The translations under genes were made by a program, and so were the position numbers. DNA of 64,000 bases from Chloroflexota bacterium (lineage in GTDB: Bacteria > Chloroflexota > Anaerolineae > Aggregatilineales > Phototrophicaceae), in the NCBI GenBank assembly GCA_026706455.1, contig JAPOYS010000105.1, positions 1 through 64,000 of the forward strand. The letters run 5' to 3'. The stretch's first letter is position 1. Every line of letters starts with the position of its first letter. The notes under the pieces are model-generated. The model was not told the origin of the DNA and made no database searches. It saw only the letters and a program-made list of their open reading frames with translations. Shown in pieces: positions 1-64,000 of the stretch.

Positions 1-85
1 CCTGTTTTGGCCTTGAGAGGGCCACGTCCTAGGCCGCTAGACGAATGGGGCTCGTTTATGATTGTATTCAAATGCTGCCGCTTGG

Positions 86-1105
86 TCAAGACGGCGCGAG
101 GAAACCCATGCGTTCCTGCGCCAGCTTGAGCGTCGCCTCCGCGATCGCCGCCGCCTTCTCCCGTCCCAGCCGCAGCACTGAGTCAAGATAACCAGCTTCG
201 TTCATCAGTTGGTAGTAGCGCTCCTGCAGCGGTTCCAGCGTGGACACGACGCTGTCAGCCACCGCGCGCTTCAGATCGCCGTAGCCGCAGCCAGCAAATT
301 TCGCCTCGATTTCTTCGTTGCGTTCGCCCGCGATCGCCTGATAGATCGTCAACAGATTGTTGACGCCAGCGCGCTCCGCCTGGTCGCTGAAACGGATATC
401 ACGATGTGAATCGGTGACCGCGCGCATGATCTTCTTACGCGCGCGCGCCAGGTCGTCGAGCAGGAAGACGGCGTGATTCTCAGAATCTTCGCTCTTGGAC
501 ATTTTGGCCGTCGGGATGTCCAGCCCCATGATGCGGGCGCCCGCCTGCGGGTTCATCACCGACGGGAGCGTAAAGGTCTCGCCATACAAGTGATTGAAGC
601 GCTGCGCCAGATCACGCGTGAATTCCAGATGCTGGTTTTGATCATCGCCGACCGGCACCAGGTCGGCGTGATACAGCAGAATATCCGCAGCCATCAAGCT
701 GGGATAATTGAGCAAGCCGGCGCCAATAGATTCCTGCGCCTGCTTCGCCGACTTGTCTTTGAATTGCGTCATCCGCTGAAGCCAGCCCAACGGCGCCATA
801 CAGGTGAGCATCCAAGCCAGTTCTGAATGCGCAGGCACGTGCGACTGCACGAATATCGTCGAGACCTCCGGGTCGATGCCCGCCGCGATGTACATGGCGG
901 CGCTCTCGCGCGTTTTCTGACGCAACTCGAGCGGATCTTGCGTCACCGTAATCGCATGCAAGTCGACCACGCAGTAGAAGCAGTCGTAATCGTGTTGGAC
1001 TTCGACCCACTGCTTCAACGCGCCCAGGTAGTTGCCGATCGTGAGATTGCCCGAGGGCTGTATGCCGGAGAGGACCCGTGGTTTATTGTTGGAGTCAGCG
1101 CCCAT
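86..1105 (-). CDS. trpS: tryptophanyl-tRNA synthetase
   Basis: VLSGIQPSGNLTIGNYLGAL N-terminus, KMSKS motif, full-length class I aaRS of TrpS type. Confidence 0.97.
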   Translation of the reverse strand: MGADSNNKPRVLSGIQPSGNLTIGNYLGALKQWVEVQHDYDCFYCVVDLHAITVTQDPLELRQKTRESAAMYIAAGIDPEVSTIFVQSHVPAHSELAWMLTCMAPLGWLQRMTQFKDKSAKQAQESIGAGLLNYPSLMAADILLYHADLVPVGDDQNQHLEFTRDLAQRFNHLYGETFTLPSVMNPQAGARIMGLDIPTAKMSKSEDSENHAVFLLDDLARARKKIMRAVTDSHRDIRFSDQAERAGVNNLLTIYQAIAGERNEEIEAKFAGCGYGDLKRAVADSVVSTLEPLQERYYQLMNEAGYLDSVLRLGREKAAAIAEATLKLAQERMGFLAPS

Positions 1106-1186
1106 TGCACCATCCGCGGAATGTCAATCATTTGTGACGGGAAGATTCTAGCATTGTAAGGCGAGCGCTTCAACCAGAAACAGGCG

Positions 1187-1648
1187 CTAATAGCGTTCCT
1201 TGAGGGCGCGTTCAATCTGTCGATTGGCGTCGCGCTTGGCGAGATCGGCTCTTTTGTCATAGCGCTTTTTGCCGCGCGCAATGCCAATCTCTACCTTAGC
1301 GCGGCCGCGTTCGAGGTAGACCTCTAGCGGGATGGCCGTCATCCCGCTTTCCCGAATGCGACTGATGATCCGGTTGATTTCCCGCCGGTGCAGCAAGAGT
1401 TTCCGCGGCCGCCGCGGGTCGCTGTGCCCAAATATGTTTGCCTCTTTGTAGGGCGCAATATGCGTGTTCATCAGCCACAACTCGTTCCCCTGCTCCTGCA
1501 CGAATCCATCGCCGATATTGATGTTGTGATTGCGGATGGACTTGATCTCGGACCCAAGCAAAACAAGACCGGCGTCGTAGCGATCTTTGACCAGGTAATC
1601 CCGGCGCGCCTTGCGATTCTTGGTGATTGTCTTTCTGCCAGCGCTCAT
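1187..1648 (-). CDS. smpB: SsrA-binding protein SmpB
   Basis: KNRKARRDYLVKDRYDAGLVLLGSEIKSIR...GKKRYDKRADLAKRDANRQIERALKERY is typical of SmpB. Confidence 0.97.
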   Translation of the reverse strand: MSAGRKTITKNRKARRDYLVKDRYDAGLVLLGSEIKSIRNHNINIGDGFVQEQGNELWLMNTHIAPYKEANIFGHSDPRRPRKLLLHRREINRIISRIRESGMTAIPLEVYLERGRAKVEIGIARGKKRYDKRADLAKRDANRQIERALKERY

Positions 1649-1730
1649 GATGGGTATTGAATTGCGACAGTTTCACCCGCCGCCAGGAAGCAGCGATATC
1701 CGGCTAGGATACAGTTGGTTTTAGCCAGCT

Positions 1731-2780
1731 TCAAGATAGGGGCTGCCAGGCGCGCTGGAAGTCTTTGGCTTTTATCCGCTCAGCGGCAAACTCGGCGAGT
1801 ACGCCGCGCGAGACGCCAATGACGCGCAATATCGCCGAGTCATCGCCGCAATGTATGAGCCCGGCCGCGACTGCCTCAATGCCTTCAGGCAGGTCATCAA
1901 ATAAAGAAGCAACGGTATGCAATACCGTGTCAAGGCGTTGGCTCAATTCAGGACCCGGTATGGAGCAAACACGCATCACAAGCGTATTGCCAAGCTCCGT
2001 TGATTGGATATCGGTCTCCGACTGAGCAATTTCAAAATCATCGATCGCCGCAGCGACCAGTTCAACAAATGCGGCCACGTCAGCGACAACAACGACGGGC
2101 GGCGTACCGGCTTCCGGCTGCGAACGCTCCATTGGAACAGGTTCGACGCCGGGCTCTTCCGCCTCGTCGGACGAATCCGCGCCGCTCCGCGGTTCTTCCT
2201 CCAATTCGGGCGAAACGCTACTTGGTTCGTCGCCGGCTACGGCGGGTTCACTCGTCGGTTCCGTTACGACGATCACCTGCGCCTCGGGCGGCGGCAAGAT
2301 CTCGGACAACAACTGCGGAAGATCTACGGCGCCCGATAAGACCAAGCCTCCGCCTGCAACAATGATCAGCAGGACTAGGAGCATTGCCAGGCGGCCGCGC
2401 CAAGACGCGCCGTCGGAATCCGAGACGGCCTCGCGCGGCAAGTTCTCCCAATCTTCGATTTGGTAGTCGGCGGCGCTCTGCGCGCCAATCGGCTCGCTTG
2501 AATCAAAGGCGATGAGATCGGGATCTTTCGATTGCGCCTCGAGGACGTCCGCCTTCAACTCGCGCGCGCCCGGATAGTCCGGATCCAGCGCCAACACGCG
2601 TTCAAGCGCGGCTTGCCCCATTCCCGCATCGCGCAAGGCGTGGGTATAGACCCACCACAGGTGGGCGCTGCCGGCATCGTCTTCTACCAGCGGCGCCAAG
2701 AGTTCTTGCGCCCGCTCGAGTTCATCGTTCTCAATTAACTCATATGCCTGCCGCAGCAGCGCAGTGCTTGTGTCGCTCAT
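1731..2780 (-). CDS. TPR-like N-terminus, single-TM protein of unknown function
   Basis: N-terminal TPR-like helices (AYELIENDELERAQELLAPLVEDDAGSAHLWWVYTHALRDAG), one TM segment (LAMLLVLLIIVAGGGLVLSGAV), acidic/Pro linker, C-terminal globular region. Confidence 0.6.
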   Translation of the reverse strand: MSDTSTALLRQAYELIENDELERAQELLAPLVEDDAGSAHLWWVYTHALRDAGMGQAALERVLALDPDYPGARELKADVLEAQSKDPDLIAFDSSEPIGAQSAADYQIEDWENLPREAVSDSDGASWRGRLAMLLVLLIIVAGGGLVLSGAVDLPQLLSEILPPPEAQVIVVTEPTSEPAVAGDEPSSVSPELEEEPRSGADSSDEAEEPGVEPVPMERSQPEAGTPPVVVVADVAAFVELVAAAIDDFEIAQSETDIQSTELGNTLVMRVCSIPGPELSQRLDTVLHTVASLFDDLPEGIEAVAAGLIHCGDDSAILRVIGVSRGVLAEFAAERIKAKDFQRAWQPLS

Positions 2781-2924
2781 AGATTCGCCTTCAGGTTCGC
2801 GGCTGTTGACGCTATGCGGCTAGGTACGCCAAAATCGTAGCCTGAGCGCTCTCGCTACTCCACATAGAAGCTGCTTGCAATTCTGCTGATTAGCAGTCTA
2901 CAGCCGCTTGAATTTCGGCGCAAC

Positions 2925-2950
2925 GAAAAAGCCCACCAACAATGGTGAGC
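2925..2950 (-). terminator. Rho-independent terminator downstream of tRNA-Leu
   Basis: On minus strand GCTCACC-ATTGTT-GGTGGGC hairpin (one G-U pair) followed by TTTTT, just 3' of the tRNA. Confidence 0.75.
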
Positions 2951-2960
2951 TCGTCGGCGA

Positions 2961-3042
2961 TGCCCTGAAGAGGACTCGAACCTCCACCCCGTTAAGGACA
3001 CGGCCCTCAACCGTGCGCGTCTGCCAGTTCCGCCATCAGGGC
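2961..3042 (-). tRNA. tRNA-Leu (anticodon GAG)
   Basis: Minus strand GCCCTGATGGCGGAACTGGCAGACGCGCACGGTTGAGGGCCGTG...GGTTCGAGTCCTCTTCAGGGCA; acceptor stem GCCCTGA/TCAGGGC; anticodon stem CACGG/CCGTG with loop TTGAGGG; long variable arm. Confidence 0.95.
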
Positions 3043-3119
3043 AAACAACAGAGCCAAGTATAGGCTTTTGCCGTAAAATGTCAATGCCGCGCAGTCCGCG
3101 CCCATGTGTCTAATTCATC

Positions 3120-3148
3120 TTGAGCAAGCAGGTTTCCTGCCGTATCAT
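3120..3148 (+). promoter_or_regulatory. sigma70-like promoter upstream of plsX
   Basis: TTGAGC-N17-TATCAT ending 45 nt before the plsX ATG at 3194. Confidence 0.45.
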
Positions 3149-3193
3149 ACGGCGCTAGCCCGGACACGAACGTCTACAGAAGGTCTTCACATA

Positions 3194-4192
3194 ATGCGCA
3201 TTGCGCTGGATGCGATGGGAACGGACAACCGCCCGTTGAGCGATATCGCCGGCGGCGTGCTGGCCGCCAACGAATTTGGCGATACCATCGTTCTTGTTGG
3301 CGACAAGCGCATGATCGAAGCGGAGCTCAAGAATCACGCTGTTGAGACGAGCAATGTTGAAATCTTGCATGCGCCAGACGACATTGCCATGGATGAGAAA
3401 CCAACTGATGTTCTCAAGTTGGGCGCCTCTTCGTCTATACATGTCGCCCTCGAAGCCGTCAAGAACGGCGATGTTGACGCCTTTGTCACGATGGGCAATA
3501 CCGGCGCCGTGCACGCCCTCGCTACGCTGAAGACGCTTAGACGAATCCCCGGCGTTAAGCGCCCGGTCTTGTCGGCGCTGTTCGCCATCAACGATCACCG
3601 CATGATTTTCCTGGATGTTGGCGCCAACACGGATGTCAAGGCGGAGTGGGTGCCGCAATTCGCGATGATGGGCAGCATCTACGCCGAGCGCGTCATGCGC
3701 TGCGCCAAGCCTCGCATTGCCCTGCTCTCCAACGGCGCGGAAGAAATCAAGGGCAATCTGCTGATTCGGGAAGCGGCGCAACTGCTGCGCCACAGCAAGA
3801 TGAACTTCGTCGGCAACGTGGAGCCGGTCGAGCTAATGACGTCGGTTGCCGATGTAATCGTCATGGATGGATTCGTTGGCAATATCGTGCTGAAGATGTT
3901 TGAAGCCACCACCCATTATGTGGCGACCCTGCTGCGGCAAGAATTCCGCAACGACGCCTTTTCCATGTTGGGCGGCGCGCTTGCGCGGCCCGCCTTCAAT
4001 CGCATTAGACGCCGCGTGGATACATCGCAAATTGGCGGCGCGCCACTGCTGGGTGTGAACGGTGTTGTCATAATTGGGCACGGCGGGAACTCCGCTATCG
4101 GCATCAAGAACGCCATTCAACAGGCGCGATCGGCCGTGCGCGAGAATGTCATCAGCGCGATTCGCAGCGGCATCGCGCAGGAATTGACGTAA
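3194..4192 (+). CDS. plsX: phosphate acyltransferase PlsX
   Basis: MRIALDAMGTDNRP...; the ORF extends upstream but the conserved start is ATG at 3194. Confidence 0.95.
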   Translation: MRIALDAMGTDNRPLSDIAGGVLAANEFGDTIVLVGDKRMIEAELKNHAVETSNVEILHAPDDIAMDEKPTDVLKLGASSSIHVALEAVKNGDVDAFVTMGNTGAVHALATLKTLRRIPGVKRPVLSALFAINDHRMIFLDVGANTDVKAEWVPQFAMMGSIYAERVMRCAKPRIALLSNGAEEIKGNLLIREAAQLLRHSKMNFVGNVEPVELMTSVADVIVMDGFVGNIVLKMFEATTHYVATLLRQEFRNDAFSMLGGALARPAFNRIRRRVDTSQIGGAPLLGVNGVVIIGHGGNSAIGIKNAIQQARSAVRENVISAIRSGIAQELT

Positions 4193-4208
4193 ACCGGAGC
4201 AAGCCAGC

Positions 4209-5471
4209 ATGGAGCTTATGCGCAACGGTCGCAAGCGGGTCGTCATCACCGGCTTGGGCGTCGTCTCGCCGCTGGGGCGCAAAGTTGATTTCTGGGACGC
4301 GATTGAAGCGGGAACCTCCGGCATCCGCAAGCTGCAAAACATTGAGTCCAAGCATTTGAATGTGCGCATCGGCGCCGAGGTGCTTGACTTCGATTCGTCC
4401 GCGTATATCCCGCCCAAACAGGCGCGGCGCATGGGACGAGCGACGCAGTTTGCCGTGGTCGCCGCCATGATGGCGCTTGAGGATTCGGGACTGACAATCG
4501 ACGGCGTCCGCGAGAACGGGCAGCGCGTGGCGACGATCATTGGCAGCACGCTCGGCAGCTATGAAGTTGGTGAAGCCGGGATACGGGTATGGCGCGATTC
4601 CGGCTACAAGCGCGCGAATCCGATGAGCATTGTCAACGCGCTGCCAAACATGCCCGGTCATTATGTGAGCACGATGCTGAAGGCTCTTGGGCCGCTGGTC
4701 ACGCCATCAGTCGCTTGCGCCACCGGGATACAGGCGGTTGGCGAGGCCAGCGATTTGATCCAGCTGGGAAAATGCGACATCGCCCTCGCCGGCGCAATTG
4801 ACGCGGTCATGTTTGATTACATCCTGGCTGGATTCAGCGCCACGCGCGCGCTCACCCGCGATTACAATGACGCGCCGGAGCAAGCCAGCCGTCCCTTCGA
4901 CGCCGATCGGTCTGGCTTCGTGCTTGGCGAAGGCGGCGCGGTATTCATCGTGGAGAGCCTGGAGCGCGCCTGCGAGCGCGATGCCAATATCTACGCGGAG
5001 ATTCTGGGTTATGCCTCGTCCTCCGACGCCTATCACGTCGCCGCGCCGGATCCGGATGGCGGCGGCGCCAAGCGAGCCATGCAGTGGACGCTGGACGACG
5101 CCCGCATAAATCCATCGGAAGTCGAATACATCAATGCGCACGGCTCGTCGACGGTCGCCAACGACGCCATCGAAACCGCGGCTGTGAAACAGGTCTTCGG
5201 CGAAGACGCCTATACGATCCCGGTGACCTCAACCAAGAGCATGATCGGGCATGCGATGGCCGGCTGCGGCGCCTTGGAGTTGTCAGCTTGCCTGATGACG
5301 CTGGAAAGAGAAACGCTACACCCGACTGTAAACTACGATACGCCGGATCCAGCCTGTGACTTGGATTACGTGCCCAATGAGGCGCGCCATGTGCCCGGCA
5401 TCCGGACCTTGATGTCCAACAGCTTTGGCTTGGGCGGTCAGAACGCTTCGATTATTCTGCGCAAAGTCTAA
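4209..5471 (+). CDS. fabF: beta-ketoacyl-ACP synthase II
   Basis: VVITGLGVVSPLG, PSVACATGIQAVG (active-site Cys), NAHGSST, STKSMIGHAMAG motifs. Confidence 0.95.
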   Translation: MELMRNGRKRVVITGLGVVSPLGRKVDFWDAIEAGTSGIRKLQNIESKHLNVRIGAEVLDFDSSAYIPPKQARRMGRATQFAVVAAMMALEDSGLTIDGVRENGQRVATIIGSTLGSYEVGEAGIRVWRDSGYKRANPMSIVNALPNMPGHYVSTMLKALGPLVTPSVACATGIQAVGEASDLIQLGKCDIALAGAIDAVMFDYILAGFSATRALTRDYNDAPEQASRPFDADRSGFVLGEGGAVFIVESLERACERDANIYAEILGYASSSDAYHVAAPDPDGGGAKRAMQWTLDDARINPSEVEYINAHGSSTVANDAIETAAVKQVFGEDAYTIPVTSTKSMIGHAMAGCGALELSACLMTLERETLHPTVNYDTPDPACDLDYVPNEARHVPGIRTLMSNSFGLGGQNASIILRKV

Positions 5472-5486
5472 GGGTATTGGCGACCT

Positions 5487-6860
5487 ATGTCTCGAGTCAT
5501 CACAATCATCGGCGGCGGACTGGCGGGCAGCGAAGCCGCCTGGCAATTGGCCGAGCGCGGCCACGACGTGCAGCTGTCTGAGATGCGTCCAGCCAAATCG
5601 ACGGGCGCTCACGTAAGCGACCGGCTGGCGGAGCTCGTATGCAGCAACTCGCTGGGTTCCAAACTGTCGGACCGAGCCACCGGCATCTTGCAAAATGAAA
5701 TGAAGATGCTGGGCTCGCTGCTCATCGGCTGCGCGGAAGCAGCGGCGGTGCCCGCAGGCGGCGCGCTGGCGGTAGATCGCACCCTTTTTGCCGAACTGGT
5801 TACTTCACATCTGACGGCGCATCCAAGAATAAAAGTAAGGCGCGAGGAAGTCACACGCTTGCCGCTCGACGCTCCAGCCATCGTCGCGACGGGTCCCTTA
5901 ACCTCGCCGGCGCTGGCTGAAGATATCGGCAAGCTTACCGGCGAGGAGCATTTGTACTTCTATGATGCGATTTCGCCGATTGCGCGCGCCGACAGCATTG
6001 ACATGACGCGCGCCTTTTATGGGAATCGCTACAGCCGCGGCGATGACGATGCGGGCGACTACATCAATTGCCCGCTGGAAAAGGATGAATATCGCCAATT
6101 TGTGCGCGCGTTAAAAGCGGCCGAAACGATTGAACTGCGCGACTTTGAACGGGAGGACCCGAACTTTTTCGAGGGCTGCGTGCCGATTGAAGAGCTGGCG
6201 AAAAGAGGCGATGACACGCTGGCATTTGGTCCAATGCGCCCAGTCGGCTTGACAAATCCGCACACGGGCAGGCGGCCGCACGCGGTTGTTCAGTTGCGCA
6301 AGGATGACATCGCCGGCAGCTTGTACAATATTGTCGGCTTCCAAACGAATATCCGCTGGGGCGAGCAGAAAGAGATCCTGCGCCTGATTCCTGGGTTGGA
6401 GACGGCCGAATTCATCCGCATGGGCCAAATGCATCGCAATACCTTTCTCAACGCGCCGGCGCTGCTTGCGCCCACGATGCGCTTCCGCCGCCGGGAACAG
6501 CTCTATTTCGCGGGCCAGATCACCGGCGTTGAGGGATATGTCGGCAACATCGCGACCGGCTTGCTCGCCGCCTTAAATCTGGCGCGCCAGCTCAATGGTT
6601 TGCCCGATTGGATCCCGCCGGCAGACACGATGCTCGGCGCCTTGTGCTATTATGTGACCCATGCCGATCCGATGCGCTTCCAGCCGATGAAGGCCAATTT
6701 GGGAATCCTGCCGCCGCTTGCGAAAAAGATCCGAAACAAAGCGGCGCGCAAAGCCGCCTATGCCGCGAGGGCGCGAATCAGCATGACGCAATCGCTTCAG
6801 GACTTAGATGACGCCTGCATCAATCGATCACTGAACATTCCGCTGCGCGAGCTGCTATGA
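5487..6860 (+). CDS. trmFO: methylenetetrahydrofolate--tRNA-(uracil-5-)-methyltransferase TrmFO
   Basis: [59 protein letters not shown]. Confidence 0.95.
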
Positions 6861-8179
6861 CCCAAGTCCATCAAACAAATAATTTTCCGGCGGAGCGTGG
6901 CTACCTGGTAGGCATCGCATTGCAGCAAGAACACGCGCTGCTCACGGTCGAGGATTCACTGGCTGAGCTAGCGCTCTTGGCACAGACGGCCGGCATCCGG
7001 GTCGTTGGGCAAACTTTCCAGCGGCTGCGACAGATTAATCCCAAGACCTTGATCGGCTCGGGCAAGCTGCAAGAAATCCTGGATGATGTGGCGCTGTACG
7101 ACGCCGCTGTGCTGATCTTCGATGAGGAACTATCGCCTCGTCATCAGCGCGAGTTGGAAAAGCAGCTGGGCGAGGAGCTGCGTTTGCTCGATCGTTCGGC
7201 GCTGATACTCGATATCTTCGCCCAACACGCGCGGACCAGCGAAGGCGTTTTGCAGGTAGAACTAGCGCAATACGAATACAGGCTGCCGCGCTTGACCCGG
7301 CAATGGACGCACCTGGCGCGCCAGGCCGGCGGTGGCGGCGCGCGCGGCGGCTCGGGCGGCGTGGGCTTGCGGGGACCAGGCGAGACCCAGCTGGAAGTTG
7401 ACCGCCGCGAAATCACGCGAAAGATCACCAAGCTGAAGCGCGACTTGGAGCATGTGCGCGCGCATCGACATCTTCATCGCCGGCGGCGGCAAAGCTCGGG
7501 TTTGCCCCTGGTGGCGCTCGTCGGATATACCAATGCTGGCAAATCGACATTGATCAATGCCTTAACGAATGCTGGCGTTTACGCCGCCGACCAGCTGTTT
7601 GCCACGCTGGACCCCACCACTCGGCGTCTGCAATTGCCCAATCGGCGCGAGGCGCTGATAAGTGATACCGTCGGCTTCATCCAGAAGTTGCCGACGACCT
7701 TGATCGCCGCCTTTCAGGCAACGTTGGAGGAAGTGATCGAAGCCGACCTGCTGCTGCATGTGGTGGACGCCAGCCACCCCAATGCCGCGCAGCATATCGA
7801 GGCAGTCGAAGACACGCTGGCGGAGATCGACGCGTCCGCCATTCCGCGTATACTGGTGCTAAACAAGACCGACCAACTTGCCGGACCCGTTCCCAAATTC
7901 TCGCTCATAGACACATACCAAGGCACGGCGGCGATTTCGGCTAAGGAGGCGCAGGGCATTGACGAATTGCTTCATTTGATCCGCGATACGCTCGAGACGC
8001 GCATGACCGCGCTCGAAGTCGTCATCCCCTATCAGACGGGACAGGTGTATTCCGATCTCTATGACAAGGGCTACATCGAGTCCGAGCAAACAGATCAGTC
8101 CGGCTGGCGCTTGACCCTTCGCCTGCCTGAAGACGCGCGTGACAATTATCGCCAATTTGTAGTTGTGGAGAGATTCTAG
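6857..8179 (+). CDS. hflX: GTPase HflX
   Basis: [23 protein letters not shown] Gly-rich linker; G1 [36 protein letters not shown]. Confidence 0.95.
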
Positions 8180-8206
8180 CACCGCAGAAACGCCGAATTA
8201 GCGCAG

Positions 8207-9202
8207 CTATGCCGGTATTTGAACCCAATAAAACTCGGGCTTAAAGCGGCTGTGCAGGAACAGGCGCATGTCGTCGGACAAGGCGATGGCGAGCGGCGCC
8301 GGAATATCAGAGAAGACGACAACTTCCACATCTTGATTATCGCAGCCATTGTCTAAGCACTGCGACGGCTCAATCCGTCCGATGACGCCGCGTGTGCCCA
8401 GGGCGTACGAGAAATAAAGATAACCGTCGGCGCCAATGGCGATATTGGACGTATTCTGCAAGCCCGAAACCAGCGGCTTGACAGGCGAGAATCCCTCGTC
8501 AGCATCCACTGCAAAATACTCAATGCCACGCCTGGCGCTGCCGCCATTGGCGAAGTAAACGTGGTTGGCGTCGCGGACGATGCCCGTCGGCGCGCGCAGT
8601 TCGCTGACGACGGCGCGCGGTTCGGCGCCCGAAGGCAACTCGAATATAGAATTCGCGCGCGTGTCGGTAAACAGGAAACTGCCTGCGTTGAGGCGCGCGA
8701 TGCCCCAGGGCGCTTCCAAATCACTCGCCACGCTGATTGGCGCCCCGCGGCGTTGATCGACTTTCCACAGGTTGCCGCTGTCCGGATCTGGCGCCCATAG
8801 GTCAAAACCAGCTTCAGTCGCTTCGGCGATGATATTGTTGCCGTTGCGGACGCCAAATACAAAGGTGACGGTGTCGCCGCTGCGATCGTCGATCTTATAA
8901 ATCGTCCAATCGCCGTTGCAGACGGTGTAGAGCGCATTGTCGAACCAAACGATACCATTCGGTCGCTGTACATTGCCGACCATCAACTCCAGGTCGGCTT
9001 GCAGAAATGGCCGTTCCAGCGCGCCGAAACGAGCTTCGTCGGCAGCTGTCGAATTGGCCTCAGTGGGCGCGGCGGGAGCGCGGATCTCAACTTCGGCTTG
9101 TTGCGCAACCGGTGTCGCCGCTTGCCCGTGTATCACGGTCGCCAGCACGAAGAGGACGATAAGAGCGAGGAAACGAATGGTAGGCGCCTGCGGTGAATAC
9201 AT
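8207..9202 (-). CDS. secreted beta-propeller-like (NHL/SMP-30-type) protein
   Basis: Signal-peptide-like N-terminus from internal Met (MYSPQAPTIRFLALIVLFVLATVIHGQA) followed by repeated blade-like segments. Confidence 0.55.
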   Translation of the reverse strand: MYSPQAPTIRFLALIVLFVLATVIHGQAATPVAQQAEVEIRAPAAPTEANSTAADEARFGALERPFLQADLELMVGNVQRPNGIVWFDNALYTVCNGDWTIYKIDDRSGDTVTFVFGVRNGNNIIAEATEAGFDLWAPDPDSGNLWKVDQRRGAPISVASDLEAPWGIARLNAGSFLFTDTRANSIFELPSGAEPRAVVSELRAPTGIVRDANHVYFANGGSARRGIEYFAVDADEGFSPVKPLVSGLQNTSNIAIGADGYLYFSYALGTRGVIGRIEPSQCLDNGCDNQDVEVVVFSDIPAPLAIALSDDMRLFLHSRFKPEFYWVQIPA

Positions 9203-9425
9203 TGTACCTGAATGATAGTGGCTCGGTTGCACCTTACTGTGGTGGCATTCTACAACGCTTGAGCGCATCCAACTAGCGGCAGCGCGCCGGCCTTCCCGGA
9301 CGTCCTGGGCTAGCGAACAAGGTACGTCAATCGATAAAGTATAATCGGACGGCATACTGAACCATTGGAGAGCATTGATGCCTGGCTGGCGCGCGTCCAT
9401 AGCGTCTTTTGGTGGAGGCTAACGC

Positions 9426-10511
9426 GTGACCCCAGCGAAAGCCGCAAGAGAATCCAGCAACTACGAGGCGGAGGTCATTCCGGGCATTGAGCCATTTGCT
9501 CTGGACGAGCTGCGCGCGAAGTGCGCTCGCCAGACCATCCGCCCCACTCGCGCGCGACCGGGATTCGTGCGTTTCGCATTCAGCGGTCCACCGACGGAGC
9601 TGAACGCGTTACGGTCGGTCATTGCGATCTACCGAGTTCATACCTTCGATATCCCGCGTCCGAAAGCCTTGCTCGGTCATCAGCACTTTGCGCGACTCGT
9701 GACCGCGCTCGCGGATATCATGCGTCTGTTTCCGCGCGCGCCTCAGACCCTCGGCATCGGCGCCGCTGGCTCGGAATCGTCTGTGTTGCGCCGCTTGCGC
9801 CGGGAGTTGGCTCAGGCGCTGAAACTGGAAGAGAGCAAAGACAAGGGCGAGTTATTCATTCGCCTCGCGCCGGACAGCCACAAGACATGTTGGGAAGTGC
9901 TGGCGCGGACGACGCTCATGCCGCTGGCGAAAAGGGCGTATCGAGTAGACGATGTGCCCGGATCGCTTAACGCCACCGTTGCTTACGCCTTGACGCAAGT
10001 CAAGCCACTGCGTGGAAGATCAACGGTCGTCAATCTCTGCAGCGGCGCGTCCACAATCTTGATCGAACATGCGCTGCAACGCCCGCAAGATCGGCTTATC
10101 GCGATCGACAATAGCGCGGCTGTCATCGCGGCTGCCAGGCGGAATGGCGCCGCCAGCGGAACAGGGCTTAGCATTAGTCAGCTGCGCGCGGATGCGACGA
10201 ATACCCCGTTGCCGCCTCACATGGCCGACCAACTCTACGCAGACTTGCCCTTTGGCAACCTGGTAGGCTCTCATGCGGAGAACAAGCTTCTTTATCCGGA
10301 CATACTGCGCGAGGCGGCCCGTCTGGCGCGTCCGGCTGCGGGCTTTATCGTATTGACGCACGAGATCAAATTGATGCGCGAAAGCCTACCGGCGTCGCCC
10401 TGGGTGCTAATCAACGAAACCAAGATTAACCTGCGAGGACTGCATCCGCGCATATTTGTGCTGGAGCGAAACTCGACTAGGATAGTAGGTGATTTCGCCG
10501 CCGACCGATGA
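9426..10511 (+). CDS. TrmN/Trm14-like RNA methyltransferase (UPF0020-type Rossmann fold)
   Basis: VVNLCSGASTILIEHAL (SAM motif I), ADLPFGNLVGSH (motif IV variant), N-terminal region THUMP-like. Confidence 0.65.
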   Translation: MTPAKAARESSNYEAEVIPGIEPFALDELRAKCARQTIRPTRARPGFVRFAFSGPPTELNALRSVIAIYRVHTFDIPRPKALLGHQHFARLVTALADIMRLFPRAPQTLGIGAAGSESSVLRRLRRELAQALKLEESKDKGELFIRLAPDSHKTCWEVLARTTLMPLAKRAYRVDDVPGSLNATVAYALTQVKPLRGRSTVVNLCSGASTILIEHALQRPQDRLIAIDNSAAVIAAARRNGAASGTGLSISQLRADATNTPLPPHMADQLYADLPFGNLVGSHAENKLLYPDILREAARLARPAAGFIVLTHEIKLMRESLPASPWVLINETKINLRGLHPRIFVLERNSTRIVGDFAADR

Positions 10512-10520
10512 AGGAAACTG

Positions 10521-12116
10521 ATGCATATCCGGATTCTGCTATTCGTCTTGGCAGCCGCTTGGTCAGCAGCCTGCCGCTCGGCGCAAGGTGAGTTGGCGCT
10601 CCATGTTAGCGTCATTGTGGATGGGCAGGAAAAGAGCTACAGCTTTGCCAGCGACCTGTCAGTCGACCAAGTGCTGGCGAACGCGCAGATAGAATTGGGT
10701 CCGCGCGACCGCGTTAGCCATCCGCTCGTCGCGGCGATTAGCGATGGGATGCGCATTTCAATTCGACGAGTATCAGAAACGCAGATTTGCGAGCAGGAAG
10801 AGGTCGCCTTCCAGCGGCGGCGCCTGCCGAGAGAAGGCATTCCAGCTGGCGAGCTGCGGCCAGGGCAAGCGGGTATTCCTGGCTTGCGCGAGGTCTGCTA
10901 TCGCATCCTGCTGGAGGATGACAAAGAAGTTCAGCGTGAGCCACTCGGACCTCCAACCAAACTGCGGGACGCTGTTGACGCGATCGAATACGTGGGTCCG
11001 GCGCATCAGGTCGAACCCATTGCGCTGCCTGGTCGGCTCAGTTACATCAACAATCAGAACGCCTGGACGATCAAGGCGAGCGCGGCCAATAAGCGCGCTC
11101 TGACGAGCAGTCATAGGCTGGACTCCCTCGTGTTTCACCAGCGGCAAGACGGCGCCTACCTGCTTTTCACCAGCGAAACGGCAGGGACGGACGACTTCTT
11201 TAATGAAATGTGGCTCGTCTCGACCGGCGACGATGCGGAAGCGCTACGCATGACGCCGACCGACGTGCTCTTCGCCGCCTGGCGTCCTGGCGCCAGCAAC
11301 ACAATCGCGTATTCCACCGGTGAACGCAGCCTGGGAACACCTGGCTGGAAGGCGCTCAACAATCTTTGGCTGATGAACGTTGATTTGGAGAGCGCTCGGA
11401 CGCTCAGCATCGAGGAAGTCTTGACCGAATCCGATGGCGGAATATATGGCTGGTGGGGCATGGATTTCAGCTGGTCGCCAACGGGCGGCCAGCTGGCTTG
11501 GGCGAAAGCCGACGGCTTCGGGCTGGTCGACTTGGAAACGGGGCGCTTGACGCCCTTGGTGCAATACGCGGTCTTTCAAAGCACAGCCACATGGGTATGG
11601 CGGACGACGCTGTCGTGGTCATTTGACGGGCAGCTGATAACGGGCATCGCTCACGGCGCGCCGCTCGGGAATGAGCCGCCCGAGACGAGTCCCATTTTTG
11701 ACGTCGTCGTCGCCAGCGCTGACGGCCGCTTTTCAGCGCCTTTGAGCTTGGCGGCCGGCATGTGGGCCGGCCCGGCCTTTTCGCCCGATGTCGCGGAACG
11801 CGGCGCCGAATTCGGCAAGGGTTATCTGGCTTGGCTCAAAGCGCGGGAAGCGCAAAACAGCCTGAGCGGTGATTATGATCTGATCCTGGCCGACCGCGAT
11901 GGCAGCAATCAGCGCCGGCTGTTTCCCCCGCCGGGCCAGCCGGGCATTCGCAAGACTGATTTCGGCTCATCCGCGCGCCAGTTCAGCTGGAGCCCGGATG
12001 GGCGCTTCATCGCCTTGATCTACGCCGGCGACCTTTGGCTGGTCGAAATCGAGACGGCTGCGGCTTATCAGGTCACATTCGACGGCCAGTCATCAAACCC
12101 GATCTGGACGCGCTGA
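10521..12116 (+). CDS. lipoprotein with DUF348/G5-like N-terminus and TolB/WD40-like beta-propeller
   Basis: Lipobox-like LAAAWSAAC; VSVIVDGQEKSYSFASDLSVDQVLANAQIELGPRDRVSHPLVAAISDGMRISI resembles DUF348; later FSWSPDGRFIALIYAGDLWLVE propeller repeats. Confidence 0.65.
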   Translation: MHIRILLFVLAAAWSAACRSAQGELALHVSVIVDGQEKSYSFASDLSVDQVLANAQIELGPRDRVSHPLVAAISDGMRISIRRVSETQICEQEEVAFQRRRLPREGIPAGELRPGQAGIPGLREVCYRILLEDDKEVQREPLGPPTKLRDAVDAIEYVGPAHQVEPIALPGRLSYINNQNAWTIKASAANKRALTSSHRLDSLVFHQRQDGAYLLFTSETAGTDDFFNEMWLVSTGDDAEALRMTPTDVLFAAWRPGASNTIAYSTGERSLGTPGWKALNNLWLMNVDLESARTLSIEEVLTESDGGIYGWWGMDFSWSPTGGQLAWAKADGFGLVDLETGRLTPLVQYAVFQSTATWVWRTTLSWSFDGQLITGIAHGAPLGNEPPETSPIFDVVVASADGRFSAPLSLAAGMWAGPAFSPDVAERGAEFGKGYLAWLKAREAQNSLSGDYDLILADRDGSNQRRLFPPPGQPGIRKTDFGSSARQFSWSPDGRFIALIYAGDLWLVEIETAAAYQVTFDGQSSNPIWTR

Positions 12117-15100
12117 TGCGGAGTTTCCTGCTGCTGGTTGTTGCGCTAATGCTGGTTGTCGGAAGCCTGGCCGCCACGCTGGGCACCATGCAGCTGCGCG
12201 ACTTTGAACTGCGCGGTTATATTGACCCGACGAAAGATCAGCGTCTGCCGTTCACGGTAGATCGCGCTGGCGTGAATGTAGAATTGCTGCAATATGGGGA
12301 TGCTGAACTCATAAGCGCCCTCGAACGGATCCGCGCCGCTCGCTTTCGCTGGCTTCGACAATTCGTCTACTGGGATGAGATCGAGCGGCGTCGAAATGAA
12401 TTCGATTGGAGCGCCTGGGATCGGCTGGCCTCCGCCTTGAGAGATTTCCCCGAGCTTGAGTCGGTCGTTGTTCTGATGAATTCGCCCGCTTGGGCGCGGC
12501 CCCAGCGCGGCGGCGCCGAATTAACCAGTAGCGCGCCGCCAGAATCGCCCCATGACTTGGCGGCATTTGGCGCCGAATTTGCCCGCCGTTATGGCGACCT
12601 GATTGACTATTACCAGATTTGGGATGAGCCGAATCTGGGCGACGCCTGGGGCGGCCAGGATCCGCGGGCTTCCGAATACGTCACCTTGCTTGCGGCCGCG
12701 CGCTCTGCGATCTTGAGCGCGGATCCCGCGGCGAAAATTGTCGCTGCTGGTCTGGCCCCGACAGTGGAGACCGCCGGACGCAACATCAGCGATATTCGCT
12801 ACCTCCAGGCTATGTACGCGCAAGGCGCGCGCGAGCTGATGGATGTCGTCGCGGGCAAACCGTACGGACAATTTGACTCTCCAATGGATCGGCGCGTTGA
12901 CGAAGACGTTCTCAACTTTTCGCGCATTGTCGCTTTGCGTGAGGTCATGTTGGCGAACGACGACGTCCGAACGCCACTATGGGCGAGCAATTACGGCTGG
13001 AACGCGCTGCCCGGCGATTGGAGCGGCGACGCGTCGATTTGGGGCGCGGTTGACGCGATCGAACGCACCAGATACACCCTGCATGCCCTTGACCGCGCGC
13101 ATCGAGAAATGCCCTGGCTGGGTCCCATGTTCCTCCATCATTGGCAGCCAGCCGCCAGCCCCGAGAGCGCCCAATGGGGTTTCGCGCTCGTCAATCAGGA
13201 CGGATCCGCTTCCGAGCTCCTGCGTGCGCTAGAGGCCTACGCTTATCCGGATCTGGCGCAGAACGGCTTGTATCACGCGCGCAACGCTCATGCGCGCTAC
13301 AGCGGCGTCTGGCGATTTAGCGAGCGGGGCGCGGACATCGGCTGGCTGCAGTCAACCGACAGCCAACTGGCCTTCGACTTTTATGGGAGCGATGTCGCGC
13401 TGCTCTTGCGCGAAGACGACTACATCGGTTTCCTATATCCAACCGTCGATGGGCAGCCGGCCAAGGCCTTGCAGCAGGACGCGAACGGCAACGCTTATAT
13501 CATGCTGCGCAGCAACTCGCGCGCCCCCGAAACGAATCTCGTGCCGATTGCCACTGGCTTGAATTTGGGCCGCCATACGCTTCATGCAAGCGCGGACCAG
13601 GGCTGGGACCGCTGGGCCATTGCCGGATACGCCGTTAGTTCGGGTGATTTATCAGCCCCCTATGATCGACAGATCGCGCTTGGCGTCATCACGACGGGAC
13701 TCGCGGCGCTTGTGCTGGCGCTGTCGATAGCGACCGCGCCTTGGACCGAGTGGCTGCCCCGATTGCGCAATCTGCTTGCCGGGCTGAGCGCTACGACCAG
13801 CCTAGTGATTGCCGGGCTCACGTCTGTCAGTATGATGCTGGCGATGCTATGGACCTGGGACTCGCCGAAGGCTTCAGTTTTCGCCCGCGATGAGGTCAAT
13901 CTTTTACTGGTATTGCTCACGGGAGGCGCGCTTTACTTTTCCAAGAGCCTCTTGCTGTCTATCCTCTTCGCGCTCCTGCTATTCATACAGATTTACCATC
14001 GCTTGGCAAACGGGTTGCTGTTGATTTTGCTGTGGGCGCCCTTCTTCTTGAAGCCCGTTGAGCTGCATTCTTATGCGATACCGATGGTCGAAGCGCTGCT
14101 GCTCATTACAGCGGCGGCTGGCGCGATCAAAATGATTGCGGCCATCGGTCAGCGGCTGCAGATGGCCAATAGCGGGTTTCCAATCTTCTCGCGCGAGTCG
14201 CTTCCGAAGATCACCGTGATCGATGGCGCTGTCGCAGGCTTGACGCTGCTCGGCTGTCTGTCGCTGCTATGGACCGATCATCTCGACAAAGCCACGACCG
14301 AGCTGCGAACGCTAATCGTCGAGCCCGCAATCTTTTATCTTTTGATTCGATTGCTGCAGCCGCAAAAGGGGACGCTCTTCCGCCTGTGCCTTGCGCTCGT
14401 TGCCGCTGGCGTTCTGGCCTGTCTGATTGGTCTGGGCGAGGTCATACTCGGTATGGGCGAGCTGCCTCTGCGCGGCGTATACGGCTCGCCCAATAATATC
14501 GGCTTGCTGCTGGGCCGCGCGATACCCATGGCGCTGGCGATCGGCCTGGTCAATCTGGAAGCGCGCTGGCGCTGGGCAGCCCTTGGCAGCCTCGCGATCA
14601 TGCTGCCAGCGCTGCTACTGACACAGAGCCTTGGGGCATTCGCGCTCGGCCTGCCAGCGGGATGCGTCTGCGTAATCATCGGTCTCTTCGGACGCAAGAC
14701 TATCGTGCCGCTATTGCTCGTCGCGCTGGCCGGCGCCGTCGTGCTGCTGCTACTGCCACAGACTCTGACCGGGGTCGCCAACATGCTTGATTTATCGAGC
14801 GGCACGAGCTTTGTTCGCCTGCGCTTATGGGAGAGCACGATCGCCATCATTCGCGATCGGCCGATTACGGGCTTGGGCTTGGACCAGTTTCTCTATCATT
14901 ACGGAGGCGAATACGTGCGGCCCGACGCCATTTGGGACGCGAATCTCTCGCATCCGCACAATTTCATCTTAGACTTCTGGACTCGCCTAAGCATATTCGC
15001 CGTCGGCGCTTTTCTGCTGCTTCAAGTCAGCTTCTGGCGCGGGGCACATTCGATCCTGGTGAAAACGCGCGGGCGCGATCCGCGGTCATTCGCCATGACA

Positions 15101-15247
15101 CTGGGTTTGGCTGGCAGCATGGCCGCGTTACTGGCGCACGGCTTGGTGGACAATAGCGTCTTTGTCATCGACCTGGCATTCATCTTTGTGTTCCAACTGG
15201 CGGCGCTGTTGCGGCTGCGCGAGTTGACAAAGCCCGCGCGGGTCTGA
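12116..15247 (+). CDS. fusion: N-terminal clan GH-A-like glycosidase domain + C-terminal O-antigen ligase/polymerase (Wzy)-like membrane domain
   Basis: IDYYQIWDEPNLGDAW (acid/base-like motif), then multi-TM region with GVYGSPNNIGLLLGRAIPMAL...RLRLWESTIAIIRDRPITGLGLDQFLYHYG...SHPHNFILDFWTRLSI typical of Wzy_C proteins; probable start at 12116 overlapping the upstream TGA. Confidence 0.8.
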   Translation: MRSFLLLVVALMLVVGSLAATLGTMQLRDFELRGYIDPTKDQRLPFTVDRAGVNVELLQYGDAELISALERIRAARFRWLRQFVYWDEIERRRNEFDWSAWDRLASALRDFPELESVVVLMNSPAWARPQRGGAELTSSAPPESPHDLAAFGAEFARRYGDLIDYYQIWDEPNLGDAWGGQDPRASEYVTLLAAARSAILSADPAAKIVAAGLAPTVETAGRNISDIRYLQAMYAQGARELMDVVAGKPYGQFDSPMDRRVDEDVLNFSRIVALREVMLANDDVRTPLWASNYGWNALPGDWSGDASIWGAVDAIERTRYTLHALDRAHREMPWLGPMFLHHWQPAASPESAQWGFALVNQDGSASELLRALEAYAYPDLAQNGLYHARNAHARYSGVWRFSERGADIGWLQSTDSQLAFDFYGSDVALLLREDDYIGFLYPTVDGQPAKALQQDANGNAYIMLRSNSRAPETNLVPIATGLNLGRHTLHASADQGWDRWAIAGYAVSSGDLSAPYDRQIALGVITTGLAALVLALSIATAPWTEWLPRLRNLLAGLSATTSLVIAGLTSVSMMLAMLWTWDSPKASVFARDEVNLLLVLLTGGALYFSKSLLLSILFALLLFIQIYHRLANGLLLILLWAPFFLKPVELHSYAIPMVEALLLITAAAGAIKMIAAIGQRLQMANSGFPIFSRESLPKITVIDGAVAGLTLLGCLSLLWTDHLDKATTELRTLIVEPAIFYLLIRLLQPQKGTLFRLCLALVAAGVLACLIGLGEVILGMGELPLRGVYGSPNNIGLLLGRAIPMALAIGLVNLEARWRWAALGSLAIMLPALLLTQSLGAFALGLPAGCVCVIIGLFGRKTIVPLLLVALAGAVVLLLLPQTLTGVANMLDLSSGTSFVRLRLWESTIAIIRDRPITGLGLDQFLYHYGGEYVRPDAIWDANLSHPHNFILDFWTRLSIFAVGAFLLLQVSFWRGAHSILVKTRGRDPRSFAMTLGLAGSMAALLAHGLVDNSVFVIDLAFIFVFQLAALLRLRELTKPARV

Positions 15248-15346
15248 TGCCAACCCGAGGCGCGTGTGGATCGGCGCAGCTGCAAACGCGATCTCGGCTA
15301 ACTGTGGTATGATTTCTGTGTTTCTGGCAGCCGGAGGAAACTTCTA

Positions 15347-16294
15347 TTGCGCGTCTTAATTACGGGTGGCGCCGGTTTCATCGGCTCGCATTTATGCGAC
15401 CGATTCCTGCGCGATGGCCATCGCGTCGTGGCAATGGACAATTTAATCACTGGTTCGCAGGACAATATCGCGCACCTGGCCGGCAACCGCAGCTTCGAAT
15501 TCATCTACCATGACGTGAGCAATTTCATCCACGTGCCGGGCTCCGTCGACGCTGTACTGCACTTTGCTTCGCCCGCCAGCCCGCTCGATTATCTCCGTTA
15601 CCCGATTCAGACTTTGAAAGTCGGCGCCCTGGGCACGCACAACGCGCTGGGGCACGCCTTGGCGAAAGGCGCGCGCTTCCTGCTCGCTTCGACATCAGAG
15701 GTGTATGGCGACCCGCTTGAGCATCCGCAGGCCGAGTCCTATGCTGGCAATGTCGATCCTGTTGGCCCGCGCGGCGTGTATGACGAAGCCAAGCGCTACG
15801 CCGAAGCCCTGGTCATGGCTTATCATCGTCAGCATCAGATGGATACCAGGATCGTGCGCATATTTAATACCTACGGACCGCGAATGCGCCTTGATGATGG
15901 ACGGGTTGTGCCGAATTTTATCGGCCAAGCCATTCGCGGAGAAGCGCTCACCGTCTATGGCGACGGTTCGCAAACGCGAAGCTTCCAATACATCGACGAT
16001 CTCGTTGAGGGCGTCGTCCGCTTGCTAAGAAGCGACTTTGTGGAACCGGTGAACATTGGCACGACGCGCGAGATTAGCATTCTCGATTTGGCGAAAATTG
16101 TAAACCGCGTTGCCGACAACCGAGCCGCGATCGTCTATGCGGACGGCTCGCGCATCGATGGCGATCCGCAAACGCGCCGGCCCGATACGTCGCGCGCGCG
16201 GGAAGCGCTGAATTGGAGGCCAAAAGTCGAACTAGAACATGGCCTTGAATGGACGCTTGATTATTTCCGGTCGGTTCTTGGCCACGCGCGCTAG
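15347..16294 (+). CDS. NAD-dependent epimerase/dehydratase, UDP-glucuronate decarboxylase-like
   Basis: [46 protein letters not shown] start. Confidence 0.85.
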
Positions 16295-16295
16295 C

Positions 16296-17756
16296 ATGCT
16301 CCCGGCGCGAATCGCCAGCCGCCCCGGTCTGGCCTTGGTCGTCCTCGTTATCGTCGCCGCGGCTATCTTCAGCTTTCTGCCTGCTTCTCTGTCTGTGCCA
16401 CTGGCGCTGGCGGTCCTCTGTCTTCTCTTGATTCCGCAAACGCCGCTGACCGCGCTCGTTCTTCTTCTTGTGCTTGCTCCCTTGCGCACGCTTATCGCTA
16501 CCGAGGCGAGCGCTGTTTTTCCCTTCGATGTTGGACAGATCCTGTTCGGGCTCTTTCTCCTGTCTTCGCTCGCCCAGGACATAGCCCGCCGCCGGCCGAT
16601 TCTCAGGTTCCGCCCTGATCCGGTGCTTCTCGCGGTCCTGGCGATCTGCATGGTCTTTGGCATCGGCGCCTGGCGCGGCGGCGACATCGCCAGTTGGCTC
16701 TCGGAATGGCTGAAGTGGGTGGTCATCGCCATCATGATCTGGCGCCTGTCGGAGACGGCCCGCTTTGCCTGGGCCTGGCTGGTATTCGCCGTCGTGCTGA
16801 GCGCCGGCGCCAACGCCCTCGTTGGCATTTATATCTTCTTCGGCGGCAGCGGCGCCGATCACCTCGTGATCATGAGCCGTTACTTCCGGGCATTCGGCAC
16901 ATTCGGCCAGCCGAATCCATTTGGCGGATTCATGGGCATCGCGCTGCCGCTCGCCATCGCTGTGTCGCTGTGTCAACTGGAATATGTCTTGGCGTGCAGC
17001 CGGCAGCGCGCGGTCATTGATTGGCGGCGCGTCATCCTGCTTACGATGTCGGGCTTTGCATCGGCGCTAATCCTGGCTGCCTTATTCGCTTCCTGGAGCC
17101 GGGGCGCCTGGCTGGGAATCGCCGCGGCGCTGGCGCTCATGCTCGTCTGCTGGCCTCGGCGCTTGGTCCAAGGCGCCGCACTTGCGCTGGTTGGCGCCGC
17201 CCTGCTGTTTGCTAGCGCGTCCGCGAATTTGCTGCCCGCTTCAATTGCCAATCGCCTTACGACAGCCGCGACCGACCTGTTCACCATTTCTGATGCCCGC
17301 GGCATCCATATTCATGCCTCCAACTACGCCGTGATTGAGCGCCTGGCGCATTGGCAGGCCGCCCGCAATATGGCTCAACACCATCCATTTTTCGGGGTCG
17401 GGCTGGGCAATTACGCGGGAGCCTACGAAAACTATCGCTTAATCAAATGGGAGGATCCGCTCGGCCACGCGCACAATCACTATTTGAATATTCTGGCGGA
17501 GACGGGCATCGTTGGCTTGAGCGCCTACGTCGGGTTCTGGCTCGTCATATTTTGGCTGACCTGGAGGACGCGGCGCCATCCGGACCGGCTCGCGCGCAGC
17601 GTCGCCGTCGGCCTACTGGGCTGCTGGACATATATCGCCGTGCATAGCATCTTTGACAATCTTTATGTGAATAACCTGTTTCTGCATATCGGTGTATTAT
17701 TGAGTGTGCTGGCGATTTTGCGCAGTCAAATTACATGCTCGCTTAAAGTGGAGTAG
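16296..17756 (+). CDS. O-antigen ligase/polymerase family protein
   Basis: Multi-TM; FGQPNPFGGFMGIALPLAIA; WQAARNMAQHHPFFGVGLGNYAGAYE...GHAHNHYLNILAETGIVG. Confidence 0.85.
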   Translation: MLPARIASRPGLALVVLVIVAAAIFSFLPASLSVPLALAVLCLLLIPQTPLTALVLLLVLAPLRTLIATEASAVFPFDVGQILFGLFLLSSLAQDIARRRPILRFRPDPVLLAVLAICMVFGIGAWRGGDIASWLSEWLKWVVIAIMIWRLSETARFAWAWLVFAVVLSAGANALVGIYIFFGGSGADHLVIMSRYFRAFGTFGQPNPFGGFMGIALPLAIAVSLCQLEYVLACSRQRAVIDWRRVILLTMSGFASALILAALFASWSRGAWLGIAAALALMLVCWPRRLVQGAALALVGAALLFASASANLLPASIANRLTTAATDLFTISDARGIHIHASNYAVIERLAHWQAARNMAQHHPFFGVGLGNYAGAYENYRLIKWEDPLGHAHNHYLNILAETGIVGLSAYVGFWLVIFWLTWRTRRHPDRLARSVAVGLLGCWTYIAVHSIFDNLYVNNLFLHIGVLLSVLAILRSQITCSLKVE

Positions 17757-17758
17757 AC

Positions 17759-18337
17759 ATGTCCCAGGCTGTTAGTCAGGAGGCGGCGCGGCGCCGTCAA
17801 AGCGTGAGCACGCCGGCGGACTCTCTCATCATCAAGCTATCGATAAGGGTCGGGCGGGGCCAGGCGAAGGAAGTTGAGCGCTTCATTAAGTTCGCTTTTG
17901 TTGGGGCGCTGGGATTCGTCATCGACTTGAGCACAGTTGTCATTCTGCAGAATACACTATTGCCGCCAGAAAACGCTGAAACCGTGACGCTTGTCAACAG
18001 CATTGCATTTGTCCTGGCCGTCTGCAGCAATTTCGTATGCAATCGTTTCTGGACTTACCCCGACTCGCGCAGCTATTCGCTTCATCGACAGTTGACCCAG
18101 TTTGCGATCGTCAGCGTGATTGGCCTGCTCATTCGCAATCTATGGATCAACGGCACGTATGAAACGATGGGGCAACTCTCAACATCAGTTTTGCAGACGG
18201 TCGCTGTTGATTACGCACCGGAACTGATCGATCAGAACAAGCTGGGCACGACCATCGCCCTGGTTTTCGGCGTGCTGATCGTAATGATATGGAACTTCGT
18301 GGCCAATCGCTTCTGGACCTATAACGACGTCGAATAA
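17759..18337 (+). CDS. GtrA family membrane protein
   Basis: RFIKFAFVGALGFVIDLSTVVILQ...FVCNRFWTYPDS...NFVANRFWTYND. Confidence 0.85.
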   Translation: MSQAVSQEAARRRQSVSTPADSLIIKLSIRVGRGQAKEVERFIKFAFVGALGFVIDLSTVVILQNTLLPPENAETVTLVNSIAFVLAVCSNFVCNRFWTYPDSRSYSLHRQLTQFAIVSVIGLLIRNLWINGTYETMGQLSTSVLQTVAVDYAPELIDQNKLGTTIALVFGVLIVMIWNFVANRFWTYNDVE

Positions 18338-18338
18338 C

Positions 18339-19478
18339 GTGCGCCGCATAGCACTGGACTACACACCAGCGATCGAACAAAGGGGCGGCATCGGGCGCTA
18401 CGCGCGCGAGTTGACCGCCGCGCTGGCACAGGCGGATTCGACCAGCAACTACCGCCTGTTTGTAGCCGGTGCCAGCTTGCCGAGATTGCCGCAGCCGCCG
18501 GGCGACAACTTCGAGTGGCGGCCCACGGCGGTCAGCGCCAAATGGCTGGCGCGCCTTTGGCATCGCGCACGCGTCCCCCTGCCCGTCGAAACTTTCACTG
18601 GACCCGTCGACCTGTTTCACGCGACAGATTTTGTTCTGCCGCCGACCTTAGCCCGCGCCCGCAGCCTGCTCACGGTCCATGACTTGTCGTTCCTGCGTGC
18701 GCCAGAGGCCGCAAGCCCGCCGCTAAAAGCTTATTTGGACGCGGTAGTGCCGCGCTCAGTGGCGGCAGCTGATCATATTCTGGCGGACTCGGACGCAACC
18801 AAAGCGGATCTGGTTGACTTGTACGATACGCCTGAAGAACGGATAACCGTTCTTTACAGCGGAGTGCATCGGCGATTCCAACGAGTCGAGGACGAGCATG
18901 AATTGGAGCGAATTCGGGCGAAACACGGTTTGGCCGGAATCGATTACATTCTGTCGGTCGGAACCGTGCAGCCGAGAAAAAACTACAGCCGCGTGATCGA
19001 AGCCTTAGCGCGGCTGCGCGGCGCGGGCTATGAACTGCACTACGCGATCGCCGGCGGCCACGGCTGGCTCGAAGACGAAATGGTTCGAACGATCCACCGG
19101 CATGGCATGGGCGACTTCGTTCATTTGCTCGGATTTGTTGAGGATCGTGACCTGCCGGCGCTGTACACGGGCGCGCGGATGTTGGCGATGGCGTCGCTGT
19201 ACGAAGGTTTCGGGCTGCCCATACTTGAAGCGATGGCTTGCGGGGCGCCGGTGATCGCCGGCAATCTCTCATCGCTGCCGGAGGTCGCTGGCCACGCGGC
19301 GCTGCTGGTCGACCCCTTCGACGCCGATGCAATCGTCGAAGCGATCCTGTTGCTGCATAGCGACTCCGCGCGCAGGTTGAAGCTAATCGAAGCGGGTTAT
19401 GAACAAATCAGGGCGTTTAGCTGGGAGCGAGCCGCCATACAACTCAAGTCAATCTACGATCAGATGCTGGAGCGCTGA
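18339..19478 (+). CDS. GT4-type glycosyltransferase
   Basis: YILSVGTVQPRKNYSRVIEAL; ASLYEGFGLPILEAMACGAPVIAGNLSSLPEVAGHAALLVDP; GTG start. Confidence 0.92.
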   Translation: MRRIALDYTPAIEQRGGIGRYARELTAALAQADSTSNYRLFVAGASLPRLPQPPGDNFEWRPTAVSAKWLARLWHRARVPLPVETFTGPVDLFHATDFVLPPTLARARSLLTVHDLSFLRAPEAASPPLKAYLDAVVPRSVAAADHILADSDATKADLVDLYDTPEERITVLYSGVHRRFQRVEDEHELERIRAKHGLAGIDYILSVGTVQPRKNYSRVIEALARLRGAGYELHYAIAGGHGWLEDEMVRTIHRHGMGDFVHLLGFVEDRDLPALYTGARMLAMASLYEGFGLPILEAMACGAPVIAGNLSSLPEVAGHAALLVDPFDADAIVEAILLLHSDSARRLKLIEAGYEQIRAFSWERAAIQLKSIYDQMLER

Positions 19479-19514
19479 GTGTCCATCGGTGAAGTGGGAG
19501 CGTAAAGAGGCAGT

Positions 19515-20198
19515 ATGACGATGAGTTACGATAGCGAGATGAGGCAAGCAAACGCACCCAATTGGCTCGTGGCGCTTGCCTTCGGTCTCGTCTTGGTCGG
19601 GCTATTTGGATTTGCCCAACCTTGGATTGTGGCGCCGTCGGGGTCGATGACGCTCAACGCCTTTGACCTGGCGGAATGGACGAGCCTGCATCCGACGCAG
19701 CGCGCAACGTCTCCTCCCATGTTGACGCCGCTTATGCTCCGGCTGCAATTGCTGATTCTGTCCGTCATTCTAGGCGCGCTCCCGACCGGGTCGAGTGCAA
19801 GAGCCTGCGCCGCAATCATGATTCTCGTACTGACTCTTGCGCAGTTGCCGCCGCTTGATATTGTGTATGACCCAAACAATCTGAATTATCGCCAGCAACT
19901 TTATCTGGCAGCCGCCAGCCTGACCGCGAGTTTCTGTCTGTTTGCTGTCAATCGGAGGCGAATCGCTCTGCTTGCGTCAATTGCGCTGCCGATCATCGGC
20001 ATCGCGACCGCCTCTTATGGGCTCGCTGAAGCGGCGGGGCTCTATCAACACTTTGAGATAGGGCAGGCCCCCGGCGCTGGCATCTGGATTCTGGGCGCGA
20101 GCTATATCGGCATAGCTGCCATCGCCGGTGCGTTGCGGCATATTCGAAGGCGATTTCGCATCAACAGAATGCGCATGTCGCAGCGCCTCCGAGAATAA
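19515..20198 (+). CDS. multi-TM membrane protein of unknown function
   Basis: Several hydrophobic segments; ORF follows the glycosyltransferase gene. Confidence 0.5.
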   Translation: MTMSYDSEMRQANAPNWLVALAFGLVLVGLFGFAQPWIVAPSGSMTLNAFDLAEWTSLHPTQRATSPPMLTPLMLRLQLLILSVILGALPTGSSARACAAIMILVLTLAQLPPLDIVYDPNNLNYRQQLYLAAASLTASFCLFAVNRRRIALLASIALPIIGIATASYGLAEAAGLYQHFEIGQAPGAGIWILGASYIGIAAIAGALRHIRRRFRINRMRMSQRLRE

Positions 20199-20219
20199 AA
20201 TAAGGCAGCCTGCGCTGCC
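20190..20219 (-). terminator. Rho-independent terminator downstream of acpP
   Basis: Minus strand GGCAGC-GCAG-GCTGCC hairpin followed by TTATTTTATTCTC. Confidence 0.75.
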
Positions 20220-20253
20220 CTACGATCATTGCAAGCTGGCTGGATGTGACAGA

Positions 20254-20490
20254 TCACTCCATATTGGACTTGATATACTCGACAGCCTGCCCGACTGTTT
20301 CGATGCGCTGCGCATCCTCATCGCTGATCTCGCCGCCGAATTCCTCTTCAAAAGCCATGATCAACTCAACGAGGTCGAGGGAGTCGGCCTCAAGATCTTC
20401 GCGAAAGCTGGCGCCCTCGACGACACGATCTTCTTCCACGCCTAGCAACTCAACCACGATTCCCTTCACACGTTCTTCAATTGACGCCAT
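20254..20490 (-). CDS. acpP: acyl carrier protein
   Basis: [45 protein letters not shown] with DSL phosphopantetheine site; AGGAGGT RBS upstream. Confidence 0.97.
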
Positions 20491-20520
20491 GTCCGGTCTA
20501 CCTCCTGAATGGAATCTGAT

Positions 20521-20537
20521 TTGTCAATTCATGACAA
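20521..20537 (-). promoter_or_regulatory. operator-like perfect inverted repeat in the acpP leader
   Basis: TTGTCA-N5-TGACAA immediately downstream of a TATAAT box (minus strand; + strand 20541-20546). Confidence 0.45.
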
Positions 20538-20666
20538 CCCATTATACTGAATTTCCCGCGCCGTGCTAGCCAGATGACCGGCGCGCCAGTGATTGACACC
20601 CGCCGTCATCATCAGTACGATTAACTCGCAGGCGCGCATGTGGCGACGCCCTGAATTAAGGAACAC

Positions 20667-21716
20667 TTGCGCATGTCGAAAGTGACGGACGAGCCGACCA
20701 CCGAGAGCCGCAAGCTGGACCATATTCGCATCAATCTGGAAAACAATGTCCAGTTTCCGCGCGTCACGACTGGGCTGGAACGATATCGATTCACGCATCA
20801 GGCGCTGCCAGAATTAAGCTTGACCGAGATTGACACCTCAGCAACTCTCTTTGGCAAACGGCTGGCTGTTCCCATTGTCATTTCTTCCATGACAGGCGGG
20901 ACTGAGATCGCGGAAAAAATCAACCGCACCCTGGCTTGCTGCGCGCAGCGGCACAAAATCGCGATGGGATTGGGTTCGCAACGAGCGGCACTTGAAGACG
21001 AATCGCTGGTCAGCAGCTACCGCATACGCGACGTCGCGCCCGACATATTGCTATTCGCCAACATCGGCGCGGTGCAACTGAATTATGGCTATGGGCTGGC
21101 TGAGTGCCAGCAAGCGATAGACATGGCGCGCGCCGATGCGCTGATCCTGCATTTCAACGTATTGCAGGAAGCGGTTCAGCCGGAAGGCGATATCGACTTT
21201 GCCGGTCTCTTGCGCAAGGTTGAAGCAATCTGCCGCCGCCTCGCGCTTCCTGTCATCGCTAAGGAGGTTGGCTGGGGCTTCTCCGAGTCAAACGTGCGAG
21301 ACTTGGCCAAAGCCGGCGTTGCCGCGATTGATGTCGCCGGCGCCGGCGGGACTTCATGGAGCGAGGTGGAATTCCACCGCGCGCCGACAGCCTTCCACGC
21401 GCGGGTCGCGCGCAGCTTCGCCGATTGGGGCATCCCGACTGCGGACGCCATTCAGCACGCGCGCCGGGCTGCGCCTGATTTGCCGATGATCGCAAGTGGC
21501 GGCTTGCGCGACGGCATTGATGTCGCCAAGTCAATTGCGCTTGGCGCCGACCTGGCTGGTTTGGCGAGCCCCTTCTTGCAGGCAGCTAACGCGTCGGCGG
21601 CGGCGGTGGACGAGTTGATTCAAGAGCTGACCGCAGAACTGAGAATCGCGATGCTTTGCACGGCGTCGCGCGACATCGCGTCGCTGAAGCGCGCCGAGAT
21701 TCAACTCATATCTTGA
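20667..21716 (+). CDS. fni: type 2 isopentenyl-diphosphate delta-isomerase
   Basis: RKLDHIRINLENNVQF...ISSMTGGT...MGLGSQRAAL...DVAGAGGTSW. Confidence 0.93.
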   Translation: MRMSKVTDEPTTESRKLDHIRINLENNVQFPRVTTGLERYRFTHQALPELSLTEIDTSATLFGKRLAVPIVISSMTGGTEIAEKINRTLACCAQRHKIAMGLGSQRAALEDESLVSSYRIRDVAPDILLFANIGAVQLNYGYGLAECQQAIDMARADALILHFNVLQEAVQPEGDIDFAGLLRKVEAICRRLALPVIAKEVGWGFSESNVRDLAKAGVAAIDVAGAGGTSWSEVEFHRAPTAFHARVARSFADWGIPTADAIQHARRAAPDLPMIASGGLRDGIDVAKSIALGADLAGLASPFLQAANASAAAVDELIQELTAELRIAMLCTASRDIASLKRAEIQLIS

Positions 21717-22920
21717 TGCCGCTGACAAATTGTCGAATCACGGCGTTGCTTAGCAGGCGGCCTGATTCACTAAGGCGCACTCGGTCTTGGTTTACCTCGA
21801 TAAGTCGGGCCGCCGTCAATCTTTCTATTGCAGCGGGAAACATCTCGACGAAGTCGCGTCCAAAGCGCCAGGCGAAACGCCCTCGGTCAATGCCCTCGCG
21901 CGTCATGCGCAGCCCCATCATGATCGTTTCGTAAAGGTCTTCCGCTTCGCTGACCACATTAACTTTCGCCTCTGCCGGCGATGCCTCGAATGAGCTTTCG
22001 CGCGCCGATACAGCGTTCACGGCGTCGATGTAGCGCGCCGGCGCGGCTATGGTCGAATAGCGGCGCCCGCGGTAGAAACCGTGCGCGCCAGCGCCGAGGC
22101 CGATGTATTCCAGATTTCGCCAGTACTGCAGGTTGTGGCGACACTCTTTGCCGGAACGGCGCCAACTGCTGATTTCATATTGCGCATAGCCAGCTTCGGC
22201 CAGGGCGAGCGAGGCGCCTTCGTACATATCGGCAAAGTCATCGTCATCGGGCGCGGGCAGCTCGCCGGCGTCGACCTGCTGGCGAAGGCGCGTTCCCCCT
22301 TTTAATTCCAGACCGTACATGGACACATGATCGGGTGATAGCCGCAGCAGCGCGTCAACCGTCCGATTCCATTCCGACAAAGTCTCGCCGGGAGAACAGA
22401 AGATCAGGTCGAGATTGATGTTGTCAAAGCGCGCGCGGCGCGCGTATTCGACGGACTTTTCAATCGCGCGCAGGTCGTGCTGGCGCTCAAAGAGCCGCAG
22501 TATCGCTTCATTGGCTGACTGCATCCCAATGCTCAAACGGTTGAAGCCCATGCTATACAAGTCTCGCAAATAGGCTTCGCTCAAATCGTCGGGGTTCGCT
22601 TCAAGCGTGATTTCGGCAGCTTCAGCCAGAGCGTATGAATTACCTATTTGACTGAGGATCTGATCGCACTGCGCTGGGCTCAATAACGACGGCGTGCCGC
22701 CGCCAAAGTAGATGGTGTGGACAGGTCTGCCGGATGCCCCTCGCGCCATACAAGCCAGTTCGCGGCAGAGCGCGTCGATGTAGGCCGGGATCAGATGCTC
22801 GAGTTGGGTGTAGGTGTTGAAGGCGCAATAGCTGCAGCGATGGTCGCAGAATGGTACATGTAGGTAGAGCGACAAGTCAGAATTAAGGCGTCGCATGGCT
22901 GGCGCGGCTGCAAACGACAT
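21706..22920 (-). CDS. hemW: HemW-like radical SAM (coproporphyrinogen oxidase family) protein
   Basis: LYLHVPFCDHRCSYCAFNTY radical SAM CX3CX2C; IYFGGGTPSLL; GLGAGAHGF. Confidence 0.88.
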   Translation of the reverse strand: MSFAAAPAMRRLNSDLSLYLHVPFCDHRCSYCAFNTYTQLEHLIPAYIDALCRELACMARGASGRPVHTIYFGGGTPSLLSPAQCDQILSQIGNSYALAEAAEITLEANPDDLSEAYLRDLYSMGFNRLSIGMQSANEAILRLFERQHDLRAIEKSVEYARRARFDNINLDLIFCSPGETLSEWNRTVDALLRLSPDHVSMYGLELKGGTRLRQQVDAGELPAPDDDDFADMYEGASLALAEAGYAQYEISSWRRSGKECRHNLQYWRNLEYIGLGAGAHGFYRGRRYSTIAAPARYIDAVNAVSARESSFEASPAEAKVNVVSEAEDLYETIMMGLRMTREGIDRGRFAWRFGRDFVEMFPAAIERLTAARLIEVNQDRVRLSESGRLLSNAVIRQFVSGIKI

Positions 22921-23072
22921 GATTGCGTCATTTTCATTGCTAAAATATAATTGTGCAAGCTGTCATTCCGTAAAGGCGCAATTATTGCATGTCCCGTGAA
23001 ATGCGCGCATCGGAGCACATGACGAGCGGCTGCGTTATGCGAATATGAATGACCGTCTCTTAGGCATTCGCG

Positions 23073-24251
23073 ATGGAATTCCTCCGTAAACTCTTTGGCA
23101 AGTCTTCAGCGGGAACGGCGCGAGCCGCGAATACTCGTCGTGCGTCGCATGTAACGCCCAGCCGTACGCAAACGGTCAACATGCCCATAAGGGAGGAGCC
23201 GGCGCCCGTCGAAGCGGCGCGCGAAGCAGCTCGATCGCCGAACGCGGAGTTACCCGGCGATAACGAACGGGTATCGAAGCAAACGGAGCCGTTTGAGAAT
23301 GTCGGATTCCCGGGAGATAGCGCGGCGCTCCGAGAAGCAGCTGGGGCGCTCGAAGACGAGACAGCTGCAACTGCTCCGCAGCGGGCCGCTGAAAGGAGTC
23401 TGGCGGAGGACGCGAAACCGCCAGCGGCTGCTATCCCGACGCCCAAGCCGGTGCTTTCGCGCCAAAATCAACCGCTGATATATGGTATCGCCAGCGATGT
23501 TGGCAGCGTTCGCGATAACAATGAAGACGCCTGTTTTGGCATGCAGTGGCAATCGATCACGGTCGATGATCGGCCCGACTTCGGGTTATTCATCGTGGCC
23601 GATGGCATGGGCGGGCACCTGGATGGCGAGCGCGCCTCAGGCGTGGCTGTGCAAACGCTCGCCTCGGAAATGATCGACAAGATTTACGTGCCGCTCTTGA
23701 AGGACTTCACGGCCCGAAGCGCGCCAACTATCCTGGAGGCGCTCACAAGGGCGTCGGAGGAAGCCAATCGCGCGGTCATGAAGCGTGTGCCGGGCGGTGG
23801 AACAACGCTCTCGGCCGTGGCAATTGTGGGCAATCTCGCGTATTTGGTTCACGTTGGCGACAGCCGCGCCTATCTGCTTTATGAGGACACGATTGAACAG
23901 CTCACCACCGATCATACGCTAGTGCAACGCCTGCTTGAAATGAATGAATTAACGCTGGAAGAGGCTGAACACTACCCGCAGAAAAACGTGCTTTATCGCG
24001 CGATTGGGCAGAATGAACAGCTAAAGATGGAACGCCTGATACGGGCTCTGCCGGCCGGTTCCAATGTGCTGATCTGTACCGACGGGCTGTGGGACATGGT
24101 CGAGGACGAGACCATTAAGCAGATTGCCGCCAAATCCAGTACGCCACAAGAAGCCTGTGACAATCTGGTTCGCGTCGCCAACGCGCGCGGCGGCAGCGAC
24201 AATATCACCGTCATCGTGTTCAGGGTGCCGAGCGATGAAGAACTGGATTAG
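23073..24251 (+). CDS. PP2C-type Ser/Thr protein phosphatase with N-terminal disordered extension
   Basis: SDVGSVRDNNEDACF; VADGMGGHLDGERAS; HVGDSRAYLL; TDGLWDMVED; GGSDNITVIV. Confidence 0.92.
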   Translation: MEFLRKLFGKSSAGTARAANTRRASHVTPSRTQTVNMPIREEPAPVEAAREAARSPNAELPGDNERVSKQTEPFENVGFPGDSAALREAAGALEDETAATAPQRAAERSLAEDAKPPAAAIPTPKPVLSRQNQPLIYGIASDVGSVRDNNEDACFGMQWQSITVDDRPDFGLFIVADGMGGHLDGERASGVAVQTLASEMIDKIYVPLLKDFTARSAPTILEALTRASEEANRAVMKRVPGGGTTLSAVAIVGNLAYLVHVGDSRAYLLYEDTIEQLTTDHTLVQRLLEMNELTLEEAEHYPQKNVLYRAIGQNEQLKMERLIRALPAGSNVLICTDGLWDMVEDETIKQIAAKSSTPQEACDNLVRVANARGGSDNITVIVFRVPSDEELD

Positions 24252-24333
24252 GGCGCAGGAGCGAGAAATAGCCTTGCGATCGGCGGGGCTTTAGATGCGG
24301 CCAGGCCGCGAGACGGCGCCAAGGGAGAGGCCT

Positions 24334-25059
24334 ATGAAACCAGGCGCAGCCATCCAACCCGAGCGCAAGGGCAAGCGCATTCTCGTCGTCGACGACGAAC
24401 CGCGCATGATCGGCTTCATTCGCATGAATCTCGAATTGGAAGGTCACCTTGTGATTGAGGCGCACAGCGGCTTGGCGGCGCTGGAGGCAGTCCGAACGCA
24501 ATTGCCGGACTTGGTGCTGTTGGATGTCATGATGCCGGAGCTGGACGGCTTCGAGACCCTGCGCATGCTCCGCGAGTTTGCGGATATTCCGGTCATCATG
24601 CTGACGGCAAAGGGCGAGGAAAGCGATAAAGTACAAGGGCTGGAATTGGGCGCTGACGATTATATCACCAAGCCCTTCGGCCCGCGCGAACTCTCCAGCC
24701 GCATCAGAGCGATATTCCGCCGGCTTGAAAAGCCAACGACAGAAGAAGCCATCTTGCGCATTGACGACCGCTTGCACGTCGATTTCAATCGGCGCGAGGT
24801 CATTGTCAATGAAGAGCGCATTAAGCTGCGGCCGACGGAATACCGTCTGCTTTATCACTTGATCAGAAATGTCGGCTGGACGGTGCCGCACGACCAACTG
24901 CTGCAAAAGGTGTGGGGTTACGAATATCGTGATGAGGCGCATTACGTGCGGCTATATGTGAATTATCTGCGCGATAAAATCGAAGAAGATCCTTCAAACC
25001 CAAAATATATCATAACGGAACGCGGCGTCGGCTATCGCTTCGCGGATTATCGCCAGTGA
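24334..25059 (+). CDS. OmpR/PhoB-type response regulator
   Basis: [33 protein letters not shown]; winged-helix [17 protein letters not shown]...[38 protein letters not shown]. Confidence 0.95.
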
Positions 25060-25078
25060 TGAGATCCTCCAGGCGCAG

Positions 25079-25420
25079 TTACTGCGAGAGGAAGCCGAAA
25101 TCGAGGTACAGGCAATTCCCAGCGGATCGAGGCTTGGCGAGCTCGCCGCAGTCGATCGGCCCATATTCGCGAAAGACGAAGATTGAGCGATCGCGCCGTT
25201 TCAGCCTCTTCTTGAGCGTGTTCCACTGCGATTTGCTCGGCAGCTCCTCACCCGCAGGAAGCTGAAAGAACTTGCTGTCAAATATCGCTCGGAAGTGATG
25301 ATCGTCAAACTGAGTCAGTTTCAGCAAGGCGGAACCTGCGGGACCCGAAAGCGCGTCATGAATAATCGCGGCGGCATAGCGTCGCTGGACATTGCGAAAT
25401 CGCGGCAGTTCCTTACGCAT
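25079..25420 (-). CDS. small basic hypothetical protein
   Basis: 113-aa ORF in a gap not covered by another gene; divergent to the downstream flavin reductase; no family recognised. Confidence 0.4.
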   Translation of the reverse strand: MRKELPRFRNVQRRYAAAIIHDALSGPAGSALLKLTQFDDHHFRAIFDSKFFQLPAGEELPSKSQWNTLKKRLKRRDRSIFVFREYGPIDCGELAKPRSAGNCLYLDFGFLSQ

Positions 25421-25471
25421 GTTAAACAGTCCCTTCAGCTTGATGGCGATTGTGGTAGGCAGGTTTGGTAG

Positions 25472-25500
25472 CTGACATATCTGACAATTCGGATTATACT
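25472..25500 (+). promoter_or_regulatory. sigma70-like promoter for flavin reductase gene
   Basis: CTGACA-N17-TATACT, 24 nt before the ATG at 25525. Confidence 0.6.
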
Positions 25501-25524
25501 GCCGGCGTCAACGAGGGAGGCGCC

Positions 25525-26028
25525 ATGAGCGAAATTGATGGTCAGAGCTTCAAGAATATCCTCGCCTGTTGGGCGGCCGGCATCACCGTCGCCAGCGTAT
25601 CGTCCAACGATGACTGGCAAGCTATCACCGTCAATTCCTTCGCGAGCGTTAGCATGGTCCCGCCGTTGATTTGCCTCAACATCGCTAATCGCCTGCTGAC
25701 GCGACAGTACATGGCCAGCGAAGAACACTTTGCCATAAGCATACTATCGGATCAGCAACTGGACCTTGGCAAACGATTCGCCGGTTATTTCGACGACCAG
25801 TTGGACAATCGCTTTGACGGCTTGTCCTGCGAGACCACTGGACTGGGCGACCCCATCATTCCGGATGCGATGGCTTGGCTGTCATGCACCGTTGAGGAGC
25901 AACTGAATTTCGGCGAAAATACCATGTTCGTTGGGCGGGTGCGGGAAGGCGCCTGGACCGACGACAAGACCCCCCTACTCTATCACAACCGCCACTGGGG
26001 CATCTTTCAAGCCACCGAAGACAAATGA
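25525..26028 (+). CDS. flavin reductase-like domain protein
   Basis: FKNILACWAAGITVASVSSNDDWQAITVNSFASVSMVPPLICLNIAN is typical of FMN-binding flavin reductases. Confidence 0.88.
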   Translation: MSEIDGQSFKNILACWAAGITVASVSSNDDWQAITVNSFASVSMVPPLICLNIANRLLTRQYMASEEHFAISILSDQQLDLGKRFAGYFDDQLDNRFDGLSCETTGLGDPIIPDAMAWLSCTVEEQLNFGENTMFVGRVREGAWTDDKTPLLYHNRHWGIFQATEDK

Positions 26029-26046
26029 CCGGTTGTCGCCGACGCG

Positions 26047-26784
26047 CTACATCCGATCAAGCGCCGCGACGGCCGCTCCAACGATGCCCGCTCGATTGCG
26101 CAACTGCGCCGGCGCAATTACTGTCTTGCACTGAATGTACGGAAAAAACTTATGATGGCGTTTGCTTACGCCGCCGCCAATGATGAATAGATCGGGCGTG
26201 ATGAGCGATTCAAGATACTCAAGATACTCTGACACGCGCTTGCCCCATTGCTTCCAACTGTAACCCTTGGTCTGGCGGGCGCGATCAGTGGCGCGCTCCT
26301 CCGCGTCCTTGCCCCGAATGATCAGATGACCCAGTTCGATATTCGGCACAAGGCGGCCGTCGATGAAAAGCGAGCTGCCGATTCCAGTGCCCAAGGTCAG
26401 AATCGCTATCAGCCCGTCACGGTCGCGGCCCGCGCCAAATCTCATTTCGGCGATACCGGCCGCGTCGGCATCGTTGAGCGCGATGAACGGGCTGCCAGTC
26501 GCGGATTCGAACAGGCGCTCGACATCCGTTCCGATCCAGGCTTTGTCAATGTTGGCTGCGGTCATGGTCACGCCGCGCTTGACAACTGCCGGAACTGTAC
26601 ATCCAACCGCGCCATTCCAACTGAAATGCGCGCAGATGTCGGCCACTACAGCGGCGACCGCTGCGGGTTTCGATGGCTGTGGCGTTTCTATGCGCAGCCG
26701 CTCGCTCGCGAACTCGCCGCTTGCCGTATCGACAATGGCTCCCTTTATGCCTGATCCACCGATATCGACACCGAGAACTTCCAT
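26047..26784 (-). CDS. ppgK: ROK-family kinase, polyphosphate glucokinase-like
   Basis: VLGVDIGGSGIKGAIVDTASGEF; LTLGTGIGSSLFIDGRLVPNIELGHL; short ~245 aa length as in PpgK. Confidence 0.85.
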   Translation of the reverse strand: MEVLGVDIGGSGIKGAIVDTASGEFASERLRIETPQPSKPAAVAAVVADICAHFSWNGAVGCTVPAVVKRGVTMTAANIDKAWIGTDVERLFESATGSPFIALNDADAAGIAEMRFGAGRDRDGLIAILTLGTGIGSSLFIDGRLVPNIELGHLIIRGKDAEERATDRARQTKGYSWKQWGKRVSEYLEYLESLITPDLFIIGGGVSKRHHKFFPYIQCKTVIAPAQLRNRAGIVGAAVAALDRM

Positions 26785-27014
26785 CCTTGCTCCCTTGCAT
26801 GATCCTTTGCGCGATCTGATTCTACCATATTGGCGCGTGAGGCTATAATCCGCGCGGCGATTTGCTCCTCGCGTAATGCGGTCGGCGCGCGCTTGCGGGA
26901 CCGACGCCAGCCTATGAATTACATACGCTTAGGGATCCAGACCAGTTGCTCAATTGAAATCATCTGCGTTTTGCGCTTAAATGGTACCTGTAGCGCAAGC
27001 GTCTGAGATCGTCG

Positions 27015-28046
27015 ATGCGCCGACTTTGTCTGTTGATTTCTATCCTTGCAGTCATGCAGGCCCAGGCTCTCAGCCGGGCGCAAAGCATTTGCGCGCCAGG
27101 CGGATGCGGCTTGCCCGCCAGCGCGATTGAGGCGAATCGCTGGCCCAACGTGCGGCCGCTGCCAATCGACGAAGCCTTGCTTTACGATCGCGATTACCGG
27201 CAGATTGAAGCCGCTTTCACCATGCATTCGGCGCCAGACAGCGCGGACAGCCAGAGCTTTGGCGCTGGCTACACATTTGTAACTGTGCAAGAGACCAGCG
27301 GAGAGTGGACGCGAATCGGCGACGATCAATGGGTGCGGTCGGACATACTCAGCGAAACCATCACGCCTTCTCGCTTCGCTGGCGCTATGCTGCCTGCTGC
27401 CGGGGAATTGCCCTACACCGTCGCCTGGACACTCTGGCATCTGCGCGGATCAAAGACTCCCGGCGGGCCGGAAGCGGCGGACAATCCCTTCTTGTATCGC
27501 TACACGCGCGTTTATATCTACGCCAGCGTGCAAGTCGGCGGTTACAACTGGTATCAGATCGGTCCGGATCAGTGGGCGCATCAGTTCAAAGTCGCCAGGA
27601 TCCTGCCCATTGAAAAGCCCGCGGCCGTCGATACGCATAAGTGGGTGAGTGTCGACTTGTACGAGCAAGTAGCGATCGCATACGAGGGCAGCCAACCAGT
27701 TTTTGCTACGCTGGTGTCTTCGGGTTTGGAGGAATGGCCCACCAACCCGGGCCTCTTCCACGTTTATGTGCGCTTCCCGCGAACGTTGATGAGCGGCGCT
27801 TATGCGCAGCCGGACTTCTACTATTTGCAGGAAGTGCCTTGGACGATGTACTTCGATGATCAGATCGCTCTGCACGGCGCCTATTGGCACGATGGCTTCG
27901 GATTTCGCCGCAGCCATGGCTGCGTTAACTTGACGATCACCGACGCTCACTGGTTATTTCAGTGGTCGCAAAGCGAATACGACTATCAGAACAACGATCT
28001 GGTGGGACCGGCAGTTTATGTGTATTCGAGCGGCGAATACGACTGA
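27015..28046 (+). CDS. secreted L,D-transpeptidase (YkuD domain)
   Basis: Signal peptide; HGAYWHDGFGFRRSHGCVNLTITDAHWLF contains the catalytic SHGCVN motif. Confidence 0.9.
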   Translation: MRRLCLLISILAVMQAQALSRAQSICAPGGCGLPASAIEANRWPNVRPLPIDEALLYDRDYRQIEAAFTMHSAPDSADSQSFGAGYTFVTVQETSGEWTRIGDDQWVRSDILSETITPSRFAGAMLPAAGELPYTVAWTLWHLRGSKTPGGPEAADNPFLYRYTRVYIYASVQVGGYNWYQIGPDQWAHQFKVARILPIEKPAAVDTHKWVSVDLYEQVAIAYEGSQPVFATLVSSGLEEWPTNPGLFHVYVRFPRTLMSGAYAQPDFYYLQEVPWTMYFDDQIALHGAYWHDGFGFRRSHGCVNLTITDAHWLFQWSQSEYDYQNNDLVGPAVYVYSSGEYD

Positions 28047-28061
28047 GGTTAGCGCGCTCGA

Positions 28062-29144
28062 CTAGATCGCCTCCGCGGTTTGCGCCACGTGGAATCCCTC
28101 GATGAATCCCTGAACGGCCAGCAGCTCGGCATTCATGATGCTGCAGCCGGCCGCGCCCCGCACCGTATTGTGTGAAAGGGCGGCGAATTTGTAGCCCAAT
28201 ATCGGGCATTCTCTGAGCCGGCCAATGCTAGTTGTCATGCCGCCGCCGGCTTCACGGTCACGCCGTGGCTGCGGGCGATCGATTTGATCCAGATATTGCA
28301 AGGGAAAAGCGGGCGCGCTAGGCAAATCGGGCACGGGAGCAGCGGCTTGCCAGGCGCCCCAATCATCAATTATTGAAGGCAGCGCCGGCCCCTCTTCTAA
28401 CTCGACAGAGATGTTGACAAGATGGCCGTCGATCACTGGCACGCGTGTACAAGTGGCGCTCACGATCATATCGAGCGGGATTATGCCGTCGCCGTCGAAA
28501 TAGCCGAGCATCTTGCGCGATTCCGTTTCCATCTTGCCCTCATCGCCCGGCACATAGGGCAGGATGTTATCGATCATGTCCATTGACGACACGCCAGGAT
28601 AACCCGCGCCACTTACCGCCTGCTCGCTGACAAGATGCAAACGCCTGACGCCATACTTCAAGAGCGGCTTCAGCGCCATCACAACCGGCATGACTGTGCA
28701 ATTGGAATTCGCAATCAGGGCGCCGCTGGTCCAGCCGCGCTTCCGCCGCTGCACTTCGAGCAAGCTGATGTGCTCCGCGTTTACCTCGGGCAATAGAAGC
28801 GGCACATCGGCGAGCATTCGATTGGCCGAGGCATTCGTGCAGACGATGTGCCCGGCTCGCGCCAGGTCTAGTTCACGCGCGAGCGCCGCCTCTTTGGGCA
28901 AGGCGGAGAATATCAGGGGCGAATCCAGGGCCGCATCCAGCGCTTTCACAGTAAGGCGCGCAACGCTCAATGGCGGGCTGTCGTTCAGGATCCAATGGGC
29001 GGCGTCGGCATAAGCTTTGCCAGCGCTGCGCTGCGAACCCACGACCTCGCGCACGCGAAACCAAGGGTGACCTTCCAGCAATTGAATAAATCGCTGTCCC
29101 ACCGCGCCAGTCGCGCCCAGTATCGCCACATCAAGCTTCTGCAT
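28062..29144 (-). CDS. asd: aspartate-semialdehyde dehydrogenase
   Basis: LDVAILGATGAVGQRFIQLLEGHPWF; SNCTVMPVVMALKPL; SATCTRVPVIDGH. Confidence 0.92.
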   Translation of the reverse strand: MQKLDVAILGATGAVGQRFIQLLEGHPWFRVREVVGSQRSAGKAYADAAHWILNDSPPLSVARLTVKALDAALDSPLIFSALPKEAALARELDLARAGHIVCTNASANRMLADVPLLLPEVNAEHISLLEVQRRKRGWTSGALIANSNCTVMPVVMALKPLLKYGVRRLHLVSEQAVSGAGYPGVSSMDMIDNILPYVPGDEGKMETESRKMLGYFDGDGIIPLDMIVSATCTRVPVIDGHLVNISVELEEGPALPSIIDDWGAWQAAAPVPDLPSAPAFPLQYLDQIDRPQPRRDREAGGGMTTSIGRLRECPILGYKFAALSHNTVRGAAGCSIMNAELLAVQGFIEGFHVAQTAEAI

Positions 29145-29158
29145 ATAGATCACCTGCT

Positions 29159-29992
29159 TCACATGCCGACTGTGCCGGACCGCACCGCCGGGTATGAACC
29201 CAACATCTTGACGAAGGAAGTCAATTGCAGCAATTGCATGAGCAGATCCTGGCAGAGCGGATCTTGCCAATGTCCCTCAAAATCGAGATAAAAGAGCGGT
29301 TCCCAGGGGCGATTGCGCCGCGGCCGCGATTCCAGCTTGGTCAGATTCAGATCGCGTTTGGCGAACTCGCCCAGACATTCATATAAAGCGGCGGGCCGAT
29401 GGCGCGTGGCGAAGACGATTGAAGTCTTGTTGTAATCGGACGGTTCCGGATCGCCGTGACCCATCAGCAGGAAGCGCGTGTAATTGAATTGCTCGTCCTC
29501 GATTTCGTTCGCCAGCAGATCGAGCTCATAGAGCTCGCCGGCCAGGGTTGAGGCGATCACGGCCACGCCTGGCTCCGAGTTTTTCGCCAAATCCTGAGCG
29601 GCGCCGGCGGTATCGTACCAGCCGACGGCTTCAATCTTGTTGCGTTTCAGAAAGCGCTGGCACTGCATCAGCGCTTGCGGATGAGAGCGCGCCAGCTGAA
29701 TCTCCGCCAGCGCCGCGCCTTGATTGGCCAGAAGAGCGTGATGCACATGCAGGATCACTTCAGCCTGGATGCGCACATCCTGATCGAGCAGCAATTCGTA
29801 GGCGCCGGACACGGAGCCAGCCAGGGCGTTTTCGACCGGCAGCAAGCTATAATCGACGGCTTTGGTCTGCAGCGCGTCGAAGAGGCGATTGAAATCCTGG
29901 CAGGGGTGGGATTCAACTTCGCCGTCGAAATGCTGCCGTACAGCGATTTCTGAATACGCGCCCGGGATTCCCTGATACGCGACTTTGGGCAT
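29159..29992 (-). CDS. pheA: prephenate dehydratase
   Basis: KVAYQGIPGAYSEIAVRQHF; LLPVENALAGSV; NYTRFLLMG; KTSIVFATRHRPAALYECLGEFAKRDLNLTKLESRPRR...YLDFEGH ACT domain. Confidence 0.94.
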   Translation of the reverse strand: MPKVAYQGIPGAYSEIAVRQHFDGEVESHPCQDFNRLFDALQTKAVDYSLLPVENALAGSVSGAYELLLDQDVRIQAEVILHVHHALLANQGAALAEIQLARSHPQALMQCQRFLKRNKIEAVGWYDTAGAAQDLAKNSEPGVAVIASTLAGELYELDLLANEIEDEQFNYTRFLLMGHGDPEPSDYNKTSIVFATRHRPAALYECLGEFAKRDLNLTKLESRPRRNRPWEPLFYLDFEGHWQDPLCQDLLMQLLQLTSFVKMLGSYPAVRSGTVGM

Positions 29993-30200
29993 GTGAATAT
30001 GACTCGAAATTGACAGGCTCGGCAAATCATAAACAACGCGAACTGATAATAAAAGACTTGACTTCTTCTGCGCGGCTCATCGCTGGCTTCCGGCTGCGCG
30101 GATGGTGCAACACTTTGCGCAAGATCGGCGGTTGCGCCGCGACCAATTCGGCCAAGATTCGTATAATGCTATGAAAGATCCCAATGCACGAGGATAACCA

Positions 30201-30638
30201 ATGGCACAAGAACCGCGTTTCGACCCGATGAGAGAAATCCAGAATCTGGGCGAACAGATAACGAAGCAAATCGAAAAAGGCATTCGCACCGTGACGAGCG
30301 GCAGCGAAAGCCTGCACTTGGATATGTACGAGGCTGACGGCATCGTCACCATCAGTTCGCAACCGATCGATGGCTTGGTCAAGGAAAGCATTGAAATCAG
30401 CCTTGAAAGCAATGTGCTCACAATTTCAGTGCGGACTGAACCGGAGCCCACCCCGACGTCGGCGCGCTACCTGCTACAAGAGCGCCGCTTTGGACCGCTG
30501 TCGCGAGACCTTGAATTGTCGATTCCGGTCAAGGGCCAGGAAGCGCGCGCCAAAGTGGACGGCGGGAATCGGCTAATTATCACGCTGCCTGTGGACGACA
30601 GCATATACGGCAACATCACCGTCACGCCAGTGGAATAG
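30201..30638 (+). CDS. small Hsp20/alpha-crystallin-like protein
   Basis: LDMYEADGIVTISSQPIDGLVKESIEISLESNVLTISVRTEP...YLLQERRFGPLSRDLELSIPV...KVDGGNRLIITLPV alpha-crystallin-like pattern. Confidence 0.75.
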   Translation: MAQEPRFDPMREIQNLGEQITKQIEKGIRTVTSGSESLHLDMYEADGIVTISSQPIDGLVKESIEISLESNVLTISVRTEPEPTPTSARYLLQERRFGPLSRDLELSIPVKGQEARAKVDGGNRLIITLPVDDSIYGNITVTPVE

Positions 30639-30685
30639 AGGGCTGAAGCGCTGCCGCCGCTGGCTGCATAGTGGCGCGGCAAGCC

Positions 30686-31729
30686 TTAGTCGCCTTGCAG
30701 TAGAGTTGCCCGCGCCGATTGCGCTTCAAAGTCAAAATCACGCAACATGCTCGCTTTGGCGTCAGCGTCCATGCGGGAGACTTCAATCGCGCGGCGCGCC
30801 AGTTGAATCAACTCATCCGCATGGATTCCGCACTCTTCGCGCGCCAGAATGTACTCGTCAACCAGCGTGCTGCAGTAAAGCGATGGCTTGTCACAGGAGA
30901 GCGCCACTGGCAACCCCTTTTCCAGTAGGGGCTTGAGTGGAAAGTCGGCGGCATTCTTGACCAAGCCCGAGTTCTGGGCCTGCGTCACCGATACCACCAT
31001 CTGCGTCTGCGCTTCGACAACTTGATTGAGCAGGGCTTCATCGTCGAGTATGCGCCAAGCGTCAACGAGCCGACTCGGTTGCAACTCGTCGATGGTTTCT
31101 CGAATGCCAGCGGCGCTCGGGCTGCTGCCGACGCATACAGCCGTGAATAGATCCTTCTTGCGCGCGGTGTCAAAAGCGCGTTTGAACTGCCCCACTGGCT
31201 GAGCGTCTTCCGGACCCACTAGTCCCATGGCAATGACATTGCCCTGGCGCGCGGCGCTGCCCGTCGTCCAACGAGCGACATCATCGCCGACGCGCGGATT
31301 GTCCCGCGGGATGCACAAGATCCAGGCCATGTTTACATTCCAGGCGCGCTGGGCGCGATCGCGTCCGTCGTTGAGCGCGTCGAGAAAGGCATCGAAATTC
31401 ATGCGCCCGCTGCCGACAAAGTCCGAGGGCACAACCGCGACTTCGGCGTAGCGCACATTCTGCTTGGATATGGCGACGCCGATATCATAAACGACGAGCG
31501 CCAGGTCCTCGGGATACATGACCCAGGCGCCGGCTACGGCTGCGATCTCATCCAGGCGATCTGGTTCCGGCTCGTCCAACATATCCACCCAGCGCGCAAA
31601 GTCGTCCATTTGCCCGGGTATGCCGTTTTGATTGGCGATTAGCAGCAAGCTGTCTTTGCGCAATGCGCCTGTCAACTGAAGGTTTAACTCAACTTTCGGC
31701 AGCGCGGTTATGAAGTCTCTCAGTGTCAT
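30686..31729 (-). CDS. adenosine deaminase-fold protein lacking canonical catalytic residues (putative pseudoenzyme)
   Basis: FITALPKVELNLQLTGALRKDSLL aligns with ADA PKxELHxHLxG; LFTAVCVGSSPSAAGIRETIDELQPSRLVDAWRILDD with the HAGE...RIGHG block; LPVALSCDKPSLY with the LNSDDPxxF block. Confidence 0.85.
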   Translation of the reverse strand: MTLRDFITALPKVELNLQLTGALRKDSLLLIANQNGIPGQMDDFARWVDMLDEPEPDRLDEIAAVAGAWVMYPEDLALVVYDIGVAISKQNVRYAEVAVVPSDFVGSGRMNFDAFLDALNDGRDRAQRAWNVNMAWILCIPRDNPRVGDDVARWTTGSAARQGNVIAMGLVGPEDAQPVGQFKRAFDTARKKDLFTAVCVGSSPSAAGIRETIDELQPSRLVDAWRILDDEALLNQVVEAQTQMVVSVTQAQNSGLVKNAADFPLKPLLEKGLPVALSCDKPSLYCSTLVDEYILAREECGIHADELIQLARRAIEVSRMDADAKASMLRDFDFEAQSARATLLQGD

Positions 31730-31823
31730 GATGGATTCCGATTTGATAGCCCTTTCGCGCGCGCGAGGCAAAGCGCCAATTTATGTTGCGGGCGCGACGC
31801 TTTCGGGACGGGCAGATTTGGTC

Positions 31824-33482
31824 TCAGTTGTCGTCCGCTCTCATGGCCGATCGCAGCGCAAGGCGACCAAGCTCATCGCGGTATTCGGCCGATGCCTGGA
31901 CGAAGGCGGCGAAGAGCGGGTGCGGTCGATTGGGCCGGCTCAAAAACTCCGGATGGAATTGGCAGCCGAGCATGAAGGGATGATCCTGCAATTCGGCGAT
32001 CTCTACCAGGATACCGTCCGGGCTCAAGCCGCTAAAGCAGACGCCGCTGGTCATGAACGCAGCGCGATAGTCGTTGTTGAACTCATAGCGATGCCGATGG
32101 CGTTCCATAATCCTGCTGGCGCCGTATGCGCGCGCCGCCAGCGAGTTCGGCGTTAGTTTGCAAGGGTATTCGCCCAAGCGCATTGTTCCGCCCATATCGG
32201 TAATTGCGCGCTGCTCCGCCATCAGATCAATCACGGGATGCGGGCTGCTTACATCAAACTCGGTGCTGTTGGCGTCATCCAGCCGCAGCACATTGCGCGC
32301 ATATTCAATGCACATGACCTGCATACCTAAGCATAAGCCCAGATATGGAACTTTGTTCTCGCGCGCGTGCTTGACGGCTGCGATTTTGCCTTCAATCCCA
32401 CGATAGCCAAAGCCACTCGGCACGATAATCCCATCGAGCGTCTCAAGCTCGTCAAGCCGCTTGCCTTTTTCCAACTCGCCGGAGTGGATCCAACAGATTT
32501 CGACATCCTGGCTCTGTAAGACAGCAGCGTGCGTGATCGACTCTTTGACCGACATATAGGCATCATGCAGTTCGACATATTTGCCGACGATCCCGATGCG
32601 CAGCTTATCCGTGACTGAGCGACAGCGGCGGACAATTCCTTCCCACTCGCTTAGATCCGGCGCCGCGGCTTCAAGCCTGAAGCGCTTGAGAATGAAATCG
32701 CCCAGACCCGTTTCCTCGATCATTAGTGGCACGGCGTATATGTTGTCGGCTGTTTGCAGGGGGATGACGGCGTCCTCGTCAACATCGCAAAAGAGGGCGA
32801 TCTTGCTAATGATATCGTCGTTAATTGGATGATCGGTGCGCGCGATGATCACGTTTGGCTGGATGCCAATGCCGCGCAATTCACGAACGCTGTGCTGAGT
32901 CGGCTTGGTCTTTATTTCGTCGGTGGCGCCGATATGCGGCAAAAAGGTAACGTGAACATAAAGCGCATCGCGCCGTTTTAGCTCGGTACGCAATTGGCGA
33001 AGCGCCTCCAGGAAGGGCAGGCTTTCGATGTCCCCGGCCGTCCCGCCAACCTCAACGATGACAACATCGGCGTCCGTCTGCCGGCCCACAAGTCTTATAC
33101 AGCGCTTGATTTCGTTCGTGATATGCGGCACGACTTGAATGGTGCCGCCGAGGTAATCGCCTTTGCGTTCTTTCTCGAGCACCGTCAGATACACTTGGCC
33201 CGCCGTGATATTAGACATGCGGCTTACGTTCTCATCGACGAAGCGTTCGTAGTGGCCCAGATCCAGGTCCGTCTCGGCGCCGTCAGCCGTTACAAAGACT
33301 TCGCCATGCTGGTAGGGGCTCATCGTACCGGGATCAACATTCAAATAGGGGTCGAGCTTCTGTATGGCGACTTTCAAGCCGCGCGCTTTCAGAATCCGCC
33401 CAATTGCAGCGACCGTCAGACCTTTGCCGACGGAGCTCACGACGCCGCCAGTACAGAAGATGTATTTGGGTTTAGTCGTCAT
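31824..33482 (-). CDS. pyrG: CTP synthase
   Basis: KYIFCTGGVVSSVGKGLTVAAIGRILKARGLKVAIQKLDPYLNVDPGTMSPYQHGEVFVTADGAETDLDLGHYERF; GLCLGMQ glutaminase motif. Confidence 0.98.
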   Translation of the reverse strand: MTTKPKYIFCTGGVVSSVGKGLTVAAIGRILKARGLKVAIQKLDPYLNVDPGTMSPYQHGEVFVTADGAETDLDLGHYERFVDENVSRMSNITAGQVYLTVLEKERKGDYLGGTIQVVPHITNEIKRCIRLVGRQTDADVVIVEVGGTAGDIESLPFLEALRQLRTELKRRDALYVHVTFLPHIGATDEIKTKPTQHSVRELRGIGIQPNVIIARTDHPINDDIISKIALFCDVDEDAVIPLQTADNIYAVPLMIEETGLGDFILKRFRLEAAAPDLSEWEGIVRRCRSVTDKLRIGIVGKYVELHDAYMSVKESITHAAVLQSQDVEICWIHSGELEKGKRLDELETLDGIIVPSGFGYRGIEGKIAAVKHARENKVPYLGLCLGMQVMCIEYARNVLRLDDANSTEFDVSSPHPVIDLMAEQRAITDMGGTMRLGEYPCKLTPNSLAARAYGASRIMERHRHRYEFNNDYRAAFMTSGVCFSGLSPDGILVEIAELQDHPFMLGCQFHPEFLSRPNRPHPLFAAFVQASAEYRDELGRLALRSAMRADDN

Positions 33483-33562
33483 CTGTTGATCCACCTTTAG
33501 CGTCCGTCCCCATGCCACACTTGATACGCCGCTAGCGAAGCAAAATCCGCAAGCCCGCCCTT

Positions 33563-33994
33563 TCAAAGCAGTCGCTTCAAGTCGGCAACGGCTTCCCGCA
33601 TATCCAAATGCACCAGCCCCAGCTTTGCCTCGTCAGCCGCTAGAGTCGTCAGCAGCGCATAATCGTCAATCGCCATCAACAGGACGAAGCCGGCCTCTCC
33701 CTTGACGTAGACTTGGTCAAGACGCCCTCGATCCAAGTCCGCGGCAATGCGCTCGCCTAGCGCCAACATCGCGGCCGACATCGCCTCCAGCACGTCTTCC
33801 CGCAAGGTCGCGGGCATGGACGCTGCGATAAGCAATCCTTCGATGCTGATGACGGCGGCCGCCTCCACACCTGGAGCGCGCTCGGTCAGGGCGCCCAGAC
33901 GCTCATCAATTCGCTGAGATTTGGTCGCATTCAAGCGACACCTCGCTTGCAGCCGAGCGCCAAGGCATGACCCATTCCAGCATTGCGCGACCAC
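33563..33994 (-). CDS. roadblock/LC7-domain protein
   Basis: VEAAAVISIEGLLIAASMPATLREDVLEAMSAAMLALGERIAADLDRGRLDQVYVKGEAGFVLLMAIDDYALLTTLA typical roadblock pattern. Confidence 0.8.
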   Translation of the reverse strand: MVAQCWNGSCLGARLQARCRLNATKSQRIDERLGALTERAPGVEAAAVISIEGLLIAASMPATLREDVLEAMSAAMLALGERIAADLDRGRLDQVYVKGEAGFVLLMAIDDYALLTTLAADEAKLGLVHLDMREAVADLKRLL

Positions 33995-34225
33995 AGACTC
34001 ATGATAGTATGTCGCGGCGGCTGATCTGATGATGCGCTTCTAGTCGGTCCTTACGGAATTGCAATGCTACACTACAGTAGCGTATTGCCCTTCATTATAC
34101 TTGCAATGAGAACGGCGGCAAATGGCGCCGAGGACGAATCTCCAAGGCCTTCCGCGCCAAGGAACCTACTCTGTTGTATTCCGCTATACTAGAATCAGCG
34201 AATCCGCACAATCTGGAAAGCATGA

Positions 34226-35224
34226 ATGAGCGAGCAGTTAAGAACACGCAGCCAGCCAAGCCAAGTCCGGCAATCCGCGGCGCCCGTGAAGGAAATCGCT
34301 GAACGTATCGCTAACAGCGTCGGCCAGGTCATACTGGGCAAGAACAACGAAATCCGCTTGACAATCCTGGGCATGCTCTGCCGCGGGCACATTTTGCTGG
34401 AAGACATACCGGGCGTCGGCAAGACGATGATGGCCAAGTCGCTCGCGCGAGCCGTCGGCTGCACTTTCAATCGCATTCAGTTCACGCCTGACATGCTGCC
34501 ATCCGACATCACCGGCGTGTCGATATTCAATCCGAAGACGCGCGAATTCGAGTTCCGTCCGGGTCCCATCATGGCGCAGATCGTGCTCGCGGATGAGATA
34601 AATCGCGCGACGCCCAAGACCCAGTCCGCTTTGCTTGAGGCGATGGAAGAGGGGCAGATGACCGTCGATGGGGTGACCTATCGCCTGAGCAATCCCTTCC
34701 TGATCATGGCGACGCAGAACCCAATTGAGTACGAAGGCACCTTCCCCTTGCCGGAAGCCCAATTGGATCGTTTTCTGATGCGCATCCAGATGGGCTACCC
34801 GCAGCCGCAGGACGAACTGCGGATTCTCGCTTCACAGCAATACCAGCACCCGATTCAGAATCTGCAGCAGGTGGTTACGCTGAAGGAACTGCTGGCGGCG
34901 CAACAGCTGATAAAGGATATCTACGTCGCCAAAGAAGTGCAGCAATACGTCATCAATCTGATCACCGCATCCAGGCGGCACGCCGACGTATATCTCGGCA
35001 GCAGCCCACGCGGTTCATTGGCGCTCTTCCGCATGTCGCAAGCGCGGGCGGCGATGAGCGGGCGCGATTTCGTCATACCCGATGATGTCAAGGCGCTGGC
35101 TGAAGTTACGCTTGCGCACCGCATCATTGTCGGCCCGGCGGCTCGCCTCAAGAATATAACGTCGCGGGCTGTCGTGCAGGACATCCTGCAATCGACGCCT
35201 GTGCCAGGCGCTTCCGTTCGATAA
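34226..35224 (+). CDS. MoxR-family AAA+ ATPase
   Basis: [75 protein letters not shown]. Confidence 0.96.
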
Positions 35225-35230
35225 GGTCCT

Positions 35231-36484
35231 ATGCCCAACCGCCGTAACGCGCTGTATATTCTGGCGATCTTCAGTCTGCTGACTGGTCTACTCACGGGGC
35301 GCGCGCTGCTGTTTAATATCGCCTACCTCATCGCGGCGGTAATGGTCTTGTCGCTGCTGTGGACTTGGCTTTCAGCGCGCGGCATCGCTTTGCGGCGCGT
35401 GACTCGCACGCGGCGGTCGCAGGTCGGCCGCCTATTCCAGGAGACTTTCGGCGTGCGCAAGACCGGCATCACGCCTAAACTTTGGCTGGAAGTCCGCGAT
35501 CACTCGACGCTGCCGGGGCATCAAGCCAGCCACGTTGTGCCGACTCTGGTCGGCCGGCGCGAATATTCATGGGACGTGGAAACAGTCTGCGCGGTTCGCG
35601 GCGAATTCCGGCTGGGGCCGATGTCGGTCATTACTGGCGATCCCTTCGGTTTGTTCCATTCGCCCCGCCGCATTGGCGCGACGGATCGACTGGTTGTGTA
35701 TCCGATGACGGTCGAACTCAACCGCGTGATTCTGCCGGTCGGTTTCCTTTCCGGCGGCGACGCGCAGCGGCAATTGACGCACGAAATCACGACCAATGCC
35801 AGCAGCATCCGCGATTACGTTTCCGGCGATAGCATGAATCGCATTCATTGGCGCTCGACGGCGCGCACTGGCAACATCATGGTCAAGGAATTCGAATTGG
35901 ATCCCTTGGTGGATATCTGGCTCTTCAGCGACTTTTCCGCCGCGTCGCTCTGTGAAGATCCAAGCATCCGCCGCCTGGACAATATCGGCAGCATCATTTC
36001 TAGCTCAGCGGGCATCCCGCCGTCAACGGAGGAATACGGCGTGATCGTCGCCGCATCGCTGGCCAAGCATTTCCTGGATGATGAGCGTGTTGTCGGTTAC
36101 GCAGCCTATACGCCCTTTCGTCAAGTGTTCCAGCCCGAGCGCGGCAATCGGCAACTGACGCGAATACTGGAGGCGCTGGCATCCGCCCGCAGCACCTCCG
36201 ACCACAGATTGCAGGACTCGCTGTCGCTGGAGGCGCATCTGTTTACTCGGGGCGCTTCCTTGATGATCATCACCTCGTCGCGGGAGCAAGACTGGATTAG
36301 CGAGGCGCAAGTGCTGCAGCGTCGCGGGGTACGCCTCCACTGCGTATACATTGATCCGCAGTCCTTCAGCGCCAATCTGGAGTCGAGCGCGACTAGAGAT
36401 ATGTTGCAGTTGTCCAAGATTCCAACGATTGTGATTAGAAAAGATGATGATATTGCGGCGGCGCTTGAGCAGCGTCCAATCTGA
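35231..36484 (+). CDS. DUF58 domain-containing protein
   Basis: RDYVSGDSMNRIHWRSTARTGNIMVKEFELDPLVDIWLF DUF58 signature; paired with MoxR. Confidence 0.92.
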   Translation: MPNRRNALYILAIFSLLTGLLTGRALLFNIAYLIAAVMVLSLLWTWLSARGIALRRVTRTRRSQVGRLFQETFGVRKTGITPKLWLEVRDHSTLPGHQASHVVPTLVGRREYSWDVETVCAVRGEFRLGPMSVITGDPFGLFHSPRRIGATDRLVVYPMTVELNRVILPVGFLSGGDAQRQLTHEITTNASSIRDYVSGDSMNRIHWRSTARTGNIMVKEFELDPLVDIWLFSDFSAASLCEDPSIRRLDNIGSIISSSAGIPPSTEEYGVIVAASLAKHFLDDERVVGYAAYTPFRQVFQPERGNRQLTRILEALASARSTSDHRLQDSLSLEAHLFTRGASLMIITSSREQDWISEAQVLQRRGVRLHCVYIDPQSFSANLESSATRDMLQLSKIPTIVIRKDDDIAAALEQRPI

Positions 36485-36507
36485 ATCGCGATACGACGGA
36501 GTACAGC

Positions 36508-37656
36508 GTGATGAACAAACCATTTGACGCCATCGTAATTGGCGCCGGCGCAATGGGCAGCGCAGCGGCATACTACCTGAGCGCGCGCGGAGAGCGCGTC
36601 TTGCTCTTGGAGCAATTTGAACTGGATCACCGCATGGGAAGCTCCTACGGCTACTCGCGGATCATTCGCTACACGTATCACGATCTCGAGTACGTTGAGC
36701 TAATGAAAGATACGCTTCCGCTTTGGCTCGCCTTAGAGGAAGAATTGGGAGAGACACTCTACTTCAAGACTGGCGGCATCGACTTTGGACCTCGCATTGA
36801 TGAGAGAATGCAGGCAACGATTAAGTCCGTGGCTAAGGGCGCCATCAGCCACGAACTGATCTCGGGCGAGGTGGCGCGAGAGCGCTTCCCCCAATTCCAG
36901 TTCCCCGACGATTTCATAGTGTTATATCAGCCGGACAGCGGTTTCATCGCAGCTTCCCAAGCCCTACGCGGACACATCAAGCTGGCGCGACGATTGGGCG
37001 CCGTGGTGAAGGCCCGAAGTCCGGTCGAGGATATTCGAATCGGAAGCGACAACGTTGAAGTCGCTGCAGCCGGCGTGAATTATTCAGCGGGCCGGCTCAT
37101 CGTGACGGCCGGCAGCTGGGCGAAAACGCTGCTGGGGAAGACCGGGCTTGATCTGCCGCTAACAATATTGCGCTGCCAATTGAATTTCATGGCGCCTGAT
37201 GACCTGCGTCCCTTCACAGCCGAGCGCTGCCCAGTTTGGATCGCCCATGTGAGCGGCCAATATCCGGAGAGCGTCTACGGGATTCCATCTCACGACGGGT
37301 CAGGATTCAAAATCGCCTTTCACGGAGGACCGGCCGTCGCCCGTCACGCGGACATCGACTATAGTGCTGACGCGAGCAATTTGGAGGCTTTGCGCCCATT
37401 TATGCGCGCGCATATACCCGGCATTGCGGCGGCGCCGGCGCGCGAAAGACGGATCTGTCTGTATACAGCCACGCCCGATGAACACTTCATCGTCGATGCC
37501 CACCCAGAGCATGCGCACGTGGCAATCGGCGCGGGATTCAGCGGTCACGGATTTAAGTTCAGCACGATGATCGGCAAAATGCTCGCCGACATCGCTCTCG
37601 ATGGTGGCACGCCCCACAACGACAGGCTCTTCAAGATCAGTCGCTTTCCAAGCTGA
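36508..37656 (+). CDS. FAD-dependent oxidoreductase, N-methyltryptophan/monomeric sarcosine oxidase-like
   Basis: FDAIVIGAGAMGSAAAYYLSARGERVLLLEQF; SSYGYSRIIRYTYHDLEYV; GAGFSGHGFKFSTMIGKMLADIALDG. Confidence 0.9.
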   Translation: MMNKPFDAIVIGAGAMGSAAAYYLSARGERVLLLEQFELDHRMGSSYGYSRIIRYTYHDLEYVELMKDTLPLWLALEEELGETLYFKTGGIDFGPRIDERMQATIKSVAKGAISHELISGEVARERFPQFQFPDDFIVLYQPDSGFIAASQALRGHIKLARRLGAVVKARSPVEDIRIGSDNVEVAAAGVNYSAGRLIVTAGSWAKTLLGKTGLDLPLTILRCQLNFMAPDDLRPFTAERCPVWIAHVSGQYPESVYGIPSHDGSGFKIAFHGGPAVARHADIDYSADASNLEALRPFMRAHIPGIAAAPARERRICLYTATPDEHFIVDAHPEHAHVAIGAGFSGHGFKFSTMIGKMLADIALDGGTPHNDRLFKISRFPS

Positions 37657-38323
37657 ACGTCCACCAATGGTACGCGCCGACATTCACAAAGAAGTTTAGA
37701 CGCAAGAGTTGCGCTGATGGTCGTTCCGCCGCTGATATCAGCGCGCCAAGTCGGGAGGCCTCTTGCCGGCGCGCTATCAGATGGGCGGCGTCAATCGCGT
37801 TTTGACTCAGCGTCCCCTCCAGCCAGACGCCCCGATAGGCGAGCGTCTCCACCGGGATCAAGCTAGCCTCGTGGCTTTGCATTTCGCGCGCGCCCGGCTT
37901 CGGTTCAGCGATGTAAAGATCATAGCTTACTGGCGATCTGCAGAATCCGTGGCGGCCGCAGAGACGCTGCATCGCTTCATTCTGGCTGCGCACGAGCGCG
38001 CGAATCTCCCGCGCGTCGGAGTCGGCGGCGATCGCCAGGCACTTCGCCAGCAATTGTCCGCCGATTCCCCGGCCGCGCGATGATGCGGCGACCGCCAGCA
38101 GGTCAAGTTCGAGTCGTCTGCGACCCGACCGGTCGGATGTGAAGAATGCGTCAACGAAGCCGACGACTTCGTCGCGCCGGTCGGCGACCAAGGTCAAGCC
38201 GCCGGTTATCCGTTGCCGCAGCCAGGGCGCATCCGCATTGACGCCGACAGCCAGCGCAGAAGCCGCGATATTGGCGATTGCATAGATATCATCGGGGTCG
38301 GCGCGGCGAATCAGTACGCTCAT
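37637..38323 (-). CDS. GNAT-family N-acetyltransferase
   Basis: LELDLLAVAASSRGRGIGGQLLAKCLAIAADSDAREIRALVRSQNEAMQRLCGRHGF, canonical acetyl-CoA motif. Confidence 0.8.
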   Translation of the reverse strand: MSVLIRRADPDDIYAIANIAASALAVGVNADAPWLRQRITGGLTLVADRRDEVVGFVDAFFTSDRSGRRRLELDLLAVAASSRGRGIGGQLLAKCLAIAADSDAREIRALVRSQNEAMQRLCGRHGFCRSPVSYDLYIAEPKPGAREMQSHEASLIPVETLAYRGVWLEGTLSQNAIDAAHLIARRQEASRLGALISAAERPSAQLLRLNFFVNVGAYHWWTFSLESD

Positions 38324-38397
38324 TGATTTTTTGCCAGGCGCGTCTCATAATGAATTGCGGAATGGTTCAGTCCCATCAACTGTAGTCGGGCGTGATT

Positions 38398-40014
38398 ATG
38401 TCAGTTGCCGCCACCGCCAGCCAGACCAGATGCCTGCGCAATCGAAGCCTGTATTTGATTGCCTTCGCCGGCGGCATGACCACCCTGGCAATTGAACTGT
38501 CGGCATCGCGCTTGCTCGGCAACGTCTTCGGCAACAGCAATCTGGTCTGGGCTAACGTCATCGGCTTGATGCTTCTCTATCTCACCGTCGGCTACTTCCT
38601 CGGCGGCCGCCTGGCGGACCGCTTCCCGCGCGAGGACGTCTTGCTGCGGTTGATTTTGTGGGCGGCTTTTCTCAGCGGGCTGATTCCGCTAGTGGCCCGC
38701 CCGGTCATTTCGCGCGCGGCACAGGCGGTTTTTGGCGCGGAGGCGGCGCTCGCGCTGGGCTCGCTCATCGTGATCCTGATACTGTTCTCTGTGCCGGTGA
38801 CGCTTTTGGGCACGGTATCGCCATTTGTCATCCGCCTGGCTGTGACGGATGTGGCGGCCAGCGGCCGAGCTGCGGGCCAGGTTTATGCCATTAGCACGCT
38901 CGGCAGTCTCTTGGGAACATTCTTGCCCGTCCTTGTTACGATCCCGCGCATGGGCACGACGCGCACCTTTCTTCTTTTTTCCGGATTGCTGTTCGCGATC
39001 GCCTTCGCCATGCTGGCGCGCGTCAACTGGCGGCTGGCGCTGCCTTATCTTTTGATGCCCCTGGCAATCGTCCTGTTCTTCCTGACGACGATGGCGGGAC
39101 CCCTGCGTCCGCCAGCGGCCGGCGCCAGCCTGAAGTACGAAGGCGAAAGCGCCTACAACTATATTCAGGTGCAGGAAGATGCGGACGGATACCGCTACCT
39201 TTATCTCAATGAGGGCCAGGGCGTGCACAGCCAGTGGCACGAGCGCGAGAAGTTCTATGGCGGGACCTGGGATTATTTTCTGGCGGCGCCCTACTTCAAC
39301 GAGGCGCCCTTTCAAGCGGATCAAGTTGCGTCCGTGCTTCTGATTGGCTTGGCGGCCGGTACAATCGCGCGGCAATACACTGCAGTTTACGGCGACATTC
39401 CCATTGACGGCATCGAACTGGATCCTGATATTGTCGCAGTTGGCGCGCAGCTCTTCGACATGAATGCTGAAGCGATGCCGAACCTCCGCGCCCAGATCGG
39501 CGACGGACGCTATTTGCTCAATCAGTCCGACAGCTTGTATTCGGTTATCGGCATTGACGCCTACCGGCCGCCATATATTCCCTGGCATCTCACGACCGTG
39601 GAGTTCTTTCAAGAGCTGCGAGATCGTTTGGATCAGCAGGGCGTCGTAGCGATTAATGTCGGGCGCACCGACACAGACCGCCGGCTGGTGGACGCGCTCG
39701 CCAACACGATGCTCGCGGTCTTTCCAAGCGTCCACGCCATTGATGTGCCGCGCTCGTTTAACACGATTCTGGTCGCCACCAAGGAGCCAACTGCAGGGGC
39801 CAACCTGCGGGCGAACCTCAACTTTCGGAGCGACGCGGTCAACCCGGTCTTGTACGACATGGTTGCGTCCGCGGCAGGCAACCTGGTACCACTCGGCGAA
39901 AGCGATCTTGTTTTCACCGATGACCGGGCGCCGGTGGAGAGTTTGGTAGATTCCATCGTGCTGGATTTTCTACTGGCTGGTCGGGCGGAGGAGTTCAGGC
40001 TGCACGATGAATAA
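38398..40014 (+). CDS. fused MFS-like membrane domain/spermidine synthase-like protein
   Basis: N-terminal multi-TM region (MTTLAIELSASRLLGNVFGNSNLVWANVIGLMLLYLTVGYFLGGRLADRFP) then a Rossmann-like region (VASVLLIGLAAGTIARQYTAVYGDIPIDGIELDPDIVAVG). Confidence 0.88.
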   Translation: MSVAATASQTRCLRNRSLYLIAFAGGMTTLAIELSASRLLGNVFGNSNLVWANVIGLMLLYLTVGYFLGGRLADRFPREDVLLRLILWAAFLSGLIPLVARPVISRAAQAVFGAEAALALGSLIVILILFSVPVTLLGTVSPFVIRLAVTDVAASGRAAGQVYAISTLGSLLGTFLPVLVTIPRMGTTRTFLLFSGLLFAIAFAMLARVNWRLALPYLLMPLAIVLFFLTTMAGPLRPPAAGASLKYEGESAYNYIQVQEDADGYRYLYLNEGQGVHSQWHEREKFYGGTWDYFLAAPYFNEAPFQADQVASVLLIGLAAGTIARQYTAVYGDIPIDGIELDPDIVAVGAQLFDMNAEAMPNLRAQIGDGRYLLNQSDSLYSVIGIDAYRPPYIPWHLTTVEFFQELRDRLDQQGVVAINVGRTDTDRRLVDALANTMLAVFPSVHAIDVPRSFNTILVATKEPTAGANLRANLNFRSDAVNPVLYDMVASAAGNLVPLGESDLVFTDDRAPVESLVDSIVLDFLLAGRAEEFRLHDE

Positions 40015-40735
40015 GGGACCAATTCTGCCCTTTTTCCTTCGCCTGTTCTGGACACTGGCGATTCCCTTTCTGCTAACAATGACGGGCGCGCGCCTGCTGC
40101 TCAGCGAAGTATTCCTGGAATTTGAGTATCAGCGGCCCGGCTTCCCAAGCGACTTTTATGGATTCACGCTGGCAGATCGACTTGCATACGGCCCGTATGC
40201 GCTGCGATTCCTCTTCAACGGCGAGCCAATCGATTATCTTGCGGAGCTGCGCTTGCCCGGCGAAAATTGCTGGAACATCGAATCAGGCGCGTCCGATTGC
40301 CGGCTGTTCAGTGACCGAGAATTGGAACATATGAGGGATGTGAAGGAGGTCGCCAGTTTATCATTCGCGGCGGCTTTGGCTTGTATTGCCCTTGGCGGCG
40401 CGTCAATCGTTTCTGGCTTGGTCAACAAGCGTCTGCGGGTCGATATTTTGCTCGGCATTCGGCGAGGCTGCATGTTGACCTTGATTGCAGTCGCTTGCCT
40501 CGCGCTTCTCTCCCTCAGCGCTTGGGACCGAGCCTTCGACCTGTTTCATCAGCTATTCTTCCCCGAGGGCACCTGGCGTTTTCCCTTTTCGGATAGCCTT
40601 ATTCGCCTGTATCCGGAGCAATTATTCTTTGACGCGGCGGTTGCGATCGCCCTCCTGGTTTCAATGGGCGCCGCGCTGATTTTCCTGGCCGCTTCCCGCT
40701 TGACCGCGCGCAATTTCACAGGCTCGCAACGGTAG
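40007..40735 (+). CDS. DUF1461-like integral membrane protein
   Basis: FEYQRPGFPSDFYGFTLADRLAYGPYALRFLFNG...DRELEHMRDVKEV and four to five TM segments. Confidence 0.7.
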   Translation: MNKGPILPFFLRLFWTLAIPFLLTMTGARLLLSEVFLEFEYQRPGFPSDFYGFTLADRLAYGPYALRFLFNGEPIDYLAELRLPGENCWNIESGASDCRLFSDRELEHMRDVKEVASLSFAAALACIALGGASIVSGLVNKRLRVDILLGIRRGCMLTLIAVACLALLSLSAWDRAFDLFHQLFFPEGTWRFPFSDSLIRLYPEQLFFDAAVAIALLVSMGAALIFLAASRLTARNFTGSQR

Positions 40736-40976
40736 CGGTTTGGCTCGTATCGAACGCTAAGGTCGATATTGAATCGTATCGGAGCGGCCGGCGGCGAGAG
40801 TTGTGATCAATCCTTGGATGTGTTACTTTTGGACGATTGGTTGACGCTAGCGGGAAGCTCCAATCCGGTTGCCTTCAACTATTCACGGATTACCGCCGGG
40901 CCAAGTGGACGAACGGCAAGACTCATTTCACACGGCGGCAATATTAAACGCGCAAACTAAAGAGCAAACTGACGAT

Positions 40977-41849
40977 ATGTTCGATACGGAAGCGGTATCA
41001 ATCTCAGGTCTTTCGCGCCGTCAGTTCTTGGGGCTGGGAGCGGGGGCAGCTCTGGGAGCCGTATTGGGCGCCGGCGGCCAGGTCGCGAAGGCGAACAGCG
41101 CGCGCATCATCCGGCACGTGTACACCAATGCGCGGAAAGTATGCCTGACTTATGACGACCTCTGGAGCGAGTATTACACCTTGCGCTTCGGCCGCGAGTA
41201 CAGTCGGCATAATGTTGGTTTAACGCTTTTCCCGGTCGGCTTGGCAGTAAAGAACAACCTGGATCGGCCGCACGCTGGTTACGAAAATCTCTATCCGCGC
41301 TTGCGAGATATGGGACACGAGTTCGGCTGTCATCTGTTTACGCACCGGGACATCCGGAATTTCGGCTTGCAGCAGCTAATCGACGAAGAGATGGAACCGA
41401 CCCTGCACGTGATGCGGCGCGCGCTCGGTCCCGCTTTTCAGCCGGTGGGCCTACGCCCGCCCTATGGCGTCGTTACCGATGCTGTGCAAGAACTGTCGGC
41501 GCGCTATGGCATTCCCTTGATCTTATGGGGTCTTGACTCGCAAGACGCGATTTGCACCAAGCAAAGCGAGAGCGGCGACTGCGAATGCGACCCGCCGCCC
41601 AGCTTCGTATCGTATGCCAGCGTTTGGGGACCCGACCCGCGCGATGTGATGTGTACGCAGGAGCAATGCCTGGAGAGCTGCATTGACGCAATTGTCAATA
41701 GCTACGAGCATTATCTGCGCCCGGGCACGATTATTCTGCATCATGCGCTCAAAGCCGCCTTCCTGGCGATACCGTCTACGCTGCGCCTCCTGCGCGCCTG
41801 GAATATGCAGCCGATTCGGTTTTCCGAGCTCCTGCATTACGCGTCCTGA
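40977..41849 (+). CDS. Tat-exported polysaccharide deacetylase-like (NodB fold) protein with Cys-rich insertion
   Basis: Twin-Arg SRRQFLGLGAGAALGAVLGAGG; VCLTYDDLW; GCHLFTHRD; LRPPYG; TIILHHA; insert CTKQSESGDCECDPPP...VMCTQEQCLESC. Confidence 0.8.
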   Translation: MFDTEAVSISGLSRRQFLGLGAGAALGAVLGAGGQVAKANSARIIRHVYTNARKVCLTYDDLWSEYYTLRFGREYSRHNVGLTLFPVGLAVKNNLDRPHAGYENLYPRLRDMGHEFGCHLFTHRDIRNFGLQQLIDEEMEPTLHVMRRALGPAFQPVGLRPPYGVVTDAVQELSARYGIPLILWGLDSQDAICTKQSESGDCECDPPPSFVSYASVWGPDPRDVMCTQEQCLESCIDAIVNSYEHYLRPGTIILHHALKAAFLAIPSTLRLLRAWNMQPIRFSELLHYAS

Positions 41850-41895
41850 TTCGATTTGATTCGCCGCCCGCATGAACGGATACCGGTTGCGGCGA

Positions 41896-41925
41896 GGGCG
41901 ACTCACCGAGACGCCCCTACAATTT
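41896..41925 (-). repeat. short dispersed palindromic element, copy A
   Basis: Minus strand AAATTGTAGGGGCGTCTCGGTGAGTCGCCC; hairpin GGGCG(T)CTC-GGT-GAG(T)CGCCC; matches copy B at 59983. Confidence 0.55.
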
Positions 41926-42092
41926 CTAATTATATTGTAGGAACTACTGAGACGAATACAGTTTCCGTCGACCGGCACGGCTGTCGCGCATCCGTTGTTT
42001 AGGCTATTCAGGATACAATTATTCGTCACTGTGTACTAAGCTTTGGCAGGTGGTCGAAATGTGGTTCTCGTGGCGGAGAAGGAGTGGAGAAA

Positions 42093-43100
42093 ATGACGAT
42101 TCGTGTTGGCATCAACGGCTTCGGACGTATCGGCCGGCAAGTGCTGAAAGCGATCATGGAATACTATCCGAACGATATTGATGTGGTCGCCTTCAACGAC
42201 CTTGGCGATCTCGATACGATGGCGCATCTGTTTCGATATGATTCCAACTATGGTGTCTATTCGGGCGAGGTTGAAGCGACCGAAGGCGCGCTGGTCGTTG
42301 ATGGGAACGAGCTCAAGGCTTTGTCCGAGCGGGATCCGGCCCAGCTGCCCTGGGGTGATTTGGGCGTCGATGTCGTGATCGAAAGCACGGGCATTTTCAC
42401 CGACAAAGCCAGCGCGTCCAAGCATATTGAAGCGGGCGCGCAGAAGGTGATTATCTCGGCGCCAGCCAAAGGCGAAGATATCACCATTGTCCTGGGCGTC
42501 AACCAAGACTGGTACGACCCGGCGCGTCATCATGTCTTGTCGAACGCGTCTTGCACAACCAATTGTCTGGCGCCCGCCGCCAAGGTCGTAAACGATGCCT
42601 TCGGCATTCAGCAAGGCTTTATGACTACCATCCATAGTTACACAAACGACCAGCAGATCCTGGATTTGCCGCACAAAGATCTTCGGCGCGCGCGGGCGGC
42701 CGCCGTAAATATGATCCCAACAACCACCGGCGCCGCGCAAGCGGTCGCGCTCGTGGTTCCGGAGTTGAAGGGAAGGTTTGATGGCATGGCTGTGCGCGTG
42801 CCGACGCCAACCGGCTCGCTGGTGGATTTTGTCGCCACTGTCGAGCGCGGGCCTGGGAAACAAGAACTGATTGACGCCTTTGAAGAAGCGGCCGCTGGCC
42901 CGATGCGCGGCTATCTTGATGTATCGCACGAGCCGCTTGTCTCCAGCGATTATGTCGGAAACCCGCATTCGAGCGTCATCGACGCCCTGGCGACGGACGT
43001 GGCTGGCAATCTGGTGAAAGTTATCACCTGGTACGACAATGAGTGGGGTTACTCTTGCCGCACGGCGGACTTGACGAAGTTTGTCGGCGACCGCTTATAG
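42093..43100 (+). CDS. gap: glyceraldehyde-3-phosphate dehydrogenase, type I
   Basis: [50 protein letters not shown]. Confidence 0.98.
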
Positions 43101-43169
43101 TTGCTGCCAGACGCAAGCTGACAATCGAGAGCCGCCCTCGCTAAACCGCATCGCCGGGAGCGACCTGAC

Positions 43170-44357
43170 ATGAACAAGTTGACAGTGCGAGACATTGAGC
43201 TGGGTGGCAAGCGCGTCCTTGTTCGGGTCGACTTTAATGTGCCGCTCAATGGCGAAACCATCACGGACGACACGCGCATCCGCGCGGCGCTGCCGACGCT
43301 TGAATACATTCTATCCTGTAATCCAAGAGCGATCATCCTGCTGTCGCATCTAGGGCGCCCGAAAGGCGAGCCCACTGCCGGGATGTCGCTGGCGCCGGCC
43401 GCGCCCGCCCTGGCCAAGTTAATCGGGCAGCCTGTCGTTTTCGCAGGCGATTGCATCGGCAGTGCGGCTGATGAAGCGATAAGCGCGCTGCCGGCCGGCG
43501 GTATTGCGCTCTTGGAAAATACGCGCTTCCATCAGGGAGAAACCACGAATGACGCGCAGTTCGCCGCGGAGTTGGCGCGCCACGGTGATATCTTCGTCAA
43601 TGACGCCTTTGGGGCGGCGCATCGCGCGCACGCGTCCAATGTTGGCATCGCGAGCTATCTCAGTGCTGTCGCTGGCTTGCTGCTTGAAAGAGAGATCAAT
43701 TACCTTTCGACTGCGCTGGCGCAGCCCGAGCGCCCCTTTGTGGCGATTCTCGGCGGCGCCAAAGTCTCGGGCAAGATTGATGTGATCGACGCGCTGCTGG
43801 ACAAAGTCGATAGATTGCTGGTTGGGGGCGGCATGGCGAATACATTCTTCGCCGCCCAGGGCCGAGACATGGCCGACTCATTGGTTGAAGGCGACGCGCT
43901 GGCGATCGCGCTCAATGTTCTGGATAGAGCCGGCGCCAAGCTGGTTCTGCCGGTTGATCAACGCATTGGCGATTCCTTCAGCGACGCCGCCGCGCAACGC
44001 GTAATCGACTCGTCCACGGACGTCCCGGCCGGCTGGCAGTCGCTTGATATTGGTCCGGCAACCGTCAAGAGATTCGCGGAAGAGCTTCGCAGTGCCCAGA
44101 CGGTGGTTTGGAACGGACCGATGGGCGTCTTCGAGTTGCCAGCTTTCGCTGCGGGCACAATCGGAGTTGCGCGTGCGCTCGCCGCTCGGACGGCTGAGGG
44201 CGCAACCACCATCATCGGCGGCGGCGATTCGGCGGCGGCCGTCGAAAGCGCCGGTGTGGCAAAGCAGATGTCGCATATTTCGACCGGCGGCGGCGCCAGC
44301 CTCGAGCTGTTGGAAGGCAAGGAACTTCCCGGCATTGCTGCCTTGTCGCAGCGCTAG
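43170..44357 (+). CDS. pgk: phosphoglycerate kinase
   Basis: KRVLVRVDFNVPLNG; LLSHLGRPKG; VAILGGAKVSGKIDVI; VWNGPMGVFE; GGGDSAAAV. Confidence 0.98.
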   Translation: MNKLTVRDIELGGKRVLVRVDFNVPLNGETITDDTRIRAALPTLEYILSCNPRAIILLSHLGRPKGEPTAGMSLAPAAPALAKLIGQPVVFAGDCIGSAADEAISALPAGGIALLENTRFHQGETTNDAQFAAELARHGDIFVNDAFGAAHRAHASNVGIASYLSAVAGLLLEREINYLSTALAQPERPFVAILGGAKVSGKIDVIDALLDKVDRLLVGGGMANTFFAAQGRDMADSLVEGDALAIALNVLDRAGAKLVLPVDQRIGDSFSDAAAQRVIDSSTDVPAGWQSLDIGPATVKRFAEELRSAQTVVWNGPMGVFELPAFAAGTIGVARALAARTAEGATTIIGGGDSAAAVESAGVAKQMSHISTGGGASLELLEGKELPGIAALSQR

Positions 44358-44460
44358 CCGCGCGCCAGGTCTTAAGCAAAGGAGCCGCAACCCATTTGCG
44401 CCGGAGGCCGCGCCAGTGTACAAATAGTATAGGCTTGCTAACTCTCATCAGGAGCGACTC

Positions 44461-45234
44461 ATGGCGCGAAAGCCGATCATCGCGGGCAACTGGAAAATGA
44501 ACAAGGCGCCGGATGAGGCGGTCGCATTCCTGCGTGAGCTGGCGCCGATGATTAGCGCCTACTCGAACGTTGAACGGGTGGTCGCCCCAAGTTTTCTCGT
44601 GCTGACAGCCGTGGCGGCTGAGCTAGCGGAGTCGCCCATCGCGGTAGCGGCGCAGGACGCCCACTGGGCTGAGAACGGCGCCTATACCTCGCAGGTCTCC
44701 GTGAACATGCTCAGCCCCTTCATCGACTACATCATCATCGGTCATTCGGAATGCCGCGCTTATCTCAACGAAACTGACGCCAACGTAAATCGCAAAGCGC
44801 AAGCGATCCTGGCGGCGGGCAGAAAACCGATCATCGCAGTGGGCGAAAGTCTTGCGCAGAACGAAGCGGGCGAAACAGTTGACTTCGTCCGCGCGCAGGT
44901 GAGCGCAGCGCTGGAGGGAATTAGGCACGAGCAAATGACCGATGTTGTAATCGCCTATGAGCCGATTTGGGCGATTGGCACCGGCAAAAGCGCCAGCGGC
45001 GAATTGGCGGATGAGATCATCAGGACGGCAGTGCGCGCGACCGTCGGCGACTTTTACGGCGGCAGCATAGCCGACGCCATCCGTATACAATATGGCGGCA
45101 GCGTGAAACCAAGCAATATGGAAGAATTTATGGCGCAAGCAAATATCGATGGCGCGCTTGTTGGCGGCGCTTCTCTCGATGCCGACGACTTTGCCGCCCT
45201 GGTTGAAATCGCGGCGCGCGTGAAAGGTCCTTGA
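44461..45234 (+). CDS. tpiA: triosephosphate isomerase
   Basis: RKPIIAGNWKMNK; AYEPIWAIGTGKSAS; IQYGGSVKPSN; GALVGGASL. Confidence 0.98.
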   Translation: MARKPIIAGNWKMNKAPDEAVAFLRELAPMISAYSNVERVVAPSFLVLTAVAAELAESPIAVAAQDAHWAENGAYTSQVSVNMLSPFIDYIIIGHSECRAYLNETDANVNRKAQAILAAGRKPIIAVGESLAQNEAGETVDFVRAQVSAALEGIRHEQMTDVVIAYEPIWAIGTGKSASGELADEIIRTAVRATVGDFYGGSIADAIRIQYGGSVKPSNMEEFMAQANIDGALVGGASLDADDFAALVEIAARVKGP

Positions 45235-45259
45235 GCTGGGCGCGCTGGACTACCTCGCC

Positions 45260-46783
45260 TTGGTTGGCGCGCTCGGTCTGCTGCTCTGGCTATTTCGCCA
45301 GATTGAACGCTGGCTCCATCAACACATCTTCAAAGTGGGCTGGCTGCTGACGAACAACTATCAGATCACCACCGTCCTCTATTACATCGTCTTTCTGCCT
45401 GGCATTCTGCTGCACGAGTTCACGCTATGGCTGGCCGCCGGGCTGCTGAGAGTTCGAGCGGTTCGCGCCATTCAGTTCCCGGCGACGCAGGAAATCGGCG
45501 AACTGCGACTGAACTTCGTTCGCTTGTCGCCGCAGTCGGGCTTGCTCAGGCTTTCTTTGATACGGCTGGCGCCGTTTGTCGCGGGCCTCTGCGCTCTCTG
45601 GTTGATCGCCGCGCAGGTCTTAGATCTTGACCAGATTGTGGACGCTGCCAAGTCGGGCGAGTTGGAAGACCTGGCTGGCGCAGCTGCAAAGTTGCTTAGG
45701 ACGGCGGATTTCTGGCTTTGGTTTTACTTCGCGTTCACCTTTGCCAATACAATGTTCTCGGATTTACCCAAAGGTTTTAGCGCGCGGCATAGGTCCGCAA
45801 CGATAATCTTGACCGGAGCAATCCCTGTGGTCGCTTGGAGCGCGGCCAGCTCGATAGAGCTCTCGCTCGCCCAGGCGATCGAACGGTTGACATCCAGCTT
45901 GGCGCTGATCACGCTGCAGGTCATTGTGATGAATATCGTCATCCTTGCTGGCCTGGGCCTCATTGAGGCTTTGATCGAGCGCGTTACGGGAAAGAGCGCA
46001 ACCTTTTCCGACGGCAAAATGCTGACCATGTCACGCCAGGAAGCGCAGGAATGGAAGGCGGCTCAAGCGCAAAAGAGGCGCGCCGCCCGCCAGCGAGGGA
46101 CTGAGCGGAGTAAAGAAAAGGTCATCGCTTCCGTCTACGAATTGAAGCTGCCGATACCGGGACCGCCCGGGCGAGAACCGGTGAGCCGAAGCATTGTCAC
46201 TGTGATGGATCTAGCGGAGGCCCGCGCCGACGCTGCAGCCGCAGCCAGAGCAGACAACATGCCCGAACCCCCGACGATTCAACTGGACCAACAGTCTCAA
46301 GCCCCGCCAGCGCCGCCAGCTGACCCTGGCGACGCGCCAACAGCCAGTCAGCCAGTGAAGACGCGGAAGTATCCATACCGCCAGTCTGAAGCAACTCGAT
46401 CCGAGCGCCAAGCGCGAGCGGATGATGAGAATGCGCCCTTCAGCCGACCCTTCGCAGGCTCCGATTCCAAAGTCGATACTGCCGACGGCAATGAAACCGA
46501 TGGCGGCGAAGCAGCCGATGCCAGCCCCTTCTCGAGACCTTTCAATATGCGGACGCGACCAAGCGTTGATTTGGACTTGGATTCAGACAGCTCTCCTGCC
46601 CGGCCAAGCGATGGGCGCATCAATCCTACAGCAGCAACCGGCGAATCCGCGCCGGCGACGCCCTCCAGCCGGACTCGCCCAGCGCCGAAACCGTCCGCGG
46701 GCGCCAAGAACAAGCCGCATCAGCTGACGCGCGCCGACAGCGACGAGCTCAGCTACGAGCCGCTGGATGCCGACGGCATCTAG
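45260..46783 (+). CDS. membrane protein with long disordered C-terminal tail, unknown function
   Basis: N-terminal multi-TM region, C-terminal ~200 aa rich in P/A/S/D; follows tpiA on the same strand. Confidence 0.65.
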   Translation: MVGALGLLLWLFRQIERWLHQHIFKVGWLLTNNYQITTVLYYIVFLPGILLHEFTLWLAAGLLRVRAVRAIQFPATQEIGELRLNFVRLSPQSGLLRLSLIRLAPFVAGLCALWLIAAQVLDLDQIVDAAKSGELEDLAGAAAKLLRTADFWLWFYFAFTFANTMFSDLPKGFSARHRSATIILTGAIPVVAWSAASSIELSLAQAIERLTSSLALITLQVIVMNIVILAGLGLIEALIERVTGKSATFSDGKMLTMSRQEAQEWKAAQAQKRRAARQRGTERSKEKVIASVYELKLPIPGPPGREPVSRSIVTVMDLAEARADAAAAARADNMPEPPTIQLDQQSQAPPAPPADPGDAPTASQPVKTRKYPYRQSEATRSERQARADDENAPFSRPFAGSDSKVDTADGNETDGGEAADASPFSRPFNMRTRPSVDLDLDSDSSPARPSDGRINPTAATGESAPATPSSRTRPAPKPSAGAKNKPHQLTRADSDELSYEPLDADGI

Positions 46784-46800
46784 CCGGAAGATGACTGGCG

Positions 46801-47874
46801 CTACGAGAGCTGCGATGGCGCCGCATCTTCGTCTTGCGGCGTCGATATCCTACCCACAGCGACGAATCCGAGGGCGATGCAGGCGAGCATGAAGGCGAAG
46901 GCAATGAACTTGAACATCTGGCTGTTGGTGACCAGCGTCAAAAAGCCGAAGAAGGCGCAGACCGAATAGTAGCATAGCGCGATCTGCCTGGGGCTTAGGA
47001 TCCCGTTATCGAGCAGGCGGAAATGCAGATGCCCGCGGTCGCCGCGAAATGGATTGGCGCCGTGCCGAATGCGGTTGACGATTTGCCAACCCAAGTCCAT
47101 CAGCGGCAGCCCCATAACCAACAAGATCGTCGCCATTTTGGCGCCGCCGATGATGCTCAGCGTGCCAAGCGCGTAGCCGAGAAACCAGGCGCTGCCACCC
47201 ATGTACACGCGCGCCGGATAGAAGTTGTGTAGCAGAAAGCCCAGCAGGGCGCCAGCCAGCGCCAAGGGCAATAGACTGACGCTCGTTTGCGGCGGTTCCA
47301 GGCGCACAGCGCTATTCAGAAAGAGAACAATTGCGGCGATAAGCGCGATGCCGGCCGCCAGCCCGTCCGAGCCATCGACCAGGTTCACAGTATTCATCAT
47401 CAGAACCAGCCAGAAGAGCGTCAGCGCCACGGTCACGACTGGCGACCACTCGCCGGTCTGGCTGCCTGTAAACGGATTGTTGAAGAAGGCGATGAAGATT
47501 TGAAAGATTATCGCAATTGCTGATGTGAGGATTTGCCCCAGGAATATCTGAAACCAATTCAAGCCAATTACATCATCAATGACGCCCAGTATGAAGATTA
47601 CGGCGCTGCCCAGAATCAGCCCGGTCAGGCGAAAGATCTCGTAGGGATCCTGGCGCTCGATTGGCACTAGCTGCGCCACAATGACGGCAATCGTAAAGCC
47701 GACGAATATGGCCAAGCCGCCGAGTTTCGGCATCGAGACGCGTTCCTGGCGCCGACCGCCCGGCACCGATGTGATGCCGAAGCGGAAGCTCAGCCAGCGC
47801 GCCAATGGCACAGCCAGCAGCGCCGACGCAAGGGCAGTGTTGAATACGATGGCAAAGGCAAGTAGTCGTAACAT
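46801..47874 (-). CDS. MraY/WecA-like UDP-sugar:polyprenyl-phosphate transferase
   Basis: KLGGLAIFVGF; NTVNLVDGSDGLAAG; GDRGHLHFRLLD (HLHHRL-like). Confidence 0.92.
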   Translation of the reverse strand: MLRLLAFAIVFNTALASALLAVPLARWLSFRFGITSVPGGRRQERVSMPKLGGLAIFVGFTIAVIVAQLVPIERQDPYEIFRLTGLILGSAVIFILGVIDDVIGLNWFQIFLGQILTSAIAIIFQIFIAFFNNPFTGSQTGEWSPVVTVALTLFWLVLMMNTVNLVDGSDGLAAGIALIAAIVLFLNSAVRLEPPQTSVSLLPLALAGALLGFLLHNFYPARVYMGGSAWFLGYALGTLSIIGGAKMATILLVMGLPLMDLGWQIVNRIRHGANPFRGDRGHLHFRLLDNGILSPRQIALCYYSVCAFFGFLTLVTNSQMFKFIAFAFMLACIALGFVAVGRISTPQDEDAAPSQLS

Positions 47875-48494
47875 CAGGTGCCGAACATGCGGTCGCCGGC
47901 GTCGCCCAAGCCGGGAACGATGAAGCCGATTTCATTCAGTCGCTCGTCCAGCTCGGCCACATGAATCGGCACATCGGGATGAGCGGCCGAGAGCGCGTCC
48001 ACGCCTTCGGGCGCGGCCAATATGCCGAGAAACTTTATCCGCTTAGCGCCCCACTTTTTCAAGATCTTGACCGTTGCGATAGCTGAACCGCCGGTCGCCA
48101 ACATCGGATCCAGCACCAGGCATACTTGTACGGTGGGAGCAGCCGGTAGCTTATTATAATACTCAACCGGACGCAAGGTTTCTTCGTCGCGATACAAACC
48201 GATATGCCAAACCTGAACCGCTGGCAGCAGCTCCTGTATGCCGTCGACCAAGCCCAAACCGGCGCGCAGAATCGGCACCAAGCCAATGACTTCGCTCGCC
48301 TCCCAGCCCTTGGCTTCGCCCATGGGCGTGTTGACCGACGCGGGCTTCAACTGTAGATCCAGCGTCGCTTCGTAGCAGAGTAGCAGCGCCAGTTCGCGCG
48401 CCAGCTCGCGAAACTTGCGATGGTCGGTGGCCTTATCGCGCAGCCGGGTCAGTTTGTGCTTGACGAGCGGGTGAGACGAAACATGTATAGGCAA
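47874..48494 (-). CDS. upp: uracil phosphoribosyltransferase
   Basis: [64 protein letters not shown]. Confidence 0.97.
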
Positions 48495-48625
48495 GGAAAG
48501 ATCCTTTCTGCTCCCGTCGGGTTTGGCGGCGCGGGCCTCTGCCTGATTTTATAAAGCGAGGATTGAATCCGCAATCCACTCGTCTATACTGGCAGCCATT
48601 CACCCGAAAAGCGACAGTGCAAACC

Positions 48626-49666
48626 ATGTCCGAGGAGCGGCGCGTCGTCAGCGGCCAAGCGAAAAAGACCGACCGAGACAACATCGCGCTGCGCCCCCGG
48701 CGGCTGGCCGACATCGTGGGCCAGGACCGCGTGCGCGAGAACCTGAGCATCATTATTGATGCCGCCACCGCTCGGCAAGAGCCCATTGACCATATTCTAT
48801 TCTATGGGCCGCCAGGCTTGGGCAAGACCTCGCTGGCTTACGTGATCGCCAATGAGGCGGGCGCCAATATCCGCGTGACGGCGGGACCCGCCATTGAACG
48901 CGCCGGCGACCTCGCCGCCATACTCACGCACCTGAAGCAGGGCGATATCCTGTTCATCGATGAAGTGCATCGATTGGGCAAAGCGGTCGAAGAGATCCTG
49001 TATCCGGCGATGGAAGATTTTGTGCTGGACATCGTGATCGGCAAGGGACCGGCGGCGAAGACGCTGCGGCTGAACCTGCCGCGCTTTACCGTCATTGGCG
49101 CGACTACCCGCTTGGCGCTTTTGGCATCGCCCCTGCGCGATCGCTTCGGCGCTCGCTTCCGGCTGGACTTTTACGATCCGGCTGCTATTGAACGGATCGT
49201 TACGCGCGCCGCCAACATGCTGGACCTTGAGATGGATGATGAGGCGGCGCTCGAGATTGCGCAACGCGCTCGCGGCACGCCTCGCGTCGGTTTGCGGCTC
49301 CTGCGCCGAGTCCGCGATTACGCGGAAGCGCGCGCTGATGGCGTGATCACTATTGCGGCGACGCGGGAAGCGCTGGCTCTCATGGACATCGATCAGCTCG
49401 GGCTTGATGATGTCGACCGGCGAATTCTGTCGACAATCATCGAGAAATTTGGTGGCGGTCCCGTTGGTCTCGATACGATCGGCGCCGCCATCAGCGAAGA
49501 CAGCGCCACCATCATGGATGTCTACGAGCCGTACCTGATCCAACTCGGCTTCATTGATCGCACGCCGCGCGGCCGCGCCTGTACGATTCACGCCTACAAA
49601 CATCTTGGAATCCATTTCGAAGACGAGGCCGCAGATCCATCTGAGGGTCAGCAGCGTCTGCTATGA
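48626..49666 (+). CDS. ruvB: Holliday junction DNA helicase RuvB
   Basis: [80 protein letters not shown]. Confidence 0.98.
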
Positions 49667-50727
49667 ACGTCGCCGACTTCGATTATGATCTGCCGGCATC
49701 TTACATCGCGCAAAGTCCAGCCGAGCCGCGGGATTCCGCCAGACTATTGCGCCTGGATCGTCAGAGCGGCGCCATTTCGCATTCCGTATTCTCAAATATA
49801 GTCGACCTTTTGCGCCGGGATGATGTGCTTTTGCTCAACAATACGCGCGTAATACCCGCTCGTCTGCGGGCGCTTAAGTTGACCGGCGGCAAAGTTGAAA
49901 TCTTGTTGCTAAAGCGGTTGAGCGCGCGGCGCTGGCAGGCCCTTGTCGGCGGCCGAGGGATTCGCCCGAGCCTGCGTTTGCGCATCGACGACAGTGACAT
50001 CACTTGTACAATTGTCGAGCAATTGGAGATGTCCCAGCGCGTCATCGATTTCAGCGAGCCGATTGACGACGAATTGCCTCGGCTTGGCGAGATGCCATTG
50101 CCGCCATACATTCATTCGAAGCTCCGGGAATGCGAGCGCTACCAGACGGTGTACAGCGAGATTGACGGCTCGGCGGCCGCGCCAACAGCCGGCTTGCACT
50201 TCACGCCCGAGCTGCTTGGAAAACTCGAAGACAAGGGCGTGAAACTTGCGACTTGCACCTTGCGCATCGGGTTGGATACCTTTCAGCCGGTTAGCGCGAA
50301 GCGGGTACGCGATCATAAGATGCACCGCGAGCATGCGGCGCTGGATTCAGGCAACGCCGCCATCATCAACGAGGGCAGACGAGCCGGCGGGCGGGTCATC
50401 GCCGTCGGCACAACTTCAGCGCGCACGCTTGAAACCGCCGCCATCCTCAGCGCCGGCGGGCGCGTCGATAAGCCGCGCAGCGATAATGAACGAGCGAACG
50501 CTTTCCCTATTCGCGCGTTTCGGCAGGACACCAGCCTGTTCATTTACCCCGGTTACCGCTGGCGCGCCGTCGACGCCATGATCACGAATTTTCATCTGCC
50601 GCGCTCCACGCTGCTGATGATGCTTAGCGCCTTCGCGGGCCGTGAGACTTTGCTCGCTGCTTATGAAGTGGCGAAGCAAGCCGGCTACCGCTTTTACTCT
50701 TTTGGCGATGCCATGTTCATCACCTGA
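49663..50727 (+). CDS. queA: S-adenosylmethionine:tRNA ribosyltransferase-isomerase
   Basis: [69 protein letters not shown]. Confidence 0.97.
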
Positions 50728-50906
50728 ATCGCGCGAGCCCGTCATGCTCAATCTAGGGCTTGACTGCGCGCAGGTTGGCGTACTAGAATAGCGTCCGCCC
50801 GGCGCACATTGCCGGGCATTATAAGATATTGCCAATTTTCCTCGCGCACGGAGTCCAGAGCGGCGTCTGTCGCGGAGAATCGAAGCGAAGATTGGGGTCG
50901 GGCAGC

Positions 50907-51218
50907 ATGTATGCAATCATACGAAGTGGCGGCAAGCAGTATCGCGCGGAGGTGGGCGCGACCATAGACGTCGATCGCTTGCCGCAAGGCGTCGGCGAAT
51001 CAATAGAGATTTCCGATGTGCTTCTGGTCGCGAACGGCGAGCAAGCGCATATTGGACGCCCGCGCGTTGAAGGGGCTACCGTCACCGCAACGGTGGTCGA
51101 GCAGTTTCGCGGCAAGAAGATCATCGTGTTTAAGTACCGTCAGCGTACGAATTACCGCCGCAAACAGGGCCATCGCCAATATTACACGCGGCTGCGCATC
51201 GAAGACATCAAGGTCTAG
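50907..51218 (+). CDS. rplU: 50S ribosomal protein L21
   Basis: MYAIIRSGGKQYRAEVGATIDVDRL...KYRQRTNYRRKQGHRQYYTRLRIEDI. Confidence 0.97.
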   Translation: MYAIIRSGGKQYRAEVGATIDVDRLPQGVGESIEISDVLLVANGEQAHIGRPRVEGATVTATVVEQFRGKKIIVFKYRQRTNYRRKQGHRQYYTRLRIEDIKV

Positions 51219-51243
51219 CAACGGGTAAAGGAGGCGGATCGCA

Positions 51244-51531
51244 ATGGCGCACAAAAAGGGCGGCGGATCGTCGAGCAACGGACGCGACAGCAACTCAAAG
51301 CGGCTTGGCGTCAAGAATTACGGCGGGCAGTATGTGATTCCAGGCAATATTATCGTCCGGCAGCGCGGCAGCAAGTTTCGCCCGGGCGAGGGTGTGGGCA
51401 TGGGCAAGGACTACACGATTTTCGCCACGCGCGCTGGTTTCGTCACCTTTGAGAGAATCCGCGGACGCAAAGGGCAGAAGCGCATTTCCGTGTATAGTAC
51501 GCATGCGAAGACCGGTCAAAGTCTAGGCTGA
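51244..51531 (+). CDS. rpmA: 50S ribosomal protein L27
   Basis: [42 protein letters not shown]. Confidence 0.98.
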
Positions 51532-51585
51532 GTCGCCAGCAATAGACATTAGCGCTGCGCGCGCCGCAAAACTGTGGAGGAATCA

Positions 51586-52044
51586 ATGAAAGAGGCTATC
51601 CATCCCGCCTGGCATGAAACGCCGGTGCGCTGCATGACCTGCGGCACCACATGGACGACAGGCTCAACCGTCGAGTCCTTGACCGTTGAGATCTGCTCGA
51701 ATTGCCATCCCTTTTATACGGGCGAGCAGCGAATCGTCGACACCGAAGGCCGGGTCGACAAGTTCATGAAGCGATTGCAGCAGCGCGACGAGATTCGTAC
51801 GGCGCTCGATAACGCCGCCGCCGAACGCACGCCGCTTGACCTGCCGATCGCTGAACTCGATATCGGCGCGCGCTATACCAACATCTTGGAAGACAACGGG
51901 GTCGCGACAGTCGCCGACGTACTCAATCGTTTGGGCGGCGAGGACGACGAGAACAGCATCTTGGCGATACAAGGGATCGGGCGCAAAGTCGTGAGTGACA
52001 TGAGGAAGAGCTTGCGCGCTCGCGGCTATCAGCTCGGCAATTGA
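51586..52044 (+). CDS. rpmE: 50S ribosomal protein L31 with C-terminal RNA polymerase alpha-CTD-like domain
   Basis: L31: [51 protein letters not shown]-terminal [31 protein letters not shown]...[24 protein letters not shown] resembles the alpha-CTD. Confidence 0.92.
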
Positions 52045-52168
52045 GTTCTGGCTGAGCCGTCAGCGATCAGTCAGATCAAGTCTCGCGCTGCGCAATCCAC
52101 TTAGCCCCCAGCATACGATAAGTTTGGAAAGGCGCGGCCTGCGCCAATTCAAACCGGGTGTCTAGAAT

Positions 52169-52750
52169 TTGAACCACCACGCCGGCCGCATTGAAGTCAT
52201 TTGCGGCAGTATGTTCTGTGGCAAGACGGAGGAGCTCCTACGCCGCGTGCGCCGGGCAATCATCGCGCGGCAAAGGGTCAAGGTCTTCAAGCCAGAAATC
52301 GACGATCGCTACGGCATCCAGCGCATCACGAGCCACAGCGGCCAATCCGTTGAGGCGATACCAGTGGCGGTCTCCAGCGATATCCTCGCTTTGGCGAATG
52401 GCGAAGCGACGGTGGTCGCCATTGACGAAGCCCAGTTCTTTGATGACGGTATTGTAGCGGTCGCGCACAGCCTCGCCGATGATTACGGCGTGCGCGTGAT
52501 CATCGCCGGGCTGGATACCGACTTCCGCGGCGAGCCCTTCGGCGCTATGCCGCGCCTGCTGAGTATTGCCGAAGAGGTGATCAAGCTGCAGGCGATTTGC
52601 GTCGTTTGCGGCGAGCCCGCCAGCCGTACGCAGCGCCTCGTCAATGGGCAGCCCGCGGCTTATGACGACCCCATCATCATGGTCGGCGCGCGGGAGAGCT
52701 ACGAGGCGCGCTGCCGCGCCCATCATGAAGTGCTTGCAAGCGGATCCTAG
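52169..52750 (+). CDS. tdk: thymidine kinase
   Basis: [51 protein letters not shown]; zinc Cys pair [11 protein letters not shown] start. Confidence 0.96.
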
Positions 52751-52805
52751 TATTCGCCCGGCGGCAAGTGAAGTCGGTCAAATCTTCCCGCGAGAGCGAG
52801 CCGTC

Positions 52806-53663
52806 TTACAATAAGAGGCTCGGGATCTCTTCCGGATTGGCGGCGACGCGCGCGCCCGCGGCTTCAAGCGCCAGAATCTTCTCTTCAGCCGAGCCTTCGC
52901 CGCCATCGACGATTGCGCCGGCGTGACCCATCCGCTTGCCCGGCGGCGCGCTTCGGCCAGCGATAAAAGCGGCGACCGGCTTGGTCATCGCGTTCCTAAT
53001 GTAGTCGGCAGCGGCAATCTCCGCGCTCCCGCCGATTTCACCGAGCAGCGCCACTTTTTCGGTCTCGGGATCGCTCTCAAACATCGCCAGAACGTCAACG
53101 AAGGTGGTGCCGATGACCGGATCGCCGCCGATTCCTACAACGGTCGATATGCCGATGCCGGCGTTCTTCATCGCAAAGCCCACTTCGTAGGTCAGCGTGC
53201 CGCTCTTGGACACGACGCCGACATTGCCCGGCATTGCCACCATCGCTGGAATTATGCCAACTTTGGCCTGCCCCGGCGTCATGACGCCCGGGCAATTGGG
53301 ACCGATCAAGCGCGCGCCCCGGCAGCGGCAGTAGGCGACTACCTTCATCATGTCAGCAACGGGAATATGCTCTGTCAAACAGACAACCAGTTTGACGCCG
53401 GCTTCGGCCGCCTCCAGTATCGCGTCGGCGGCGAAGCGCGCCGGCACCGTAACGAGGCTGACATCGGCGTTGGTCGTTTCCACCGCGCTGCGCATCGTAT
53501 CAAAGACAGGCTTGCCTTCGAACCATTCGCCGCCCTTCCCAGGCGTGACGCCGCCAACCACGTCCGTACCGTATTCCATCATCAGCTTGGCGTGGAAGCC
53601 GCCTTGCCGACCAGTAATCCCTTGAACCAAGACGCGCGCCGACTTGTCGATAAGAATGGACAT
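52806..53663 (-). CDS. sucD: succinyl-CoA ligase subunit alpha
   Basis: [63 protein letters not shown]. Confidence 0.96.
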
Positions 53664-53664
53664 G

Positions 53665-54825
53665 TCAAGCCCCCTCCTTTACCGCGGCGACCGCGCGTTG
53701 AGCCGCTTCCGTCAATGTCTCGGCGCTGATGAGCTTGGGGATGCGCGCGTCGCCTATGATCCGGTTGCCCTCAGCCGCATTGGTGCCTTGCAAGCGAATG
53801 ACCATGGGCACATCGGGCTTCACTTCGTTGTAGGCTGTCAGGATGCCATTGGCGACCTCATCACAGCGCGTGATGCCGCCAAAAATATTGAAGAGCACAC
53901 ACTTGACGTTGTCGTCCGAGAGGATAATTCGCAGGGCAGCGGCTACTTGCTCTGGGGATGCGCCGCCGCCGATATCCAGAAAGTTAGCCGGTCCGATGCC
54001 AGCGTCGTCGCCGTAGAGCTTGGTCATATCCATGGTGGTCATCGCCAAGCCAGCGCCGTTCACCATGCAGCCTATCTGGCCATCAAGCTTGATATACGTG
54101 ATGCCGGCCTCGCGCGCCCGCTTTTCAGACTCCGGCTCGCCGCTGGTATCGCGCGCTGCGGTCAAGGCTGGCTGCCGGAAGAGCGCGTTGTCGTCAATGA
54201 TTACCTTGCCGTCAACCGCTAGCAACTCGCCTGCGCCCGTGACGGCGAGGGGATTGATCTCGGCCAGCTCCGCATCGCTTTCGCTGTAGCACTGGTACAA
54301 GCCGCCAAGTATCAATCCGAAGCTGCGCCAAAGGGCGCGCGGCAGGCCCATAGCGCTCGCTATATTGGTCTTCTGAAAATCCTGCAATCCCATCAGCGGA
54401 TCGACGTGCTCGCGAACAATCGCGTCGGGGCGATCGCGATTCAGTTCTTCAATATCCATACCGCCTTCCATCGAGGTCATGATGAGCGGCTTGCCCGCCC
54501 CGCGATCATTTGTGATCGCCAAATAGATTTCCTGCTGAATATCGGCGGCTGGGTCAACCAGAACGCGTTCGACGGTTAAGCCCTTGATGTCCATGCCCAG
54601 GATGTCTTCGGCGTGACGCTTCGCCTCATCAGCGTTGCGCGCGACTTTGACACCGCCCGCCTTGCCACGCCCGCCGACATGCGCCTGAGCCTTTATCACT
54701 ACGACGCCGCCCAGCTCGCGCGCGATGTCGTAGGCCTCGGCCGGGCTGGCCGCGACCTTGCCCTGCGGTATGGGAATGCCATAATCCTGAAACAAGAACT
54801 TGGATTGAAACTCATGCAGCTTCAA
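53665..54825 (-). CDS. sucC: succinyl-CoA ligase subunit beta
   Basis: [57 protein letters not shown]; probable TTG start. Confidence 0.95.
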
Positions 54826-55083
54826 AAGCGTTGACCTCCAATGCCGCGCGGGCAACCCCTCGCGCCGACCTTGTCCATCGCCCGGCGTCTATCTTCGAGC
54901 ATGGCAACCGTAGGTTCGTCTGTCTAAGATGGAGTAGGTTACGACAACCTTCCGCTTATCTCAAGCCAGAATAGTCAAGGGAGGAATGCCCTCAGATTCT
55001 TGTGTGCGTCATCGGGATTCTGAGTAGACTAAATGAAGGCGCGTAAACATTAGAGCCAGGTCTTACGGCAAAGGGAGAAGACG

Positions 55084-56940
55084 ATGACGAATCGACTGGC
55101 GATCATTTTCATCTTGTCATTATCGTTAATGATGTCTGTCTCGTTTAGCCAGGACACCAGCAGCACCAACCTGCTTGCAAACGGCGACTTTGAAGGAGAA
55201 TTTGTGGAGCTGACGGGCGCCTCCCCGCGCAAGGTCGCGGAATCGTGGACGCCCTGGCATGTGCCGGCCAGCCCTACCAGCCCCTCGTTCGCCAATCACG
55301 ATCCCAACTATGACGAAGAGACGGACAGAATTCGCCTCGATGCAGAGGGCAAGGCGCAGCGGTATTTCACCTTATTCGCTACTCACCAGGGCGGCATCTA
55401 TCAAGAAGTTGATTCATTGACCAGCGGCACGACCTATCGATTCAGCATTTACGCCTATGTATGGTCGTCCAGCTTTGAAGATACAGAAACTAGCGAAGAT
55501 CCTGGCGATGTCGTCGTTCGCGTCGGCATAGACCCCGATGGTGGCACAGACGGCGCGAGCCAAGACATTATCTGGTCGACAGCGGCTACCTTTTTCTACG
55601 ATGCCTACCGCCAGTATGCCGTCATCGCTACGGCGGAAAGCTCCACCATCACCGTTTTCGTCGAGTCGACCGTCGGCGAGCCGCGCGCGAACAATTACAT
55701 TTATCTGGACGACGCGGTGCTGGAGGTCGCGAGCGAGACGGTAGTCGTCGTCGAGCAGACGCCTACATCGGAAACCAATGCCGGGCTGCAAGGCGATCCC
55801 TCAGCCGACACGCCAACGCCAACGATGACCCCAACCGCAGCCGCGACCCTCGAGGATGCGCCCGCTCTACCACAAGACACCCCTACGCCGACCCCGACCA
55901 ATACGGCAACTTCAACAGCGACCGCAACTGCGACTCATACTGCGACGCCCTCCCCTACCCTTGCGACGCCCTCCGAGCAAGGCGATTCGGGCGATGGCGC
56001 AGTCGCTACAGACGAAGGACCCGAAACGGTTGAGCATGTCGTGGTTGAAGGAGATACGGTCAGCGCGCTGGCGCTTCAATACAGCAGTACTGTCGACGCG
56101 ATAAGGGAGGCCAACGACCTAAACCCGTCGAGTCTGATAGTAGTCGGGCAGCGGCTCGTCATACCCATCAATGTGACGCCAACCCCTGAACCAGACGCCC
56201 CCAGCGCGACGCCAACGCCGACGCCTACTTCGACGCCAACGCCCACGCAAACGCCCACGCCTACCTCGACGCCGACGCCAACGCCGACGGCCACGCCAAT
56301 CACTTACCAGATACAGCCGGGCGATACCTTGGTAGACATCGCGGCTATATACGGCACAAGCGCGGAACTATTGGCGGCAATCAATAATATCGCCAATCCA
56401 AACCGAATAGACGTTGGCCAAATCCTGCTGATACCGACGGCGATTCCGCCAAGTCCGACGCCCTCGGATACGCCGTCGCCTACGCCGCCGCCAACCGAAG
56501 AGCCGCCAGAGGAACCGGCAAGGGAATCCATAGCGCAACCGACTGCAAGCGCCTACGTTATCCACGTCGTGCAAATCGGTGACACGCTGGACGAGATAGC
56601 CCGAGACTACAACACCACTATCGCCGCAGTCGCGCAGATGAACGGCATCGAAAACCCAAGCCTGATAAATCCGGGTCAGGAATTGAGGATCCCGTCCGCC
56701 AACGGAACTCCGGTGGCAACGCCGGACGGACCGCCGACGCCGACGGCAACAAATACGCCGGCGCCAACACCAACGCCGCTCCCGACCAATGTGCCGATCA
56801 CCCATACGGTTCAACCCGGCGACACGCTAACTCAAATAGCTGCGCGCTATGGCGTCAGCATTGTGGAACTGGCGCAGCTGAATGGATTGATTGATTACGA
56901 CCGGTTGGGTGTTGGTCAGGTCTTGCTCATCCCCAACTGA
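55084..56940 (+). CDS. secreted protein with N-terminal jelly-roll-like domain, Thr/Pro linkers and four LysM domains
   Basis: Signal peptide; NLLANGDFEGEFVELTGAS...; LysM repeats VVEGDTVSALALQYSS, IQPGDTLVDIAAIYGT, VQIGDTLDEIARDYNT, VQPGDTLTQIAARYGV. Confidence 0.88.
   Translation: MTNRLAIIFILSLSLMMSVSFSQDTSSTNLLANGDFEGEFVELTGASPRKVAESWTPWHVPASPTSPSFANHDPNYDEETDRIRLDAEGKAQRYFTLFATHQGGIYQEVDSLTSGTTYRFSIYAYVWSSSFEDTETSEDPGDVVVRVGIDPDGGTDGASQDIIWSTAATFFYDAYRQYAVIATAESSTITVFVESTVGEPRANNYIYLDDAVLEVASETVVVVEQTPTSETNAGLQGDPSADTPTPTMTPTAAATLEDAPALPQDTPTPTPTNTATSTATATATHTATPSPTLATPSEQGDSGDGAVATDEGPETVEHVVVEGDTVSALALQYSSTVDAIREANDLNPSSLIVVGQRLVIPINVTPTPEPDAPSATPTPTPTSTPTPTQTPTPTSTPTPTPTATPITYQIQPGDTLVDIAAIYGTSAELLAAINNIANPNRIDVGQILLIPTAIPPSPTPSDTPSPTPPPTEEPPEEPARESIAQPTASAYVIHVVQIGDTLDEIARDYNTTIAAVAQMNGIENPSLINPGQELRIPSANGTPVATPDGPPTPTATNTPAPTPTPLPTNVPITHTVQPGDTLTQIAARYGVSIVELAQLNGLIDYDRLGVGQVLLIPN
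55805..56300 (+). repeat. low-complexity (Thr-Pro)n-encoding tracts flanking the first LysM domain
   Basis: Iterated acgccaacgccgacgcctac... encoding TPTPTPTSTPTPTQTPTPT. Confidence 0.8.
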
Positions 56941-57305
56941 GTGGATGCCTGAAGGCAGAGCAGGTCTAAAGCGCGAGAGGATATCCAGCTCGCGCGATCG
57001 CTGGCATTTTTCGAGCTGTCAGTCGCTGAATCGTATTTTGCAGTCCATGCCGCCCATTTGGACTTGCCCTTTGCTCTCGCCATGTTTCGAGATCGTTGCC
57101 GTCAGTAAACGGCTGCTAACGCGGTGGACGCGCGAACAGAAGCGATTCCATCGGATGACGCGCGTTTTATCTATTGCGCCATGCTTAGAATCACTGTGAC
57201 TCGCCCATGTTTCAATCAGCGGGACGTTGTATTATCGTTAGGACGAGCTTGGCCAACTGGATTCGAGCGCTGGCGATGTTTGATTGAACGCAGGCGAGGC
57301 AGTCA

Positions 57306-58646
57306 ATGAATCTCCTTCACTGGATTAGCGTCATCATGCTGACGTTGGGCGCGCTCGCGTCGGCCTTGGTGACTTGGGCGCAAGAGTCGACCGACTCAAC
57401 CATGACCGTTCACGTCGTGCAGCGCGGAGAGAACCTATTCAGAATCGCGCTGAAATACGACTTGTTCGCCGAGGACTTGGCCGCGGCAAATGGAATCACC
57501 GACAGCGACTCGATAGCGGTCGGTCAGCGACTGATCATCCCGCTGGCCGGGGCGGCCGAAGCTGGCGCTGAGACCGGGACCGCCCTGACGGAATCCGAGC
57601 CGAAGCCGATCCCGACATCGGCGCCGCGCCCTGCAATCCGACACTCGTTTTCGCGCTTCGGCGAGCCGAGCGGGAACTTCACGCATACTGTGAAATCAGG
57701 CGAGACGCTTTCCGCAATCGGGCTGCGCTACAACCAGACAATCGATGCGCTGGCGACTGCCAATCGCTTACGGGATCCGGGTTTTCTCAGCATTGGCCAG
57801 CGCCTGATCGTGCCCGGCATTCAGTTGCCGCGCTTGACGCTGGAACTGCCGGAGATCGTTACCGCGTTCAGCATTGATCCCCTAGTCTTCGAGGCCGGGC
57901 GCAGCGGACAAATCGAGCTAATAACAAGCGAACGGGTCGCTGTCGGCGGGCAGTTTCTCGGGCGCGATCTGCGCGTCATCGAACGCGGCAATGGATTGCG
58001 ACATAGTGTTCTCATTGGCGTCCCGATGTTCACGGAGAAGAACGTTTACCCGCTCAGTTTCGATTTGAAGGATGAGAGGGACCAGCATTTCACAGTCGCC
58101 GCCACCGTGCAGGTTATGTCAGGCGGTTACGGACGCCAGACACTGACGATCGACGACAATGATCTGCTAGCGCCAGCAGTTGAAGAAGAAGAGATCGCGC
58201 TGTTGACAGGTCACACCGAGCGCTTCACGCCCTTACGATATTGGGCGCAATCGCTGAGTTTGCCAGCCGCCGCGCCGATTAACGCGGTGTTTGGCACCTT
58301 GCGTTCGTATAACGGCAGTCCTTTTGATCGTTACCACGGAGGCGTGGACTTCGCTGGCGCTCCAGGCACGGCAGTGCTCGCCGCCGCGGATGGGAAAGTT
58401 GTCCTGGTAGACCGCCTCCATATTCGGGGAAACACAACTCTTATCGATCATGGCTGGGGCTTGTACACGCTCTACGCGCATCAGGATGAAACCTTCGTTG
58501 AATTGGGAATGGACGTTACATCCGGGCAGATGATTGGCACGGTTGGGTCAACGGGCCGCAGCACCGGACCGCATTTGCATTGGGAAGCCTGGCTGAACGG
58601 CGTCAACATCGACCCCATGCAATGGGTCCAAGAGAGCTTTTCCTAA
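57306..58646 (+). CDS. LysM + M23 (LytM) metallopeptidase
   Basis: Two LysM segments (VVQRGENLFRIALKYDL, VKSGETLSAIGLRYNQ); HGGVDFAGAPGTAVLAAADGKVV...THLIDHGWGLYTLYAHQ-like region...GSTGRSTGPHLHWE. Confidence 0.93.
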   Translation: MNLLHWISVIMLTLGALASALVTWAQESTDSTMTVHVVQRGENLFRIALKYDLFAEDLAAANGITDSDSIAVGQRLIIPLAGAAEAGAETGTALTESEPKPIPTSAPRPAIRHSFSRFGEPSGNFTHTVKSGETLSAIGLRYNQTIDALATANRLRDPGFLSIGQRLIVPGIQLPRLTLELPEIVTAFSIDPLVFEAGRSGQIELITSERVAVGGQFLGRDLRVIERGNGLRHSVLIGVPMFTEKNVYPLSFDLKDERDQHFTVAATVQVMSGGYGRQTLTIDDNDLLAPAVEEEEIALLTGHTERFTPLRYWAQSLSLPAAAPINAVFGTLRSYNGSPFDRYHGGVDFAGAPGTAVLAAADGKVVLVDRLHIRGNTTLIDHGWGLYTLYAHQDETFVELGMDVTSGQMIGTVGSTGRSTGPHLHWEAWLNGVNIDPMQWVQESFS

Positions 58647-58671
58647 GCCAAGATGAGAAATCAAATGCGGG

Positions 58672-59823
58672 CTAGCCGGCGTAGGCGCCATCAAGCGCTT
58701 CAAAGTCCGTAAATAGAAAATGGTCGTGGTAATAATGTATCCACAGGAACGACAGAATCGCGGTGTAGTAAGCGATATCAAAGTGGCTGTTGCCGTCAAT
58801 GCCGGGCCTGACGATGCCCGCCAAGGCGTAAACAAGCAAGAAGATCACCGCGGAGCCCAGCAGTAGAGCCGCGCTGAAGCCGTAGAGCGCGCGGGAGTCT
58901 TGCGTGCGTCGGCTGAAGCGGGCGACCAGCGGCGCGTCCGCATCCAGGTTGCCGGACATCTGCCTTATCTTGATGATGTAAAAGGTGATCGCCAGGTATT
59001 GAAATGAGTGCCAGGTGTTCAGCCCTTGAAAGGCGGTATCCAAGTTTGGCAGCAGCGGCGTACAAAAGGCGACCAAGACCGTAAGCGAAACGAAGCTGAA
59101 TTTGGGAATGTTAAGAATCCCGTGATAATACTCGTAGACGCTCTTGCCAAGGTATGAGGCCAAAGCCGCGCCAAAGACCAGCGTAACCAGGACAAAAAAC
59201 CAGGGATTGTCCGGCTGCTGAAACAGGTCGGGGATCGCCTCGCCCAGATCATTTTGCCCGATCTCAAAAGCGCCCTGGCTGATCTTCCACATGGCGACCG
59301 GAAAGAGGCTAGTTAGAACGACGGCGTAATCGATCAGACGCGACCAGGGGCTGAGCGCGCTCCTCCGCACAAACTTCGCTTCCTTGTGATTATAAAGCTC
59401 CACGATGTAGGTCACTTGATGCAATACGTGCAAGGATGCCCAAAAGAAGAAGAAGGTCAGCATCAAGCTCAGATTGAGAAAGGCGAGCGAGATCACCAGG
59501 ATCGGTATGATGATCGAAGAACGAACCAGCGTCGGATAGCGTTCCTTAAAGCGCTCGTCGAGGCCCGTGCGCAGAAAGGTCGACATCATGTGGGGGCCGC
59601 CAATCGCCACGGCGACGAAGGTGTTAACCAGGTTGCGGCTGATGTCGTCGTTAAGCCCAACCTGGATGCCCAGCAAATACAGCAGATAGGGGAAGGGAAC
59701 CACGACCACGCTCAAGGTGATGAAGAATAGATCCCAGCGGCGGTTGCGCAGCCAGTAGCTTGTTTTGTCGATTTCAGCCGCATACAGTTCCGACTTGGGC
59801 AGCGCTACCGCGGTGGCGGCCAT
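58672..59823 (-). CDS. polytopic membrane protein with conserved-looking His residues, unknown function
   Basis: Multiple TM segments; GGPHMMST, LHVLHQ, NTWHSFQYLA, WIHYYHDHFLF. Confidence 0.65.
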   Translation of the reverse strand: MAATAVALPKSELYAAEIDKTSYWLRNRRWDLFFITLSVVVVPFPYLLYLLGIQVGLNDDISRNLVNTFVAVAIGGPHMMSTFLRTGLDERFKERYPTLVRSSIIIPILVISLAFLNLSLMLTFFFFWASLHVLHQVTYIVELYNHKEAKFVRRSALSPWSRLIDYAVVLTSLFPVAMWKISQGAFEIGQNDLGEAIPDLFQQPDNPWFFVLVTLVFGAALASYLGKSVYEYYHGILNIPKFSFVSLTVLVAFCTPLLPNLDTAFQGLNTWHSFQYLAITFYIIKIRQMSGNLDADAPLVARFSRRTQDSRALYGFSAALLLGSAVIFLLVYALAGIVRPGIDGNSHFDIAYYTAILSFLWIHYYHDHFLFTDFEALDGAYAG

Positions 59824-59853
59824 TGCCAGTTCTCCCACACATAAACTGACCTG

Positions 59854-59882
59854 ATTATACCAGAATTTATTTAGCAACGCAA
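59854..59882 (-). promoter_or_regulatory. sigma70-like promoter for the His-containing membrane protein gene
   Basis: Minus strand TTGCGT-N17-TATAAT upstream of ATG at 59823. Confidence 0.45.
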
Positions 59883-59982
59883 AGTAAATCTTTATGAGGG
59901 GAGTGTCCATTGTTGAGGATATGAGCTGCCTGCGATCTTGTCAAAAATCGCTGCGCCTTCAGTGTTCTCCCTATTTTGGAGC

Positions 59983-60013
59983 TTTGTAGGGGCGCGCCTT
60001 GGCTCGCCCGTCT
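59983..60013 (+). repeat. short dispersed palindromic element, copy B
   Basis: TTTGTAGGGGCGCGCCTTGGCTCGCCCGTC; hairpin GGGCG(C)GCC-TT-GGC(T)CGCCC; matches copy A. Confidence 0.55.
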
Positions 60014-60083
60014 CACTCGACGCAGAAACATATCCGCCTAGTTAGCCACTCCCCTTATGAGCCGACTTGTTTCGGAGAGATCC

Positions 60084-60401
60084 TTAGGGAAGGAAGCCAA
60101 ACCACTGACAGAAGTTTGTTGGATTGGCGGCGCAGCTTTCGGGCGCGTGCAGAAGGAGGAAGGCAAAGCCGGCGCCCGCGAGCACAACACCGATGAGCAG
60201 CGCGCAGCCGCACCAGGCAACGGGGCCGCCCTGAGCAATTTCCGCCGCAACCTCGATAAGACCCAGGATCACGTCAAATACGCCGCTTACCGCCTGCAAT
60301 ACAAAAGCGACTACAATGAGCGCGCCGCAGAGCAACGCGCAGCCGACCGCGATGATCGGCAGGGGCAATTGCGAAAGATCGATAGTTTGCAGCCACTCCA
60401 T
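60084..60401 (-). CDS. small membrane protein of unknown function
   Basis: Two to three strongly hydrophobic segments. Confidence 0.5.
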   Translation of the reverse strand: MEWLQTIDLSQLPLPIIAVGCALLCGALIVVAFVLQAVSGVFDVILGLIEVAAEIAQGGPVAWCGCALLIGVVLAGAGFAFLLLHAPESCAANPTNFCQWFGFLP

Positions 60402-60430
60402 CGGCTTGTTTCGCTTCCAGCCCGCTCGCC

Positions 60431-60901
60431 CTACCCGGTTGCGCAGGCAGCGCCAACGGTCTTGCTCAACTCCCAGTTTACCGCCGGCGCGTCACGCTGG
60501 TAGCAGTCGCAATAATTTACATTCTGATTACCACCACTGTACTCCCAAAGCAGGAATCGCACCGCTGATTCGACACATATCGTCCGATCATCGCTCGCTG
60601 TCGTTGCGATCCATGACGACTCGATACGCAGGCCGCGATCAGCGGCTTCGCTGATTAGCGAAATCAGCAAGAGCGGATGCGCGTGCGGATCTGGAATGTC
60701 CGCATGGTTCAGCCGAATCTCGCCATTGGCCGCCAGCAAGAATAGCGCGCAGGGCGTCAGCAGGAGCGTGAACCAGCACAGCAGCGCCAGACCGCATCCC
60801 AGCCGCCGCAGCGAACTGCGATGGCTGGCGCGCGCCGGAGGCTGGTTGAGTTCCGGCGACGGCGATTCTTCTTGCGCGGGCGCAACCCCTGGTTCAGACA
60901 C
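60431..60901 (-). CDS. single-TM hypothetical protein
   Basis: LGCGLALLCWFTLLLTPCALFLLAA TM followed by extracytoplasmic region. Confidence 0.45.
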   Translation of the reverse strand: MSEPGVAPAQEESPSPELNQPPARASHRSSLRRLGCGLALLCWFTLLLTPCALFLLAANGEIRLNHADIPDPHAHPLLLISLISEAADRGLRIESSWIATTASDDRTICVESAVRFLLWEYSGGNQNVNYCDCYQRDAPAVNWELSKTVGAACATG

Positions 60902-61017
60902 TTGGCGACCAATCGATAGTCTTATTCACTTGGCGCCGCAATCGAACATGTTTATCCAGGAAATCTTGCTCGTTGTCATACCGCGGGTTCGGGACCCGCA
61001 TATTGACCGGCAACGCG

Positions 61018-61566
61018 TCAAGCGCTTCCTAGGCGCATGTTGAAGTCATGCACGCCAGCCCGAAAACGCAGCACAATGCTATCGGAAGAGTCATAGCTTA
61101 CGTGCGCATAGATCGGCGGATCATGCGCGCCCATATCGAGAATCTTCGGCAGCAGCGTCGGCAGATCTTCAACCAGATCCAGATCTGGTATTCGATCACG
61201 CGCTATCCATTCGAGCTTCCCTTCGGAGCAATCTTCACGAATAGCGCGGCTGTCGCTGATTGCCGTAAAGACAAACAAGATGATGCCAGTCTCAGCGCCG
61301 GCATCGATATTGTGTATGCTGCGCAGCATAAGCGAGCGCGTCTGAAGGCCACTCTCTTCATGGATCTCTCGCAGCGCGCTGCTGAAGGGATCTTCATGGC
61401 GCTCAATATGTCCGCCCAAGCCATTGTATTGATTGGGGAAAACGCGCTTGTGGGCGGCGCGCTTGATCAATAGCACATCGTCTCCGTTTGTGACAAAGGA
61501 TAAGGTGCGAGGCAGCGTCAACCAACGATCCTGCGTAAACTCCGCGCCCTGCTGCCGCGCCCCCAT
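61018..61566 (-). CDS. NUDIX hydrolase
   Basis: GHIERHEDPFSSALREIHEESGL matches the Nudix box GX5EX7REUXEEXGU. Confidence 0.93.
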   Translation of the reverse strand: MGARQQGAEFTQDRWLTLPRTLSFVTNGDDVLLIKRAAHKRVFPNQYNGLGGHIERHEDPFSSALREIHEESGLQTRSLMLRSIHNIDAGAETGIILFVFTAISDSRAIREDCSEGKLEWIARDRIPDLDLVEDLPTLLPKILDMGAHDPPIYAHVSYDSSDSIVLRFRAGVHDFNMRLGSA

Positions 61567-61670
61567 GCGCTCGCTCCCCCGCTAATCCCAGCTGAATTCG
61601 GACAATTGCCCAGCAATCCCGTTCATGATACGCTATACGCCGTCAAACAGCCATTCTATTTACAATCGCA

Positions 61671-62489
61671 ATGATTTCGAATCCAGCTAGCGTACCGCCG
61701 CCAAACCTGCGGATTGTTCCCCTCGCCAATGTGCGACCGCATGAAAAAGGCGATATCCAACGATCACAGCCCTTGATGCAAATACTTCGACAGGCTGCTA
61801 CCTTCACCAATCCGCCGGTGGTGGCGGAAATCGCGGACGGCAGCTATGTAATCATGGATGGCTCGAACCGCCACAGTTCTCTGCAGGCGCTCGGATTCGC
61901 TCATATTCTGGTGCAGGTTGCCGACTATGAATCGGATTTTGTGGAGCTCGGCGTCTGGCAGCATATCATAGCCGACTGGGATTCTCAGTCATTCTTGAGA
62001 GAGCTGGAAAAGATCGACCATGTCACATTGCGTCAAGGCTGGGATGCGGGTGCGGCCGCCCAAGCGCTGCTTCGCGACGGCTCCGTTCACAGCATACACG
62101 CTGGCGTCGACAGCCTGCAGGATCGCAACGCAGCGCTGCGCCAGATCGTCGAGTCGTATCACCGTAACGCGACCCTCTATCGTACGCCTTTGACGGAACC
62201 CGATCTGATCTGGTCTCTTTTTCCATCGGGCGCGGCAATGGTTATGTTTCGCCAATATCAGCCGCGAGACATCATAAACGCCGCGCTGGAAGCCGCTTAT
62301 CTGCCGCCCGGCGTCAGCCGACATATTATTCAGGGCCGCGCCTTAAATCTCAATTATCCTATGAGCTGCTTGCGATCCGCGCTGCCGCTCGCCGAGAAAA
62401 ACAACCAGCTTCAGGATTGGCTGCGTGAGCAATATGCGCGGCGCAGCGTTCGCTTTTACGCAGAAGCAACCTACCACTTCGACGAGTGA
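61671..62489 (+). CDS. ParB/SbnI/SerK-like protein (possible free L-serine kinase fold)
   Basis: IVPLANVRPHEKGDIQRSQPLMQILRQAATFTNPPVVAEIADGSYVIMDGSNRHSSLQALGFAHILVQVADY has ParB-N/SerK-like PHE...R and DGxxR pattern. Confidence 0.6.
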   Translation: MISNPASVPPPNLRIVPLANVRPHEKGDIQRSQPLMQILRQAATFTNPPVVAEIADGSYVIMDGSNRHSSLQALGFAHILVQVADYESDFVELGVWQHIIADWDSQSFLRELEKIDHVTLRQGWDAGAAAQALLRDGSVHSIHAGVDSLQDRNAALRQIVESYHRNATLYRTPLTEPDLIWSLFPSGAAMVMFRQYQPRDIINAALEAAYLPPGVSRHIIQGRALNLNYPMSCLRSALPLAEKNNQLQDWLREQYARRSVRFYAEATYHFDE

Positions 62490-62495
62490 GCAACG

Positions 62496-62933
62496 ATGAC
62501 ACAGTCAGCCGACGAGGTTTTGCGCCAAGCCACGCTCTACAGCGATGATCGCGATTATCGGATTCTGCGCCTGCCCTCGAATGCCATCACGCTTGCCGCC
62601 GGTATACTGGCGGAAGTCGGGGCGCCCTTCACCGGCTTGGTCGCCGATAAGGACGAAGTGACGCTCCTGCTTCCAGACGAGGCTATGGCTGCGTTTGAGG
62701 CTCGCTTGCGCCTGGCGAAAAAGAGCGAGCAAAAGTATCGTCTAATAACGTTTGACGCGCAGCTGCAGCCGGACCTTGTTGGTTTCATCGCTCGTATCGC
62801 CCAGGCGCTGGCGGCAGCCGGCATCCCGATTCTCACTTATGCCGCCTTTTCTCGCGATCACGTCTTGGTTCCGGCGGGCTGCGTTCATCGGGCGCTTCTC
62901 GCCCTGCGTGAACTCCAAATGGAAAGCGCTTAG
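62496..62933 (+). CDS. ACT-domain-like protein
   Basis: Two tandem ACT-like halves; second half PDLVGFIARIAQALAAAGIPILTYAAFSRDHVLVP typical of ACT_7-like domains. Confidence 0.65.
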   Translation: MTQSADEVLRQATLYSDDRDYRILRLPSNAITLAAGILAEVGAPFTGLVADKDEVTLLLPDEAMAAFEARLRLAKKSEQKYRLITFDAQLQPDLVGFIARIAQALAAAGIPILTYAAFSRDHVLVPAGCVHRALLALRELQMESA

Positions 62934-62935
62934 CT

Positions 62936-63298
62936 GTGGAAATTAATCTTTTCAACGACGCCAGCCTGGCGCCGCAACCCCGTCACAAGGTACGAATAGA
63001 AGCGTTCCGCGCCTCCCCCTACTCCGATCGATTCCGAGTAAAGGTGAATATAAAGCTGACGCCTTTTCAGGAGCGGCCCAACCTCGTTTTGACCGCGCGC
63101 CGATCAGACGGCCTCCAGGTCAGCGACTTGGATGTCATCGCGACGATGCATTACGACAATGAATTCACGATGCATATTCGCGGCGTCGACGATCCGGCTG
63201 GCCGCTACACGTTGAGCGCGGAGCTATACTTCGAGACGCGCAACCCGCCGCAGGATTCCTGCCAAATCGATTTCGCGATTCCAACCGAAGGCGGCTAG
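62936..63298 (+). CDS. small beta-rich protein of unknown function ending in Gly-Gly
   Basis: 120 aa, TAG stop directly after GAA GGC GGC (EGG); tightly spaced with the next gene. Confidence 0.65.
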   Translation: MEINLFNDASLAPQPRHKVRIEAFRASPYSDRFRVKVNIKLTPFQERPNLVLTARRSDGLQVSDLDVIATMHYDNEFTMHIRGVDDPAGRYTLSAELYFETRNPPQDSCQIDFAIPTEGG

Positions 63299-63300
63299 CA

Positions 63301-63846
63301 ATGGCTGTGACGATTGCCTATTCGGTCGCGCGCCAGTTGGTGGATGACGCTGCCCGTCAAGCGCCCGCTGAAGCCTGTGGACTGTTAGCGGGCACGAATA
63401 ATCACATAGCGGCGGCGCATCCCCTGCGGAATATCGCGGCGGCGCCAGAGACTCAGTTTAGGGCTGACCCGGAGGAGCAGCTGCAAGCGCTCAAAGCGAT
63501 TGACGCCGCCGGGCGCAACTGGCTCGGCGTATACCACTCGCATCCGACCAGCGCGCCCATACCGTCGCCGCAGGATATCGACCAGTGCGCGGATGGCGGG
63601 CTGCTGCAGCTGATCGTTTCGCTCGAAGGCGCTCAACCAGAATTGAAGTTGTGGCGTGTGGATCAGGCCTCCGTGGCGCCCGTAGACCTGGTCTATGACA
63701 CGGTACATGACCATGACAGCCAGCGCCGGTTTACGAAAAGTCAGCAGGCCGCCGTCATTGCCGTGGGCATTGCTGCTGTGCTCATCATGCTTCTCGTATC
63801 GTTATCGCTTTTGCCGCCCGCGCCGGAGATCTTGCCATCGCCCTAA
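63301..63846 (+). CDS. JAB/JAMM (M67-like) metallopeptidase with C-terminal TM anchor
   Basis: PAEACGLLAG and GVYHSHPTSAPIPSPQDID (complete E...HxHPx7SxxD motif); AAVIAVGIAAVLIMLLVSLSLL TM segment. Confidence 0.88.
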   Translation: MAVTIAYSVARQLVDDAARQAPAEACGLLAGTNNHIAAAHPLRNIAAAPETQFRADPEEQLQALKAIDAAGRNWLGVYHSHPTSAPIPSPQDIDQCADGGLLQLIVSLEGAQPELKLWRVDQASVAPVDLVYDTVHDHDSQRRFTKSQQAAVIAVGIAAVLIMLLVSLSLLPPAPEILPSP

Positions 63847-63865
63847 GGTAGCGAGGACAACTGAC

Positions 63866-64000
63866 TTGGACATTCTCCTCATTGCCTTGCTCGGTCTGGC
63901 TGCGGGTGGCGGCGTCAATCTGCTGGCGGACAACCTCGCGGCCGGTACTGTACCTCGCCGCCCACGCTATCCCGACGGCAGCCGCCGACCCTGGGCCGCC
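63866..64000 (+). CDS. N-terminal fragment of a prepilin peptidase-like (A24) protein, truncated by window end
   Basis: TTG start; LDILLIALLGLAAGGGVNLLADNLAAGTVPRRPRYPDGSRRPWAA resembles the N-terminus of A24 peptidases. Confidence 0.45.
   Translation, partial: MDILLIALLGLAAGGGVNLLADNLAAGTVPRRPRYPDGSRRPWAA

Follow-up and report, generated by a model that had tools for sequence, protein, structure and literature searches.

The adenosine/adenine deaminases of P. aeruginosa (3ou8), Arthrobacter (3rys) and Burkholderia (4gxw) are bacterial members of the adenosine deaminase (ADA) family that carry the zinc site and the catalytic residues. The catalytic positions are given here in mouse ADA numbering (H15, H17, G184, H214, E217, H238, D295 and D296). 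H238, D295 and D296 are important for mouse ADA, and the PDB holds mutants of these residues (1uio, 1uip, 1fkw and 1fkx). G184 contacts the purine in ADA. Elsewhere in the amidohydrolase superfamily there are members that are not enzymes. The CRMP/dihydropyrimidinase-like proteins of animals are non-enzymatic paralogues that have lost the metal ligands and form tetramers with cytoskeletal partners. The pDHO of Pseudomonas ATCase is an inactive barrel of the superfamily without zinc ligands, and the activity of P. aeruginosa ATCase needs it (PMC7053772). For the ADA family itself, our full-text literature searches found no report of a pseudoenzyme.

Here we describe psADA, an ADA-fold protein without the catalytic residues, encoded directly behind the CTP synthase gene pyrG in a 64,000-nucleotide stretch of Chloroflexota DNA (the window). 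It resembles pDHO in being a probably inactive amidohydrolase-superfamily barrel tied to a pyrimidine enzyme (PMC7053772). It differs in that pDHO belongs to the DHOase family and has a partner demonstrated by biochemistry, whereas the candidate partner of psADA is named from linkage alone. By analogy, pDHO is perhaps a precedent for psADA as a non-catalytic partner of a pyrimidine enzyme. With the CRMP/dihydropyrimidinase-like proteins psADA shares the loss of metal ligands and, probably, the non-enzymatic character, but family and organisms are different.

The Gene and Its Protein

The features of the locus are collected in Table 1. The psADA frame is intact, as the sequence-only reading had stated; it runs for 347 codons from the ATG at 31729 to the stop codon at 30686-30688. 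Pfam A_deaminase (PF00962) matches the protein with 156.1 bits against a gathering cut-off of 27 and covers model positions 1-325 of 330. The TIGR01430 equivalog for adenosine deaminase (EC 3.5.4.4) gives 148.6 bits, which is under its cut-off of 216.55. A structure model built from eight input sequences has a pLDDT of 91.0 and is an ADA-type (beta/alpha)8 barrel. Its best matches in the PDB all belong to the ADA family, with query TM scores of 0.81-0.89 among the top matches. Structure prediction, one of the checks proposed with the sequence-only reading, thus bears out the assignment, and both the full-length profile match and the barrel place psADA in the A_deaminase superfamily. The three bacterial deaminases named above share the fold over that TM range at about 20-23% identity, and unlike psADA they have the zinc site and catalytic residues. 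In the model the ADA fold is retained and the metal site is gone.

Table 1. Features of the psADA locus in the window (all positions refer to the 64,000-nucleotide stretch).
Feature	Position	Strand	Basis or note
psADA (ADA-fold pseudoenzyme, 347 aa)	30686..31729	-	ATG start, ORF and translation, Pfam PF00962, predicted ADA fold
Former HxH zinc motif, now N16-L17-Q18, beta strand 1	31676..31684	-	codons 16-18
Former HAGE block, now C199-V-G-S202	31121..31135	-	codons 199-203
Former RIGHG block, now R220-L-V-D223-A-W225; H238 to D	31055..31072	-	H238 never H in 81 psADAs
Former SDDP block, now S278-C-D280-K281-P282; D296 to K (M in most relatives)	30884..30898	-	
Gained conserved stripe 1: D121, R125, R128, W130 (helix 112-130); R146, D149, D150, R153 (helix 145-156)	31271..31369	-	
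Gained conserved stripe 2: Q181, R184, K191, K192 (helix 179-191 and its end)	31154..31189	-	
pyrG, CTP synthase, 552 aa from ATG, directly upstream of psADA	31824..33482	-	NCBIfam NF003792, 820 bits
Roadblock/LC7-domain gene, upstream of pyrG	33563..33994	-	Pfam Robl_LC7, 52 bits; conserved order
Hsp20-like gene, convergent to psADA; adjoins pyrG where psADA is deleted	30201..30638	+	loci L135-L139

The Former Active Site

The four catalytic blocks read PKVELNLQL, AVCVGSS, RLVDAWRI and LSCDKPS in the window psADA. The sequence-only reading had listed NLQ for HxH, CVGS for HAGE, VDA for GHG and CDKP for SDDP, and all four hold. H15, H17, H214, E217, H238 and D296 are replaced by N, Q, C, S, D and K, respectively, so that the residues for hydrolytic deamination are lost, again as had been claimed. 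The residue sets expected of EC 3.5.4.4 are broken: the zinc ligands H15/H17/H214/D295 are N/Q/C/D, and E217/H238/D296 are S/D/K. The only catalytic-position residues left are D295 (D280 in psADA) and G184 (G172 in psADA). Equivalent metal ligands elsewhere in the protein would have overturned that claim, but alternative histidine ligands can be rejected since the whole protein has a single histidine, H303.

Comparable losses recur across the clade, so the substitutions are not peculiar to this genome. Of 82 carriers, we read the active site of 81 psADAs in full, in one alignment with 37 other ADAs. H238 is never histidine (aspartate in 41 of the 81) and D296 is never aspartate (methionine in 57). 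H15 is retained in 15, H17 in 12, H214 in 13 and E217 in 13, and the H214 column holds 13 different residues. Of the two HxH positions, the first is N in 47/81 copies and the second is Q in 52/81. All four zinc ligands occur together in only four psADAs (L033, L041, L042 and L155), and these four have D or E for H238 and M for D296. G184 is present in 80 of the 81. All 37 other ADAs show H, H, H, E, H, D, D at the seven positions. The sequence-only reading had asked whether a clade shares the signature NxQ/CVGS/DAW/SCDKP. The loss is common to all 81 proteins but the exact signature is not; only N-x-Q is near-fixed, and that at the level of the genus (N 100%, Q 90%), where T20 is also nearly fixed.

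Since H238 and D296 are lost in every copy and the zinc ligands patchily, the second-shell residues were probably lost first and the metal later. From the distribution of the retained ligands, the metal was probably lost more than once. Most psADA species, including that of the window, probably neither bind zinc in this protein nor deaminate with it.

Descent and Gene Neighborhood

The family belongs to the Anaerolineae, and psADA is carried by 82 of its 98 genomes. The psADA scores are at least 386 bits, and any other ADA scores at most 234. Within the genus, psADA is found in 28 of the 33 other genomes at 50-68% identity, and its nearest named relative is on Anaerolineae contig L134. Outside the family, the best class-wide matches reach at most 278 bits; the 20 that were fetched keep the catalytic set (one with D295N), and none has pyrG within the stretch fetched. 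A sample of the phylum gave nothing nearer to psADA. In a maximum-likelihood tree the first 48 psADAs form a group of their own, separated from every canonical ADA with an SH-aLRT support of 100%.

The gene order Roadblock/LC7-pyrG-(ps)ADA is conserved. At each of the 80 loci of the family that could be read, psADA lies directly behind pyrG on the same strand, which upholds the co-occurrence with pyrG raised in the sequence-only reading. The gap in the window is about 94 nt. A simple scan of this intergenic region, which is weak evidence, found no promoter or terminator.

In two sister families of the same order (L050-L056), the gene that immediately follows pyrG encodes an ADA whose catalytic residues are complete, and the two genes often touch (median gap 2 nt, range -11 to 15 nt). 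Like psADA, these ADA genes lie on the pyrG strand; the proteins are 28-34% identical to psADA and share with it the lineage markers N35, G84, G122 and W136. Unlike psADA, they keep HxH, HAGE, GHG and SDDP and are without the W69/W130/R125/R153/R184 set. They are the positional orthologs of psADA. Because the canonical gene occupies this place in the sister families, it is probable that an ADA already inside the pyrG operon became a pseudoenzyme in one family and has been inherited vertically there.

In a sub-clade of five species of the genus (L135-L139), psADA has been cleanly deleted, and pyrG then adjoins the Hsp20-like gene. The PyrGs of these species form one clade, which points to a single loss. 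The whole course is thus visible: an ortholog at the same place behind pyrG that looks active, intermediates in which the zinc ligands persist without H238 and D296, fully dead forms and a clean deletion. The psADA series is a testable natural series for the change from enzyme to non-enzyme.

Selection and Gained Constraint

By the Nei-Gojobori method, 46 close psADA pairs give a median dN/dS of 0.152 with an upper quartile of 0.204. The corresponding medians are 0.048 for pyrG, 0.081 for pheA and 0.143 for asd. The amino acid sequence changes about three times faster than that of PyrG. Despite this faster change than its neighbors, psADA is clearly under purifying selection. Loss shared by a clade of 81 intact copies, together with that selection, is what marks a pseudoenzyme.

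The constraint has moved. Comparing 61 non-redundant psADAs with 51 canonical ADAs, we find W69, Y81 and W130 invariant, and R184, R153, R125, D149, R128, D121, R146 and K191 near-invariant, in the psADAs; all are variable in the canonical ADAs. The gained residues fall on, beside or at the ends of model helices 56-68, 73-88, 112-130, 145-156 and 179-191. In the last three their spacing is approximately i, i+3/4, i+7, and they form stripes on consecutive outer helices. In psADAs the columns of the old active site are now unremarkable or rank with the most variable ones (H214 3.02 bits, at the 90th percentile; E217 2.48; H238 2.21). Judging from the helix periodicity the stripe may be surface-exposed, with internal salt bridges as a possible alternative. 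Stripes of conserved residues on consecutive outer helices of the model suggest a new protein interface.

Possible Functions

We consider it probable that psADA is a maintained non-catalytic protein that acts through its protein surface. The general idea of a retained non-catalytic role goes back to the sequence-only reading, and the clade-wide loss, the intact frames and a dN/dS of about 0.15 support it. An ADA gene in the pyrG operon would have lost H238 and D296 and then, in nearly all copies, the zinc ligands. Function would have shifted from the old active site to the outside of the barrel, onto the charged and aromatic helix stripe. The protein would be made together with CTP synthase and would act as a scaffold for binding other proteins or as a regulatory subunit. 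Regulation of an active ADA paralogue is unlikely, since 27 of the 29 carriers in the genus have no ADA-family gene besides psADA, so that an active ADA partner is not needed.

PyrG is the likeliest partner, but this is a guess from linkage that we put forward as a tentative possibility. The regulatory role next to CTP synthase that the sequence-only reading had offered is likewise possible. The more specific proposal, in which an ADA killed inside the pyrG operon gave rise to psADA as a subunit dedicated to regulating or scaffolding bacterial CTP synthase, is doubtful. If it is true, an enzyme of purine salvage has come to control the synthesis of pyrimidine nucleotides. The psADA series hints at a further partner of CTP synthase. 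Of what would be expected of a pDHO-like subunit, genetic linkage to the putative partner is seen (80/80 with pyrG), but co-evolution is not: a search for PyrG residues specific to psADA-carrying genomes found none. PyrG A26S, which occurs in the psADA-less sub-clade, was rejected as a marker because A is found in other genomes that lack psADA. Evolutionary distances of psADA correlate with those of PyrG (partial r 0.44) only modestly better than with those of another neighbor, MoxR (0.29), and shared ancestry confounds the comparison. Since PyrG is otherwise normal where psADA has been deleted, psADA is not essential, and the psADA-less species suggest that PyrG can do without it.

It is unlikely that psADA is instead a nucleoside or nucleotide sensor, in which the dead pocket binds a purine ligand and reports to CTP synthase. 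The near-universal G184, the retained fold and pyrG linkage, and the near-fixation of N16, Q18 and T20 within the genus would fit such a sensor. However, G184 may be structural, and the other pocket positions vary widely, as the H214, E217 and H238 columns show. Nucleoside binding, which the sequence-only reading had offered as an example, is not supported for the same reason: most positions of the old pocket vary freely in the clade, and a pocket that is not conserved makes binding there less likely.

We regard as quite unlikely a structural stabilizer or self-oligomer that lacks a specific role in metabolism, in which the charged stripe mends the stability lost with the metal. Opposite charges at i, i+3/4 and i+7 on neighboring helices could indeed pair within the monomer, but stability alone gives no reason for the gene to be retained family-wide under this degree of purifying selection.

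The four psADAs that keep their zinc ligands could mean that the substrate or reaction changed before the metal was lost, and hence that psADA performs new chemistry, either as an altered enzyme or as one that works without metal. Against this, the clade shows no new conserved polar set where the catalytic residues used to be, and H303 is the sole histidine of the window psADA; we judge new chemistry to be very unlikely.

A decaying gene or an assembly error is scarcely credible, even with the deletion in the five-species sub-clade and the faster evolution of psADA than of adjoining genes, given open frames throughout the 82 of 98 family genomes, 12 columns that stay invariant across 31 diverse psADAs and the low dN/dS; chance or an alignment slip is likewise rejected, because the loss runs through 81 relatives and the 37 other ADAs are intact in the same alignment.

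Other Observations

The assemblies of the five psADA-less species are smaller (3.2-3.7 Mb) and hold no PF00962 gene whatever. The Roadblock/LC7 gene precedes pyrG in most loci of the order, including those with a canonical ADA. The operon-like position of the canonical ADA behind pyrG in the sister families is a purine-pyrimidine gene pairing of which we found no description. Broken canonical ADAs also exist: G066:C1:126966-127851 consists of fragments with an in-frame TGA, and the ADA of L088 has a frame break at the SDDP block. In three IMG/VR viral contigs (L181, L182 and L184), an IMP dehydrogenase gene overlaps an ADA gene with intact catalytic motifs, forming a phage purine module.
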